A stretch of DNA of 64,000 nt from Acanthamoeba sp. SK_2022b (lineage: Eukaryota > Discosea > Longamoebia > Acanthamoebidae): contig JANDJZ010000269.1 in assembly GCA_027943245.1 (NCBI GenBank), positions 1 through 64,000 on the forward strand, in the 5' to 3' direction. The position numbers and the translations under genes were made by a program. Positions 1 through 64,000 of this stretch are shown in pieces. The notes under the pieces are model-generated. The model was not told the DNA's origin, searched no databases, and saw nothing but the letters and a program-made list of their open reading frames with translations. Within the stretch, counting starts at the first letter, position 1; each line of letters begins with the position of its first letter.

Positions 1-370
1 CCTTGGCGTCGTGGGTGTCGTTGTTGACCGCCGCCACGCGAGCCAGCGTGAGGTCCGTGCCGTTGGCGCAGTAGGTCCAGGGGCCCTCGACCGAGTTGGC
101 GTGGGCCAGTCGAATGGAGGAGCCCTTGTGGCCGCTGAAGTACATGTAGTAGGCCCCGAGGGCGCCCCGCGCGCGCAGCCACCAAGGCACGGCGATGATG
201 GAGGGGAAGTTTATGTTGGCCCCCTCGAGAGGGGGGAGCATGGACGGTAGTATCGCCGGTGGGTCGGGCAGGCGCACCACGGCACCATCTACTGGAGCAA
301 AAGAAAGAGCCACAAGAACCACAAGAAGCCCAGCAACACAGCGCAGCGGAGACCCGGCAGCTAGAACCAT
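1..370 (-). CDS. Secreted glycosidase-like protein, 5' part only (runs off window)
   Basis: The frame is open from an ATG at 370 to the window edge, about 123 codons without an intron. The first ~30 residues form a clear signal peptide: a short basic start, then a hydrophobic LLVVLVALSFAP stretch. The mature part carries YYMYFSGHKG and IRLAHANSVEGPW, patterns typical of five-bladed beta-propeller glycosyl hydrolases (GH43/GH32-like), where such strands line the active-site bowl. That family placement is an inference from pattern. Catalytic acids would lie beyond the edge and cannot be checked. The gene is divergent from the EGF gene starting at 587. Seen: signal peptide and open frame. Inferred: extracellular carbohydrate-active role. 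Confidence 0.6.
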   Translation of the reverse strand, partial: MVLAAGSPLRCVAGLLVVLVALSFAPVDGAVVRLPDPPAILPSMLPPLEGANINFPSIIAVPWWLRARGALGAYYMYFSGHKGSSIRLAHANSVEGPWTYCANGTDLTLARVAAVNNDTHDAK

Positions 371-586
371 GCGTGAAACGAATAATGCCTGAAATGAAGT
401 TACAGCATAAACTCCGCCAATTAACAAATAAATCAAATAAATGAAAACCGGTACCTTCGTCTACCTTCTGTTAGCCCTGGTGATTGGTAGGTTATCCCAT
501 GTGGAAGAGGGGTAACTCCGGCCAGTCCCCTACACAGCTAGCTAAGTTCGCCGATCCACCGCACAACTGCATTTGAAGTTCGAGAC
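371..586. promoter_or_regulatory. Divergent intergenic spacer
   Basis: This 216-bp gap separates the start codons of two divergently transcribed secreted or membrane proteins. It is more AT-rich than its neighbours (an A-rich run near 415-445) and must hold both promoters. I see no convincing TATA box and assign no element. Confidence 0.4.
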
Positions 587-3500
587 ATGGATGCCTGTGC
601 CCCTAGGGGTGGTGATCTGAGCGACCTGTGGCGCGCGCACTCTGGAGTCCTTTCCCAACATCTAAAGCGGCTCGTCGTTGTCGTCCTGCTGGTTGTTTAC
701 CTCAACACCTTCCTGCTCGCCGCCCATGGTACTGCTCAGCCCCACACGACGCAAGCCATGCACCATCATCGCGTGTCTTGATGTTGGCCTGAGTCGTTCT
801 TGCCTAGGCCAGTGTCGCGAAAAGGAATGTAATATATATTTATTATTTCTACTGGGTGGTGGCACAGGAGCCTCTAACCAGACGATCGAGTGGGCGGAGC
901 CGGTGGACGGGTACTGGTGGGATCCGCTGCGATGGAAGGATGCGAGTTCTGGAGTGCCTCGCGTGCCCACCGAAGCCGACGTCGTGTTCATGGCCACCTG
1001 GGCCAACAAATCCTACAGCGTCTTTGTGGATGTAGCTCTTTCACCTCATCTTGATCCCCCCAAAGAGTCGCAGCTGCTGTGGGCTTCACTAACGGAACGT
1101 GCCCGGTTTGGGCCGTGATCACAGCCCCTGCAAACAGGTCAAGCAGTGACAGTTGCATCATTGACCGTAGGCTCTCCGGACTCCCAGTGTTGCGATGTGA
1201 ATGGTGGCGGAAGCACGGCGCTTTGTTGGGCGGCGCTTGTTCTTCGTGGAGGTACACTGGCATTGTTGCCTACGCATGTCAGTGGCAGGCCTGTTATATT
1301 GGGCAGCTGTGTGAGTATCAGACTGATCATTTGTTTGCGCCGGTGAGCAGTAAGATTCACCGTGAAGGACTCCACGTTGGTCAATGCCTTTGGCGTCCTG
1401 CGCGCCACAGCCAGCCCGCTGGCAGACGCCAGCGACGTCAACAGCGAGCTCAGGTGCCCATTTTACGCAACGTGTCTTCACCAATTAGCTCATACTAATA
1501 CCCTCTCCATACGTGAAGTGTGTTGGTGTCACCCAGCACATCGCTCTCTGGCTGGGTTCAGGGCAGTATGAAGGTCGTGGGCGATTTCATTGTCAGCCCC
1601 GGCGCTCAGGTGCCTTGCTCTCACGTTCCCCACTCTCTGCTGTTAAAAGAAGCTTACACGGTGTATGTGATCTTTTTCTGGTTCCGTATCGAAGGTGACG
1701 ATTTTCACTCTCTACCCCAACGCCACGCTTCAGTACACGTGGGGGCACTTGTTCGTGGAGGGAAACCTCACAGTGCTGCCGCAGAGCTACTTCTCCTTCT
1801 ACGGTAAATGCTTCCTGACCATGCCCATCACTCCACGCTCACACTCTCTCCTACGCCTGCGTACACAGTCGCGAACGGCATTCAAACTGCCGAGATCAAA
1901 GCCACTACCCTCGTGGTTCAGCCCGTCACCGTAGCTACCCGCCAGACCAGTCGGGCATGCCACCCCATTGTGAGAACTGGCATCACCGTGTCCATTTATG
2001 GGACCACTGAGAATTCTCTGATGCCCGAGTTCTTCTCCTACGATGCCCTTGTGGGAGGGTACAACGTCTTTGACCATTGTGTGATTGGCCTAAACATAAA
2101 TATGACATCACCGCGTGGCTACTAACTGGCGTTGTGTCGTGGTGAAGGACAAACAAGTTCGAAGCGATCCCTACTGGGATCCACACCATGAATGCTGCAG
2201 TCAGTAGTGAGCGTTGCCTGTATCTCTGCGAAGGCAGCGGAAACTGTACGTGTCTCTGCTCTCCGTGGCCTGCGCTTTGGGTTGCTGGTTGTAATCGATG
2301 GACTCACTACTTGGTGTGCCACGCCATCCGCCACACGCGACCATCAGTTCCGCGCGGGGCCTCCTGCTCTGTGCAGTCTTCGCACTCCTTCGCTATGCTT
2401 TTGGGTGGCACCTCCGCGAGCTGTTCATGTCCTGTTGGCCGCAAGGGAGCCAACTGCGAGGACTGTACGGTCCCCCCACCTAGCTGGCTTCCATCTGCAA
2501 ACCAACACACACTCATTCATTCTCTGCTCCCGCAGATTACTGTCCCGGCAGCCCTGGCACGTGCTCCTCTTCACGACAGTCCAGCTAGACTGGAAATGCC
2601 CGCGCTCATAACACCGCGCTCACGTTCTCATTTTACGCGCGTAGAATGCAGCAATCGCGGCAGCTGCAGCAGCAGCTTTGATCCGCCTCGTTGCGTGTGT
2701 CCCGAGGGCTGGATTGGCTTCGCCTGCGAGATCCGTACGCATTCATTCAGCTATCGTTCCAGTGCGCCATGGGATTGGACGATGGATCGTGTCAACTCAT
2801 CCCATCTCTGATCACTGTCCGGGGGAGCCGGCGTGCAGCCTCAACGGCGTCTGCAATAGCAACACCGCGGCCAGGCCATTTTGCCAATGCGATGCCAATT
2901 GGACCGGTCCCGTAGGCCAGCCCAACGACTGCTCGGTGCCTGTGTGCCCCAACAACTGCACAAGCCCTGTCCATGGCGTGTGCACGGCCGCCGACTCGGG
3001 CCTGCCTCACTGCCAGTGCAACTCAGGATGGGCCCTGGGCCCTGATCTCGACTGTTCGTATGGTATGCGAATTCCTCACCCCTACACTCACCCACACGCG
3101 CGCATTCTCAACGATCACTGATCTGCCGTGCGTTTTTCGCTGGCCTTGCAGTGTACGCCAAGTGTCCCGGACTGGGCGGGAACGAGTGCTCGGGTCGCGG
3201 GACCTGCAATCGCACGACGGGGCAGTGCTCCTGCCCGCCCGGCTGGCGCGGGCTCGACTGTTCCCACACCGACTGTCCCGGGTACACAGCCGCCCTCCCT
3301 CAAGGGCAAGCCTCGGTTGATGTCCCTTTTGTATCTCAAACCTCATTTCATCGCAGCTCGCCCGACTGCAATCACCGTGGCGAGTGCGTGGCCAACGTCA
3401 CTACCGACGTGGTCGAGTGCCGATGCAGCCCTGGGTGGACCGGTCCCGACTGCTCCGTTGGTGCGTGCGTGCGTGCGTGCGTGTGTGGGCTTGCCCAAAC

Positions 3501-4877
3501 AAGAAGTTCATCGTGTGCGTGCGGGCGCAGCTGAGTGCTCTGTGGGGAGCACCGAGTGTTCGGGCCATGGCAAGTGCGTGGACGTGGGCCTCGACCCGCC
3601 GCGCTGCGTCTGTGCCGCCGGGTGGACCGGGCCCGACTGCTCAGTGGCCTTTACCGACTGCGCGCAGGCCGCGCACTGCGCCAGCTGTTTGGGCAACTCC
3701 ACGGCCAAGCTCTGCGCCGCCTGCACGGACAACTGGCGCGGCGGCGATTGCAACACGCGTACTTGCCGCTCCCCATTCGACTGGAAGCTGGCGTACGCCT
3801 CAGACGGTCCATTGTTTTTATTTACCATGTTGCGTTCCCTCCCAACCGTACAGCTTTGCTGTATACCGTGCCAGTGCCGGCCTGGCTGGGCACCAGGCCC
3901 GCTCAACGACTGCTTCACAGGTAAGCTGTCCCCCCGCCTCGCCTTACATACGACAGTAGTCTCTGTCCGCCGAACTGGCTCACCCCAGCTCGACACGCTA
4001 CGCTCAGCGTCGTGCGCCACCCAGACCGAGTGCTCTGGCCACGGAACCTGCTCGACTGACTTGGCCAGCCCCGCGTGCATGTGTGAGGCATACTACTACG
4101 GCAACTCCTGCTCGACCTGTACCCCTCGCCCGTCTGACTGCCGGCACACGAAAGCGCGCTCTGACCGAATTGTGTGTGCGTGTGCTCAGACGAGCCCGTG
4201 TGCCCTGGCTATCCCGACGAGTGCACAGCCAGCGACCACGGCACCTGCGTCAACGGCACGTGTGTTTGTGCCGATCGGTGGCGCGGCAACGATTGCTCCG
4301 TGGTGAGGTGTCCGGGTGACAAGCAGAACTGCAACGGACGCGGCCAATGTGATGACAGCGTGGATCCAGCCGAGTGCCGATGCCAACAGCACTGGACCGG
4401 GTCCGACTGCTCCATTCGTACGTGCGCGGTCCCCTGGGCTCGCCTTCGCCTTGGCTGCTTTGGCTCTGACCTCCTCGTGCTGTGTCGCGACACAGCTGTG
4501 TGTCCGGGCGGCTGCTCGAAGAATGGCCGATGCAACGGCCAGACCAACCCACCCGTGTGCGAGTGCCTGCCGTTCTGGGGCGGCGCCGACTGCTCCGTGG
4601 ACCAAAGCCGCAGCGGCTCGAGCAACGACGACTCGACCGTTACATACGCCGCGGTCGGCGGCGCTCTCGGCGGTAGACCCCCCGTGCCCGAACGTTTTGC
4701 CTATGACGTCAATGCTCAATGTGACTTGCAGGAGGCGCTGCGGCGCTGGTGGTGGGCGTGCTCGCGGCCTACGGAGTCTACAAGGGTCTGGCCGCCTACA
4801 AGACCTACCGGATTAACCGAGACCTCAAAATCGGACGGGTCAACTTCGGCCTGACCGAGGACGAGCCCGCGCTGTAA
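587..4877 (+). CDS. Multi-exon EGF-repeat type I membrane protein with beta-helix-like ectodomain
   Basis: Exon 1 (587-728) encodes a signal sequence with a long hydrophobic core (LVVVVLLVVYLNTFLLAA). Intron 729-867 joins in phase to IEWAEPVDGYWWDPLRW, a pattern like the first strands of secreted parallel beta-helix proteins, and several beta-rich exons follow to about 2130. From about 2400 to 4610 there are roughly ten EGF/tenascin-type Cys-rich repeats (for example CSGHGKC and CSNRGSC followed by CxCxxGWxGxDCS), most on their own exon. The last intron is 4673-4731. The final exon gives a Gly/Ala-rich transmembrane helix and a short cytoplasmic tail ending EDEPAL. The overall plan resembles adhesion or sensing receptors (tenascin/teneurin-like EGF stalk); function is unknown. 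Exon limits between 1020 and 2400 are unresolved. Confidence 0.8.
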
Positions 4878-5013
4878 TGAGCGAGGACTGCAGATGGCTG
4901 GCAGTCCATGGGCCATTCACGCAACAACTTGGCAGTAGGTTGCGCTTGTAAATGGACACAGGGAGAAGTAGCCCTTTTGTTGAGATTGTACGGAGGCAGT
5001 TGGGCCAACCTGC

Positions 5014-7103
5014 TTACTGCAATAGGCAGTCGGCGGACTTAGCGAGCTTGACCTGAACAGTGATGGGCGAAGGTGGCGCATAGGGGACGGTCTTCATCAC
5101 GCTCCGCCCCTCGGCTGGCAGCGTCAGCTCCGTGTCGGGCGGCACCTGGCCCGCCAAGCAAAAGGGCGTCAATGAGCTACAGAGAATTTGAATAATAATA
5201 ATAGAGTAGAGCATACGGGGTCGTAGTAGATAGCGTCGTTGTCGTTGGCGTAGGATTTGGCCAGCTTGATGAGCTCGTCTCGCTCGCTGCCGTAAATGGC
5301 GACGAATGATTGGAAGGCGGCGTCGGCGAACCGGCCCTTGGGCTTCTCCGGCACCTCGGCCACGGCTTTGGCTGCGTAACCCACCGCGCGGCCGTACTCG
5401 CTGCCGTACCAATACAGCAGCGTGAGATCCTAGTGAGGTCGTGCCCCCTCCCAAAGGTCTCTCGAGATGTCTCTCGTGTGGTTAGCTTACCCTTTGGCGT
5501 AGGCGTCTCGAGCCAGGTGCTTGTAGGTGAGGCCTGCGAAGAGGAAGTGGTTGAGGGTGAGGTAGAGCCTGAACGACTCGATAAAATCCACACCGGTAAT
5601 GGCCTTCAACGCAAACGACGCCTGCACTCGCGCATGCATATTAAAACACAATAAAATAAGATAAAAATAAAGGTAAAATAACGCAACACAGCACAACAAA
5701 AACCCAGGTGAGCCAGTATCCCTATCCAAGTGAACAGGTTAGTAATCATACGCTGTTGTACTTCTGGGTGATGTCGAGGACGAGTTTCGCGACCAGCGAA
5801 TCTCTAGTGCCCTGTGCCAGAGCTCTCTGCACTGCGATCTGCTGCGCTTCGGCCAGGCACAAGCTAGACGAATCGGGTGCACCCGAGCGTAAGCGTCATT
5901 GTCGTTCTGCAGCAGCGCAGCTGGAACGTACTTGATGAAGACTGTCTGGAAGTTCTCTGTAACCTCAGCCACTGGCGGGTCCAGCCTGCGTTGACAAAGC
6001 GACACGCCAAGCAACTCAGCAGCACACAGACTAAATGATTTAAAAAAATTATCAAGTTATAAAAGATTAATAATAATAAACAATCAATGAGATTGAGGCT
6101 GTACTTCAGATTCTTGAACTGGGCGCACTGTGTGTCGCGAATGTACTCGAAGATGCCGGCGGCAGTGCACAGCAAGCGAGCCACCTGATGCAGGGAGCGA
6201 AACGAAATGAGCGCGAGCCCTGTGCATGCGCCCGACGGCCTGGCCAACGCGTACCTCCTTGGAGCCCTCCTCGAAGGCCTCCGCCGAAGTGAAAATGGTC
6301 CCAAACTTCTGCGCGGCGGCTGCTCTGTACAGGAACGCGGCCGTCTGCGTAGAGAAAGAGAAGGAGAGTGTGACAGCGCTTTGAGCACACATGTGGCGAT
6401 TGTCGGTATCATGGACAGGCGCGCGTACGAGATATGTGAAAAACAGCTCGGACTGCATGCTGTTGAACACCATCGCGTTCTTGAGGAAGTTGACGTTGAT
6501 GCTGCTGGTCCAGCCCACTCCTGCACCAATCAAAGCGTGTCAAGGCCCAAACGTGTGCGGGCTTCCACAATGGGTCGTCGTATACGTATGTTCTTGGCCA
6601 CCGGATTGCCAGTCGCCTGGGCTGCTTGCTCCAGTCCCTCGATCTGTAATGAGAAGCGTGATGATAAAGCAATACATGCGCTTATAAAAATTTGTAGCTC
6701 TTAAGTGTTGGAGAAGGAGGCAGGAGGTCGGGTCGTACGAGGCCCAGCTCACATGGAATGTATGCGTCAAGCGCCTGTCACACAGCAACAGCACACGACA
6801 ACGGAGTTCAGGTTGAGGGCAAAAAATGGGTGGGACAGGACCGTGGAGCTGTACGCGGAGGGCGGCCTCGGGTGTGGAGTGGGCGAGGGCGCTGACTACG
6901 TCCTCACGCGTGCGGGAGATGCGGTGTAGGAGCTCCTTGGTTTCGTTGTCGCCGTCGCGCACCCACTGCTCAAATGCCAGCTTGGTGGTAGGTTGCATGA
7001 GGCTCACCGCGAACACGTGCATGGGAAACTCTGCGTTGCTGACTCCTGGGGCCCCGCGCCTGGCGGGTGGCGAGGAAGGCGAGGCGGGCGAGTTGGTGTT
7101 CAT
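5014..7103 (-). CDS. BRO1-domain protein, BROX-like, with C-terminal CaaX box
   Basis: The ATG at 7103 starts MNTNSPASP. At least seven exons follow, about 400 residues in total, close to human BROX (about 410). Diagnostic BRO1 segments are AAGIFEYIRD, then AEAQQIAVQRALAQGT (BROX has AEAQEVTIARAIE at this place), ITQKYNSV, and NDNDAIYYD followed by a VPP segment like the BRO1 'DNDFIYHE' loop. The protein ends ADCLLQ, a CaaX motif; BROX likewise ends in a farnesylated CYIS. BRO1 domains bind CHMP4/Snf7 of ESCRT-III at endosomes and the nuclear envelope, and the lipid anchor would target it there. It is convergent with the EGF gene (136 bp between stops). Family placement is strong; exon edges are approximate. 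Confidence 0.85.
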
Positions 7104-7749
7104 GGGGCAGAAGAAAATATGGCTACAACTTTGGTGCGAAAACACATGTGAAAGTTCTTTAAAAAAAATGACAAGAAAATGAACAAACAGCACAGCCACA
7201 CAAACCCCACTCCTTACAGGGTCAGTGGAGGAAACTTGCAGCTCAAAGTGTGCTTCTTTCCCAACATGAACCATAGACTTGCTCTAGGTTTGAGAAGGGT
7301 AGGATTGAGGACAATAACTCTGCTTGTGACCCTCTACATGACAAATGTTCAACAACACAACCACCCAAATTCATCAAACACTCTTACTTGTCTTCAGCCA
7401 GTAGTGTCAACCTCAATGCTAACTAGCTAGAGTGTAAATGCTATGGTGTGCAGGACTTCTTAAGTGGGTGTTTTCACATGTTGTGGCCATAACCTGTCAA
7501 CAAGAAGGTTGATCTGAGTGTAGTAGGCATGGTGGGTTTGGAGGTGATATGGATCATTGATTGCTTGTCACAGTTACTAGCATCGACAAGGGCATCACCC
7601 AACCAGAGGGGTTTCCTTTCTCCAAAAATCCCATTGGCTGTCTTTGCTGAGTGGCTGGTAAAAATAGCACCTTCACTTAACTTGCAGGGGACGTCCCTTT
7701 GCGTGGTGGGGCAGGTGAAGGGTTTGTTTTTTTTCCCCACCACACACCA
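7104..7749. other. Divergent spacer, mostly CpG-depleted DNA
   Basis: This spacer lies between the start codons of the BROX-like and Kelch/F-box/Ras genes. From 7139 to 7583 there is no CG dinucleotide, and only one (7584) up to about 7691, although flanking DNA is full of CpG. Composition is also more AT-rich. Short open frames such as 7179-7430 begin at non-ATG codons and show no domain, so I do not call a gene. It may be an old insertion decayed by methylation-linked deamination (inference). Confidence 0.6.
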
Positions 7750-9746
7750 ATGGAAGGCGCCCCCGTTCGGTGGCGAGAGATCCCCTGCGAAGAAGCTACT
7801 GCCGAGCTTAGAGGAGGTGGAGGGCCAACGCGACGCCACTGTCACACAGCAGTTGTGTGCCATTCTGCTTCCGGAGGACCCGCGCTGTGCATCTATGGCG
7901 GCTTCGGCCGTGATCGGCAACCTCTCAATGACCTTTTCCTCTTTGACTTACGTTCGTATTGTTCCACTCTGTGGTCAAGTTGTTGTTGGAAAGAGGTTTG
8001 TTTGACAACAGACGGAAAACGTTCAACGCAGGGAAGGGCGAATGGCGCGAGGTGAAGAAGGCCAAGGCGACGCAGGAGGGGCGGCACTCGCACACGGCCG
8101 TCGTGTGGCGCGACTCCATGTTCGTGTTTGGCGGCGCCACTGCCGATTCCAGCGGTGTCCCCTCTGGCCAGCTGCTGGAGTTCAACTTCCGTGCGCTCTC
8201 CCATTTGTGGCCTTTTTCCATTTCAATTATTATTTATTTTTATATTTATTTTTATTTGTATACATTTATTTTTAAAATCTTTTTTATTGTGTATTGGCAC
8301 AGGGAAGGCGGCTTGGTCGGAGGTGAAGACCAAGGGAGACCAACCGAAGCCTCGCTGGGGCCACTCGGCCGTGCTTGTCGAAAGCGGCGAGGATGGTGAA
8401 GACGGCGGCGCGATCATGTGGGTCTTTGGCGGATTCACCTCGACCGGCGTCGACAACGATCTCTTCTGCTTCCACTTCCGTACACACTCCCCCCGGCGCC
8501 TCGGGACTGACGGGTCATCTGGGCCCAAGGCTAATGATGATGGCGGTGATATCATTACCATCATCATCATCATCAGGCTCGAAGACGTGGGAGCGCGTGA
8601 GCCCCGACGGTGGCCCGTCGGCGAGGCACCTGCACTCGGCCGTGGTCGCTCCCGACGGCGAGAGCATGGTGGTGGTGGGCGGCTTCAGCGGGTCCGGCTC
8701 AGTCAATTTCGGAGACGCATTCCGCTTCCATTTCGGTACGGCTCGTCGCGTGGTTCAGTCGGTGGTTGGTAGGTGGTGGCTGATTGATGATTGACGGTTG
8801 ACGGTTGACGGTGGGTGGGTGGTGATGACGATGAATGAAACAGGCACGAGGAAGTGGCGGGAGCTGGAGGTGCCGGCCAGTTTCACCGGGAGGCGTGGCC
8901 ACAGCGCGGCTGTTGTTGTGCCGAGCGCCAGAAGTGGTGGCGTGATGGTGGTGCACGGAGGCACCAACAAGACCGGCCCTCTCGGCGACATCCACCTCTT
9001 CCGTTTCGGTGCTCGTCCGAGACGTCAACGCGCATTGCTCTTCACAACGCCTGCTTACTGATCTGTCTGTCGCTCTCGGTCGGCGCCGCTTGCACAGAGG
9101 ACGAGACCTGGAGCCACGAGAAACAGGAAGCCGCATCAACGGAGGAATGGCCATCGGCGCGCTATTTCCACTCGCTCACTCCTTGGGCTGGTCGTCTCTG
9201 GGTGCGTTCATTCTTCTTATTCTATTATTAATAATAGAATAATAAATAATAAATAATAAATAATAAAATGAGTAATTCATGATTACTGGTTCGAGCGCAG
9301 ATGTTTGGAGGCATGGGCGTGGACGTGCTCAACGACGATGGCAAGTCGCGTAACCTGTGCGACCTCTACCAATTCTGCTGTCCCGCAGCTGCCGATGGTG
9401 GTATGCGAAGCCGCACTCCTCGCACCTCAGGTGGACCGCCCCAAAAACCAAGCGCACACATGTTGGACTACACAGAGAGCGGAGAGGGCGCGTATTTCCA
9501 TGAGTTCACCGGCGGGTGGGCCGACGAAGAAGCACAGCCGCCCACAGGCGGCAAGACGTGGTGGACGAACAAGCGCACGGTGGACTTTGTCAGAGTGTTG
9601 CCGGCAGAGCTCTCGCTTCACATCCTGTCGTTCCTGCCCGTCGCCGATGTGGGAGCCACTCTGCCGCGCGTGAGCAAGGCCTGGCAACGGTACCTTGGCA
9701 CGCGCGCACGCATCGATCACCGCGCGACCACGAGTCTTATTCGTTC

Positions 9747-9819
<73 letters not shown>

Positions 9820-10577
9820 AGGTTCGTGGAAGACGATGCGCTCTGGCGCGACGCTGTCGCCGCGTTCGAACAGGACGTGGCCCAGGGCAAACTCAGCCAC
9901 GTCGAGGCCACGCAAGGCAAAGAACAAACGATCAGCTGTAAGGCGCAGCTGAAGATAGGTCTCGAGAGCAACCCGTTCCGTGATACGGCCCACTCCTTCC
10001 ATTCAGTTTTTGTCATTATCACTATCACTATCACTATCATTATCATTATCATTATCATTATCATTATCATTATCATTATCATTATCATTATCATTATCAT
10101 TATCATTATCATTATCATTATCATTATCATCAATTTCGTCAGGTCAGAGTTGCTAATGTGTGTATATGTATTCCATTGCAATGCAACACGAGTGCGTTAC
10201 GAAAGCCCGGTGCCTCACCCTGCGGCACGTGATTACAAGAACGGCGGGGAGATCAAGGCGGTGATCCTTGGTGCCGGTGCGCAGGCCCAGCCCCGCTCTT
10301 CACGCCTCGGAGTCGAGCGGTCCTTACCGCGCGCCCTTGTGATGGAACGTGTGCAGGCGGAGTGGGCAAGTCGGCGTTGACCATCATGTTCATCCAGAAT
10401 CACTTCATCGAAGAATATGACCCCACCATCGGTTCGCAACCCCCCCCCACCCCAGTGAACGATCATCATTACATTCGTTCCTTGCTCATCGGAGGTTCCT
10501 GACAGAGGACAACTACCGCAAGCAGTTCTTGGTCAATGACTGCATTGTCCTGATGGTTTGTGTGCTTGCGTGGATTG

Positions 10578-10636
<59 letters not shown>

Positions 10637-11444
10637 GTGTGTGGCGAGTCGGCTCACCTACGTGTATGCGTTCCAGGACATCCTGGACACGGCAGGCCCG
10701 GAGGAGTTTTCGGCCATGCGTGAGCACGTGCGTTTGGCGGTCATTCGCCACACGCCCACCTCGCCACAGCAGCTGATCATTCGCTAATGGCGTTTTGCGC
10801 ATGTGTCCAGTGGATTCGTGGGGGCTCCGCCTTCATGTTGGTGTACTCGGTCACCAGCAGATCCAGCTTTGAAGAACGTATGGCAAACACACGAACGACA
10901 CACAGCAACCAAACGGCAGCACACGACTCACTTTTGCACTTACCTCCATGTCAGTCGAGCGATACCATTGGGCAATGGTAGTGCGGGCCAAAGACGACGA
11001 GTCCTTCTGCGCCATTATCGTCGGTATGCGCGCGAGAGCGACAGCGCTCAGGTTGATGATCACTGACATCATGAACACGCACAGGCAACAAGTGCGATGT
11101 GGACACACACGAGATAGTCGACGGGTATTCGAGGCGCACGGCGACACGCGAGGTGACCCCGCAGGAGGGCGCCGCGTTGGCGCGCAGGCTGAGCCAGAGT
11201 TTGGGGCGGCCAGTGCCGTTCATCGAGACCAGCGCCAAGTTGAGCTACAATGTCACCACTGCGTTTGCAGGTAGCCTCCTCGTTACCGGTGCTGCATGGC
11301 TGAACAGTTGAATGACGAACAGCACCATCGCGCGTGCCGCCAGGGCTGGCCCACATGGAGCTACAGAGGACCGGCGTCATTCCGGGGTCGTCGGCGAAGA
11401 ATAGCAAGCGCAGAGAGAAGCCCAGCAAGTGCTTGCTCTCCTGA
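7750..11444 (+). CDS. Kelch-repeat, F-box and Ras-like GTPase domain protein (apparent fusion)
   Basis: The ATG at 7750 begins the first Kelch blade ([11 protein letters not shown]). About six blades follow, largely one per exon, with repeated H(S/T)AVV...FGG cores. The exon near 9590-9690 holds an F-box ([15 protein letters not shown]), continued after a GT-repeat intron by [12 protein letters not shown]. Intron ~9958-10190 then joins in phase to a Ras G domain: G1 [12 protein letters not shown]2 YDPTIED, G3 DTAGPEE, G4 NKCD, G5 ETSAK. The tail is basic ([11 protein letters not shown]) and ends CLLS, a CaaX box. F-box proteins recruit substrates to SCF ubiquitin ligases, Kelch propellers bind substrates, and Ras modules are membrane switches. 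G3 has Pro where Ras has Gln61. Alternative: two genes, the second starting near ATG 10156; no stop or clear promoter separates them. Confidence 0.7.
9749..9818. repeat. (GT)n microsatellite forming almost a whole intron
   Basis: An uninterrupted GT run immediately precedes the CAG acceptor at 9819-9821. The F-box coding sequence resumes right after it, so the intron is essentially pure GT repeat. Confidence 0.95.
10038..10131. repeat. (ATTATC)n hexamer microsatellite
   Basis: About fifteen copies of a six-base unit lie within the predicted intron joining the F-box and Ras parts. Read in frame it gives poly-isoleucine, so the open frame passing through it is not informative. Confidence 0.95.
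10583..10635. repeat. (TG)n microsatellite in Ras-domain intron
   Basis: This dinucleotide run lies between the exon ending at the NDCIVLM strand and the G3 exon starting [10 protein letters not shown]. Confidence 0.95.
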
Positions 11445-11802
11445 TCCCTTGGGACAAGCCCCTGTATCAATCATGCGCACCACTGGCACGGCATTAAAAC
11501 TTTTATTGTGTGGCCCACCAATCCACACAAATCGTCCCTTCATGTCCGCGTGGCGGTGACTTGGCCCAACGGGCAATGGTCAGAGAGCTTTGGGCGAAGT
11601 GGTACTTCGATTACTGAGCTGTCACCTCAGAGCCCCAGGTTCGATTCCTGGCGTCGGCAACACCATCAAGCCGACGTGGTGTAGTGGTAACACACTTCCA
11701 TCCTCCACCTGCCGCGGCCTCTCTGTCTCTTTTGCCGCCCGTGCCATTTTCCTTATCAGAAAAATAAATAAATAAATACAATAAATAACACAAATAAATA
11801 AA
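11445..11802. other. Convergent intergenic gap carrying the permuted tRNA
   Basis: This gap lies between the stops of the Ras-fusion gene and the HTTM gene. Apart from the tRNA-like locus it contains likely 3' UTR, with AT-rich AATAAATA-type runs at about 11760-11800 that could serve as polyadenylation signals for either strand. Confidence 0.5.
11614..11694 (+). tRNA. Circularly permuted tRNA-Asp(GTC) candidate: 3' half precedes 5' half
   Basis: The 3' half comes first. Anticodon arm: CTGAG (11614-11618), loop CTGTCAC with anticodon GTC at 11621-11623, CTCAG (11626-11630). Variable AGCC. T arm: CCAGG, TTCGATT, CCTGG (11635-11651). Acceptor CGTCGGC plus A (11652-11659). After a 10-nt spacer (11660-11669) comes the 5' half. 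Acceptor GCCGACG (11670-11676) pairs perfectly, all seven bases, with the earlier strand. Then TG, and D arm GTGT, AGTGGTA, ACAC (11679-11693), an A box matching the TGGYNNAGTGG consensus, then A26 at 11694. A T4 tract at 11730-11733 could end Pol III transcription. No conventional 5' half lies upstream and no 3' half downstream. Discriminator A73 is unusual for Asp. It sits between two convergent protein genes. It could be a decayed tandem pair. Confidence 0.65.
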
Positions 11803-13395
11803 TTAGGCGGCCGCGCTGGCCTCGGAGGGGAGCTTCTTCGTGTAGGTGTCGGGCAGGGTGGGCTTGGTGTCGTAGCAGACGTGGTGCCACAGCAGCGTCT
11901 TGGGCAGGTCCGTGTGCGAGCCATCGAGGGCCACCCGCCGGGCGAGCCACCAGATCTTGAACTCGTAGATCCGCTCGTAGTAGTCGTGCCGCTTGTTCCA
12001 CTCTCTGTCGCACGCACGCACGCACGCACGACCGATCAGCAACTCTCGGCGCCTCCCGCCTGTGTGCGTAAACGCGAGAACGCGAGAACGCCACGCGCAG
12101 GCAGGGGGGAGAGAGGCACCGGCAGATGTAACGGCCCCAGTAGAGCCGGACGGCGGCGTTCTCGGGGTGGTCGTTGACCTGCTCGTAGAACTTGAACCAA
12201 CGATGGTTGCCCACCGTTTCGGGCACCGACGCCGGCGGCGACCAATCTGCGCCACAACGCGCGCGCGCTGTCTGAGCAACGCTTTTTGATTTGAGAGGTG
12301 GCGACGCGTCGAGGGGCGCGGTACCGCCTAGCGGAACGCCCTTCCACTCGAACATGCCTCGGTCCCTGTGCATCTCCACCGTCTCCTCGTTCACCAGCGA
12401 ACCCTGTGTGGCGACGCGGCACATCACACTGTCAGTGCTATCCTCGCTGCAGTGTGCGTGATGTGTGTGATGTGTGATGTGTGTGTGTGCGAGAGAGAGT
12501 GAGAGAGATGGGGTGGAGTCGCCCTACCTCGATGATGTACCACCAGGAGGCGTCGGGCGGGTGCGGGGAGAACATGTTCCACGCCTGGTCGATGTGCAGG
12601 GCGTAGGCCACCCACTGCAGAGTGAAGAAGCCAATGGTGTCGACATCATTGATTGCCGTTAGTCGCGTAGTCTGGGTGGGGGAGAGGGGGCCGCGAGGAG
12701 AGGGCGAGGCCGAACCCGAATGCCTTGTCGCGGAACCCACCGAGACACGCCGATGTTGTTCATGTTCCTGGGCGCGTTGGTCGAGAGGGGAAAGCAGCGT
12801 GAGCACCACCAACATCGCTAAAGATAACGTAATCCAAAAAAAGAAGGCAAAATAAATAAATAAATAAGTAAATTAACAAATAAATAAATAAATAAATTAC
12901 CAGCCAAAGACGAAGTAGACCAGCCAGAGGCAGAACAGGTTCCGCAACGCGCAGTTCATGACCTTGAGCGTGAACAGGTGCTTGATGTCAAAGACGCGTT
13001 GGTGTCTCTTGTGGAACGATCGAATTCGTTTTCTCGGCCGTGCGTGCTCGTCGCCGCCGCCCTGCGTTCGTCATCGTCACTGTGGTCAGGCCATTGCCCG
13101 CCCATTCACAGAAAGAGAGATTGCATTGGAAAAGAGGAGAGGAGGGAGAGGAGGAGGGGGGCAATACGTTCTCCAGCTTGGCTTCGCGGCGCAAGTCGCC
13201 GAGGCGCCGGCCAAACACAAAGTGGAGGCAGGCCTCGACGACGACGTTGATGCAAAACCCGAAGCGAACCAAGAGGCGAGAGAGCGCGGCCGAGTTGGCG
13301 GTGCGGTGGAGCAGCCAGCCGAGCGGCCACAGCACCGGCGACGCGTTGCAAAGGCTCACCACCGCCCTGAAGTCCACGTGCACCTGCGGCGCGCC

Positions 13396-13458
<63 letters not shown>

Positions 13459-13613
13459 TCAGCGGGGCAAGGGCGATCAGAAAAGGCGCGAAAGCAACGC
13501 ACGTGGCCGTGGTGGTCGACGGCGACCAGAGAGGCATCGACCAGATCGCCAAAGGAACGCGCAGTGCCTGGCCCCCCGCCAGTGTCAACAACTCGAAGAC
13601 GAGTCGACGCGGG

Positions 13614-13682
<69 letters not shown>

Positions 13683-13899
13683 TTGGCCATAATGGAGGAG
13701 AGTCGCTACCTGTGGTGCGATGGCCTCGCTCCTCGTCCCCTTGCCCGTCGCCGTCGTCGGTGTCGTCAATCCGTAGTTCGTCGAGCGGCTTGACCTCGGT
13801 TTCGGGGAACAGGCAGAAGGTGCCCACCACCTTGGCGAAACGCTCGTAGAACCGAAAGAGCGACCGCTCGGTGTAGAACAACTCGAAACGTGTCCTATA

Positions 13900-13979
<80 letters not shown>

Positions 13980-15486
13980 ATGAGACGCGACGACAGGTTG
14001 AGGGGAGGAGGAGGTGAGGCGTTTACCGCTCGGGCGTCTTGGGTAGGAGGTATTTGAAGAGGAACTCGTCCCAGAACCACCCCGGCAGGAGCACGCAGAG
14101 GGCGGCCTCGGCGGCCCAGAAGAAGGTGGCCAGCCGCATGCACAGCCCAAAGCCCAGGTGCATGAGCATGTAGCCCGCCACCGCGAAGCAACGCATGAAG
14201 CCCGTCTTGAAGGGGAACACCATGCAGAACGACCCCAGCCATTCCCTGGACGACGATTAATGTGTGCGTTAGAGTCACGAGAGAGAAGAGAGAGGTAGAG
14301 AGAGATGGAGAGCATGAACGTGAGCAGTACCAGTAATAGACGGCGAACGTGAAGTAGGGCAGTAAGTGTGGGTGGAGAGTGGCGAGCATGAGGTCGGCCA
14401 GGGGCATACGAAAGTACTCCAGCTGCAGCGCAAAGTAGGTGGCTGGCCCAGGGGAGGGGAGGGGAAAGGCGGACAACGCTGAGCGAGCGCTGGCGTTGAA
14501 CGATCGAGCCGAGGAGGCGATGAAACGGCGTACCTGTTCCCGTGACCGACCACTGGTCGCCCGACTTATGGTAGACCGACGTGTAGTACATGAGCCCCAC
14601 CTACGATCGCCGATACGTGGCACCACCCTTTAGCTGCGCCATTTATTTATTTATATATTTAATTTAATAAATTTAATTTAATTAATAAATGTAGAGGGGA
14701 GGGGGTGCGTGCCTGCAAGAGGACGGCAAGGGTGCCAGCGTTTATGAACGAGTACCGATCGCTGGGCGAGGGCTGGGGCACTACGGGCGTGGTGAAGGTG
14801 CGGTCGTTGGCCTCCTTGCGTTCCAGCTCGAGCGATGGCGAGGCGGAAGAAGGGGCCCCGAGTAGCGACGTCAAGATGGAACCAATTGTTGAAGATGACG
14901 AAGCCTTGGAGGCACGTCGCTCCTTGAAGGCAGCGTCGAGGGAGAACACTTTGCCAAGAGGCAGGAAGAGCGCCCAAAAGAGGCTCACCCGAAGTAGCAC
15001 ATCACCAGAGTGAAGGACGAGGACGTTGCGAGCTTGCAGCGAGGTGGTCATGAGCCACACCACAAAGGCAGACGCGCGCGAGTGCCAGCCCACCAGCATC
15101 GCCGTAGCCGCCAGAAGATGGAGGCCAAACATGATCGTCATGGCCCACCATCCCCCACCCCACATGTGCAGCGAGAGCCACGTAGCGTTGGTGAATTTGT
15201 CCAACGCCACACGTCGAGGAAGCACGCCGGCGTCGGTGTAGTGTGCATCGAGATCGTTGGCACGATCAACGACATCGCCCAGCACTGTAATCGCGAGGGC
15301 AATGCGAAACAGGGCAGCGCTGCGCTTGTCGCCACCGAACGCGATTCGAAGGTAGGGCCACACGAAACGAGTCCACAGGTGCACTGCAAGCTGCACGTAG
15401 CGCTTGGGTGCGTCGCGGCCACCCTTCGATTCTGACGATCGCTTCAACGATGGGAGCGAATCAAAGGATTTTCTTCGCGCATGCAT
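11803..15486 (-). CDS. HTTM-domain multi-pass membrane protein (gamma-carboxylase-like)
   Basis: The ATG at 15486 opens a long first exon with a basic N-terminus and several transmembrane helices (FGLHLLAATAMLVGW, LLRVSLFWALFLPLGKVF). Ten or so exons follow on the minus strand. They include LADLMLATLHPHLL, FMRCFAVAGYMLMHLG, the NMFSPHPP motif and a C-terminal RLYWGRYICREWN segment. These match the HTTM (horizontally transferred transmembrane) family related to vitamin K-dependent gamma-glutamyl carboxylase, found in bacteria and scattered eukaryotes. Substrate and carboxylase activity are unknown. Three long CA tracts (GT on the sense strand) lie in introns. The protein ends SEASAAA. Exon edges are approximate. 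Confidence 0.7.
13397..13456. repeat. (AC)n microsatellite, HTTM intron
   Basis: A pure CA/TG tract. On the HTTM sense strand it is a GT run ending just before the acceptor of the exon that starts with codons for VHVDFRAVV. Confidence 0.95.
13615..13681. repeat. (CA)n microsatellite, HTTM intron
   Basis: The second long dinucleotide tract in the same gene, inside an intron that follows the DDTDDGDGQGDEE-coding exon on the sense strand. Confidence 0.95.
13901..13977. repeat. (CA)n microsatellite, HTTM intron
   Basis: The third tract, about 77 bp, separating the exon ending LLPKTPER from the exon starting TRFELFYTERS on the minus strand. Confidence 0.95.
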
Positions 15487-16130
15487 TTCACACAGGCCTA
15501 TTCCCTCCTCTGTTCAGGCAGCCCTACCGGTGGCCACTAAATTACCAACGCATCTGTACCCAAAACCTTTTGTCTTCCTTGTGAGATAACTCCCGCCACG
15601 TCCGGAGTTAGACTTTTCCTACGCCTCTCCACGGAATCCAATTTCCGTTTCGACACTCCGAAATGAGACAAGAACGAAGACAACACAACAAAGCGAAGGA
15701 AAGAACGGAGGAGCGGTGGAGAGAGCAGAGGTAGAGGAGGCGGGTTGATGAACGAAGAGACACAACTCCCGGCGACCGTTTGGGACCACGTGAGGGAAGC
15801 TGCTGCTCGCTCAAGGGAGAAGGCAAGGAAGGCGCGCCGTGTATGTGTGTGTAAAAGCAAGGATAGCTTGTTTATTGCGATCCTTTGTTGGGAGAGCGAA
15901 TAGACTGCACTGTCGTATTCGTTGGGGGTTCGCTGAGGAGGCACAGCTCGGGCCCAAAGAGTCTCGTCTCGTCGTCGAACTATCGACGCCGGGCGCGAGC
16001 GCGAGAGAGCACGGGCTGGGGTCCTCGGCAGAGAGAGAGAGAGAGGAGAGTAACGAGTACATAGTAATCTACAATATAACGTTGTCGCGGTAGAGGAGCT
16101 GAGATGGAGAAGGTGGTGGTCGAGAGGATC
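15487..16130. other. Intergenic region upstream of HTTM gene
   Basis: Both flanking genes are on the minus strand, so this holds the HTTM promoter and the RFX 3' UTR. Open frames here have no ATG, no domain and no gene-like character. A short GA tract lies at about 16031-16045. Confidence 0.4.
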
Positions 16131-17405
16131 CTAGTTGCAGTAGTGCGCCACCCACTCGGCGAGATCGGAGCACTGCGCCGAGGGCAGCTGGTCGGCGAGC
16201 AGGTACGAGAGGACGCCGGTCTGCTGCTGCTGCTGCTGATAGTGCTGCTGGTACTGGGCCGAGTACTGCTGCTGCTGCTGGTGCTGGTAGGCCGAGGCGC
16301 AGTTATCGACAGCCGAGGGCATGGAGGGCATGGTCCAGCCGAAGTCTTCGGCGAGGTTGACCTGGTTGATGGCCGAGAGCGGCATCTCGAGGTCGGGCGA
16401 CACAAAGTCGTAGAAGGCCGACGGCTCGAAGAAGCTCACGGGCTGCTGCTGGTGCTGCTGCGGTGGGTGGGGCACGGCGAACTGGTGCTGCGACTCGGTC
16501 TGCTGCTGTTGCTGGTGCTGCTGGGCCGAGCGGTGGAGCTGCTGCTGGAGGAGCAGGTTCTGCTGGTGGCCGGAGATGGTCGGGCAGGCCTCGTACGAGA
16601 ACGACGTGCCGGGCGACTCCTCGCCGGGCGTGATCTCGAACTGGGGCAGCTCAAAGTTGAACTCCGCGGAGGCGGCGGGGACAGTGCCGGAGGCCTCCTC
16701 GGCCTCGTACTCCTCCTCGTCGTCTTCCTCGCACTCCTCTTCGGGGCACTCCTCCTCGTCGATGAGCTCCTCCTCGACGTACTCCTCTGCCTCATGGTCG
16801 TCGATGTCCTGGTCGCTCTCGGCGTAGGGCTGGGCGGGGGAGGACGGGACCGAGGCGTTGGCCGAGTGGGAGGCCGACGAGAAGGAGGGCGAGGAGGGAG
16901 CCGAGCTGAAGGACCAGGCCTCGGTGAGGTTGGCGGGGGCCTGGTCGGCGCTAATCATGCGGCTGATGGTCGAGGCGGCGGCGGTGGCGGCGGCGCGCAC
17001 GCGCACGCGGCTGACGCCGTTCTTGCGGAGGGCGGCGGTGGTGGCCTTCTTGGGCTGGCTGCGCTTGATGGACTTCTTGGTGTTGTATTCCTCCTCGTCC
17101 TCCTCCTCTTCGTCGGCCTCCTCCTCGTCGCCAAAGTGGGCGCTGAGGAACTCGTCGGCGTCGCCGCCGTCGGCGCGGATGAGGCGGTAGTGCTGCTGGG
17201 CCGAGCCGCGCGGGCCCTTGCGGTTGCACCTGACGTCGGGGAAGGCCTTGCGCACGAGCTTGCCAAAGTAGGTGTGCGAGATGGGCGTGAGGACGTTCTG
17301 CCTCTTGCAGGCCTCGAGGTAGTGCGCAAAGACGCTCCTCTTGCTCACCGAGGTGGTCGTGGCGTGCTTGTAGTTCTCACGCAGCCTGTTTGTACATGGA
17401 TCCAT
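16131..17405 (-). CDS. RFX-type winged-helix transcription factor
   Basis: A single-exon gene of 424 residues from the ATG at 17405. The N-terminal third has the RFX DNA-binding domain: a TNRLRENYKH start, SVFAHYLEACK, TYFGKLVRKAFPDV, then RKGPRGSAQQHYRLI. In the family this reads NAASFGKLIRxxFP followed by RRLGxRGxSxYHY and contacts X-box DNA. A long Glu/Asp-rich acidic stretch and a C-terminal Gln/His-rich region follow, both typical of activation domains. In other eukaryotes RFX factors control ciliary or cell-cycle genes; an amoeba without cilia would need another use. The larger open frame upstream begins at a non-ATG codon, so this ATG was preferred. Nuclear location is inferred. Confidence 0.85.
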   Translation of the reverse strand: MDPCTNRLRENYKHATTTSVSKRSVFAHYLEACKRQNVLTPISHTYFGKLVRKAFPDVRCNRKGPRGSAQQHYRLIRADGGDADEFLSAHFGDEEEADEEEEDEEEYNTKKSIKRSQPKKATTAALRKNGVSRVRVRAAATAAASTISRMISADQAPANLTEAWSFSSAPSSPSFSSASHSANASVPSSPAQPYAESDQDIDDHEAEEYVEEELIDEEECPEEECEEDDEEEYEAEEASGTVPAASAEFNFELPQFEITPGEESPGTSFSYEACPTISGHQQNLLLQQQLHRSAQQHQQQQQTESQHQFAVPHPPQQHQQQPVSFFEPSAFYDFVSPDLEMPLSAINQVNLAEDFGWTMPSMPSAVDNCASAYQHQQQQQYSAQYQQHYQQQQQQTGVLSYLLADQLPSAQCSDLAEWVAHYCN

Positions 17406-18529
17406 TGAATAGGGAAGAGTCGGTAAGTATTTGGTCTTTTTTCGTTGGTCAAAAACGAAACACACAAAGTCCAAAGAGCGAAAGCGAACGCGAAAGTTCG
17501 CGAGACAAGAAAAGAAAGCGACAGAAAGCGGCAGGTGCGAGAAGTTGGGCCGCGAGAGGGATTAAGAGAGAGAGAGAGAGAGAGCGAACGTGGGCCGCGG
17601 CAACGCACCAGACAATGACTTGGGTACGGTTTTCGAGTTGAAGCGCGGAGCCTTCCATTTGTTGTATATATGTAAATGGTCAAGTGTAGTGAACGGTGGT
17701 GGTGCCCGGGTGGTGGTGGTGACGGTGGCCGACGGATGAAGCGCGGTGGGGGGATGGCCTATCCGTGGTGGAGGGGGTGAGGTGGCTCGTGTGGTGTGTG
17801 AAGGTGACGAGTGAGAAAAGGCGGACTGGAGCGTGGCGTGGCGGTACTTAAAGCCCTGCGGCAAGCTATCTCGGCTGGCCATGTCACCGGGCGTCACGTG
17901 TGAGGCGGAGGAAACGGGTGGCGGTTGTTGTTAATTTGCGGAACACAGCAGGAGCCTACGCATACCGGGCAAAAACCGGTCATAGTACGGGCCTCGCACG
18001 CAACCAAGCGTCGAAACGGTCGAGATTTCGCGTGGCTCGCCACTGTAGTCGTTCTTTCTGCGGCTTGCCCTCTTGCGATCCATCGAATTTCGTTGGCTTC
18101 GCGTGTCAATCAATCGAACGCACGTCCGAAATTTCGCTTCACCACTCCTTGGGGTCGTCGAGTTTTCGCCGGCAGCGACACGGGAGCAGTACGGCCAGCG
18201 ACTTGATCGAACGTTCGGGCCCGCACGAAGAGGAGGACAGCACGCCGGAGAAGGCGCAGAAAGGCGGAGCCCCTCGCAGACGTCGCTTCGCCCGCGTAAG
18301 GTAGACCGGCGCAATTATGGTTCGATCCTCGGCCCCGACGCGTCGACCTTGCCTTCGTGTGTTGGTAACACGTCAGTAGAGAGGAAAACCGGGCGGGAGG
18401 CTGGTGACGGAGGAGAACAAATGGGGCGCGACCCAGGACGAGGAGTGATACCAAGGGTGTGGTCGTGGCAACGTTGTAGAGAGCGGTCCGCGCACAGGCT
18501 TGCACGTGTTGGGGCTCGCGCACACGCGT
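17406..18529. promoter_or_regulatory. Intergenic region upstream of RFX gene
   Basis: This gap of about 1.1 kb holds the RFX promoter and the 3' end of the RCC1 gene. A (GA)n tract lies at 17565-17584 and a TATATATG run near 17663. A 34-bp motif at 17963-17996 recurs imperfectly at 21511-21543. Several open frames of 60-200 codons exist on both strands but lack ATG starts or recognisable domains, so none is called. Confidence 0.4.
17565..17584. repeat. (GA)n tract in RFX upstream region
   Basis: A short purine tract about 160 bp upstream of the RFX start codon. Confidence 0.8.
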
Positions 18530-19862
18530 TCAGAGAAGGACGAGGGTGTGCGCCTTGCCTGCGGATATGGCCACCGGCGCTGTGGGCAACGTCAGGGCGG
18601 GCAGTGAGGTGGTCGTGGCTGTCGGGCTGGCGTGGTCCTGAAGCAGGCCGTTGGCAAGCTGGCCGTGGTCGCCGCACCCAAACGCGTAGAGCCTGAGCCC
18701 TTGGCCGGGCACCTCGACCAGCGCCAGCCCGTGTTTGGCCCCGCACGCGATGTCTGGTAGTGCACACGCATTAGGTGAGTAGCAAGTTGAGGAAAGCTCG
18801 CCTCGAGAAAGACGTGTAGAGGACGGAAGATGAAGAGGGGGAGTTTGGGAAGAGGGGGGGGGTACCGCGCACGACGCCATGAGTGGGGAAGGCGACGGGG
18901 GTGGGCGTGAAGCAGTTGTTCTCGTCGCCCAGACCCAGCCGTCCGCTCTTCCCCAGGCCAAAGGAGAGCAGCCTGCCCTCGCGCGTCAGCAGCAGACAAT
19001 GCCCTTCGCCCGCACGCACAGCTGGCCCGTTGAACGGAGGAGAGCGGGGAACGAGTCAGCCACCACAGTCATTGAGCAGAGAGGCACGGTGGTGGTAGTG
19101 GTAGTAGGCGGGAGCGGTACCGGTGATTTCATGCTCGAGCTCGAGCGCAGAGGGCAGGAGCACGAAGCGGGCCTGGCCCTCGGTGAACTTGGGGAACTCG
19201 GAGTAGTCGAGCCCGAAGAAGAACACGCGGCCCTTGTCGTCGAGCACCAGCGTGTTGGCGCTGCCGCACGCGATCGACACGATCCGGTTCTCGGCCAGGG
19301 CTTCGATCAGGGTCGGCCGCAGCCGCTTGTATCGGTCGCCGTGCCCGAGCGCGCCCATCACTCCCGCCCCGAACGAATACACGCGGCCTGTGTCGGCCAG
19401 GTCGATCAACCAAGCAGTCGGCCACGCACGTTTGGGACAGCTGGAGACATAGGTTATACCTTGGGCGGTGAGTAGGAGGCTATGAAAGTAGCCGGCGGCG
19501 ATGTGTTCGATGACGGTGGCCTCTGGCGCGTCGTCGCCCTGCTCCGGGTGTGGAGGAGGCGGTGGCGCCGACGGCGACGCGCAACCGTCGAGGACGATCT
19601 CGCGCGGCAGGAGCTGGTCGCGCTCGTCGCCGTGACCCAGACGACCAAACATGCCGAACCCGAACGAGTAGGCCTTGCCGTCCCTGGTCAGGGCCAGCGA
19701 GTGGGTCGTCCCCGCCGACACCTTGGCCACGCCCGCTGTGAGCGTGTCGAAGAAGGCGATGCGCCGTGGCTCGAAGCAGGTCACCTCATTGCCATGGCCC
19801 AACCGACCATGCTGTCCGTTGCCAAACGAGAAGACCTGCGTGGCCCTCTCACGTTTAGTATG

Positions 19863-19928
<66 letters not shown>

Positions 19929-20858
19929 AATGCGGGGCGCCGCTCGAAGCAGCAAAGGCACTCTCGAAACGTACGCTTCCTCCCTCTGTCAGCACGAGCG
20001 AGTGATGGCCGCCAGCGGACACGGCAACAGCTCTGTGAGCTGGACGATCGTCGTTGTGCGGTGGAGCCACGGGTTGGGTGATGATGGAAGGGGAGAGGGG
20101 TGAGCGAGGTGCACTTGGCGCGAGAGGTGGATGCGCGGAGAAAGTGGCGAAAAAGATAAGGTTATCCAGCACAACCACGCCAACGATCGACTTCTCGACC
20201 GAATTGGCCGCTGGGTCCATAAACCCTCGCCATTGGGCGAGCGGTTGCATGCGCACCTTCCAGGGCGCGAATCGGTGTGAGGACGGAGAGTTGGGTAACG
20301 GCATCGCCGTGGCCCAGGCTTCCGTGCTCGCCGCCGCCGGCAGAGAGGACGACCCCACGCATCATACGCTTCTGCAATACGGTGTCCCCCGCCAGGGCTC
20401 GCCATCGCCTGCACAGAACGAGCGTCAGCAGGCGGCCAGGTCAGGGGGTTGGAGACGCGTCAATAGGACCGAGGGAAGAGGCAACAAGTGTGTGGCACGC
20501 TGCGTGTTGGTGAGAGGGTGTGCAGGAGAGATCGTGTGGTGTGTCTTTGATGTCAAGTGCGTGGGGTGATGCGCACGATCACGAAAAGAACGGAGGAAAA
20601 ACACTTAACCCAGTCGGCACCTGCGGTGTCCCCGCACACCGGCAAAAACCAGGTGTGTTGCAGGCCGAAACAGGAAGAAAAATATTTTAAAAAATGAAAA
20701 AAAACAGACAGGAGCAACACAGAGCAACACAAGAGGGGGGGGGGGCAACAAGAACAGAGCACGCACCTATTGACGAGGGCCAGTCGGGGAAGGTCCCGCC
20801 AGGAGAGACCGCAGCAGAAAACGTGCGCCAGGAGTTCATCCACCAGCATGTCGCCCAT
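18530..20858 (-). CDS. F-box and RCC1-repeat protein
   Basis: From the ATG at 20858 the first exon encodes an F-box (MLVDELLAHVFCCGLSW, DLPRLALVN). A long intron then joins in phase to RRWRALAGD, which completes the F-box. RCC1 blades follow across several exons: GGEHGSLGHGDAV, VFSFGNGQHGRLGHGNEV, YSFGFGMFGRLGHGDE, VYSFGAGVMGALGHGD, LLSFGLGKSGRLGLGDE and YAFGCGDHGQL, with paired (C/S)AG..HSLxL motifs. The gene ends AGKAHTLVLL. RCC1 propellers bind proteins or GTPases, and the F-box suggests an SCF ubiquitin-ligase substrate receptor. No guanine-exchange role can be claimed. An upstream exon cannot be excluded. Confidence 0.8.
19864..19927. repeat. (GT)n microsatellite in RCC1-gene intron
   Basis: A dinucleotide tract inside an intron of the minus-strand RCC1 gene. 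It reads CA on the sense strand, near the acceptor of the exon encoding VFSFGNGQHG. Confidence 0.9.
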
Positions 20859-21749
20859 CAACCCCTCTCCGGAGGCGGATGCTGTCGTTCCACTTTGAGT
20901 GGCATGGTTGTGCGGTTCGTGTAGCAGCGCTATGTTGTGCGATGAAGACGTCGGGCTTGTGGCGGCGCTCCGTGGTCCTGTTTCTCTACCTTGCTCGTTA
21001 TCCGGGCCTGGCGACTGTCTCCGCTGTCGTTTGAACTGGCCAACCAACAATCAATAAAGTGTAAGTTGAGTTGGCCTGGAGTCACCGGCATGCCACACAT
21101 GCGCCATCGGCACGTAATTTCTTACTTCTTTTTCGATTGAACACACTTTGCTACAAACCCAGGGCATACCTGTTCGCGGAGAGGATCGCTTTCACTGCCC
21201 AAGCTGTTTCGCTTCATGAGGTCGCGTGCAGAAGGAACGGCTCGATAGATGCAAGCGGCTCTGGAGGTTGTGGGATGGGTTCACGATCGTGTGGTGAGCG
21301 GCCTACTTCGCCGCACGGGAAAGGTGCCGCAGAGCAGGCTTCCTTCTGTTATCGGGGGCGGTAGCCGTACCTTCTTGCACGAAGACGCAACTCAAAGAGT
21401 GGCACTCCGCTGCAGTCAGTTGCTACGAACGAAGCCGCAGGAAAGCACCCGCGCCTTGATCTACAACGGTGGCCAGGCAGCGCGCGGAGTTGAAAACAAG
21501 GGCGGCCGGATACTGGACAAAAACCGGCGGTGGTGCGGGCGTGTTGTGCTCCGGTTGGTTTGCACTTGTTCGGCAACCAAGCACGCCCGAGCCAGCGCTA
21601 CAGAGGTACCAAGCACATAACACGCGGTTGGCTCCGGAGCATGAGGAGCCACCATGAAACCAAACCGGTGGGACGAGATAGGTAAACGGTACGGGAACTG
21701 CGTGTTGCCCAAGTCTCGCGACCCGATGACGAAAGAGGGAGGGGTGGCT
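20859..21749. other. Intergenic region between RCC1 and PP2A B'' genes
   Basis: Both neighbours are on the minus strand, so this is the RCC1 gene promoter and the 3' UTR of the PP2A subunit. It holds the second copy of the CAAAAACCGG-centred motif at 21511-21543. I find no gene in it. Confidence 0.4.
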
Positions 21750-24022
21750 CTAGCTGGCATCCGCGGACACGGCGGCCAATGCTGGAGGCGCCGGTGGCTC
21801 GGGCCAGCGCTCTGTGGCGGTCCCGTCACCGGTTTGGTAGAAGGAGAGCAACCGGTGAGGCGGAAGCGGAGGCGAGGGAGGCCCTCTTTGCAGATGGTAG
21901 TTCACACGAATGCCATCGTTGTGTTCCCAGTTGTCGAACAGGTCCCTGAAAGGAAGGCGTGAGGAGTTAGTGTTGTTCTGCGTCATTGCACGTATCAAAG
22001 CAATAAGGCACCTGCTCGAAAGGATGCTGGTGAAGATGTGCGCGGCGCCGCTACTAACAAGATCGTCGAGTGCGATAAGTCGTGGAGTCTTAGGTCGGAC
22101 CAAGTCGAAGATTTGGTTCTATGTGGGACAATCGTAGTGAGCGGTGCACTTGGGAAATGAAGAACACGAGACGGACAGTACCATCACGTCCACTGCAAAT
22201 ACTTTGCCCGATCCGAACGCCTCCTCGCCCGGCTCAGCCTCGAGCGTTTCATCCAATCCTTCGAGCACGTCCTAATGAACAACAACAACTCTTAGCGACC
22301 AAGTGGAATGAACCACGTTGAACTGAGGATGATGCACCTTAAGAAAGTAGGCCAAATCATGCTCTATGATGTAGCCCTTCTGATCCAGGTCGAAGATTGA
22401 GAAGAAGTATCGGATACTGCGCGGCGCGGTCGGGTTTGCCGCTGCAAGCTCGAGGTTGAGAAACTCTCGAAAATCCTGCACGCGTTTCGTTCTTAAGTCA
22501 GCTGAGGGAAACCATTGCTCTCTCACGACATGAGAAGCTGCTACATACGAGGCCACCACCGGTTGTTGGCTTGGTGGAAAGCAGCTGCGTGATGAAGCTG
22601 TTGGTGAGCGGAGGGTCGTAGCCTCTGAGGTCCTCCTCGCCCAGATTGCCATTGCCATCACTGAATGGGGAGATTGTAAGGAACAGAGAAACGTGGATCG
22701 TGAAAGAAGGGAGGAGCGTACGCATCCAGGTTTCGGAACTTCTTGTACATGCGGTTGGTGTGGTCAAGGTGAAACCAGCTCGTGGCAGCTACCGCCAGAA
22801 AAGGTGAAGTTGTGGTGAGTCTAAGCGTTCAGACAGCGACTATACGTCTGAAGAAGCGTACGTAGCATCCCCTCGTTCTTTCGCATAGAGTCCAGCTCCT
22901 TGAACATGGGATCCATGATGAGTGTGCGAATACGGATCGACCCTGCAAACGCAAGACCAGGGACAGAACCGTCAGAGGTAAGTGGCGTGCCCTGGACCGC
23001 GTCGCTCAAAGCCTTTATGAGAAGCGTTACCTGTGCCAAGCGGGTCGAGAAAGAAGAAGATCTTTCGCACGATGGTGAGCACATACACGTTGCGTAGCAA
23101 AGGCGAGGCCGCGACATATTCGCGCACGGTAGGAACCGTGTCCAGAAACTCAGACACGTAGCGGCTCAAGTCCTGGTGCAGTGTTGTCAGCAATTTGCGT
23201 GCGTTCCTACAGAGGCAGCATCAGCGGGACGGGTTGGTACATCTTCTGTGAGCCGTTCGTCATGGTCGCCATCGTACAAGCTTACACCAATCCAAGCCTG
23301 TTCGAGTATAACTGAAGAACTCCCTCCAACATGAGCCTGACTGCGCGCTGAAAAGCCAGAAGGAGAGCAGCAGCATAGGCGCACCGGTTGCGATGATGTA
23401 TTGGCACAGTGCGTGAATCTTTATCCTCTTGTGTTCATCCTTCTGGAAGTAGAGAAAGGTCGAAGCTCGGAAGAACTGCTTGCATCTCTCTGGCACACTT
23501 AAACCTACTTGCTTAAAGTCTGCGTAGTTGATCTGGCAAGTGCGCGCTGTATTTGAGAAGATTGCGTACAGCGCACCACCTAACACAAAGATTGGAACCT
23601 TCTTATCATCTGGATCATGAGGAGGGGTTGATTGTTGCATCAGAAGGCCGATCATGGCCTTTAGCTCATCATTCGAGGGCACTGCACAGGGGCAAGGTGT
23701 GAATGGTGTTCAGAAATGAGATGAGGGCTCGAGACAGGATTACCTGCAGCAGAACGCTTCTGAAGAGTGCGAATGCGAGCTTCAAGCATAAGCTCTTGCT
23801 CATCTGCATTTGTAGTTTCCCGCCCTTGAGCATGCCTTCGTGCACCCAATTTCTACAAGGGCAGCCGCGTTACTGGATGTGTGAACACGACCAAATCGGG
23901 TGAATGTGACCTACCTTAGAGGCCTTAGGCACACGAAGGAAAGACGAAGTGGAGCTGCTCGAAAAGCCCTGGGGATGATCAGAGCCACTGCCTGTTGGAG
24001 GTGCCCAGATGGCGAGCCACAT
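21750..24022 (-). CDS. PP2A regulatory subunit B''-gamma (PPP2R3C / TON2-FASS-like)
   Basis: From the ATG at 24022 (MWLAIWAPP) the gene runs through about ten exons. Matches to human PPP2R3C occur in order: NDELKAMIGLLMQ with STPPHDP, INYADFKQVG followed by CKQFF, WIGVSLYD (human RIGLSLYD), TIVRKIFFFLDPLGTG (human VRKFFFFLDPLRTG), an EF-hand-like DGNGNLGEEDL loop, IFDLDQKGYI, then IALDDLVSSGAAHIFTSIL and DLFDNWEHNDG. The family directs protein phosphatase 2A, in plants and animals to microtubule and centrosome structures, and binds calcium through EF-hands. The protein ends AAVSADAS. One local frame change around 23290 is explained by exon choice, not a frameshift. Confidence 0.85.
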
Positions 24023-24268
24023 GTCTCAGCACGGTATGTCTTTTCAAGGATTGTGGAAGAGAACGCGTACCCATAAGTGCGTCCATCTTTCTATCTGTGA
24101 AGGATCACCCAGAGGTCGAATCTGATGGCCTTCTTGTTCTTTTCCGCTAACTGAGTGCTGTTCTCTGTTCGCCCTGCCATTTCGTTGTTTGCACTCGCGG
24201 CACAAGGCGGGAAAATATTTTTGTCGACTGAATGTAAAGAATTGAAAGTCTCGTCTCGGTTCTGGTAT

Positions 24269-25358
24269 TTACAGGTTGTCAAAGAGAGGGTAGCCCGAGC
24301 CATCTGGCAGTTGATCGGTCACGATCATGATCCAGTCCTGTTGAGAGTCGGTAAAGACATGATTAATCACACTAACTTGCTTGCACAAAAGCGGCGGAGC
24401 GGTTGTTGCGTACGATGAGCCACCAGAGCCAGACAACAGCGGCCGAGACGAGAAGGGTGCCCACCGTGGCGCCATACGCAAGGTTGGCTTGCCGTCCGCC
24501 GCTGAGGGAACGGCACATGTAACTGGTGTACATGGACGAAAGGGAAATGGCATGGTCAGCTGATGAGATAGTGCTCATTGGTTAGAACGGGTGACCGCGC
24601 ACCAAAGAGGACAGCAGGGCGCCATGCACAAGAAGAGGTTGATCAAAAGCTTCGCCACTCCACTGCCCACGTAGCCCATGTACAGACGATCGGCGCCACT
24701 ACACAACGAGGTTCACGAGTGAGTCGCCCAGCGGGTTCAATCGAACTGGGCTCATGCGGTACGCACATGTTGCCAAGGAGGAAGCTGAGTAGGAAAGCCG
24801 TCTTGAGTGACTTCTGCTCGTGCTCGCACGTCTCGCCCATCCACCTGTAGGCATGCGGGTCACCGCACTGGTCCCTAAACCCATGTGGCGTTGTTGCATG
24901 TGCGTACCCCGCCTGGCAAACGCAAACGCCTGTTTCCTCTGCTGTGGCGTTGGCCTCCTTTACGCATGTCCCGTGGTGGCATGTTTTGCTCGTAGTGCAG
25001 TCTGTAGTGGTGGGTGAGTATGTTATGCACTCCAGCCGGACCAGAAATGCGCCCCCCCCCCTCTCTACAAGTGTGGGAGCGCACTCTGTCCTCCTGAAGG
25101 TTTCTGGTGCCGGAAGCCCAGAACCTGATGCAGTTGGGTGGATGCTATAACGCCCTTCATGCCGTCAGCCATGCGCCTCATCCATGAAGAGGTCTTGCTC
25201 GGCCCATCTGCCGTGCCCGCAGATGCTGAGACTCGTGGCAGGTGTTGCACATAAAGAAGAAAAACAACAAAAGCGATGGCAGCTCCGCCGTGCAAAGGCA
25301 GTTGCCGCACGAACCACGCTCCTGCAAATCGACCAGCCCCTCGGCTTTGCTGGCTCAT
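24269..25358 (-). CDS. TM2-domain membrane protein with EGF-like lumenal region
   Basis: The ATG at 25358 begins a signal peptide (AAIAFVVFLLYVQHL). A Cys-rich EGF-like segment follows (TCHHGTCVKEANATAEETG, then VCVCQAG). Then comes the TM2 domain: QKSLKTAFLLSFLLGN, a spliced GADRLYMGYVGSGVAKLL turn, a second helix, and a final LVSAAVVWLWWLIDWIMI formed by splicing out an intron that starts gtacgc. It ends GYPLFDNL. TM2 proteins have two helices joined by a short DRF/DRLY-type loop; animal TM2D proteins act near Notch and phagocytosis pathways. Here only topology is supported. The first exon joins are approximate. The start lies 72 bp from the divergent YEATS gene start. Confidence 0.75.
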
Positions 25359-25430
25359 CTTCGCTCTCTTTGGCTGAAAACACGAAAGAAAAACCTGGTT
25401 TTTTTGTTTTGTTATTGGTTTTTGTTGCGG
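25359..25430. promoter_or_regulatory. 72-bp divergent (bidirectional) promoter
   Basis: Only 72 bp separate the start codons of the TM2 and YEATS genes, so 5' UTRs and promoter elements must share this stretch. It contains a T-rich tract and ATTGG (an inverted CCAAT) near 25415. No TATA box is evident. Confidence 0.6.
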
Positions 25431-27014
25431 ATGGAAGACAGCACAGCCGCCTCGAGAAAGATTTCGGTTGTGGTGGGGGGAACATCGCCTGCCCTCATGC
25501 GATCCCCATCTCCATCCTCGCCCTCGCCCTCAGGGGCGGGCAACAAGCGCAAGCGAAAAATCACCATCAAGCTACCGGGCATGTCCACCTTGAGTACCTC
25601 CTCTGATTCTGCTTTTCCCCTTTCACCCACCTCTCTTTCAGCATCATCGCCCTCCTCCTTCATTCCCCTCTCTTCATCTTCTTCCCTCTCCTCTCCCTCA
25701 ACTCTTCGACACTCCCAATCCTCTGCAACATCGCCATCCTCGTCTACGCTCGATTCGCGAGACTCTGCATTCACCGCCATGTCCACCACCCTGTCGCCGC
25801 TGCTGGCCTCTCCTTCACCTGCTCAACCGCCATCACCGTCGCCCTCGCCCTCGCCCTCGCCCTCACCCTCGCCACTGCCCGCCTCAGCCCAGACCTTGCA
25901 GAGCCCCTCCTCCCCGCTGTCATCTTCGCCCGCAGAGTCTCCTTCGCTCTCGTCGTCTTCGTCTCTGTGGGCCTCGCCCGCTCTGAGCGGCAACGTGACG
26001 CGCGTGGTGGGCGCGCTGGTGGAGCGGCCCATCATCTACGGCAACATATCGTGGTGGCTGGGCAAGAAGGCCGACGACACCAAGACCCATCGATGGACCA
26101 CCTACGTGCGTGGACCACACAACGAAGACCTCTCCTACTTCATCAAGAAGGTGGTCTTCACTCTCCACCCCTCCTTCCCCAATCCCGTTCGAGGTATGAC
26201 GCACGCAACACGCACGCAGACCTGCACTTTGGCTCAACAAGTGAGCACGCGGGCTCACTCCTTTTCGTTGTTGCATGGCACATGGCACACGCTAGTGATT
26301 GAGCAGCCGCCCTACGAAGTCACAGAGCACGGATGGGGCGAGTTCGAGCTTAACATCAAGATCCACTTCGTGGACCCTCTCGAGGTTAGAGGCGCTCCTC
26401 TTCCTTTGTTTAGTGATTGGACGGCCTCTCACCCCATGTTCGCGTCGAGGGCTGACGATTGACGAACATCTGTGCCAGGTGCCGGTGGACCTCGTCCATG
26501 CGCTCGTGCTCTACCCGCCAGAGGGCAACCTGGGGCTCTCCACCAAGAAGCCGGTCATCAAGGAGATCTATGATGAGATCGAGTTTCACGATCCTACCGA
26601 ATCCTTCTACAAGATTCTCAAGGACCACGAGATGATGAGCGTCGGATCGTCACCACACCCGCTTGCCATCAGTCGTGGCCGAGGTATCCACCACCTGCCC
26701 GGGGTGGACGTGTTCCAGACGGCGACGTGCCATTGTCGTTGATGGTTCGACTCTAACCTGCGCGCCTCTCTTTCTGGCTCGATCAAGCCCTGGAGAGCAC
26801 ACAGAGCGAGGCGGAGAGGAAGGAGCTGGACGAGCTGGCCAAGGCGCGAAGCAAGATCAGGGAGGAGATCATCAAGATCCGCGATGCCTACGATCGCTAT
26901 GACCTCCAGAGCCGTCACTTGCGGGAAGACGTCAAGGAGCTCACGGAGCTGGCCGAGGAGGAGTACAAGAAGAGGCAAAAGCTTGTACATCCGCCACAGG
27001 CCCAGCGGAGTTGA
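25431..27014 (+). CDS. YEATS-domain chromatin protein (GAS41/TAF14-like)
   Basis: The ATG at 25431 is followed by about 180 residues rich in Ser/Pro with a basic patch (GNKRKRKITIKL). The YEATS domain is spread over three exons: ALVERPIIYGNISWWLG, THRWTTYVRG, DLSYFIKKVVFTLHPSF, then PPYEVTEHGWGEFELNIKI and VHALVLYPPEGN. These contain the conserved His, aromatic and GWGEF positions that form the acyl-lysine pocket. The last exon gives a C-terminal coiled coil (SEAERKELDELAKAR...) as in GAS41, ending PPQAQRS. YEATS proteins read acetylated or crotonylated histones within SWR1/NuA4/SEC-type complexes. Nuclear location is inferred. The low-complexity N-terminus is unusual for GAS41. Confidence 0.85.
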
Positions 27015-27421
27015 TGCCGATCGCAAGGCGCCCCCTCTCGCCTTCCCGCGTGGCCTTACCTTGTGCGTAAAGAGACAACGCATTACGCGTGTGCACTCCC
27101 AAGCGCCCAACCCGCCCGCAACCTCAGGTTGTTGGTGAACATCTCTCCCCGCCCCTTCTCCCGCGCTCGTAGCACGCAGCCCGTTCCGTTCGTTCAAGTT
27201 CGTAATTCCTGGTTTCCCCGAAGAGAGGAATGCGGGTTAGCTCCAGCATTGTGGTTGGCATCATTTTACGAATTCCAAACTTACAGAAAACTGGCTGTTG
27301 CGTTCTCGCTTCTGTTTGTCGCTGTGGTTCTTCTCCGTCGTTCCTGCAACAGCCCCGCCCATGTAGTGCCTCTTCAGCCACACGCCTAAGCCAACCTACC
27401 ACCCTACACCTGCGCGTGAAG
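27015..27421. other. Intergenic gap, YEATS to Mpv17-like
   Basis: This is the 3' UTR of the YEATS gene followed by the promoter and 5' UTR of the Mpv17-like gene. Open frame continues upstream of 27422 but only from non-ATG starts. Nothing else is recognised. Confidence 0.4.
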
Positions 27422-28568
27422 ATGCAGAGCGACAAATCAGCCACGGCAGATGAAACGATCAGCCTCCTTCCCGGCAAATCTTCTTCATTTTTGAATTCAT
27501 CCACCAAGCCCACTTCGTACGGTCTCGACACAACCTACGATGCCGAAAACGATCTCAAGCACTTTGGGGACAAACACGGGGATGACACTACCCTCTTCAT
27601 CGAGGCTCTAGAAACGAGGAAGCGGCAGTCGGAACGACCAACGCTGGCACAGGCAACGTTGCAGGGTCTCAAGCAGAATCTGATCCCTGGCCTCGTGCTG
27701 CAGATCATCGGTACGATCGTCGTTGTGAGCTACTACACATACGAGCCTGCCGCCACCTTCCTCAACAAGATTGCATCCGTGAAAGAGCATAGTGGCTACT
27801 TCTTCTCGATTTTCTCGACGGCTATCTTTGGCGGCGTACTGCCCTACCTCATCCTCCTCCTGAAGGACTACGTGGCGGCCAAGAAGAAGAAGAAGAAGGC
27901 CGCAGCTGCCGCAAAGGAGGAGAAAGAAAAGGCCTACCAGCCTTACGGCGATTTCATTGCGGAAGATGAAACGACAGATGGCGAGATGAAAGAAAACGAA
28001 CCTTCCACGGCCTTGCTCATCGCGCGGTTATGCTTCTATGCGGGCTTCTTCGGCTATCAAGGGATGTTGGTCGATGCCTTCTACCGACTGCAGGGCTGGG
28101 TTTTCGGCGAGGGAAACGATTTCTGGACCATCTTCATCAAGGTTGTGGTAGATCAGTTCGTTTGGAATCCCATATACGCCGCGCCCAGCAACAGTACGCC
28201 CGCCCACGCCCTCTTCCTCGCTCCTCTCCCATTTATCTTTATGGAAAAAAACAAAGGAGCTTCCTTTTACTTCTCTTTTTATTGTTGATTAATAATTAAA
28301 TTAATTCATGCTCGGCCATCGGTGTGCAGCGCTCGCGTTCATGTGGAAGGACTGTGACTTCTCTATCAAGCGACTAGCGGCGGATCTGGGCTGGGATTTC
28401 GTCTTCTACCGTGTGCCGTCGGTGCTGTGCTCCACGTGGCTGGTCTGGGTGCCGGCCGTCTCTCTCATCTACTCCCTGCCCAGCACCCTCCAGATCCCAC
28501 TCTTCAACCTGGTCTTATGCTTTTTCGTTCTCATTCTCTCCTTTCTCAGTAAAAGCGCTTCGTCCTGA
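27422..28568 (+). CDS. Mpv17/PMP22-family membrane protein
   Basis: Two exons (27422-28193 and 28330-28568) give 336 residues. The N-terminal ~90 residues are soluble, then helices (LQIIGTIVVVSYYTY, FGGVLPYLILLLKDY), a very basic loop of lysines near residue 155, and family hallmarks: VVVDQFVWNPIYA, TLAFMWKDCDFS, and the C-terminal STWLVWVPAVSLIYSLP signature (Mpv17: W..WVP.Q...IYxLP). Family members lie in the mitochondrial inner membrane or peroxisomes and form small channels; which organelle applies here is unclear. The N-terminal extension and Lys-rich loop are longer than in typical Mpv17 (about 180 residues). Confidence 0.75.
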
Positions 28569-28738
28569 CCACCATTTCTAATGTACATACCACGCGGCGT
28601 TTGTGCTTCGTGCCTGAAGCGACACCAACTTTCTCTCTGCTTCATTTCTTTTAATGAATATATTATATATTTTTTGTGTTAGAATAACAAAAAGAAAAGA
28701 AGCCTCAGGAAAAAAACCAAAGCAAAAAGCAAAAAAAG

Positions 28739-29364
28739 ATGAGTTCCTACAAGGCGGAGAAGGAGGCATTTGTGAGCAACCTGCACGGCACCACGATGGG
28801 CGAGGTTGCCCTTGTGGCACTCATCATTCCAGTACGTCACACATGTGCTGATTTTTATTCGTTTTTAGTTATTTTTATTCGTCGCTCACACACACGCCCA
28901 CATTTGTAAGGGGACGTACCTGCTTCACAGCGTGGTGGTGTCGCTGTGCTCGCGATCGGTGCCCAACCTGGGCTCGGCCTGGCGATTCGTGGTCGACTTT
29001 GTGTGTTTGGTGTTGCCCATGCTGGCCACCTTCACCATGCCCCACACGGCGCCTCTCATCTTTGCCGGCATCGTCCTCCTGTGCGCCGCGCTCGACGCCT
29101 ACTCCCGACGGTGCCGACCCCTCCAAGCACTCATGCAGGCGTCGAACGGCACCCGCTCACATCGTGCCTTGACGCACCCCAACAGGAGCCACAAGGTGTC
29201 GTGCTTTGTCGCCAGCGGCGCGAGCGACGCCGACGCAGCGCCGATGCTGGTGGGCAAATACAAGCCCTTCCTCAGCATGTACAGAACGGCGATGGTTCCT
29301 CACCCCATCAAGTATACGCTGGCCATCAAGTCCACGCGCCCGCTTCTGGTTGACGCATTTGTGG

Positions 29365-29441
<77 letters not shown>

Positions 29442-31007
29442 GGCAGATGCTGTCAACGTGCATTGCAATCCTAGCGGTGGACTTCCCGATCTTCCCTCGC
29501 CGCTTTGCCAAGACAGAGACCTATGGCACTTCCCTGGTACTACCGATCGACGTGCGCGTGCTTTCTTCGCCGCCTTGTCACAACGCTGGACCGTGTTGGG
29601 GCAGATGGACATGGGCGTGGGCTCTTTCCTGCTCTCCAACGCGCTCGTGTATCGTCAGACCCGAAGGAAGAGCATCTTCAACCTTATCCTGCGGATGACG
29701 CCGCTTCTCGTCTTGGGCTTCGTGCGCCTGCTCACCGTCAAGGGCACTGACTACCAGGTTATCCACCCACACAATTTGTGTCTCTCTTATTTCACGACCT
29801 TTAGCACGACTCTTATGTCTTCTCACTGGGCTCCGTTCATGCAGGAGCACGTGTCAGAGTACGGGGTGCACTGGAACTTCTTCTTCACCCTTGCCGCAGT
29901 CTCGTTGCTTGCCGGGCTCTGCAACGTGTCCGAGACGAAGGGCGCCACTTACGGTCTTCTCCTGGCTCTGGGTGCGTAATGGAAACATGCTGATCATCGC
30001 GCGAACAATGCATCATGGTGGAGTGACACTCTTGTCCGGCGTGTGGGGGTTGTGGATCGTGCGGTCGTCGGGGAGAGCAGGCTATCAGGCGGCTCTCAGC
30101 ATGGGCGGTCTGCGCGAGTACATTCTCCACGCACCCCGCGCGGATCTTCTCTCACAGAACAAGGAAGGCGTGTTCAGCGCCATCGGTACTCCCTGTCTTC
30201 GCTCTCGTTTCGTCGAGCCCATGGCGGCTGTGCATTTCTCACGTGTCGTGCGTGTTAGGCTATTTTTCTCTATTTCTGGTCGGCACTCGGTTGGGGGGCA
30301 TGCTGCTGGTCGACCGCAAAACGAGGAGGGATGGGTGGCGCCTGGTGATCCGCCTCGCCGTGCTGGACGTCCTCCTTTGGCTCGTCACACTCGTAACCGA
30401 CTCCTTTGTCGAGCCCAACTCGCGGCGTGTGGTGCGTGGCCTCTCGCCTGCACGCAACGCACTCTCCGCGCTCGTTCGACTCACAACCTCCGTCATAAAA
30501 ACCACCACAACCACCACGAACAGATGAACCTTACGTACGTGCTCAGCACGCTGGCGCAGAACCTGCTCACCCTGTGCCTGCTGGTGGCGGTCACCATGAC
30601 GGTGCGACCGCCCCAGCGACCATGGGACGGTCTCATCCAGGCCATCAACCGCAACCAGCTGTGTGTCTTCCTCGCGGTACGACTCTGTGCTGCCCGAAAC
30701 AACATGCTTCGCGTTCTGTTGTGTTTGTGGTCATCTGCTCACAGCACACCGCGCTAGGCCAACTTGATGGTGGGCCTGGTCAACTTCTCCATGAAAACGC
30801 TCTACGCCAGCGATTCCGGTATGTGATGAGCCCTTTTCTGCATCTTCGTAGATCGTAGTGGGGGCGTCTTGATATGGTGCCAGCGATAGTGAGACTGAAC
30901 ACACAATGCGTGCAGTGGCCCTTGGCGTGCTTACGGCCTACATGCTGGCGGTGAGTGGTATGGCTGCAATTCTACATTCCTCCAACATCACCATCAAATT
31001 CTGGTGA
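28739..31007 (+). CDS. PIG-W / GWT1, GPI inositol acyltransferase
   Basis: The first exon (28739-28831) encodes [19 protein letters not shown], matching the PIG-W N-terminus ([12 protein letters not shown]). Later exons give [31 protein letters not shown] with [33 protein letters not shown] and a final NITIKFW; human PIG-W ends KTVQFW. This multi-pass ER enzyme acylates the inositol of GlcN-PI in GPI-anchor synthesis. At least ten exons are needed. A (TTG)n tract fills the intron before the AILAVDF exon. Eight or more transmembrane helices are visible. Amoeba surface proteins commonly carry GPI anchors, so the gene should be essential (inference). Confidence 0.9.
29364..29443. repeat. (GTT)n microsatellite in PIG-W intron
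   Basis: About 27 copies of a trinucleotide end next to the GGCAG acceptor of the AILAVDF exon. The tract acts as a G/T-rich rather than pyrimidine-rich 3' intron end. Confidence 0.95.
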
Positions 31008-32263
31008 TCAGCTTTACAAGGTTTCAGCACATGCAACAAAAGTAAAACCAAACCCAGTTCAGATCTCTCTGCGTTGTTTAAACGTTTTTATTATTTTTAT
31101 TAAACTGGACACAGTAGGTGATAATATCTTCCTCCATTCAACACATGTCAGCTGTCACCTCACCAACTGCAGCAGAGCTTGTTCCAGAAATCAGGGGGCA
31201 TAGATGCTCTTGATGAAGAATAGATTCTGCCTGTTCTTTTGCTGTCACATTCACCAACCTGGATGTAGTCAATCAAGTTAGCTGCTAAACACAACCCCCC
31301 ATTGCTGCTGAGGAACTCAATCAACTCAGTCCACATGGACATTGAGCATGTTGTAGAAGGTCTCCAATCAGCACCCATCCACTCTCATCACCACAGGAGC
31401 CACAAAACACCACCTTGAAAAACAAACAAATGTTCAGTACATCATCATATGACATACATTTCCATGGCATGTCTTCAAAAAGACAAGCATTGAAGCCACA
31501 TTGCTAAGGCCTCTCATGGCAACACTCACCACATTGAGCCATTGCCAATTTGAGGAGGAAATTGGGAGGGAGAGAACACACCTTTTAGCAGGTTGTGTTG
31601 TGTCTGTCACTCACTCAGTGTAATCCCAGTCAGAAATTTTTCCTCAGTTTCTCTTGCCAACAGTTTTTGTTATTCAAGAACTATTTCAACCCAGCCCAGT
31701 TTGCAAGGGTCATGCCTGACTTCATGCCAATCACCACTATGTCATGCCTTCCCCATCAGCACAGCTCATCAAGTTCACCAGTAAGATCACCCTCCTCCAT
31801 CCCATCCTTGGCAATGTTGGATGTATACATACAGGGATTGCCAGCAATAAACAAGGTTAGGCCAAATAAGGACATGGTGACAGATAGAATGAGTGTTGTC
31901 AACACAACACAATTCTGGCCCTGCTGAGCCTATGTGGATGACTGAGCGGTGTACCTGCTAGTTATTCACTATTCGGACTTATACGAAACTTGGAAGAAAA
32001 CAGTTACCTTAACGCGCAATCGCACTAGCCGTTGTGAAAAACAGTTGGCTGTTTGAAAAAACTCCTGAAATTTGGCGGGCCGTTGGTCCTCTGTTTTCCC
32101 TCCTTTTTCGAACTCGCGCCATTACAAATCGCGACGGCGCCTTTTTCTTTTGTTTTTTACAGCCCCACCACCGCACCACTCATTTGCGCGCGCATTTGCA
32201 GCTCCGCAAGATCACCACCTCGCCAGCACACCGTTTCCATCTGTACCAACCCATCTATAGAAG
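31008..32263. other. CpG-free intergenic block with possible decayed coding sequence
   Basis: From 31085 to 31946 (862 bp) there is not one CG dinucleotide, while CpG is abundant on both sides. The minus strand contains short protein-like open segments (for example IAGNPCMYTSNIAKDGMEE near 31810-31860, and GLCLAANLIDYIQ near 31250-31290) broken by stops and frame changes, with AATAAA-like sequence near 31095. This looks like an old insertion or pseudogene altered by CpG decay. The last ~320 bp (31947-32263) regain CpG and hold the importin alpha promoter and 5' UTR. Confidence 0.6.
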
Positions 32264-34015
32264 ATGAGCACCAACATGTGGGCCAGAGATCGTCAGGAGT
32301 CGCGCAAGAAGGAGTTCAAGGCGGGCGTGTCGGCCGAGGATTCGAGGCGCAAGCGTGAGGACAATGTGGTCCGCATCAGAAAGAACAAGAGGGAGGAGAG
32401 CCTCGCCAAGAAGAGGAACCTCGGCCAGGCTGCCCCTCGCAGCAAGCACCACGATGCCTCGATCGCTCAGAAGCTCGAGAACCTGCCTAAGATGGTTGCC
32501 GGCGTGATGTCCGAGGATCCTCAGCAGCAGCTCGAATGCACGACCCAGTTCAGGAAGCTGCTCTCCATTGAGCGCAACCCTCCTATCGAGGAAGTCATCG
32601 CCACCGGAGTCGTCCCTCGTTTCATCCAGTTCCTCACGCACGACCACAACCCTCAGCTCCAGTTCGAGGCCGCTTGGGCCCTGACCAACATTGCGTCGGG
32701 ATCTTCGGAGCAGACTCGAATCGTCATTGAGAAGGGTGCCGTCCCCATCTTCGTGCGCCTCCTCTCCTCGAACAACGACGATGTCCGCGAGCAGGTATAC
32801 AACTCTTTTCCATTCGAAGTTGTTTTCTGATGGCATCTCTCTTATAATCTCTCTTTGAAATCCACAGGCTGTGTGGGCTCTCGGTAACATTGCCGGTGAT
32901 TCACCCCAGTGCCGCGACTACGTCCTTCAGCATGGCGCGATGGGTCCTCTCCTGCAGAACCTGATGGAGTCTTCCAAGCTCTCGATGCTCAGGAATGCTA
33001 CCTGGACTCTCTCCAACTTCTGCCGTGGCAAGCCCCAGCCCCCCTTCGAGCTTGTTAGCCCCGCTCTCCCTACCCTCGCCCGCCTCATCTACTCGACCGA
33101 TGAGGAGGTGCTTACCGATGCTTGCTGGGCCCTGTCCTATCTCTCCGACGGCAGCAACGACAAGATCCAGGCCGTCATCGAGGCTGGCGTCTGCCGCCGA
33201 ATGGTGGAGCTCCTCATGTACGCATCGCATCTCCCCACATTACTCTTCCATCACGAATTTTCTGTTAAGCTTCATACTCCATATCCAATGCTCATTAATC
33301 TCTTTCCTCGCACAGGCACACCTCGTACAGCGTGAAGACCCCTGCTCTCAGGACTGTGGGTAACATCGTCACCGGTGATGACCTCCAGACCCAGATCGTC
33401 ATCAACGTCTCGGCGCTCCCCTGCCTCCTGTCGCTTCTCAACAGCCCCAAGAAGGGAATCAAGAAGGAGGCCTGCTGGACCATCTCCAACATCACCGCCG
33501 GTAACAAGGCTCAGATCCAGGTGGTCGTCGATGCCAACATCATCCCTCCTCTCATCAATCTGCTAGCCAACGCCGAATTCGACATCAAGAAGGAGGCTGC
33601 CTGGGCCATCTCCAACGCCACCAGCGGTGGATCCCCCGAGCAGATCCGCTACCTCGTTGCCCAGGGCTGCATCAAGCCTCTGTGCGACCTGCTCACCGCC
33701 AGCGATGCTCGAGTCATCACCGTCGCCCTCGAGGGCCTGGAGAACATCCTCAAGGTCGGCGAGTCCGATGCCAAGGCTTCTGGTGCCCGCAACCAGTACG
33801 CTGACTATATCGAGGAGGCCGAGGGTCTGGACAAGATCGAGCAGCTCCAGGTTCACCAGAACATCGACATCTACGAGAAGGCCGTCAAGATCCTCGAGAA
33901 CTACTTCGCCGCCGAGGAGGATGACCAGAACCTCGCGCCCAATGTCGATCCCAACCAGACCGCCTTCACCTTCGGAGCGCCCAGCGGCCTGCCCAAGGAG
34001 GGCTTCAACTTCTAA
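32264..34015 (+). CDS. Importin subunit alpha (karyopherin alpha)
   Basis: Three exons (32264-32794, 32868-33217, 33316-34015) give 526 residues, the usual length. The N-terminal IBB domain is basic ([25 protein letters not shown]). About ten armadillo repeats follow, with the NLS-pocket pattern of Trp and Asn: [77 protein letters not shown]. The acidic C-terminus that binds CAS is present, ending PKEGFNF. It carries NLS cargo with importin beta through nuclear pores. Codon use is strongly C/G-ending and uniform, consistent with high expression. The phase-2 second intron was chosen because it restores [14 protein letters not shown]. Confidence 0.97.
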
Positions 34016-34483
34016 GCCATCCTGCTCGACCATGAGAGAGATCTGGTGACAAGGTCAAGTCCTTGTCCCACTCGCTCGATCGATCGACTTCATCCTCCCT
34101 CTCCTCCTCTTCCCGCTGCTACGCTCCGCTCCGCTGCGATCGCGCTCTAGCTATGCTCTGCGCTGCTGCCCTGCTGCCGTATGCTGGCCATCCGCCCGGT
34201 TGGCTTCGCCTCGTCTCCGTGCCCGTCTACTGCGCTGTAGACTCCCGCGCCCACGCGAGACACGGCCCGGCCCTGCCTTCCGTTCGAGGCATCCGCCGCT
34301 TTACACGCTGCTGTACCTTAGATCGTGTGTACCGTTCGTTCTTTTTTGACCTTATCATCGCGAGCACCCCCTGCACAAATACACCCCGGCATACCCTACT
34401 TGAGACGAAGCGCTTCCTTTTCTTTGTTGCAGACATCACTTGCAAAACAGAGCAGAGCGCCAGAGGAAGAGCAGTGCCTCTCC
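34016..34483. other. Intergenic gap after importin alpha
   Basis: This holds the importin alpha 3' UTR and the promoter of the next plus-strand gene. The reading frame of the downstream gene stays open upstream of 34484 but lacks an ATG. Nothing else is recognised. Confidence 0.4.
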
Positions 34484-36047
34484 ATGGATGCGGACGTGGC
34501 ACCTTGGACGTGGGCTGACTCGCGCATTGATTCGACGGCTTCTGATTTTGTGCTGTTCGCACATCTCATTCCGTGTTGCCAGCATTTTGTCGCTGATTCT
34601 GAACCTAAGGGGGCCTTCGAAGCAGCCATGCACGCACGCAAGAGCCACTTCGGCTGCCACGAAGGGTACCGACCCTTAATCGTTCAATCCTTTGTTCTAT
34701 TGCTCAACGCCCCACCCTGCGTAGATTTCTGGCGTACTTGTTGAATCATCCAGTGAATCGAGGCATCGGGCAAACGCTGGCCTCGAAAGACGTGGCGGCG
34801 ATACGGCAGCTGAACGCTTCGTGGGAGCTGGTGATATGCCTCATGCGCAACGTCCTCTGCCACGAGTACTGCTTCGGGTGGAGCTCCGTGCGTGAGATGA
34901 TGCGCATCAGCCTCGCCTACTTTGGTGGTCGACACGAAGTCGCGCGGCTCTTGCACCTCTATGCCACCCTCGTCCTGTTGCCGCCCACTCCTTCGCCATC
35001 ATCACCTTCATTCGCTTCCTCCTCATCCTCCTCTTCTCCATCACCGCCACCGCCATCAGCGGGACAGCCGCGTGTGGCAGGAGCCGGCCACGGAGGCAGC
35101 CCGTGCAGCCCAAGTAACGCACATCAAGGCAGATATATAGCTTCTCTTTGCTTTCGCTCCATGTCTTTCGTTTGTGTGCGCGTGCCGCTCCTTCTCCTCC
35201 TCCCCCTTATCATGACGATCCACCGGTACGAGTGACGCGTGCGCTGCGGCGCGTCGTCCGCTCCTCGCGAGGCCTCTCTGTCGCCTCTCCTCTTTTGCCC
35301 TCATGCGCGCCCTAATCCTCGCGAGGCCCACAACACGTCACACACACGCATACCACACACAGGCGATTGGTGTCCAGCAGAAGGCGAGCCGCTCTTGGAC
35401 CATCTGTCGGACTCGGAGCTGTGGCGTGACCTGCTCCTCTTTGCGCAGCTGATTCCCTGCCGGTACCCTCACGCGCGCACCACTTGCCTCGCTGGTAAAT
35501 GCCTCCCGCTGATTGCCCCCCCCCCCTCTCTTCAGGTCCAACAACGCGATCGTAGACATTCAATTCGAAGACGAGATGTCGGCCTTGGCCGAGGAGAGGA
35601 CGTTTGGCGATTGGGAGGTACACAACATACCCTGACGCGACACGACACGACACGCCCATTTTCGTTTTGATTTTAAAATCTATTTTCGTTTTTTTGTTTT
35701 TTTTTTAAAAAATCCATTTTCAATAAATGGCATGCCCCAGGCCTTTGCTGAGTACCTCAAGACACATCCGGCCAATCCGCAGCAATGGATCACCCCGTCG
35801 AGCGACATCTCTTGGTTCGCGCACGCTCCTCGCCCTCCCCCCTCTCTGGGACGGGGGCTCGGAGCGCTCACATGCAAGCGATGGCGGCGCTGCAACAGGA
35901 TGATGGTGATCCGGCTGATGCGCAACATCCTGTGCCACGAACGCAGCATGCGCTTCGACGGCCTGCGCCAAGTAAGCTTACGCCGACTCCCTTCCGCATC
36001 AAGAACCACCCGCCGTTTACTCACACCTTCTTCTACTTCTTCAATGT

Positions 36048-36109
<62 letters not shown>

Positions 36110-37997
36110 GCACATGCATGGTGTGTGTGTTGCGCAGTTTGTCCGCAAGACGCTCGACTACTTTGGGGAGCGCGCCAACTTCCACGAGTTCCTGGAGCTC
36201 TACCGGGCCCACTGCCGCGGACGGCCGCGCCTGCTCGCCGGTCGCAGAACCGCGGGCGGCGACGACGACGGCGCGTCCGGCGAGGCACGGGCCCGTCTCG
36301 GTCCACGCCACGAGCAGCAGCTGCTGCTGCTGCTGACCTTCCCCGCGGCCCAGATCCAGACCGGGCTGGCCCACAACTTCTGCGTGTGGGAGAGCCGCTG
36401 CTCCCCCAGCAGCGGCGGCCCCGTTCGTCGCGGGCTCTTCTGCGGCCTGCGCCCGCTGCTGGCCTTTGTTCGCAAGAGCCGTCCCGCCGCCCCCCGCGTC
36501 GAGCCCGCGCCGCCGCCGGCTCGCCGGCATGGCCTCGATGGGCCTCGGCGAGAGAAAGTCGCTGCGCTGATCACCGGCGGCCGTGGGAGCGGCAGGACCA
36601 GCGCGGCCCTCGTGATGGCCCACCACATCGCTCGCTCGCCGCTCGACTACGACGGCGCGTCGTCGCAGGAGGTCGAGACGAGCAGCGGGGGCGGCGACGA
36701 CAACGGGCGCGCGGTGATATATGTCGACTGCGGCGCGGCTGAGCACGCTGCGCTCCGGACCGGTGCCCCGCGACAGCGAATGCGGGCCCTCCTGCGCTTC
36801 CTGGCTCGACAGCTGGCTCGTGAAGAAGAAGATGGTGATGGTGAAGACGACGATGAAGAGACAACGATCGAGGAGTTGGAGAAGAGGGTCGAACAACTTG
36901 CGCAGAGACGAGACGGAGGAATAGAGGCTCGGGCGCAGGTGATGGTGGTGGTCCTGGACGACTACCATCGCATGGTGGTGGAGGCCACGGACCGCTCGTC
37001 GAGCCGAGCTGAGATGCTCGCCCGCCTGCACGAAACCATCGCCTCTTTGGCCGACCGCGGCGCGGGCCTCTACTTCGTCCTCACCTCCACGCCCTACCTC
37101 GCCCTCTACCTCTACTACTTCGCGTCGTCGCCATCGCCCATCGCCCACGGCGAGGCCCTTAGGCACAGCTTCTCGAGCAGCGAGCTGGCAGACAATGGCG
37201 GCAAGCGCAAGGCAGCCACCGACTCCAACAGCAGCGAAGAGGCCAAGCGTAGGAGGGTCGAGACGAAGGGAGGCCCTGACCGTGACCGTGTAGCGAGACA
37301 GTCGACAAATATTGTGACCTCAGTCAGGGTGAGGGCGCGAAACTATTTGAAGGCGCTACACGTCTACGACCTCCCGAACGAGGCCCCGTCGGAGGCCGAG
37401 CTGAAGGCCACCGAGCTGCTGCTGCGTCACTACCTGCCCGCGCTGCACAAGCATCACCTCAAGGCCATCCTACACCACCTCGGAGCCGCCCAGGTGCCGC
37501 TACACGCCGCGCTGCTCTCCTCGAGCGCCTTCGCCTGGTGCTGCCTCGACGACCGCCAAACAGCCCAGCAGCAGACCGTGTTCACAGTAGCCACCGACCC
37601 CACCAGGCCCGTTGTCCACGCGCTACTCGAGCGCATCCTCAGCGCTGTGTACGATGACGTGGCGTCGCTGGTGGCTCTCGACGGCGGCCAAGGCTTTGTG
37701 AGGCTCCTGTACGAGTACGCGTCCGAAGGCAAAGACGAGCGGCCCACGGGCGCGTTGTGGGCGTCCCTGCTGGTCAAGGGCGTCGGGGGCAGGTGGCGCC
37801 TCAAGGACGTCTACCTCACCGCCGTCCTGCACTTCTACCTCGACAATGCGCGGTCGAGCCAAGGCGAGGAAAGGTGGTCCCTGAAGCCGATGCGCCAAGG
37901 CGACCCCGCTGCCGCTGGTGGCCCACCTTCGCTGCCGCCGATCGTCCTACTTACCCACGTCGCCCACCTCTGGCGCCGAGAGAAAGCAGGGGCCTGA
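34484..37997 (+). CDS. Unrecognised duplicated domain plus ORC/AAA-like P-loop NTPase
   Basis: The ATG at 34484 gives MDADVAPWTWADS. A domain of roughly 120 residues appears twice. Copy 1 has SDFVLFAHLIPC, FLAYLLNHPVN, WELVICLMRNVLCHE and MRISLAYFGG. Copy 2 has RDLLLFAQLIPC, FAEYLKTHPAN, MMVIRLMRNILCHE and RKTLDYFGE. I do not recognise the domain. After a GT-repeat intron one long exon encodes an NTPase: Walker A GGRGSGRTS, an AVIYVDCGAAEHAA strand, Walker B MVVVLDDYHRM, and YFVLTSTPYLA as a sensor-1-like strand, then a helical C-terminus. The layout recalls ORC/AAA+ ATPases, loosely ORC5. The Walker A lysine is replaced by arginine, so ATP hydrolysis is doubtful. It could be two genes. Confidence 0.6.
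36049..36108. repeat. (GT)n microsatellite intron
   Basis: This tract occupies most of the intron between the copy-2 exon ending FDGLRQ and the large NTPase exon starting FVRKTLDYFGE. Confidence 0.95.
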
Positions 37998-38137
37998 CGA
38001 CGGTGTCGGTGTAGAGAGGGGAGGGGGATCATGTAGACAAGAAGAAGGTGTATTAAAAGTGGTACAACAAACCGTTCAGGAAAGGGGGGAGGAGGAGGTG
38101 AGTGGTCTCACCGAGGTAGAAGAGCGACCGCGAGGCC

Positions 38138-39043
38138 TTAGAAGAGGAAGGAAGAGACGAAGGGCGACAGGGTGGCGGCGCTGGAGGTTTCGCCCTCAAC
38201 GCTCCACAGGGGATCGTACTCGATGCTGTTGGCAGCCTGGAACTGCATGAGGATGTTGACGGCGCCGTTGGCGTTGGTCGGGGTGACCTTGACGGGGGCC
38301 TCGCCGTTGCTGTTGGACGACTGGGGCGCGAAGATGAGCGAGGCACCGTCGAAGAAGCGGAGCTCGGGGCTGTTCCACGAGGCGGTCTTGCCGGGAGTAG
38401 AGATGCGCACGTTCATGTTGAGGTTGTTGCTGGTGTCCTCCACGGGCCAGCCCGAGATGGTGTAGATGATCTCCACGCTGCCGGGGGCAACGGGGTACGT
38501 CTTGGTGCCGTAGGTCACCTTGCCCTCGTCGTTGAAGACGTAGAAGCGCACGTTGATGTTGGCGGTGGTGGTCGAGTTCTGGCCGGCGACCGCCACGGCG
38601 ACGTTGCCCGAAAGGCTCACCACGGTGGCGTTGACGCCCTGGAAGGTCTCCTGCTGCGGCGTAGTGGGGTCCTGTGTAGTAGTGGTGGTAGCACAAGTAA
38701 TCGTCACGCGCCAATCACAAAAAAGGTGAGTCATGCAACGCATCGAATCACAAGTCACGAAAGAGAGAGAGAGAGAGAGGTGGGGATGCTGGTGTACGTT
38801 GAAGGTAAGGTCGGCGAACGAGTTGACAGCATTGACGACGCCGCCGGTGGAGGACACCTCCTGGATCTTGGTGAAGGCATGGGTGAAGAACTTGCTGGTG
38901 CCCGTCTCCCAAATCTTGATGCTACCACCAGTGGGGTTGAGGGTGGCGCTGATCTTGCTGCCATTGATCGTCACCGGACCGGCCAGAGCGCTCGCCACGA
39001 GGAGGAACATGAAGGCTCCGAGGCAGACAAAGGCTTTCGACAT
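38138..39043 (-). CDS. Small secreted protein, paralog of the gene at 61934-62701
   Basis: Two exons (39043-38798 and 38671-38138) give 259 residues. A signal peptide (FVCLGAFMFLLVASALAG) is followed by a Thr/Asn/Ser-rich beta-type sequence with several NxS/T sites. The C-terminus SAATLSPFVSSFLF closely matches PAATLSSLLSFLF of the gene at 61934. Shared internal blocks include the start (PVTINGSKISATLNPTGG versus PVTVASSKMSVTANPGAG), SVEIIYTISGWPVE versus AVVEINLSSWPMA, and FFDGASLIFAP versus RLNDGLNVQAAP. The family is unknown to me. The hydrophobic end might be a GPI signal but lacks an obvious omega-site context. A TATA box lies 115 bp upstream. Role: secreted or surface, not assigned. Confidence 0.8.
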   Translation of the reverse strand: MSKAFVCLGAFMFLLVASALAGPVTINGSKISATLNPTGGSIKIWETGTSKFFTHAFTKIQEVSSTGGVVNAVNSFADLTFNVHQHPHLSLSLSFVTCDSMRCMTHLFCDWRVTITCATTTTTQDPTTPQQETFQGVNATVVSLSGNVAVAVAGQNSTTTANINVRFYVFNDEGKVTYGTKTYPVAPGSVEIIYTISGWPVEDTSNNLNMNVRISTPGKTASWNSPELRFFDGASLIFAPQSSNSNGEAPVKVTPTNANGAVNILMQFQAANSIEYDPLWSVEGETSSAATLSPFVSSFLF

Positions 39044-39817
39044 CGTGATGATTGAGAAGAAGGACAGAAACGGAAGATAGAGCGTTTGTTCGCTTTGTCG
39101 AGCTGAGTTGCTTGTGCAGGCTTGTGCTGATGATTTGAAGACCCTGTCCTCGGTTCGCTTTATACCCGGGTGTCCTGTGCCCAGGGATCACGCGCCATTG
39201 GTCAGTCCAGTTAGAACACGCCCCAATTGGCGTGCACGCAGCCACGCCGGTAGTACGGTCCGCGAGATTTCTATGAGCCACCCAGCGCTACCATCGTGTC
39301 GACAGCGCATTCGCGCTAGTGTTGCCATGCCCGCCGTGTCCCTTCCCTCAGCATCGCCTAGTCCCTCTATTGTGCTGCGATGATGGTGATCTTTAGAGCG
39401 GCTCGCTGCCTCTGAAAAGGAGAGCGAAGCGAAAGGAGCGGCAGAGGCGGTGAAAAGTTCGCGGGTTGCCTTTCGTATGCGTTTGTGCGCACACGCGCGC
39501 GTGCAAGGTAGGGCCAAAAACGACCCCCCACACGTTCGTGCACGGCCGATCAGGAAAGTGGCGAACCGGTTCGATACCCGCCCGCTTTGTAAAAGGAGAA
39601 CGAGGTGAGTGTTTTTTGTTTTGTTTTGTTTTTGTTGGTGTCCCCATAAACGCATAAAACAGTTCAATGGCCAATGGTGGGTTTACCGACGGGGAATGGA
39701 TCACCGCGAGGCTCTCGGTTGTCCTCTTGCTTGCCAGTGGAGAGAGAAGACGGCAAGAGGCAAGAGCAAGAATTAACGTTTACGGTCAAACCCGAACAGG
39801 GCTGAGCGCCCCACTGG
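39044..39817. other. Intergenic region between two minus-strand genes
   Basis: This holds the TATA/CCAAT promoter of the secreted-protein gene (39044 to about 39250) and then the 3' UTR of the FAD oxidoreductase gene. Open frames here have no domains. A tRNA-like TTCGA near 39570 does not fold into a T arm. Confidence 0.4.
39158..39164 (-). promoter_or_regulatory. TATA box of secreted-protein gene
   Basis: TATAAAG on the minus strand, 115 bp upstream of the start codon at 39043. A CCAAT box (minus strand, 39197-39201) lies about 35 bp further out. The same arrangement precedes the paralog at 61934. Confidence 0.7.
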
Positions 39818-42100
39818 CTACCACTCGTCGTCCTCCTCCTCTTCGACATGTCGTTCGATCTCTCTTCGCTTGGCGTCGTCGAAGAAGCGTGCGGGCAGCA
39901 AGCATTGCAGGAAGTCCTGTGTAGGTGGTGGCAACACAGTGGTAAGCGAAAAAGCCTTGAAGGGGAGGGGAGGCCGCGTGGCTGGTGGTGGAGGCGGCTC
40001 ACCTCTGGCTCCAGTTGGCCGGAGATCATCTCGGCGAGCGCCTTCGCCGCAGCGAAACAGTTGGCCATGCCGTTCCCCGTGTAGCCTGCGCCAATGTACT
40101 GGCCCGCCCGCACTCCGCCTGCGCACGATCGGGAAAATGCGTTGGGCCATTCCGCACGCGCGCACACGCTGCCGCGCGCAAGCACGTGGGGGCTTACCAT
40201 CGAGCGGGGCCAGCGGGGTGAGGGGCCCGACCAGCGGCATTCCGTCTTTGCTGTAGGCCATGATGCCCGTCCATTCATGCTCGACCCGGAACGGGACCTT
40301 GCCCTCGCCCACGCCTTGGCCCTTATTGCAAGGAAATGGGTGAGAGACCCACTTGGTAAAAAAATTAAAATTAAAATTATTAATATCATCTATAAAATTA
40401 TCAAAATTAGATTAAAAAAATAATAAAAACGAACAACGATACTTTGTCCTCCTGTAGGCTGGGAAAGTTGTCCTCGAGGAACTCGTGAAGCTTTTCGCTG
40501 ATCTCGCTCACGTAGACCGAGTCATCGAGCGTGTCCCGTTCCTGTCGTACGAGCGATGAACGACACGGTGAGTCCTTGTGGTGTAGCCAACGACGCGCGA
40601 CGCGAGCGTGTGGTATACGCGTCGCACCTTGGTGGGCGTGATCCACCGCATGCCGCCCAACACGATCCGGCCGTCCTCGCGCTGGATCATGTACTGAAAG
40701 CCGTCGTCGGACGCCTGGGGCGAGGGCACATGGAACGTGAGATGTGTGCGCCGATGCTGTGCAAGGGAGAGGAGGGGGGGGGGCGTGGCACCATGTTACG
40801 CAGCCATCGCAGCTGCGGGATGGGCGACGTGACAAGGGCCTGCCCCCGCACGGGCACGATCAGCCCTGTCAACGAGGGAAGCAGCGTCGGCGCCCTGGCG
40901 CGGGGAGGCGCTCCCGGTTGAGCACACGCCGAGCCAACAAGCCTTTGGGAGGAGGGGGGGGGCTACCATGCGTTGGTGGCGTGGACCACGCAGGGCGTGG
41001 TGACGACGTCTCCGTTAGCGGTCCGCAGGCTGTAGTGGCCCGCCTGGTCTTGGTTGATTTCGAGAACGGGCGTGTTGACCATGATCTGGACGCCGCCCAT
41101 CTTTCTCGTCTCGCGGGCCAGCGCATAGACGACCTTGGCCGGATAGAAGGACGCCGCGATGGGCTGGTAGAGCCCGCCCACGAAGACCGGCGAGTGGGCC
41201 TCCTGTCTGACCGACCCACCCAATCGCATCGTGCCACGTCAGCCACGCATCTCCGCGGCCAAACCAAAACAGGTATTGAGTTAAGGAAGGGGGGGGGGGC
41301 TCACGCACTCGCATTTCTCCTTGTCCCACCACTCGAGGCCCAGGTCGGGGTCGATGGCCTTGACTCGCTCCATGTATTCCTTGAAGAAGACGACCTCCGA
41401 CTCGCATCGGGCCAGGTCGAGCTGGGGCAGAGGGGGGAGTCACAGGGAGAACGCACGCAAAACACAGCTGAGGGGGGTGATTGAGGGGGGTCTGTACGCA
41501 GCCGTGGCTGCTGAAATCGCACGAGACGTCGTGCGCCATGATGAACTCCCTGAGGAGGTCAAAGTTCTGCTTCTTGAATTCGAACAGCCTCTTCTCCTCA
41601 TCCTGGTGGTGATGGTGATGAACGAGAATGTGAGAGGGACACAGGGAGGTTGCACAAGAGGAGGGCCGCGTCGAGCTGGACCGACCTTGCCGTAGAGTTG
41701 GAGCTTAGACTCAGAGAACGGGGAGAAGGACGGCCAGCAGTGGCCGCCATTGCGCCCGGTGGCCCCTGCAATAACACGTGAGCAAAAGGAGAGGGGGGGG
41801 GTATTAAGGAGCAAGGGACCGTGAGCCAGTCCATCGCGCTGCTCGAGCACAAGCACGTCGCTCACGCCACTACGCCGGAGCCAGTAGGCCGTGGCTAGGC
41901 CCGTCATGCCGCCCCCTGTACAGAAAAAGACGCCGCCATCTTCAGATCGGGTGATTTAGCTCCAGATGGTGGAGACCGCTGAACAACAGACCAATGATTA
42001 CGATGGCAGCGTGGGAAGGCAGTTGCGTGTGGTTGTGCTTTGCCTCTTCCGCACGCCCATCATCCAAGCTAGTGCCGAGCCAGTAGGACCCTGCCTTCAT
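39818..42100 (-). CDS. FAD-dependent amine/amino-acid oxidoreductase (DAO family, PuuB-like)
   Basis: The ATG at 42100 gives MKAGSYWLGTSLDDG, the short N-terminal arm common in gamma-glutamylputrescine oxidoreductase-like enzymes. Splicing then forms the FAD Rossmann motif IVIIGGGMTGLATAYWL. Later exons include GATGRNGGHCWPSF, a VGGLYQPIAASFYPAKVVY block, IVPVRGQALVTSPIP, RIVLGGMRWITP, and the C-terminal FAD-binding GAGYTGNGMANCFAAAKAL. Family members oxidise C-N bonds of amines or amino acids using FAD and make peroxide; the substrate here is unknown. About ten exons. It ends EEEEDDEW, an acidic tail not typical of the family. No targeting signal is evident. Its promoter is shared with the divergent TXNDC12-like gene (709 bp). 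Confidence 0.85.
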
Positions 42101-42808
42101 GTCTGTCGTTTATGCGTGAGCGGAGGCACAGGACGAAGGTAAGGCGGAGGAAAGATAGGGCGACTTGGCAAACGATTTATTAACATTCGCAGAAAACAAA
42201 CGCAACACGACGGCAGCAGCAACAAACCATGCGTACCTGAGGAATGAATGAATAGGTGAGATGAGGGTCCGGAGATTGAGAAGCGAAAAAAACGAAATAA
42301 AAGAGTTCCCTCATGTAAAGTAGGTAAGATTTCGTTGCTCTCATCCGCATCGAGCGAAAGGTTGTTTTAATCGTCGGGAGGGGGAAGATTGATAAAAGGC
42401 ACAGTTTTAGTACCTTAATCACCGGGAAACAGGGACCGGGCCTCTACTTCGGAAGCACGTCTTGAGAGTCTTCGACTATGGGAGGAAAATTATTAGAAGC
42501 TTGTCGGGGAGCGTACATGAAGAGAAAAACACTGTAACCAGAAGCTTCATTACGAGATTCCAATGCACTCATAGATTTATCATGAGAAAATGGTTTAAAA
42601 CCAGTCTAATCCTAAGGGGTCTGGCGGCCTAGAGGTAAACACGAAACAGAAGGACAGTTGGAGGTACCTCTCGCTAGTTGTGTGCTCCGGCGGGAAAGTG
42701 AAAGCGATAGAAGACGAGCATGCCTGGGAAAACCTTTTCTCTCCGCTGCTGTGTCGACACCATGGCAGGAATGCGCGGCAGCCAAGCCGAGCTTTATTGT
42801 GCGTGCTC
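42101..42808. promoter_or_regulatory. Divergent spacer, oxidoreductase and TXNDC12-like genes
   Basis: This region of about 700 bp holds both 5' ends. It is relatively AT-rich from 42170 to 42600. The reading frame of the downstream gene remains open back to about 42680 without an in-frame ATG. No specific element is called. Confidence 0.4.
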
Positions 42809-43436
42809 ATGCTCCGTTGGATTTGTGCCTTCTTGGTTGCGATTTGCGTCCTGCACTTGTGCTCCGAGACCGGTGCGGTGTTGGGGACCACCGTAGACAA
42901 CACAGGATCAATAGATTGGCTCGAATCTTATGACGCGGCTTTGGACGAAGCTCGTCTGTACGATCCACCCCGCTGGATAGTGCTTATCGTTCGCGACGAC
43001 ACGCGTTGGAGTAAAGAGCTCCTGAGAAGACTTGAGCACTCGAAGGATGCCATTCAACTGTCTCGTGCCCACTTTGTTATGGCCAACGTAGCTGAAGACA
43101 CGCTGCCGCCGTCAGCTCGCCTACGATTCAACGAAGTACCACCCTCCCTCCCCCTTTGTGAAGTGCCTCTTTCCCGGTGTTGACCCACCTTCATGTGCCA
43201 TCTCCATACCGCAGCTAGCGCCATATGCACCTAGTGCATTCTTCATCGGACCAGACGGACAGGTGAGGCCTGAGTTGATCAACAAGTTTGCTCCCGCCAC
43301 CCAGGATCCAGTGTACAAGTACTTCTACATGACAGCGATGCCACTCGTTCGCATGATGAAGCTGGTTGTGGACCAGGAGCAAATCAGTCCATCCACACTT
43401 CCCTCGCCACAGCAACGACACCACGAAGAGTTGTAG
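42809..43436 (+). CDS. ER thioredoxin-fold protein, TXNDC12/AGR-like, lacking CXXC
   Basis: Two exons (42809-43135 and 43215-43436) give 182 residues. A signal peptide (ICAFLVAICVLHLCS) is followed by a thioredoxin fold: WIVLIVRDDTRWSKELL, HFVMANVAEDTLPP, APSAFFIGPDGQVRPELIN, YKYFYMTAMPLVRMMK. Human TXNDC12 has matching NFVMVN, ILFLDPSGKVHPEIIN and YKYFYVSAEQVVQGMK blocks. TXNDC12 carries a CGAC active site after the first strand; here that place reads DTRWSK with no cysteine, so disulfide chemistry is not expected. The C-terminus is HEEL, a KDEL-like ER retrieval signal (TXNDC12 ends EDEL). Likely an ER client-binding or scaffold role, as proposed for redox-poor AGR proteins (inference). Confidence 0.8.
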
Positions 43437-43672
43437 AATGGTGCCTCTTTTTATTTCTTTTGTAAATGGTCTTTTCAACTGGACACTGTTCAACACCGAA
43501 GTGGTGACCGCCTTGTGGGCGTGGGCTGCCAAGACCCAAAAAGGAAAGAGCATGACCCAAAAAGGAAACGAGTGGACTCGAAAAGGAAGTCACGGAGGCG
43601 TGCAATGCCACAAGAAGGAGGGGGAGTGAAATGATACTACATTGTCTTCATCGATGGAGATGTCGGAGCAGT

Positions 43673-44556
43673 TCAGGGGGAAGGGATCTTTGGCGAGCCA
43701 CCCTCATGGATCTCATCACCATCGTTGACGTCATCGAGCCCAAGGAACTGGTCCGAACGGAGCTTCAGGCGGCCAGCGAGCTTGCCTGAAAACCCCAACA
43801 TTAGCTGCAATAAGCAAAGGGGAAGGTGGGAGGGGGAGGTTGAGTAGGCTAGCGACGCATACCGAGGTCCAAGTGGTTGCCAATGATGTTGCGCTCAGCG
43901 ATGTACTCGATCAGCTTCCTGTACCGCAACACAATCATGAGCTTTCCACCTCTCTCGGGGCCATCACAACTTCTTGCCAGGAGAGGAGAGGAGAGGGTTA
44001 AGTATGCACGCACTTGAAGAAGAGGCGATTGGCCAGGATCTGGCGATGTTCGGCTCCCTCGAGCTCCTCGATCTTCAGCTTCGGGATCTCGTTGCGCCAG
44101 CGTGCGCAGTGATTCAACGACGCGTAAGTCACTACCACACAATGGGCCACGCATTGTTTCCCATTAGTCCAAGTCAAGGAGTCTCGTTTTCGTGCGCCGC
44201 GCGCGCGGTCAGCTCAGGTACCTGTGCCGTCACCGCAGATGTGGGCATCGACGCCGGTCAGCTCGCGCACGATCCCCTGCTTGGTTCGCGGCGTCTCCGA
44301 CACGACTCCCTGTTCGTGACGGTTTGTGTGTGAGTCTCGCACCATTGGGGGGGGGGGAGAGGGCGCCGAGCAGTCTACCTTCTTGACCACAAAGCCCTCG
44401 GCCTCGAGCTGGCTCCTCTGTGCCTTGGACAGCGAATCGTCGAGCACGATGCAGCCGGCTGCGTCCCGCTTGAACACGTAGCCAACCTCCGTCTCCAAAT
44501 TGATGCCTGATGATGAGCGCGGGCGAGAGCGATCCAGAGTCAGATCGGCGTTGTAC

Positions 44557-44642
<86 letters not shown>

Positions 44643-47600
44643 CACGAGAGCGGTCTTGCGTTGCGTGAGGGGAAGCGAGGGGCGTGCCGTAGATGGCGTA
44701 GAGGCGATCGACGGGAGGGGGCTTGAGGATGAACTCGTCCTTGTGCTCGCCGCCAAAGAGCGGGTTCTTGCGCATGTACTCCTCGTAGAACATCATCGGT
44801 CCCTGTCATCGCCCCCCCAACACCGTCACGACCGCCACATTAACCATCAACCATCAGCCACCGCGAAACCCGAAATGAGGAGAGTGTTGTGGGGCTCGAA
44901 GACGTACGTGGGCAGCGACCTCAGCCGTGAGGAAATCTCGATAGTGCATGGGCTTCGAACACGCGTCGATCGCATCGTGCTAATCGCGCAAAAACAAACA
45001 AAAAAAATACTCAATTAAATAAATTACATAAAATAAAATAGTAATCATTACGGGAGCATACGAGGTGGGTAAAAGACTCGAGGCACGACGAAAGGTGATG
45101 GTGCAGCTTTTCGCAGCCCACCGGGAGCAGGCATGCCGTCGACGCTGCAGTGGCAGATCTAGGTGTGAGCGTACACGGTGGAGTGGCTCCCCCGATTTGC
45201 GTGGCGTGGGTTGTAGGGGCAAGTGGGGGCGGGAGTACATATGCGGTGGCCAAAGGTGATGGCTTCGACATCGGTGAGGAAGGCGTCGAGCCCAAACTTC
45301 TCGCCCGTCGCCAGCGCGCGAACAGTCTTGGACGCGCCCAGCCACGGCGCACCCACACCGATGAACGTGTGCACTACACACACACACACACACACATACA
45401 CATACACACCGCGCGCATAGACACGGAGAGAGATAGGCATCGCCCTGTCGGTGAGTGTATGGCCAGTCGGCTTCCTGGAGACTGGGTGTTGGTACCGTTG
45501 TTGGAGATCCATTTGCGTCCGTGGGCGGGGTCGGTGTTAAGGACCCAGTTGAGGAAGTACTGGATGACGCGATTGCCCATGCTGTGGCCCATGAGCACCA
45601 CGGGCGACTTGTTGCGCGCGCACATGTCCTGGATGTCCTGCTTGAGCTGCGTGAAATAGCCGTCGCGGATCTCGAGGTAGTGCAGCGGCAGACGCCAATC
45701 GTACTGTTGCATTGCGACAAGTATACATAAAATAAATATCAGTATATTACAAATATAAAACACAGCCAATCAGCAATCATTTGTGTGCAGGGGATACGAA
45801 CGCCGGCGGCCAACAGGTTGTCGCCATAGACGTAGCCGAGCTGCTGGAGATTCTCGACCAGAGGGCCCATCACCTGTTGTGCCCTGCGCGTCAGATCTCG
45901 CCCACTCGACCTCGGTCTGGGATGTGGGCGTGCGTGTGTGGGGGCATGCGCACGTAGGAGAGCGGCGCAGTGAGGGCGCCCGGGTCGAGGTAGGTGACGG
46001 CGTCCACGCCCTTGACCGGTCTCACCTTGATCCCTATGGCCCGCGAGTGCGTGTGAGTGTGCGCACGTCGACATACACACGAACGCAACGCGTGGGAGGC
46101 AGGTGGACCGCTCGCGGTTACCTTCGGGATCGGAGATGCCGTCTTCCTGCAGGCACAGGTGCTGGATCCACCGATTCTTGAACGCCAGCTCGACGGCCGG
46201 GTCGATGGCGGCCGAGACCGCGGTCTCGAGCGACGACGAGGCGAGGGAGATGTCGAGGGAGGCGAGGCGGGCTTCGGTGGCATCCCACTCCTCGCTATCG
46301 ATGGCCTCAAAGTCGCCCGTGATCGTCTTCCCATTCACGTCTAGCCGTCGCGTGGCTCTGGCCTGCTTGAAGCGACTGTGGTGGTGGTGGTGTGTGTGGG
46401 GGGGTGCGTTGTGTGATGAGCACGGTGGTGACCCACTGGGGAGGGAGGCGACGTCACCGGAAGGACAAGGCCTCGCGACTGATCTTGGAGAGGGAGAGCC
46501 ACACGCGCTGGCCCTTCCACTTCTCGTAGCCCTCCACCACCTCCAAGCTCGTGGAACCGAATCCTGGACCCGATCAAAGGCCAGCCACCAATACCAGTGA
46601 ACAAGAGTACCAACCAGTAATATAAATAGGAAATAAATAAAAAGGTAAAAGCATACCGGGCACAAGAATGATGGGCAGGTTGGGCGTCCATCCCTCCTCG
46701 GCCATACGCTTGCCGATTTTCCTTTTTTTAAAAAGGAAAAAAGATAAAAATAAAAATAAATTGGTGGGTTAGGGCGTGACAGAGCAAGGGGAAAAAGAAA
46801 GGAGAGCTATCGTACTTGTCGAGCCCGTCTTGGGTGGGCGGGGGAGCCACCAGAGTGAGCCATCGGTCAGTATGGCCCTCGGTCAGCTCCTCCACGCGGA
46901 TGCTCGCATCGCCGATCGAGTCAGGCTTGCCTGTGTTGTGTGTTTGGCGGCGTCAGTGATCGTTTCCTCTCGAAACCTCCGGCACACAAACACACACGCA
47001 CACTTACAATACCATACAAACACGCACACACATGCGCAGCACGCACACGCACACGCACAGGCACACGCACAAAGAGAGGCGATTGTACCCACAACGTCCC
47101 AGTCATAGACGTCGACCTCGACGACGAGGCCCTCCACCGAACCGGCCGGAATGTGATAGTAGAACGTCTGCGAATGGGAGAGTCACAAAGAACTTAGCGA
47201 GTGAGGGACGGGGGTCGGCCAGAGGGCGAGGGACGAGACGCGACCCACCTCATCCCAGGTGGGGTCGAGCGAGTTGCAGATCTTCTTGGTTCGATACCTG
47301 TGTGCACACGATCGAACACAAAAAGAGTAGTGAGGCGAAGCGACCAAAATCGATTGAAATAAAATAATATATATTTATATATAAATATTCGATAAATATA
47401 ACCAATTCTTTGAAAAGAAAAAGCAAGTCGCACCTCTTGCCGTTGAGCGAGAGCACGCAGTACGGGTCAGACGTGCCACCAGAGTCCATTGCGCGTAACT
47501 TGCGCGCTTGGGCCACTGAGCGACCGGAGGGGCGGGTGGTGAGAGAAGCATGAGACTCGGAGGTGCGACGACGATCGGGCTGTCTGCGTTGCCACGCCGG

Positions 47601-49728
47601 GGCCCCGCGTGCGTACCGGTGATGGTCAGGTACCCGCCCCAGTTGCCCAGCGGCGGGTTGTACAGCGTCTTGACGTGCAGCTCGCCGGCGAACCGATGCT
47701 TCTCTCGCTTGCGCTGCCTCCTCTCGCGCTCAGCCCTGCACGTTCGGCCAGACGATAGCCCAGTTACGCCCACGCGCGCATGTGTCAGAGTCTACCGGCG
47801 ACGTGGGGGCGACAACAGCAACAGCCACGCCCGTGAGCGGCTGCTCGCCATCGCCTAGGGCGCCCGGGTGATACGCGGGGGCGCACACAGTCATACACGA
47901 GGCAGCGGGGGCAGGTGGGGGGCACCTGCAGGCGGCGATGGCGTCTTCGTTGATCTCCTCGTTGGGCTTGAAGTCGAGGTCGATTCCGCCGGGGAGGTCG
48001 GTCTTGTAGTGAATGCGCAGCAGGACCTCGCCGTGAACCGCGTTATGTCGCGATTTGCTGGGGTGAAGAGGGAACCACCTCCGCACCTCCCTGCACGCCC
48101 ACGAATGCTTGTTGAGCAAAACTATATAAATGAATTATGTCATATAAAAAACCCAATTGTTTAATAAGCCAAAAAAAAAGGAGTTGCACGCACTTGTTGT
48201 GCGGGATGTCGCGCTTCTTGAGCATGATGCGGCCCTGGAGTAGATACGCCGCGAGTTAGTGACGCATGCACTACTCGTGTATCACTACCTCACGATCTCG
48301 TACCATGAAATCGTCGCGCGAGATTCGGTCGTGATCCCAGCACGACAGGGTCACAGCGTCCACAGACTCGTCGAGATCGCTTGTATGGAGAACACACGCG
48401 CTGATTCAGTCTCGGATCGATGACCGCACAACAAGAAAAGAGAGGGAGAGAGGGGGGAGAGGGTGGCACGTACAAGGCCATTTGTTCGTCCCAGACCGGG
48501 TTGAGCTGAAAGAAAGGACAGCGACGCTGCTCAGCAACAAAGAACGAAGAACGAAGAGTAAAAGAGCGAAAGCGATACCGATTTTTGGATGCAGGCGGTC
48601 GTAGCCGGGCCACCGACCACCTTGCCGTTCACGTCCACCATGGAAACGCGGCAGTAGGGGTCGCTCTTGCCTGCACGACACCACACCGATCGCGCAGTGA
48701 CCGGAACCGCAAGTCAGGAAGCCGTCGCACACATGTCTGAGCTAAGATCCATGAACGGTGGCGCTACCATTCATGTCGGTGGACACGAGGTTGCGTGCCT
48801 CCACGATGTCAATGAACAACATGTGCCTGGCCTTGGACTTGACGATGGAAAGGGTGGCGTAAGTCGAAATTCGGAGGAGCTAGAAGGCATGTCAACTGAA
48901 AGGGGGGTAGTGTGAGTACGCGTGGAGCGAGCATGCGGCGCAAGATGGCCACTTGGCTGGCCTGCTTGATGTAAGCCTCGAACCGTTCGTTCCATTTGCG
49001 GCGATGCTTCTCCTACAGGCGCCAATTCGAAGAGACACCGTAAGCATATTTGATATTTTCATTTCGAAAAGAAATAAAATAAAATAAAAGATAAATGAAT
49101 TATTTCATTTACATAAATGCCGCACCGTGTTGTTTGGTTTGTTCGGGTTCTTGAGCGTTCCGCGAACGCTCTTGGCCTTCTTGAGGGTCGGCAGCGCCTT
49201 GAGCTGCGTGTCCGGAATTGAGGGACACAAGACGCAACAAGTCAGAATTCCGAGAAGTCAACCACCACGCTTGCGGGCGTGCGCTGACCAAACGGCGCGT
49301 CCCGAGCCTGAGGCGTCACACAGAGGGAAAGGCTGACTTACCGACTCGTTCAATTCGGCAAGCTCCTCGAATGTGCGGTCAATGTAGTAGACACCCTGCG
49401 ACGTGGTCACCTCCAACTCGTACAACTGTTTTTGAGTACGAGTTGAAAAAAGTCATTTATTTTCAATTTATTAAAAATAGATTAAAAATATACGAAATCA
49501 AAGAGCGAAGATAGGGAAGGGGGCACGTGCCAAAGAGGTCTTGGCGTGGGTGGAGAGAAGGCGGGTGGCGCGGGTGACATTGACCGACGTGAGTTCGACG
49601 CCGTCGTCCTTGGCGAGGTCCACCCGCAATTGCGGCGAACCGGGACAGGGCGCCACGCGCGACACCGTCCGGCCGTCGATCATCGACCCCTGCCGGTGGT
49701 CGAACGCCTCCTTCTTGAAGTTGAACAT
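43673..49728 (-). CDS. C2-domain LCAT/PDAT-like acyltransferase or phospholipase
   Basis: This large gene has about 20 exons. The N-terminal MFNFKKEAFDH region may be PH-like (weak). C2 domain 1 has MLFIDIVEARNLVSTD, KSDPYC, NPVWDEQ and WDHDRISRDDFMG. C2 domain 2 has SDPYCVLSLNGKR, LDPTWDE and VEVDVYDWDVV. Both keep Asp positions that bind calcium. An LCAT-type alpha/beta hydrolase follows: PIILVPGFGSTSLEV, nucleophile motif VVLMGHSMGNRVIQYFL, acid CGDGTVTYASLNHC formed by splicing, and EGAEHRQIL with the likely catalytic His. LCAT/PDAT enzymes move acyl groups from phospholipids to sterol or diacylglycerol. Calcium-dependent membrane docking through C2 is inferred. The start is uncertain: 49728 was used, but an upstream ATG at 49906 could provide a small first exon. 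Confidence 0.8.
44561..44641. repeat. (GT)n microsatellite in C2-LCAT intron
   Basis: An 81-bp pure dinucleotide tract between the exon encoding DRLYAIYG and the exon encoding INLETEVGYVF. It reads CA on the sense strand. Confidence 0.95.
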
Positions 49729-50069
49729 CTATTTGCTGTCCTCCTGGCGTAGCTGCGTTTTGCGCCTTATTGGCACTTGTTCGTTTATTCGAGCCACTCA
49801 ATTTGGCGGAACTTAGCGACGGCAGGCCTCGATCAGTGATTGGTTTACGAACTCCGCAGTACAGCTTACCGTTTTCGTCCACGTGGCACACCAAGAAGGT
49901 AGACATTACAGACCAACACTACGACAGGAATGAGAGTGGTCTCTCGAAGTGGAGGTAGATGATAAAACGTTTGTGGGATGCGTGTATTGACGAAGTAGAC
50001 TTCAACTCGGCCACTACGCCAAGGTGATAACCAGGCCCCATCTCCCGCAGGGAGCTGCTCTCCCGCTTG
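49729..50069. other. Upstream region of C2-LCAT gene
   Basis: This holds the promoter of the C2-LCAT gene and the 3' UTR of the PLPBP gene. A minus-strand frame beginning with an ATG at 49906 (MSTFLVCHVDENG) could be an alternative first exon, but no donor/acceptor pair joins it cleanly in phase to the exon at 49728. Confidence 0.35.
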
Positions 50070-50577
50070 TCACTTGTGGTAGACGCGAGCGCCAAAGATG
50101 CTGCTGCCGACCCGCACGTTGGTGCTGCCCTCTTCGATCTGTTCGCGTAGCGCATGCAGGCGACGATGCAAGGAATTTGGTGAGGTCAGGAGGCCGGAGG
50201 GAGGCGTGTGGGGGGAGGGGGGTTACCGCGATCTTGAAGTCGTGCGACATGCCCATGCTGAGCTCCACCTGCTCGACGGCCAGGCCCAGCTCGTCGCACA
50301 CTCGCTTTCGACACTCCACGAGTTTCTTGTCGCAGACAGCCACGCGCGCGTGTGAACCAAGACGGCAGCGCGACCAGAAAACGGGGGGGGGGGCAGGCGG
50401 CCTACCCTGAAGTCGGGCTCGGGGTGGTCGTCGAATCGGCCGATGGTCATCAGACCGGCAAAGCGCAAGCGGCTGCACTTCTCCCTGATCTCCTTCACTA
50501 CCTCCACCACCTTCTCCGGGTCAGCTCCGCTCTTGCCTGCAAACAAACAACAACCACGTTACACAAGGATTAGTGTG

Positions 50578-50640
<63 letters not shown>

Positions 50641-51518
50641 ATTGTGTGTGTTATGAGGAACTCACTCTCTTCGCCAGAGGTGTTGATCTGGACCAGGATC
50701 GAGAGAGGAGCGGTGCGTCCGGCGGCACCGGCGGCCTTGTCGAGCGCGGTGGCCAGCTTGACGCTGTCGACCGTCTCGACGCAGTCGAGGTTGGGCACGC
50801 TCAGCACTTGCTGCAGGGGAAAGGCCGCAGTGTGCGCGTGAGCCAGGGCCCTCCCACCCAACCGGCACGGCCCAGCCAGGGGAGAAGGCGAACCTTGCAT
50901 TTGTTTGACTGGAGATGGCCGATGAACCGCCACTTGATGCCTTCGGGGAGCTGGCAAGCGGGACAAGTCAGTGGGTCGTTTGGCGCGTGGGAGTGGCGGG
51001 GTGGCGGGGCGGTATACCTGTTTGGACTTGGTGACGAGCTCCTGCACGTAGTTCTCGCCAAAGTGGACGTGGCCAGCCTCAAAGCACGCACGCACCAGTG
51101 CGGCCGGCTTGGTCTTGCTCACTGCCACTAACCGCGGCTGGCGCCACAACAATAATAATGAATTGTGTTGATAAATCGATTTTGTTTTTAAAAAAAAACC
51201 GCGGCTGGCGCCACAACAATAATAATGAATTGTGTTGATAAATCGATTTTGTTTTTAAAAAATAAAAACAAATATTTAATCTAAGTGTACCTCTTGCTTG
51301 AGGCCAAGTCGCTGTGATACTTGGGTTACCTCCTGCTTGATGTCGTTGAGCCTACGCACGACTTCGGCGCAATCTTCAGCGGAGGGCTCAACATTGAACT
51401 CGGGATTTTCCATCTCTGATGAACTGCTGGTAGTCAACGGACGCGACTGGAGGCGGAGCGGAAGAGGTCGACCTGCGCAGATAACGGATGAGCCAACCCG
51501 AGAGGCTGCCCTGCGCAT
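50070..51518 (-). CDS. Pyridoxal phosphate homeostasis protein (PLPBP/YggS family), mitochondrial
   Basis: From the ATG at 51518 the first ~35 residues are Arg/Ser-rich without acids (MRRAASRVGSSVICAGR), a typical mitochondrial presequence. The PLP-binding barrel follows over six or so exons: RLVAVSKTKP with the PLP lysine, VHFGENYVQEL, GIKWRFIGHLQSNK, VETVDSVKLA, SILVQINTSGEES, FAGLMTIG, VELSMGMSHDF and SSIFGARVYHK at the end. The family controls free PLP in all domains of life and has no enzyme activity. The intron before the lysine exon has a duplicated 3' end. The intron after VTKSKQ has a near-identical copy in the neighbouring gene. A GT tract lies at 50573-50639. Confidence 0.93.
50573..50639. 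repeat. (GT)n microsatellite in PLPBP intron
   Basis: A dinucleotide tract with one interruption near its start, between the exon ending NTSGEES and the exon starting KSGADPEKVVEVV (minus strand). Confidence 0.9.
50973..51033. repeat. 61-bp duplicated segment, copy A (PLPBP exon end and intron)
   Basis: This segment spans the last 16 or so bases of a PLPBP exon and most of the adjoining intron, including its 5' splice site. It is repeated at 55329-55389 with one difference in 61 (T/C at the 21st position from the right). Confidence 0.9.
51131..51262. repeat. Tandem 65-67 bp duplication containing a 3' splice site
   Basis: Copy 1 is 51131-51197 and copy 2 is 51198-51262; they are identical apart from the length of an A run. 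On the PLPBP sense strand each copy holds intron sequence, the GGCGCCAG acceptor and the first CCGCGG bases of the next exon. Only the sense-downstream copy continues into coding sequence. Confidence 0.95.
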
Positions 51519-51804
51519 CCAACTTTTTGCTTATTTTCTGTTTTTTCCTTTCATTTCCCTCTATGAGCTGCCGATGGGTTGCCCCGTTTGGCATTTCCGC
51601 GAGGAGCTCTGCTGTACAGCCGAGCAACAGGTGAGCACACAACAACGCGCAATATAACGGTTGCCCACACAAAAAGAACGAAAACGACGGGCTGCGGGCA
51701 GCAAAAAGAACGAAGAAGAGGCGAAGCACAAGGAAGGAAAGCGAAAGGAGAGAAGAAGAAGGAAACAGTTACCAAAACCGCGAGAAGAGGAACGGAAGGC
51801 AAAG
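51519..51804. promoter_or_regulatory. Divergent spacer, PLPBP and CH/SAM genes
   Basis: 286 bp separate the two start codons. The right half is A/G-rich and stays open in the frame of the plus-strand gene but has no ATG. No TATA box is recognised. Confidence 0.4.
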
Positions 51805-54800
51805 ATGGATGAAAAGGGGAACTCAAGTTCGGACGCCGCCGGTGACGACCACGAACTGGAGAAGCGGGACAAGAGGGCCAAGGACCACAGCAAGAAGGCG
51901 AAGGGGGCACAGTCCCTCAACGCCAGCCCCCGACGCGGCCAGCAGGGCCTCAGCCCCCGCTTCGCGCCGCCGCCCGAGCATGAGAAGAAAAAGAAGAAGA
52001 AGGGAAAGAAAGATGGAGACGATGAAAGGGGCTCACAGATAAGGGATCGAAGCAAGAGCCTCGACTACACGGCCATGTCCGAAATCTCATCTCGCCTTCA
52101 AATGGAGGCCGGGAAGAGTAGTAGCATCAAGAAGAGCAAGGACAAAAAGGACAAGAAGGACAAGAAGGGGGCGACGAGGGAAGGGCGGAGCGCCAGCGTT
52201 TGGGAGCCCCCCTCTTCGCCCAAGATAGGCAGCAGCAAATCGAGGTCGGCGAGCGTTCGGAATGCCTTGACGTGCTTCATCCCCAACAGCAGCAAGGAGG
52301 AGGCGGAGGACAAGAAGAAGATGGGCGCCATGATTCTCGAGGCCGAAGAGGAAGAGGGCAAGAAGAAGTCGAAATCGACCAAGTCTTCTTCATCTGGCGT
52401 CTCCTCCTCTTCATCTTCTTCTTTGCCTTCGTCGCCCGTGCGAGGTGCTCCGCTGCAGCACCACCGGCTGTCGGGCGGCATGACCTTTGGCGCCAACGGC
52501 AAGGACGAGCGCAAGCGAGGCGGCAAGCACCGCCGCAACCTGTCTGCCCTTGAGGACATCCAGTACAACAACGTCGTGGTAGTCAACGGCCAAGCCGCCT
52601 CGCCCGCCATCCCGTGCTCCTCCTCTTCTCCCGCCCTCGGCTCACGTCCTTCCAAGGTGCGCCACTCGCTTGCAGCCAGATGGTGTGTTGGTGTTCATTG
52701 TCTCCTCGTGTGTTGTTCTACTCCTCCTGTGTTTCAGATCGTTTTAATTTGCCCAGATATCCCATCAGCTCCATCTAGTTTTTCCTTTTCGTGGTTGTGT
52801 GGCACGTGTGCGCCTTCGCCTTTTGTCGCTTTCGTTCTTTTTCGTTCTTTTCTTGTGCGCGCGTGGATCTTCACTCGGGAGGAAAGGAGCTTTCCCACTG
52901 GGGTGTTCCTCCTCGTGGCCGCCGTGTGTGTGTCGCGTTCACCGCTTTCGACTAAACTTCGCTCGTTCGCTCTTTCTCTCGCTCCCTCTCGTTCACTGGC
53001 TCGCAATTCAAACACAAACAGAAGAACACGCTGAGCCCGCACATGCGGAGCTCGTCCGACCGGTTCTCCTACAACAGCAAGCACAACAAGGAGAAGCTCA
53101 AGGCCGACGGCCGCACGAAGCAGCGCAACAGCAACGAACTCGCCGGGCCGTCGTCGGGCCTTGCCAAGGAGAGCCGGCGCAACTCGCGACACCGATCGTC
53201 TGCATCGTCGTCGTCTTCACCGTCTTCCTCCTCCCCCTCCTCGTCGTCGTCCAGCGACGGCAACAGCAGCGACGAGGGTCAAGGCACGAGGCGGAAAACG
53301 AAGAAGGGGTCGAGCAAGAAGCGAGACAAGAAGAAGGACAAGCAGCAGCAACAACAACAGCAACCCACCGCGCTGCGGCTCGGCTCGCCCAACTCCAAGA
53401 TGATGATGGCGAGCATGAGCTGGCGCGGCAAGAAGAAGAGCCAGAGCGAGGAGGCCCTGGAGCGGCCCGACATGGAGGTCCCCGCCCCCGCGCCCGGCTG
53501 TGGCACCCAAATCATCATCAGTGCGCCCCCCCCCCTCTCTGTTGTTACATACGAACGCGTTTGGCGGCGGCCTCGAGGCTGACCCGGACAACGCCAAATT
53601 GGCGCACAGGCCCGCGCAAGCCGGCCCCCGCGTTCCCCAAAAGCAAGCAGAGGCTTTCTTTCTCGGGCTGGCTCACCCACTTCAACGTTCAGCTCAACCC
53701 CGCAGCAGGTATGCACGCACACGCACACGCGCACACGCGCCCACACGCACGAGGTTGACCTCATCGTTGGTTGGTGATCGATAGCGGTAGAGGGCGGGCC
53801 CAAGCGCAAGTACAAGGAGGGAACGGTGGAGGGGTTCCTGGAGGACATCCAGCTGGACGAGCACGTCAACGAGCTGGTCAAGGTCAGGGGCATCACCTCC
53901 CTGGAGCGGCTGTTCGAGGTCACGACGCAGGAGTTCTACGACATGGACATCCCCACCTCCGACCTCCGGCTGCTCATCGAGGAGATCAACAAACGCAAGA
54001 ACCCGCCGGCCTCCGAGACCGAGCCGGCGACCCCGACCGCGCCTCCACCAGAGGACAAGGCCACACTCAACAACGAAACCACCCAACCGGTAATTGTTTT
54101 ATTTATTTATTTATTATTCTTTTTTGAGATTTTTCTTTTTCTAATAGAAATTAATAACTAAAAATGGAATAATGTTATAAGAATTTCCACATATAGATGA
54201 ATTTATGTTTTTATTATTTAGAATGGAAAAGAATTGACAAGAATTTATTTATTATTGATGTGTCGAAGGAGGAGGAGAAGCAACCCGAAGGGGAAGACAT
54301 GGAGGCGTCGACGAAGAGAAAGAAGAGGAGGTCGAGGAGGAAGTCGGCGGAGAAGCGACCGTCGCCCGAGGACGCGGCGGCGACGCTGGCCTTGGAGCAG
54401 CGGCTCAAGGAGGAGGAGGACCGGCGCACCAAGGCCGAGCAGGAGAAGGCCGAGGCCATGCGTGCGCTCGAGGCCGAGAAGCAGCGGGTCAGCGACATGG
54501 AGCGGAGGCTGGAGGAGGCACTCGCCCGCATCCACGCCATGGAACAGACCATGACCGCCTTCGCAGAGTCGACGAAAAAGAAAACCAAGACCAAGAAAGC
54601 GAAAACGAAAGCGAAAGCGAAAGCGAAGGACAAGACGACGCCGCGGTCGAAACGAGAGGCCGACGTCGAGGTCGTCGCGAAGGGCGAGCACGATGACGTC
54701 AGCAAGGCCAAAGAGACCACTCTCGCCGCCGACTCCTCCTCTTCGTCGCCGTCGCCGTCGCCGTCGCCGGACGACCGAGACGAGGCCGTCGGCGCCGGCG

Positions 54801-55031
54801 ACCGCAGTGAGCAGCCCAAACCGAGCGGCCAGGAGGCGGCCGAGCAGGGGCTCATCCAGTACCACTACCCGCTGCCCATCCGGGTGCCCTCTGCGCGCGT
54901 CAACCGGCTCAGCACGCGGCTCTCGCTCAAGGGCAAGTCCCCCTCGAGCCCGCGCGGGGCCGCCAGCCCGCGCACCGTGAACCTCAACCCCGACTCCTCC
55001 GAGGTATCGACCGTTGCTTGCTTCGCGTTTC

Positions 55032-55111
<80 letters not shown>

Positions 55112-56005
55112 CCCGCTCGTGCGCCTGATGAACAAACGAATGCACAGGGACGAATGCGGCAGGCGGAGAAGGAGGCGTTTGAGCAGAAGCAGAACGACAT
55201 CCGGCAGTGGATCGAGGCCGCCACCAAGGAGTCGTTCCCCTCCCCCGACTTCTTCCACTCGCTCCGGTCCGGCGTGCTCTTGTGCAAGTGACGTCTCCTC
55301 CACCTCTCTCCCTCCCATGCATGCGTTGGGGTCGTTTGGCGCGTGGGAGTGGCGGGGTGGCGGGGCGGTATACCTGCTTGGACTTGGTGGGGGTTGGCCG
55401 TGGTCGCGTGCTGACACGTTTACGCCTTGGCTGTCTTGGCTGGCCAGATTGCTCAACGCCATCTCGCCGGGCATCGTCAAGGAGGTGCATGCTGGGGACA
55501 TGGTCTTCTACCAAATGGAGAACATCACCTACTTTGTCCAGGGCTGCCGCAAGCTCGGCGTCAAGACCATCTTCGAGTACGCCACATGCCCACCCTTCTA
55601 CTAGCCACGCTACACGCTACACGCTACACGCTACACGCTACACGCTACACGCTACACGCTACACGCTACACGCTACACGCTACACGCTACACGCTACACG
55701 CTACACGCTACACGCTACACGCTACAGCCAGTGGAGCTGATGTGCTGTTTCGCTCCCGATCACACAGGCCGGCCGATCTGTACCACGCCAAGAACCTCGA
55801 GGCGGTGCTGTCGTGTCTGGACGCGCTGGACAGGTGGACGCGGCGGAGTGCCACGTACCGGGGCCCCTACCTCGTGCGATCGACGTCGCATTCGCAGTTC
55901 ATCCGCTCGCTGAGCGGCAAGCTGCTGCTGGACAAGGACGCCATCACCAAGAAGGACAGTTCGGGCGAGCTACGGCCCCTGCATGCCGCCAACGGCTCCA
56001 CCTAG
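51805..56005 (+). CDS. SAM and calponin-homology domain protein with coiled coil
   Basis: The ATG at 51805 starts a long Lys/Ser-rich low-complexity region (about 350 residues with KKDKKDKK and poly-Ser runs). The SAM domain sits at about 53826-54000: VEGFLEDIQLDEHV, LERLFEVTTQEFY, IPTSDLRLLIEEI. A coiled coil (QRLKEEEDRRTKAEQEKAE...) and another Ser/Pro region follow. Then a calponin-homology domain over four exons: DIRQWIEAATKESFPS, FFHSLRSGVLLCK, LLNAISPGIVKEVH, MENITYFVQGCRKLGV, DLYHAKNLEAVLSCLDAL. Single CH domains of this SM22/calponin type bind actin or signalling partners; SAM mediates oligomers. Cytoskeletal adaptor is the likely role. Introns carry a GT tract, a heptamer array and a 61-bp copy of a PLPBP segment. 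Confidence 0.85.
55033..55109. repeat. (TG)n microsatellite in CH/SAM intron
   Basis: A tract of about 77 bp upstream of the exon that starts GRMRQAEKEAFEQK. Confidence 0.95.
55329..55389. repeat. 61-bp duplicated segment, copy B (inside CH/SAM intron)
   Basis: Near-identical to 50973-51033 and lying in the same plus-strand orientation. Relative to transcription of its host gene it is therefore antisense, since PLPBP is on the minus strand. Sequence on both sides is unrelated to the PLPBP locus. Confidence 0.9.
55605..55726. repeat. (CTACACG)n heptamer minisatellite
   Basis: About 17 perfect copies of a 7-bp unit fill most of the last CH/SAM intron, between the exon ending VKTIFE and the exon starting PADLYHAKNLEAV. 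Confidence 0.95.
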
Positions 56006-56186
56006 GCTTTCCTCAGGCCGTCCTCGGCGGCAATGTAAAGAAAATAACACATTACAATAATTATACTAAAAATAAAATCAACTCGAAACAATCTTTTTTT
56101 GCTGTTTTTTTACGAACGACTTCACCGAAAACGTGGGTATGTATCTTTAATGCAGGATTTTAGGTTGTGAGTTGCGACCACACACC

Positions 56187-56774
56187 ATGGACAAGACGGC
56201 CCAACCAATCCCCACCAAGCACGAAGAGGGTAACGTTCTGGCGCTCTTCCACACGCTCTGGCCTGTCAAGTACGGGCGCGACATTATCGGCGAGTACGAG
56301 TACCTGCTGTGGGATGAGGTCGTGCGCCGCGGGGAGGAGAGACAGCGCGTGCGGCGTGGCGCGATCAGCTTCGCCTCCTGCCGCGTGATGCGCGACTCGC
56401 TGTCGCACGAAGACGTCACCTACGACGAATGGTGCGCCCGGCAGCTGGCTCGCCAGGGTTCCCCCGGCCTCTCCGCCCGGCAGCTCGATGACCTCATTGG
56501 CGAGCTGCGCGACGCCCAGGCCTACAACCCGTCGTTCGCCGCCGATAAGCTCTTACGCGTCCTGCGCGTGCTCAGCGACTTTGTTCACTCGCCTTGTCCT
56601 GCGTGTCTGCTCCCCTTGCGCGCATGGCTCGAGGGCGAGCTGTCGGGCCAGCTCGACAAGGAGCGCGTGCTCGGCACCGCCGCACGAACGCTGGCGCTGC
56701 TGACCCTGTTCCGTGACTGCCGTTGGGCCAAGAGCCCAGCGCCCGAGGGCGAGGTCCAGGTCCTGCCCCAGTGA
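56187..56774 (+). CDS. Hypothetical protein, 195 residues, single exon
   Basis: The open frame from the ATG at 56187 (ACCATGG context) has no intron, and codon use is GC-rich like its neighbours. The protein is mostly alpha-helical in appearance, with LALFHTLWPVKYGRDIIGEY, SLSHEDVTYDEWCARQLA, LRVLRVLSDF and a CPAC pair near residue 137. There is no signal peptide or membrane helix. I do not recognise a family. The stop is only 85 bp from the convergent thioesterase stop, and the 85-bp gap contains AATAAA-type polyadenylation sequence. Confidence 0.7.
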   Translation: MDKTAQPIPTKHEEGNVLALFHTLWPVKYGRDIIGEYEYLLWDEVVRRGEERQRVRRGAISFASCRVMRDSLSHEDVTYDEWCARQLARQGSPGLSARQLDDLIGELRDAQAYNPSFAADKLLRVLRVLSDFVHSPCPACLLPLRAWLEGELSGQLDKERVLGTAARTLALLTLFRDCRWAKSPAPEGEVQVLPQ

Positions 56775-56859
56775 ACTTGTCGTTTGGGAAGATCTTTGAT
56801 TTTAAAATAAAAAAAAGCAAATAAATAAATGGAATGGAATGACTCCGTGTGAGTTTCCA

Positions 56860-57867
56860 TCACTCGTTGTGAGCGGCGCCAAAGCCCTCGAGATACGATT
56901 CGATGTCCTGCCGCAGCGTCTTCTCGCGTATCATGCGCCTGCGGCCGTCCAGGTAGGCCATCGCCTCTGTCCGAGTTTTTGGCGACCATACGCCGCACAA
57001 ATCGAGTTAGGCTTTGTGAGACTATCGAAGACCGCACACGCACGCACGTTCGTGCCGTACCTGAGTAGGCGTTGGGCACCACCTTATGCTGGTTGGACCC
57101 GGCCTTGAAGTTAAAGTGGAACACGTTGCTGGCCTCGAACGCCGTCCCAAAGTTGCCCACGTTGGCTTGCACGCGCACTTGGATCAACGGGAAGCTCTGT
57201 TTGCCTGCTGCTCGGGCGGCCTGGTGGTTTTCCGATTCGTAGTCCAGCGTGTTGGTCGATGTGTACACCACTTGGCTCTGGAGCGAGAGCACCGAACCTG
57301 CGGGCGAGGCCACGCGCATGTGTGAGTGTGGTGCCTGTGAGAGAGGAGTCCTGTGGGATCCATTCCCACGCGAACAACGGGTTACCGATGTGAACAGGCC
57401 GAAGGAAGGACACGTCGTCCATGGACAGGAACGTGGGCATCACGCCGGCGAAGAGGCCTGCACACCACACGATGCGCACAGAGGCATTAGTGAGGGGGTT
57501 GTGTTGTGTTTCTCGCTCTCGCTCTCTCCCTCCTCCCTCCCTCCCTCCCTCCCTCCCTCCCACTCTTTCTGTGGTCTTGTGGGAGGTGGGCGGACCGCAG
57601 GTGACGTGAGCCAGCTCAAAGGCCTGCCGCATGAGGAATCCACCGAATATGTTGCCGTGGATGTTGCGGTTCTGCACACGGCCGCCACGCCACCCCGCAC
57701 ACACACGCATGTCAGCAGGCGCGAAAGGAATGCGTGCAGCTGCGGGCATAGAAACCTGCGGGTGAGTCCAATGGGTGGACGAGTGGCGCGTGTTGGCCAT
57801 CGCCACCTCGTTCTGCCGGGCCACCTCTGCCAGGAGTGACACCTCAGTCAACTCCCACACACGCGCA

Positions 57868-57935
<68 letters not shown>

Positions 57936-58994
57936 GGCGAAGAAGGGAGCGGTACCGGTCCCTTTGTTCATCTGGCGCGCAAACATCTCGTGGACGATCT
58001 TGATCTCGTCGGCCTTGGGCGGCTGTATCAGGAGCGAGGTGGCGGCGGCCTCCTTGCGCCGGGCGGCGTTGGACGCGCCCTGCTCGTAGTGGCGCTTCTC
58101 CAGCGGCGAGACGGGCTCGAGCGGCGGGATGGGGAAGGGCTCGTTCACGTCGGGCCTGCGCGACACCATCACGAAGTAGGCCACCAGGTGCGGCTTCACC
58201 TCTGCCCCCCCATGCTGACGTCAGCATCCCTTTCATCATAGCTCGACGCGCGCGTGTCGTGCCTTCGTTGCCCTGGGCGTCCTTGCTCACGGAGGAGACC
58301 TCGACGCGGACCTCGCTTGACGATCTGCCCACCCACGTCGTCATCCCTGGCGAAGATGGGCCCATCAGACGAGTGCGTGTGTGCGCTCTTTTGATGATCA
58401 TGGGCGAAGCGCACGCACCGCGCAGCTTGAGGTCCCGGTCGATGCTGATCGGGTTGAGCAGCATGATGCGATCGCAGGCGGCGGTGACGATGGTGGGCAC
58501 CTCGAGGCCCTCCTTCCGTCGCTCCTCGAGCTGGGCCACTCGGGGCGTGCCCAACGCGTGGGCGTAGCCCACACGCGCTGTCGATACGAAACACGAAAGA
58601 CCGGTTGTTGAAGGCCACACTCACAGCCGCGATTGTGTTGCGCGAGATGTGGGAGGTAGCCTACCGGCGAGGGTGTCGAGCTCCTCGAGGACCAGGCCCA
58701 GCCTTATCTTGCCCGAGCTGTTGACGAAGGCCTCCTGTAGCTTTGGGTCCGTGCTGAACCGCAGGTCCCGCTCCACCAACGAGTCCCTCGGCCTCTTGGG
58801 CTTCAGCTGTGCAGTTGCTGTGCTCAAGTAGACGGCTACGCGTAGAGCGGGGGGCTAGTCAGATGAATCTCCGCCCCAACGGGAGGAGTTGAAGCTGTAC
58901 CATGCGGAGGCGTGTGGGCCAGCGACAGCGGCGTAGCGGTCGACACGAGCGTGCGTGTCAGTGCGGCAACATTCAAGCGCAGATTTCGCCGCAT
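56860..58994 (-). CDS. Acyl-CoA thioesterase, ACOT9-like double hot-dog, mitochondrial
   Basis: The ATG at 58994 gives MRRNLRLNVAALTRTLVS, a clear mitochondrial presequence. An intron starting gtacag joins in phase to ATAQLKPKRPRDSLVERD. Exons then give GKIRLGLVLEELDTLAG, a first hot-dog domain (ARVGYAHALGTPRVAQ, DRIMLLNPISIDRDLKLRG), VKPHLVAYFVMVSRRPD, and a second hot-dog with RNIHGNIFGGFLMRQAFELA and FLSMDDVSFLRPVHIGS. NIFGGFLMR is the ACOT9 signature carrying the catalytic Asn region. The gene ends GFGAAHNE. ACOT9 hydrolyses fatty acyl-CoAs in mitochondria. A CA tract (GT on sense) fills one intron and a CCCT tract another. Confidence 0.85.
57525..57560. repeat. (CCCT)n tract in ACOT9-like intron
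   Basis: A short pyrimidine repeat (AGGG on the sense strand) in the intron after the RQAFELAHVT exon. Confidence 0.85.
57871..57932. repeat. (AC)n microsatellite in ACOT9-like intron
   Basis: Reads as GT repeats on the sense strand, between the exon ending ARQMNKGTG and the exon encoding EVARQNEVAMANT. Confidence 0.95.
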
Positions 58995-59376
58995 CTTGTA
59001 GATTTAAGTGTGTGCTCTTGAGCGCCCAGAGCCGTGCTTGGCGTGTGCACATGAGGTTGTACACCCAGCTTGCCCTTCGCACACACAGGAAGCTTGCCCT
59101 TCTTGTGCTGAAGTTCCGCCTATCCCAAATGCTCCTAACCCCGTTCCGGATCAGTCCAAACGTTTCGAGTTGATTTCAATTGAAATCTGAAATAGAAAAA
59201 CGGTGGAGGCCGGAACTGAGATGGCCATACCCCTTTCTTTCTATTTGGTATATTACTCACCCACAGCTGAGCCTTCCCGTCCCTCTTTGATTGTCCTATT
59301 TTGGCCCCACGCCCAGGCATGTTGGCTCTTCGCGACTTTTTCCTATTTCTTTCGTGACCTTGACCTCGCACGCTCC
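58995..59376. promoter_or_regulatory. Divergent spacer, ACOT9-like and mucin-like genes
   Basis: About 380 bp. The frame of the mucin-like gene is open back to 59203 with an earlier ATG at 59212, but that start would bury the signal peptide. A short palindrome TTCAATTGAA lies near 59176. Confidence 0.4.
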
Positions 59377-60582
59377 ATGTGGCCACCAACTGCTCGCCTC
59401 TTGGTGGGAACGCTTTACCTTATCTTCGGGGTGGCCCTCTCTCATGGAGCACTCTCCCCCACCTGCCCCGGTCTAGGCACCCGCACCACCTCCTACTCCG
59501 CTTACACTCTGGATCGCGGCTACTTTGGCGCCAACTTTGCCTTTTGTATCGGCAACGTCGTCACCGGCGTCACGTCAGTCAGCAACTTCTCTTATTACTT
59601 CAAGTTTCAACTTGCCTTCGATGGTGGCTATGATGCCATGGTAGCCACGGGTTATATCATCGACCAGAACAGCAGAGACATCAAGGCTTCGACATCCATC
59701 TCAGGCTTCACAAAGAACTCGGCATCCTACTTCCCGATCACTGCCAGCTTCGCCTCGGCCCCGACACTCGACGCTTCTGCCTCCTACTATCTTGCCATGT
59801 GCACCACTTCGGCCACGAGCAACGGCTTCTACTGGAAGGGATTCGACGTGCCTGTCTACAGCGCGGAGACACGCTGCTACGCTGCGGGCACCTCCTGCAC
59901 CACCAACACTACGTCGATGTGGGAGAGGGACGCACTTGGCGATTTCAGCCTTACGTCCGACATCTCGTACACGTGCATCCCGCCTAGTCCTTCCTCCACG
60001 CCCTCCAACTCGCCGTCGCCCTCGTTCACGTCCTCCTCCTCGCCGACCATCTCCGTCACGCCCTCTCAAACACCCTCGCCCAGTCAGTCTCCCACTTCGT
60101 CACCCTCCTCTTCGCCATCGCCCTCGTCATCGCCCACCTCGTCGTCCACTCCAACGCCCTCACCGTCGGCCACCAGCTCGTTGACGCCGTCGCCGACGCC
60201 GTCACCCACAATCTCACAGACTCCATCGCCCACCTCGTCTACCACTCCCACGCCCTCAGCGTCGGCCACAATCTCGTTGAGCCCATCGCCGACTTCGTCG
60301 CCTACAAGCTCACAGACTCCATCGCCCACCTCGTCACGCACCCCAACGCCCTCACCATCGGCCACCAGCTCGTCGACTCAGTCACCTACGCCGTCACCCA
60401 CAATCTCACAGACTCCATCGCCCACCTCGTCTACCACTCCCACGCCATCGCCGTCTCCTTCGTCATCCACCACACCAAGCCCCAGCCCGAGTGGAGTGCT
60501 CGAGCTCAGCAGCGCCAGCTCTCTCACGCCCAGTGTCGTGAGCTTCCTCGCACAGATCATGTCTGAACTCTATTGGCATTAA
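59377..60582 (+). CDS. Secreted mucin-like Ser/Thr/Pro-rich protein
   Basis: A single exon of 401 residues from the ATG at 59377, chosen because it places a signal peptide ([17 protein letters not shown]) at the N-terminus. The ectodomain of about 190 residues has Cys pairs ([34 protein letters not shown]) and beta-strand character. About 170 residues of Pro/Ser/Thr repeats follow, with a unit close to [19 protein letters not shown] recurring. The C-terminus ([14 protein letters not shown]) is mildly hydrophobic. Such tails are usually O-glycosylated stalks of surface or wall proteins. The ectodomain family is not recognised. An alternative start at 59212 would add 55 residues. Confidence 0.75.
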
Positions 60583-60665
60583 AGAGCTATCAAGTCACAA
60601 CCATAAGCAAGGATGGGCTCTCTAACTTATAGTGGTTAAGTTTCTTTTTGTCTTTTTGTGTTTTT

Positions 60666-61318
60666 TCAGAGCTTATTGTAGAGGTCGCGAGCGTAGTTGA
60701 GAGACTCTTGGACCTTGGCGTGCTGCTTCTTCACTACGCTCTGAGTATCCGCGGGAAGGGACGCATCCTGCCCGGCATCGGCGTAGTACTTCTCTGCCAC
60801 GGTTTCGCCGTTCACCACCTCCGACACGATCGCCTTGCATGCAAGAGTTAGGTGTGAGTGATCGGAGGCTCCCTGCTCACATACGCGAATGGTACCTTGT
60901 CGCTGACAGTGAGAGCCGACTTGAGGTTGACCCACCCCCTGTGGATGGAGCCAAGCGTGGAGCCAGAGGTCTCGGGAGTACCACCAAGCCTGATGAGCCC
61001 CACGCCGTACCGATTAGCGCAGACGCAAGGGGACAATTGGAGAGTGGCTCACTTCTTGACGTGATCCTGCAGCTCCTGGCTGAACCGCTCCCTCTGCTGG
61101 GAATACTCTTGAAACGTCTTCTTGATGTTGGCATCCTTGACGTGATCAGCAGCCGTGTTGAAACCCTCCTTGCTATCTTTAGCGGTCTCTATGAGTGTGT
61201 TGAGTGTGGTTGCGGGACTGGCGCTCGTTGTGGCGCTCAGATAGCGGGCGCCCAGGGTGACAGTGGTCTGCCGAAGACGGACGATTGCGACGGTGCGGGT
61301 GACGGCGCGGCGCTGCAT
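60666..61318 (-). CDS. DUF2383/PA2169-type four-helix protein with mitochondrial presequence
   Basis: Three exons from the ATG at 61318. MQRRAVTRTVAIVRLR is a mitochondrial-type presequence. The rest matches the PA2169/DUF2383 family seen mostly in bacteria: TLNTLIETAKDSKEGF, IKKTFQEYSQQRERFSQEL, LGGTPETSGSTLGSIHRGW, VNLKSALTVSDKAIVSEV and NGETVAEKYYADA, ending NYARDLYNKL. The fold is a ferritin-like four-helix bundle; function is not established. First intron donor gtgagc, in phase. It is convergent with the mucin-like gene (83 bp). A bacterial-type domain under a eukaryotic targeting peptide suggests transfer or an organelle-derived gene (inference). Confidence 0.8.
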
Positions 61319-61933
61319 GTTCAATTGGGCTCTGAGGGGATGCGAAGTAGGCGGTTGTTATGGACTGTTGGAATGGTGGTAGTGCTATGGTTCCTGCTTA
61401 TCTACTGCGCTGCCAGCTCAGACCGACGCAGCCCAAACCAGCCGAAGGAGTGGCTAGTGATGGCCCGGCTGGTTTCCAGTCCTCTCCTCCTCACTTTTCG
61501 CCGGAAGGGATAAACCAGAGCATCGGCGATCGCTCTGTACCTGTTGACGGAACCGTCGAGGGCCACAAACATGTCTGGCATTCGTGTCGACCCCAATGGG
61601 AAAGTTCGCAGCAACCCCGCAAGGACTAGCATTGAGACGATCTGACACCGACAGTATGTTCTGGTTGTACAACATGTCGAGTTGATGTCGACAATGCCCA
61701 TTTAGTTTCCAATCTCTGGTTTTCGTCGAGTAAATCAAATGAGATTTCCAGAGAAGAAACCACTGGGCGAGCTGCATGCTGCCAGTCGACCAATCACGCA
61801 ATGTACAGTCAAACCAATCCAGCTCCTGCGGTTGCGGCAACCTCGACTATAAAACCACACGCCCAAGAGTGCTCTAACATCAATCAACTTAACACAAACA
61901 ACCAGCAACTCCTCTCATCACAACAACAACAGA
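61319..61933. promoter_or_regulatory. Divergent promoter region with TATA and CCAAT boxes
   Basis: The right-hand side has CCAAT boxes at 61790-61794 and 61814-61818 and TATAAAA at 61848-61854, 86 bp before the start codon at 61934. A CA-rich 5' UTR runs up to the ATG. The left-hand side serves the DUF2383 gene; no element is recognised there. Confidence 0.6.
61848..61854 (+). promoter_or_regulatory. TATA box of secreted-protein gene
   Basis: TATAAAA, 86 bp upstream of the ATG. Together with two upstream CCAAT boxes it mirrors the promoter of the paralog at 38138-39043. Confidence 0.7.
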
Positions 61934-62701
61934 ATGAAGCTGTTCGCCATCTTCTTCGCCGTGCTCGCGCTGGCTGCTCTCGCGCTGGCCCAGAGCCCCA
62001 CTCCCGTCACCGTCGCCAGCTCCAAGATGTCGGTGACCGCCAACCCCGGCGCTGGCACCATCCAGTTCAAGAACATCAAGGCCGACAACACCTTCACCTT
62101 CAACCTGCTCAGGATCAGGGAGATCACCCCCGCCGGTGCCGAGCTGCCCACCTACCAGTCCTTCAACAACGCCGACTTCGGCACCGCTACGGCCACCACC
62201 CCCTACTCCGGCATCGACGCCAACGTCGCTGCTCTCAACAACGGCCAGCTCAACGTCACTACCGGCACCGACAGCTCCGCTATGGCGACCATGCAGGTCA
62301 ACGTCTACGTCATCACCGCCGCCAACACCACCACCGCCACTATCAACGGCAAGAACTTCGGCCTCGCTGACGGCAGCGCCGTGGTTGAGATCAACCTCAG
62401 CAGCTGGCCCATGGCTAGCGCTGACAACAAGCTCCTCATTGAGGCTCAGCTCAAGACCGCCGGCAAGAGCGGCACCTCCTCCAGCGGCCTCCTGCGCCTC
62501 AACGACGGCCTCAACGTCCAGGCTGCCCCCGCCTCCAACTCTGAGACTGCCCTGAGCATCTCGGGTACCACTGCCAGCTTCGTCACCACCTACCTTAACT
62601 CGACCAACACCGCCCAGACCTACTTCGTCTACTCGGTCACCGATGAGGCTGATGGCTCGCCCGCCGCTACCCTCTCCTCCCTCCTCTCGTTCCTTTTCTA
62701 A
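61934..62701 (+). CDS. Small secreted protein, paralog of the gene at 38138-39043
   Basis: A single exon of 255 residues. Signal peptide MKLFAIFFAVLALAALALA, then a Thr/Ala/Asn-rich beta-type protein with several N-glycosylation sites and no cysteines, ending AATLSSLLSFLF. Codon use is almost entirely C/G-ending with few rare codons, more extreme than most neighbours and like importin alpha, pointing to strong expression. The paralog at 38138 has an intron that this copy lacks. No known domain is recognised. It may be an abundant extracellular or cyst-wall type protein (speculative). The 3' region contains AATAAA near 62826. Confidence 0.8.
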   Translation: MKLFAIFFAVLALAALALAQSPTPVTVASSKMSVTANPGAGTIQFKNIKADNTFTFNLLRIREITPAGAELPTYQSFNNADFGTATATTPYSGIDANVAALNNGQLNVTTGTDSSAMATMQVNVYVITAANTTTATINGKNFGLADGSAVVEINLSSWPMASADNKLLIEAQLKTAGKSGTSSSGLLRLNDGLNVQAAPASNSETALSISGTTASFVTTYLNSTNTAQTYFVYSVTDEADGSPAATLSSLLSFLF

Positions 62702-63270
62702 GGAAGAAGCTGAGCCCCGATCAGAGTGATATCACGCTCTTGTCCTCTCCAACTATCTTTTGGTTTTAAACCCACAGAGTTATGTATCTCATAATTATTT
62801 ATATTTCATCCTTGACGCCAGCTGTCAATAAAACCACCCACTTCCTTCTACGCCTCTTCTACTGCTTCGTTGCAACCTCAAAGGCAAAAAAACTTCGCGA
62901 AACGGAACTAGGTTCCCACAATCCGCGAGAAAAATTGCGGTGGCGGCCCTCACATAAGCCAAGCAGTTCTAACGCAAGTTGGGGTGCTCTCATGCCTGAA
63001 GCGTTCTTCGGCACGGGAGGAGGGCGCACCATCATGCAACCCCGCGCCCTCTTCCCATCCAGCAGCAACTCAATCTGTGGCAATGCAACAACCAATCGAT
63101 GGGCGGCAAATCAATCCAAGATATCGCCGCCTTCATGGTTGCCGCAGACGCTGCTGGCAAGCCTGGCGCAAGGCTCCACCACCCCTTTTTACAAAGGCCC
63201 TTTTGCTTGGGCGTCCGACCCGCACTAGTTCCTAATTGGTTGGCTCCCAGGGAAAGAAACAGAATCAGTT
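62702..63270. other. Convergent intergenic region
   Basis: This holds the 3' UTR of the secreted-protein gene and then sequence before the stop of the PPR gene. Short open frames (62782-63228) have no domain and no supporting context. Confidence 0.4.
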
Positions 63271-64000
63271 TCACGCGGTGGTGCTGTCGATGGTGTTATG
63301 GTCGTCGCCATGGGTGTCTTCGTCCTCCTGCTGGGCCAGCTGGAGCTGTAGGACGGCCTCGGGGGACGGAGGCAGCTTCTTGACCTTGGCCTTGAGCCGT
63401 TCCAGCTCGGCGCGCTCGCTCTCCGACGCCTTGCCGTTGATGAGCGACTTAGCCTTGTGCATCTTCGCGATGAGGCGCTCGCCGTGGTCCCTGTAGCGCA
63501 TCTTGCACGCGATCGTGAGCAGCGTCGTGTAGGTCTCCACGTTCGGGCGAGGCTTCATCAGCTCCTCGAACACGACAAAGGCCTCTTCGAAGTCGGTCTG
63601 GTTCTCGCCGTTGAGCTCGTAGGCGCGGAACAGCGAGTTGAAGATGTGGATGTTGGCCTTGAGCGGCTCGGCGCTTACGTGGCTGGTGAGCTTGTCAAAC
63701 TCCTTCATTTGCTCGAGCACGTCGAGCACCAGCTCGAGCCGTCGACCCTTGCCCATCTCCCTCATCTCCTTTTGCTCACGCGCCTGCTCGTGCATGTTTG
63801 TCCGCCGCCACTTCTTTCCGCTGTTCTTGCCCTCCTCCATCTCCTGCTTCTCTGTCGGTCGGGGAAACACAGAAAACACGCCTTGTCAGAGCACTCAACC
63901 ATATCATCATTATCGCCACCACAATCAACATCATCCACCACCACTGGCGGCGGCGGAGACAGTGAACCTTGATTCAGTCCAACCTTGCCCTCCAAAAAGT
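63271..64000 (-). CDS. Pentatricopeptide-repeat protein, 3' part only (runs off window)
   Basis: The last large exon (about 63271-63868) is preceded by an intron, and a further exon fragment encoding EGKVGLNQ lies at the edge. PPR-like helices: ANIHIFNSLFRAYELNG, DFEEAFVVFEELMK, NVETYTTLLTIACKMRY, HGERLIAKMHKAK. These fit the 35-residue PPR pattern used for organelle RNA binding. The C-terminus is charged and helical, ending HNTIDSTTA. The N-terminus, with any mitochondrial presequence, is outside the window. Two to three repeats are visible, so a PPR/TPR distinction rests mainly on the NVETYTTLL motif. Confidence 0.7.

Follow-up and report, generated by a model that had tools for sequence, protein, structure and literature searches.

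The window analysed here (the whole stretch of 64,000 nt) corresponds to contig C438 of an Acanthamoeba assembly, which contains 45 Mb in 1129 contigs. Its proteins include RFX and RCC1 domains which pass the Pfam cut-offs; Kelch and F-box domains give weaker matches under theirs. Because of these domains we take the contig to be eukaryotic. The organism-named matches of the RFX-domain protein are from Acanthamoeba castellanii str. Neff, and the best of them covers 26% of the query with 86% identity. The window also has long CA/GT-type repeats which extend across several open reading frames (9717–10181, 12958–13849 and 19855–19961). Contamination of the assembly is evident from other contigs, some of which have bacterial-type arrays of tRNA genes with encoded CCA: The genes of this type in C1005, C961 and C1108 (loci L005, L006, L007 and L042) are probable bacterial contamination.

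The locus which concerns us contains two complete tRNA halves in swapped order, which together form a perfect cloverleaf. Its features are the following:

11562–11573, plus strand: leader, A-box-like sequence TGGCCCAACGGG of putative function, at a distance of 76 nt from the downstream B box in the 3' half
11593–11659, plus strand: tRNA match in ordinary order, formed by a degenerate 5' part (11593–11613) and the 3' half (RF00005, 30.4 bits, gathering cut-off 29)
11609–11618, plus strand: leader side of an HBh'-like motif (GAT at 11609–11611, bulge TA/C, TGAG at 11615–11618)
11614–11659, plus strand: 3' half, tRNA positions 27–73, with the anticodon GTC at 11621–11623 and A73 at 11659
11638–11648, plus strand: B box GGTTCGATTCC within the 3' half
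11660–11669, plus strand: spacer of 10 nt which separates A73 from position 1 (direct reading)
11670–11694, plus strand: 5' half, tRNA positions 1–26, with the A box TGGTGTAGTGG (direct reading, permuted-core model, ARAGORN and scanner)
11695–11702, plus strand: trailer side of the HBh'-like motif (C, TTCC at 11696–11699, ATC at 11700–11702)
11730–11733, plus strand: TTTT, a possible Pol III terminator which lies 35 nt past the end of the 5' half

The layout of the two halves and the 10 nt between them is read directly from the sequence. The 3' half starts with the anticodon arm (CTGAG CTGTCAC CTCAG) and the variable AGCC, followed by the T arm (CCAGG TTCGATT CCTGG), the acceptor strand CGTCGGC and A73. 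The 5' half contains the acceptor strand GCCGACG, T8 and G9, the D arm (GTGT AGTGGTA ACAC) and A26. All 21 stem pairs are Watson-Crick: seven of seven in the acceptor, four of four in the D stem, and five of five in both the anticodon and the T stem. With the numbering and the invariant positions that we take as standard, the conserved residues T8, A14, G15-C48, G18G19, A21, T33, T54T55C56 and A58 are present. The swapped order, the gap of 10 nt and the fully paired acceptor had been pointed out in an earlier note on this DNA, and the sequence agrees with them.

When the halves are rejoined in normal order (71 nt), ARAGORN identifies a tRNA-Asp(gtc); on the unrearranged window of 64,000 nt it makes no tRNA call. 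Several features of a circularly permuted tRNA gene are found: The 3' half comes first on the same strand, a spacer links the acceptor ends and the cloverleaf is complete. The earlier note had proposed a permuted tRNA-Asp gene. Its permuted architecture is confirmed, while the Asp identity is doubtful and the leader-trailer pairing it suggested is not supported, as described below. On the sequence evidence, it appears to us slightly more probable than all other explanations together that the permuted tRNA gene is genuine, with GUC as its anticodon and a 26/27 junction.

Chance is very unlikely to have produced this arrangement, since a scanner for the permuted geometry, with a threshold of at least 6/7 acceptor pairs, finds nothing when it is run on 3.84 Mb of window sequence shuffled in blocks; we have discarded this explanation. 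In 363,836 bases of real sequence (the window and overlapping loci) the scanner finds six distinct matches. Four of them have 7/7 acceptor pairs: the locus described here and others in contigs C416, C112 and C754. The remaining two (L019 and L048) are weak, with 6/7 pairs.

We have also used a permuted-core covariance model, which includes the T arm, 3' acceptor, spacer, 5' acceptor and D arm, and was trained exclusively on ordinary tRNAs, 15 from the same genome, with artificial spacers. The locus scores 55.3 bits. A high score in this model is no proof by itself, because adjacent ordinary tRNAs reach up to 40.8 bits. In fact, the matches over 30 bits in L052 (40.8), in a place common to L007 and L042 (37.0), in L042 (31.3) and in the phage array L127 (37.3) are all read as adjacent ordinary tRNAs, and have been rejected as permuted genes. 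Other ordinary tRNA genes, in L020, L023, L077 and L054 (C627, C664, C242 and C554), form loose clusters or inverted pairs of the same tRNA, with at least several hundred bases between them. The model scan covered loci which hold 42 of the 61 D-arm pattern matches; the number of permuted elements is a lower bound, and the genome may contain more of them.

The high scores of tandem tRNAs speak in favor of a different origin: The locus might be the functionless debris of a tandem tRNA pair, in which the 3' half of the first copy and the 5' half of the second copy are left, the outer halves having been eroded. We consider this explanation rather unlikely. None of the tandem arrays passes the scanner, while the locus has a 7/7 acceptor; a seven-pair acceptor across the spacer is what distinguishes the permuted elements from the two best chance matches, with 6/7. 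All stem pairs are intact, and the halves meet at 26/27 without a gap, no more than three letters being common to both sides. The trailer does not show a residual 3' half by plain similarity (2416 of 3974 background stretches are equally similar).

The upstream side is less clear. The earlier note stated that no ordinary partner halves lie nearby; this is contradicted by the RF00005 match at 11593–11659, which is in normal order and reaches the Rfam cut-off, a point in favor of tandem debris. The match is poor: Only 5/7 acceptor pairs are formed, the D arm is collapsed and ARAGORN finds no gene in this sequence. By plain local similarity, the stretch upstream of the core is not above background as a residual 5' half (its similarity to the 5' half is equalled by 248 of 3976 background stretches and by 460 of 4000 shuffles). 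Such a degenerate 5' part is compatible both with an origin from a tandem pair and with tandem debris. We have also considered whether this colinear sequence might itself be a real, odd tRNA gene, the downstream 5' half being a stray fragment. This would explain the score above the cut-off. Nevertheless, two acceptor mismatches, a missing D stem and the rejection by ARAGORN make it extremely improbable, all the more so as the downstream half gives back a 7/7 acceptor and a perfect D arm. In the C112 element the colinear Rfam tRNA match is weaker, 21.8 bits, under the cut-off.

Sequence searches have found no parent copy of this tRNA in the genome, which also argues against debris. A search with 161 bases of the locus finds only the locus itself, and the 26-nt 3' end of the tRNA has no second place in the genome with up to three mismatches. 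Matches to the 21-nt 5' end exist at three other loci, all without a tRNA according to ARAGORN; one of them is the permuted element in C416. Import from a virus or phage was considered as an origin and set aside: An exact 33-nt pattern from the 3' half is absent from the viral contigs, and the only viral contig which has 20 nt of the 5' half in common, L127, is read as ordinary tRNAs in tandem.

The decoding identity of the joined tRNA is another matter. A pattern with the Asp anticodon loop and the T loop is found in 19 places in the genome: 17 ordinary tRNA-Asp genes, the permuted locus, and a place in C398 where ARAGORN finds no tRNA. This supplies the comparison with ordinary tRNA-Asp genes that the earlier note had asked for. 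They have a different body and all 17 end in G73, so A73 is indeed atypical, as the note had remarked. Anticodon GUC, C38 and the ARAGORN call point to Asp. On the other hand, the expected G73 is replaced by A73 and, among 42 distinct tRNA sequences collected for comparison, the closest one is tRNA-Glu(CTC), with 51 of 72 positions. For these two reasons the Asp identity is doubtful. The best matches in phage records are Streptomyces phage tRNA-Asp genes (78%). As a tRNA-Asp, the permuted gene would be redundant, given the 17 ordinary ones.

The position of the junction depends on how the sequence is read. Since ACT is present on both sides, the cut could be located at 25/26, 26/27, 27/28 or 28/29, four registers which are equivalent by sequence. 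The 26/27 break proposed previously is compatible with the data, and it is the only one of the four registers which offers a relaxed HBh'-like motif. In this motif the leader pairs with 11696–11702; the H helix has 3/4 pairs (a mismatch and one G-U) and the h' helix has three. A motif of this quality is found in 323 of 20,000 random flanks. We consider it a better candidate than the helix between GAAGTG and CACTTC suggested before: These sequences are complementary, but three of the four fold lengths include both of them, and in each of these three their pairing has a probability of 0.0. A different leader-trailer helix which we have proposed, 11581–11586 with 11720–11725, is predicted when the fold starts at 11577, not at 11545. 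It was rejected as evidence, its strength being ordinary (257 of 2000 shuffles and 264 of 2000 background pairs are as strong). When the leader includes the A-box-like sequence, the leader-trailer helix is lost and the anticodon arm has a probability of 0.13; in none of the four folds does the D stem form (probability 0.0). For tRNA, folding predicted from free energy is a poor guide.

Several possible transcription signals are found. The A-box-like sequence is the sole match within 100 nt upstream to TRGYNNARN(1-3)GG, which we take as the A-box consensus. This pattern is present in 123 of 4000 random 100-nt stretches and in the 5' parts of 13 of 13 ordinary tRNAs. By eye, no TATA-like sequence is seen within 50 nt of the locus. 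There is a T run 3' of the 5' half and none inside the spacer; in the non-bacterial tRNA genes compared, the first TTTT is mostly found within about 12 nt, a shorter distance than the one observed here. At least one domain of the splicing-endonuclease type is encoded in the genome (PF01974, 34.6 bits).

The locus is not alone. A pattern of the 5' half, the permuted-core model and homology have led us to four related elements in other contigs:

C112, 5105–5400 (L118): permuted element, permuted-core 45.3 bits
C416, 4495–4770 (L104), minus strand: permuted element, permuted-core 43.5 bits
C754, 15601–15897 (L119): permuted element, permuted-core 37.5 bits
C944, 31700–31959 (L113): permuted element, member by homology only (missed by the model at E <= 1 and by the scanner)

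A DNA search with the C112 element finds exactly four places: itself, C754 (98%), C944 (80%, over 279 query bases) and C416 (73%). The flanks of C112 and C754 are 97% alike over 1769 bases, which suggests that they may be copies or haplotypes. The four elements have in common a leader, CAGAGGTGCTCCAATGCTT (exact in C112, C416 and C754, with two mismatches in C944), a 12-bp leader-trailer helix, a conserved end stretch and a poly-T end. Their acceptor stems pair across 2–4 nt. The common leader, the conserved end and the T run suggest that they are Pol III transcripts of about 270 nt. An A-box-like match lies 78 nt before the B box in C112 and C754; none is found in C416 and C944.

Some of these elements can be read as tRNAs. 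The joined C112 RNA is a complete tRNA-Glu(CTC), with a junction readable as 26/27 or 30/31. If C416 is joined at 30/31, ARAGORN finds a tRNA-Ala(TGC) with G3-U70, a known alanine determinant, and A73, which together with the anticodon UGC make up the set expected for alanine; it has C33 in place of U33. Joined at 31/32 ARAGORN calls it Cys, and at 26/27 no identity is called. The other two have lost tRNA features: C754 lacks one D-stem pair and A73, C944 lacks G18 and C56 and shows, by eye, many CpG-to-TpG/CpA differences. Permuted elements can therefore decay in this genome, which lends some credit to the possibility that the first locus is also debris.

We have analyzed covariation in an alignment of the four related elements, counting 36 pairs of a structure drawn from C112 (leader-trailer helix, T, acceptor and D stems, and 3' hairpin). 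Standard pairs are found in 99.3% of the 136 cells; slid controls drop to 40–50% paired. Double changes, with both partners replaced, affect five pairs; the acceptor stem and the 3' hairpin have two each and the leader-trailer helix has one. Shuffles equal the covariation score in 0 of 500 cases, the number of double-changed pairs in 2 of 500 and the number of pair types in 93 of 500; these figures should not be taken as probabilities, because the structure comes from C112 and only four related sequences are compared. CpG decay acting on both strands can account for one acceptor change, C-G to T-A in C944; it cannot account for the acceptor swap between C112 (C-G) and C416 (G-C). The count omits the leader hairpin, the terminal helix and the anticodon arm, each of which is broken in at least one element. 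In C416 the leader hairpin has 4/5 broken pairs in this alignment, the terminal helix 2/7 and the anticodon arm, read at 26/27, 2/5; read at 30/31, one of four pairs in the anticodon arm is broken in C754 and C944. The existence elsewhere of homologous permuted elements with covarying acceptor stems makes a lone accident at the first locus less likely.

These elements raise another explanation: The locus might encode a structured Pol III RNA which keeps a closed, permuted tRNA-like domain and is never cut to give a tRNA, and the family of C112 and C416 might do likewise. The shared leader, long leader-trailer helix and poly-T end of the four elements fit this idea, as does a 3' hairpin with compensating changes common to C112, C754 and C416. 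Fold z values are –2.64 for C112 and –3.73 for C416. In these two elements, the ones tested, the bulge-helix motif is absent at both 26/27 and 30/31, and isolated central helices with 3/4 pairs appear at other offsets. The first locus does not follow this pattern: Its leader resembles that of C112 only at background level (212 of 2000 stretches are as similar), its T run is nearer, a motif is present at 26/27 and the stability of its fold is modest (z –1.52). The related elements, too, show what look like tRNA features, namely the anticodon loop of C112 and the G3-U70 pair of C416. We think that this explanation is improbable for the first locus, rather more so than tandem debris.

Rfam has no match above cut-off for the C112 and C416 elements, whose RNAs look, from their sequences, like an undescribed RNA family. 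Matches of the family leader in viral and GTDB contigs (L125 and L126) were attributed to chance: no permuted core is found in them at E <= 0.1. The permuted two-piece tmRNA (RF04321) has the same order of T arm, 3' acceptor, spacer and 5' acceptor; in contrast to it, the elements described here have a full D arm and a full anticodon arm. A tmRNA identity was rejected, with 14.9 bits for the first locus and 24.7 for C416 against a cut-off of 47. Other matches to RF04321 under the cut-off, in C730 (41.5 bits, L067) and C36 (34.5 bits, L068), are taken as tmRNA genes of bacterial contigs.

If the locus in the window is a genuine permuted tRNA gene, as we are somewhat inclined to believe, RNA polymerase III would start upstream of the A-box-like sequence, would use the B box inside the 3' half as a promoter element and would stop at the TTTT. 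In the folded precursor the leader would meet the trailer at the relaxed bulge-helix motif. The tRNA-splicing endonuclease would cut at 26/27, the predicted site, and a ligase would join 26 to 27 to give a circle. RNase P and tRNase Z would then excise the 10-nt spacer before CCA addition, as in the pathway published for algae (PMC3978253). The gene is probably derived from a tandem tRNA pair: The outer halves would have decayed, and the degenerate 5' part at 11593–11613 would be a remnant.

Permuted tRNA genes are known from Cyanidioschyzon merolae, prasinophyte green algae, the nucleomorph of Bigelowiella natans and Thermofilum pendens, with 34 genes listed in PMC3978253, which gives spacers from 1 to 74 nt and junctions at 15/16, 20/21, 37/38, 50/51 and 59/60. 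Like these algal, nucleomorph and Thermofilum genes, the locus has the 3' half first on one strand, a short spacer, a complete cloverleaf and a downstream T run, and its HBh'-like motif may have a counterpart in the relaxed bulge-helix junction motif of some listed genes (PMC3978253). It differs from the genes listed there in its 26/27 junction, in its amoeba host, and in having an anticodon already covered by ordinary genes. The algal genes have a TATA-like upstream promoter, in contrast to the A-box-like sequence, a candidate promoter element, in this leader. Auxenochlorella, a green alga, also has nuclear permuted tRNA genes which were not in the original list (PMC12633428). A junction in the anticodon stem at 30/31, as in one reading of C416, is found in the split tRNA-Lys of Staphylothermus and Nanoarchaeum (PMC3218864); the split tRNA is made from two separate transcripts, C416 from a single swapped one. 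We have found no title which reports a permuted tRNA gene in any amoeba in the open-access full-text literature, which may miss subscription reports. An amoeba genome paper used tRNAscan-SE, and its main text does not contain any "permut-" word (PMC11702301).

A wider proposal may be made, tentatively and with odds that we consider to be against it: This genome would have several permuted tRNA genes, few in number (GUC in C438, CUC in C112, and UGC with G3-U70 in C416), whose order was swapped by the decay of tandem pairs. Some of them would be driven by an A box in the leader and a B box in the 3' half. They would be joined at 26/27 or 30/31, outside the published list. The C112 and C416 tRNAs would be contained in a conserved Pol III RNA of about 270 nt, where a long leader-trailer helix would replace the bulge-helix-bulge motif.

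If the permuted reading is correct, the presence of such a gene in an amoeba, together with relatives at differing stages of decay, would show how permuted genes arise: from a tandem pair by loss of the outer halves. The locus would also show that transcription is still possible when the promoter boxes are swapped. Finally, it would mean that programs which look for tRNAs in ordinary order, as ARAGORN in this case, can overlook tRNA genes in protists other than algae.
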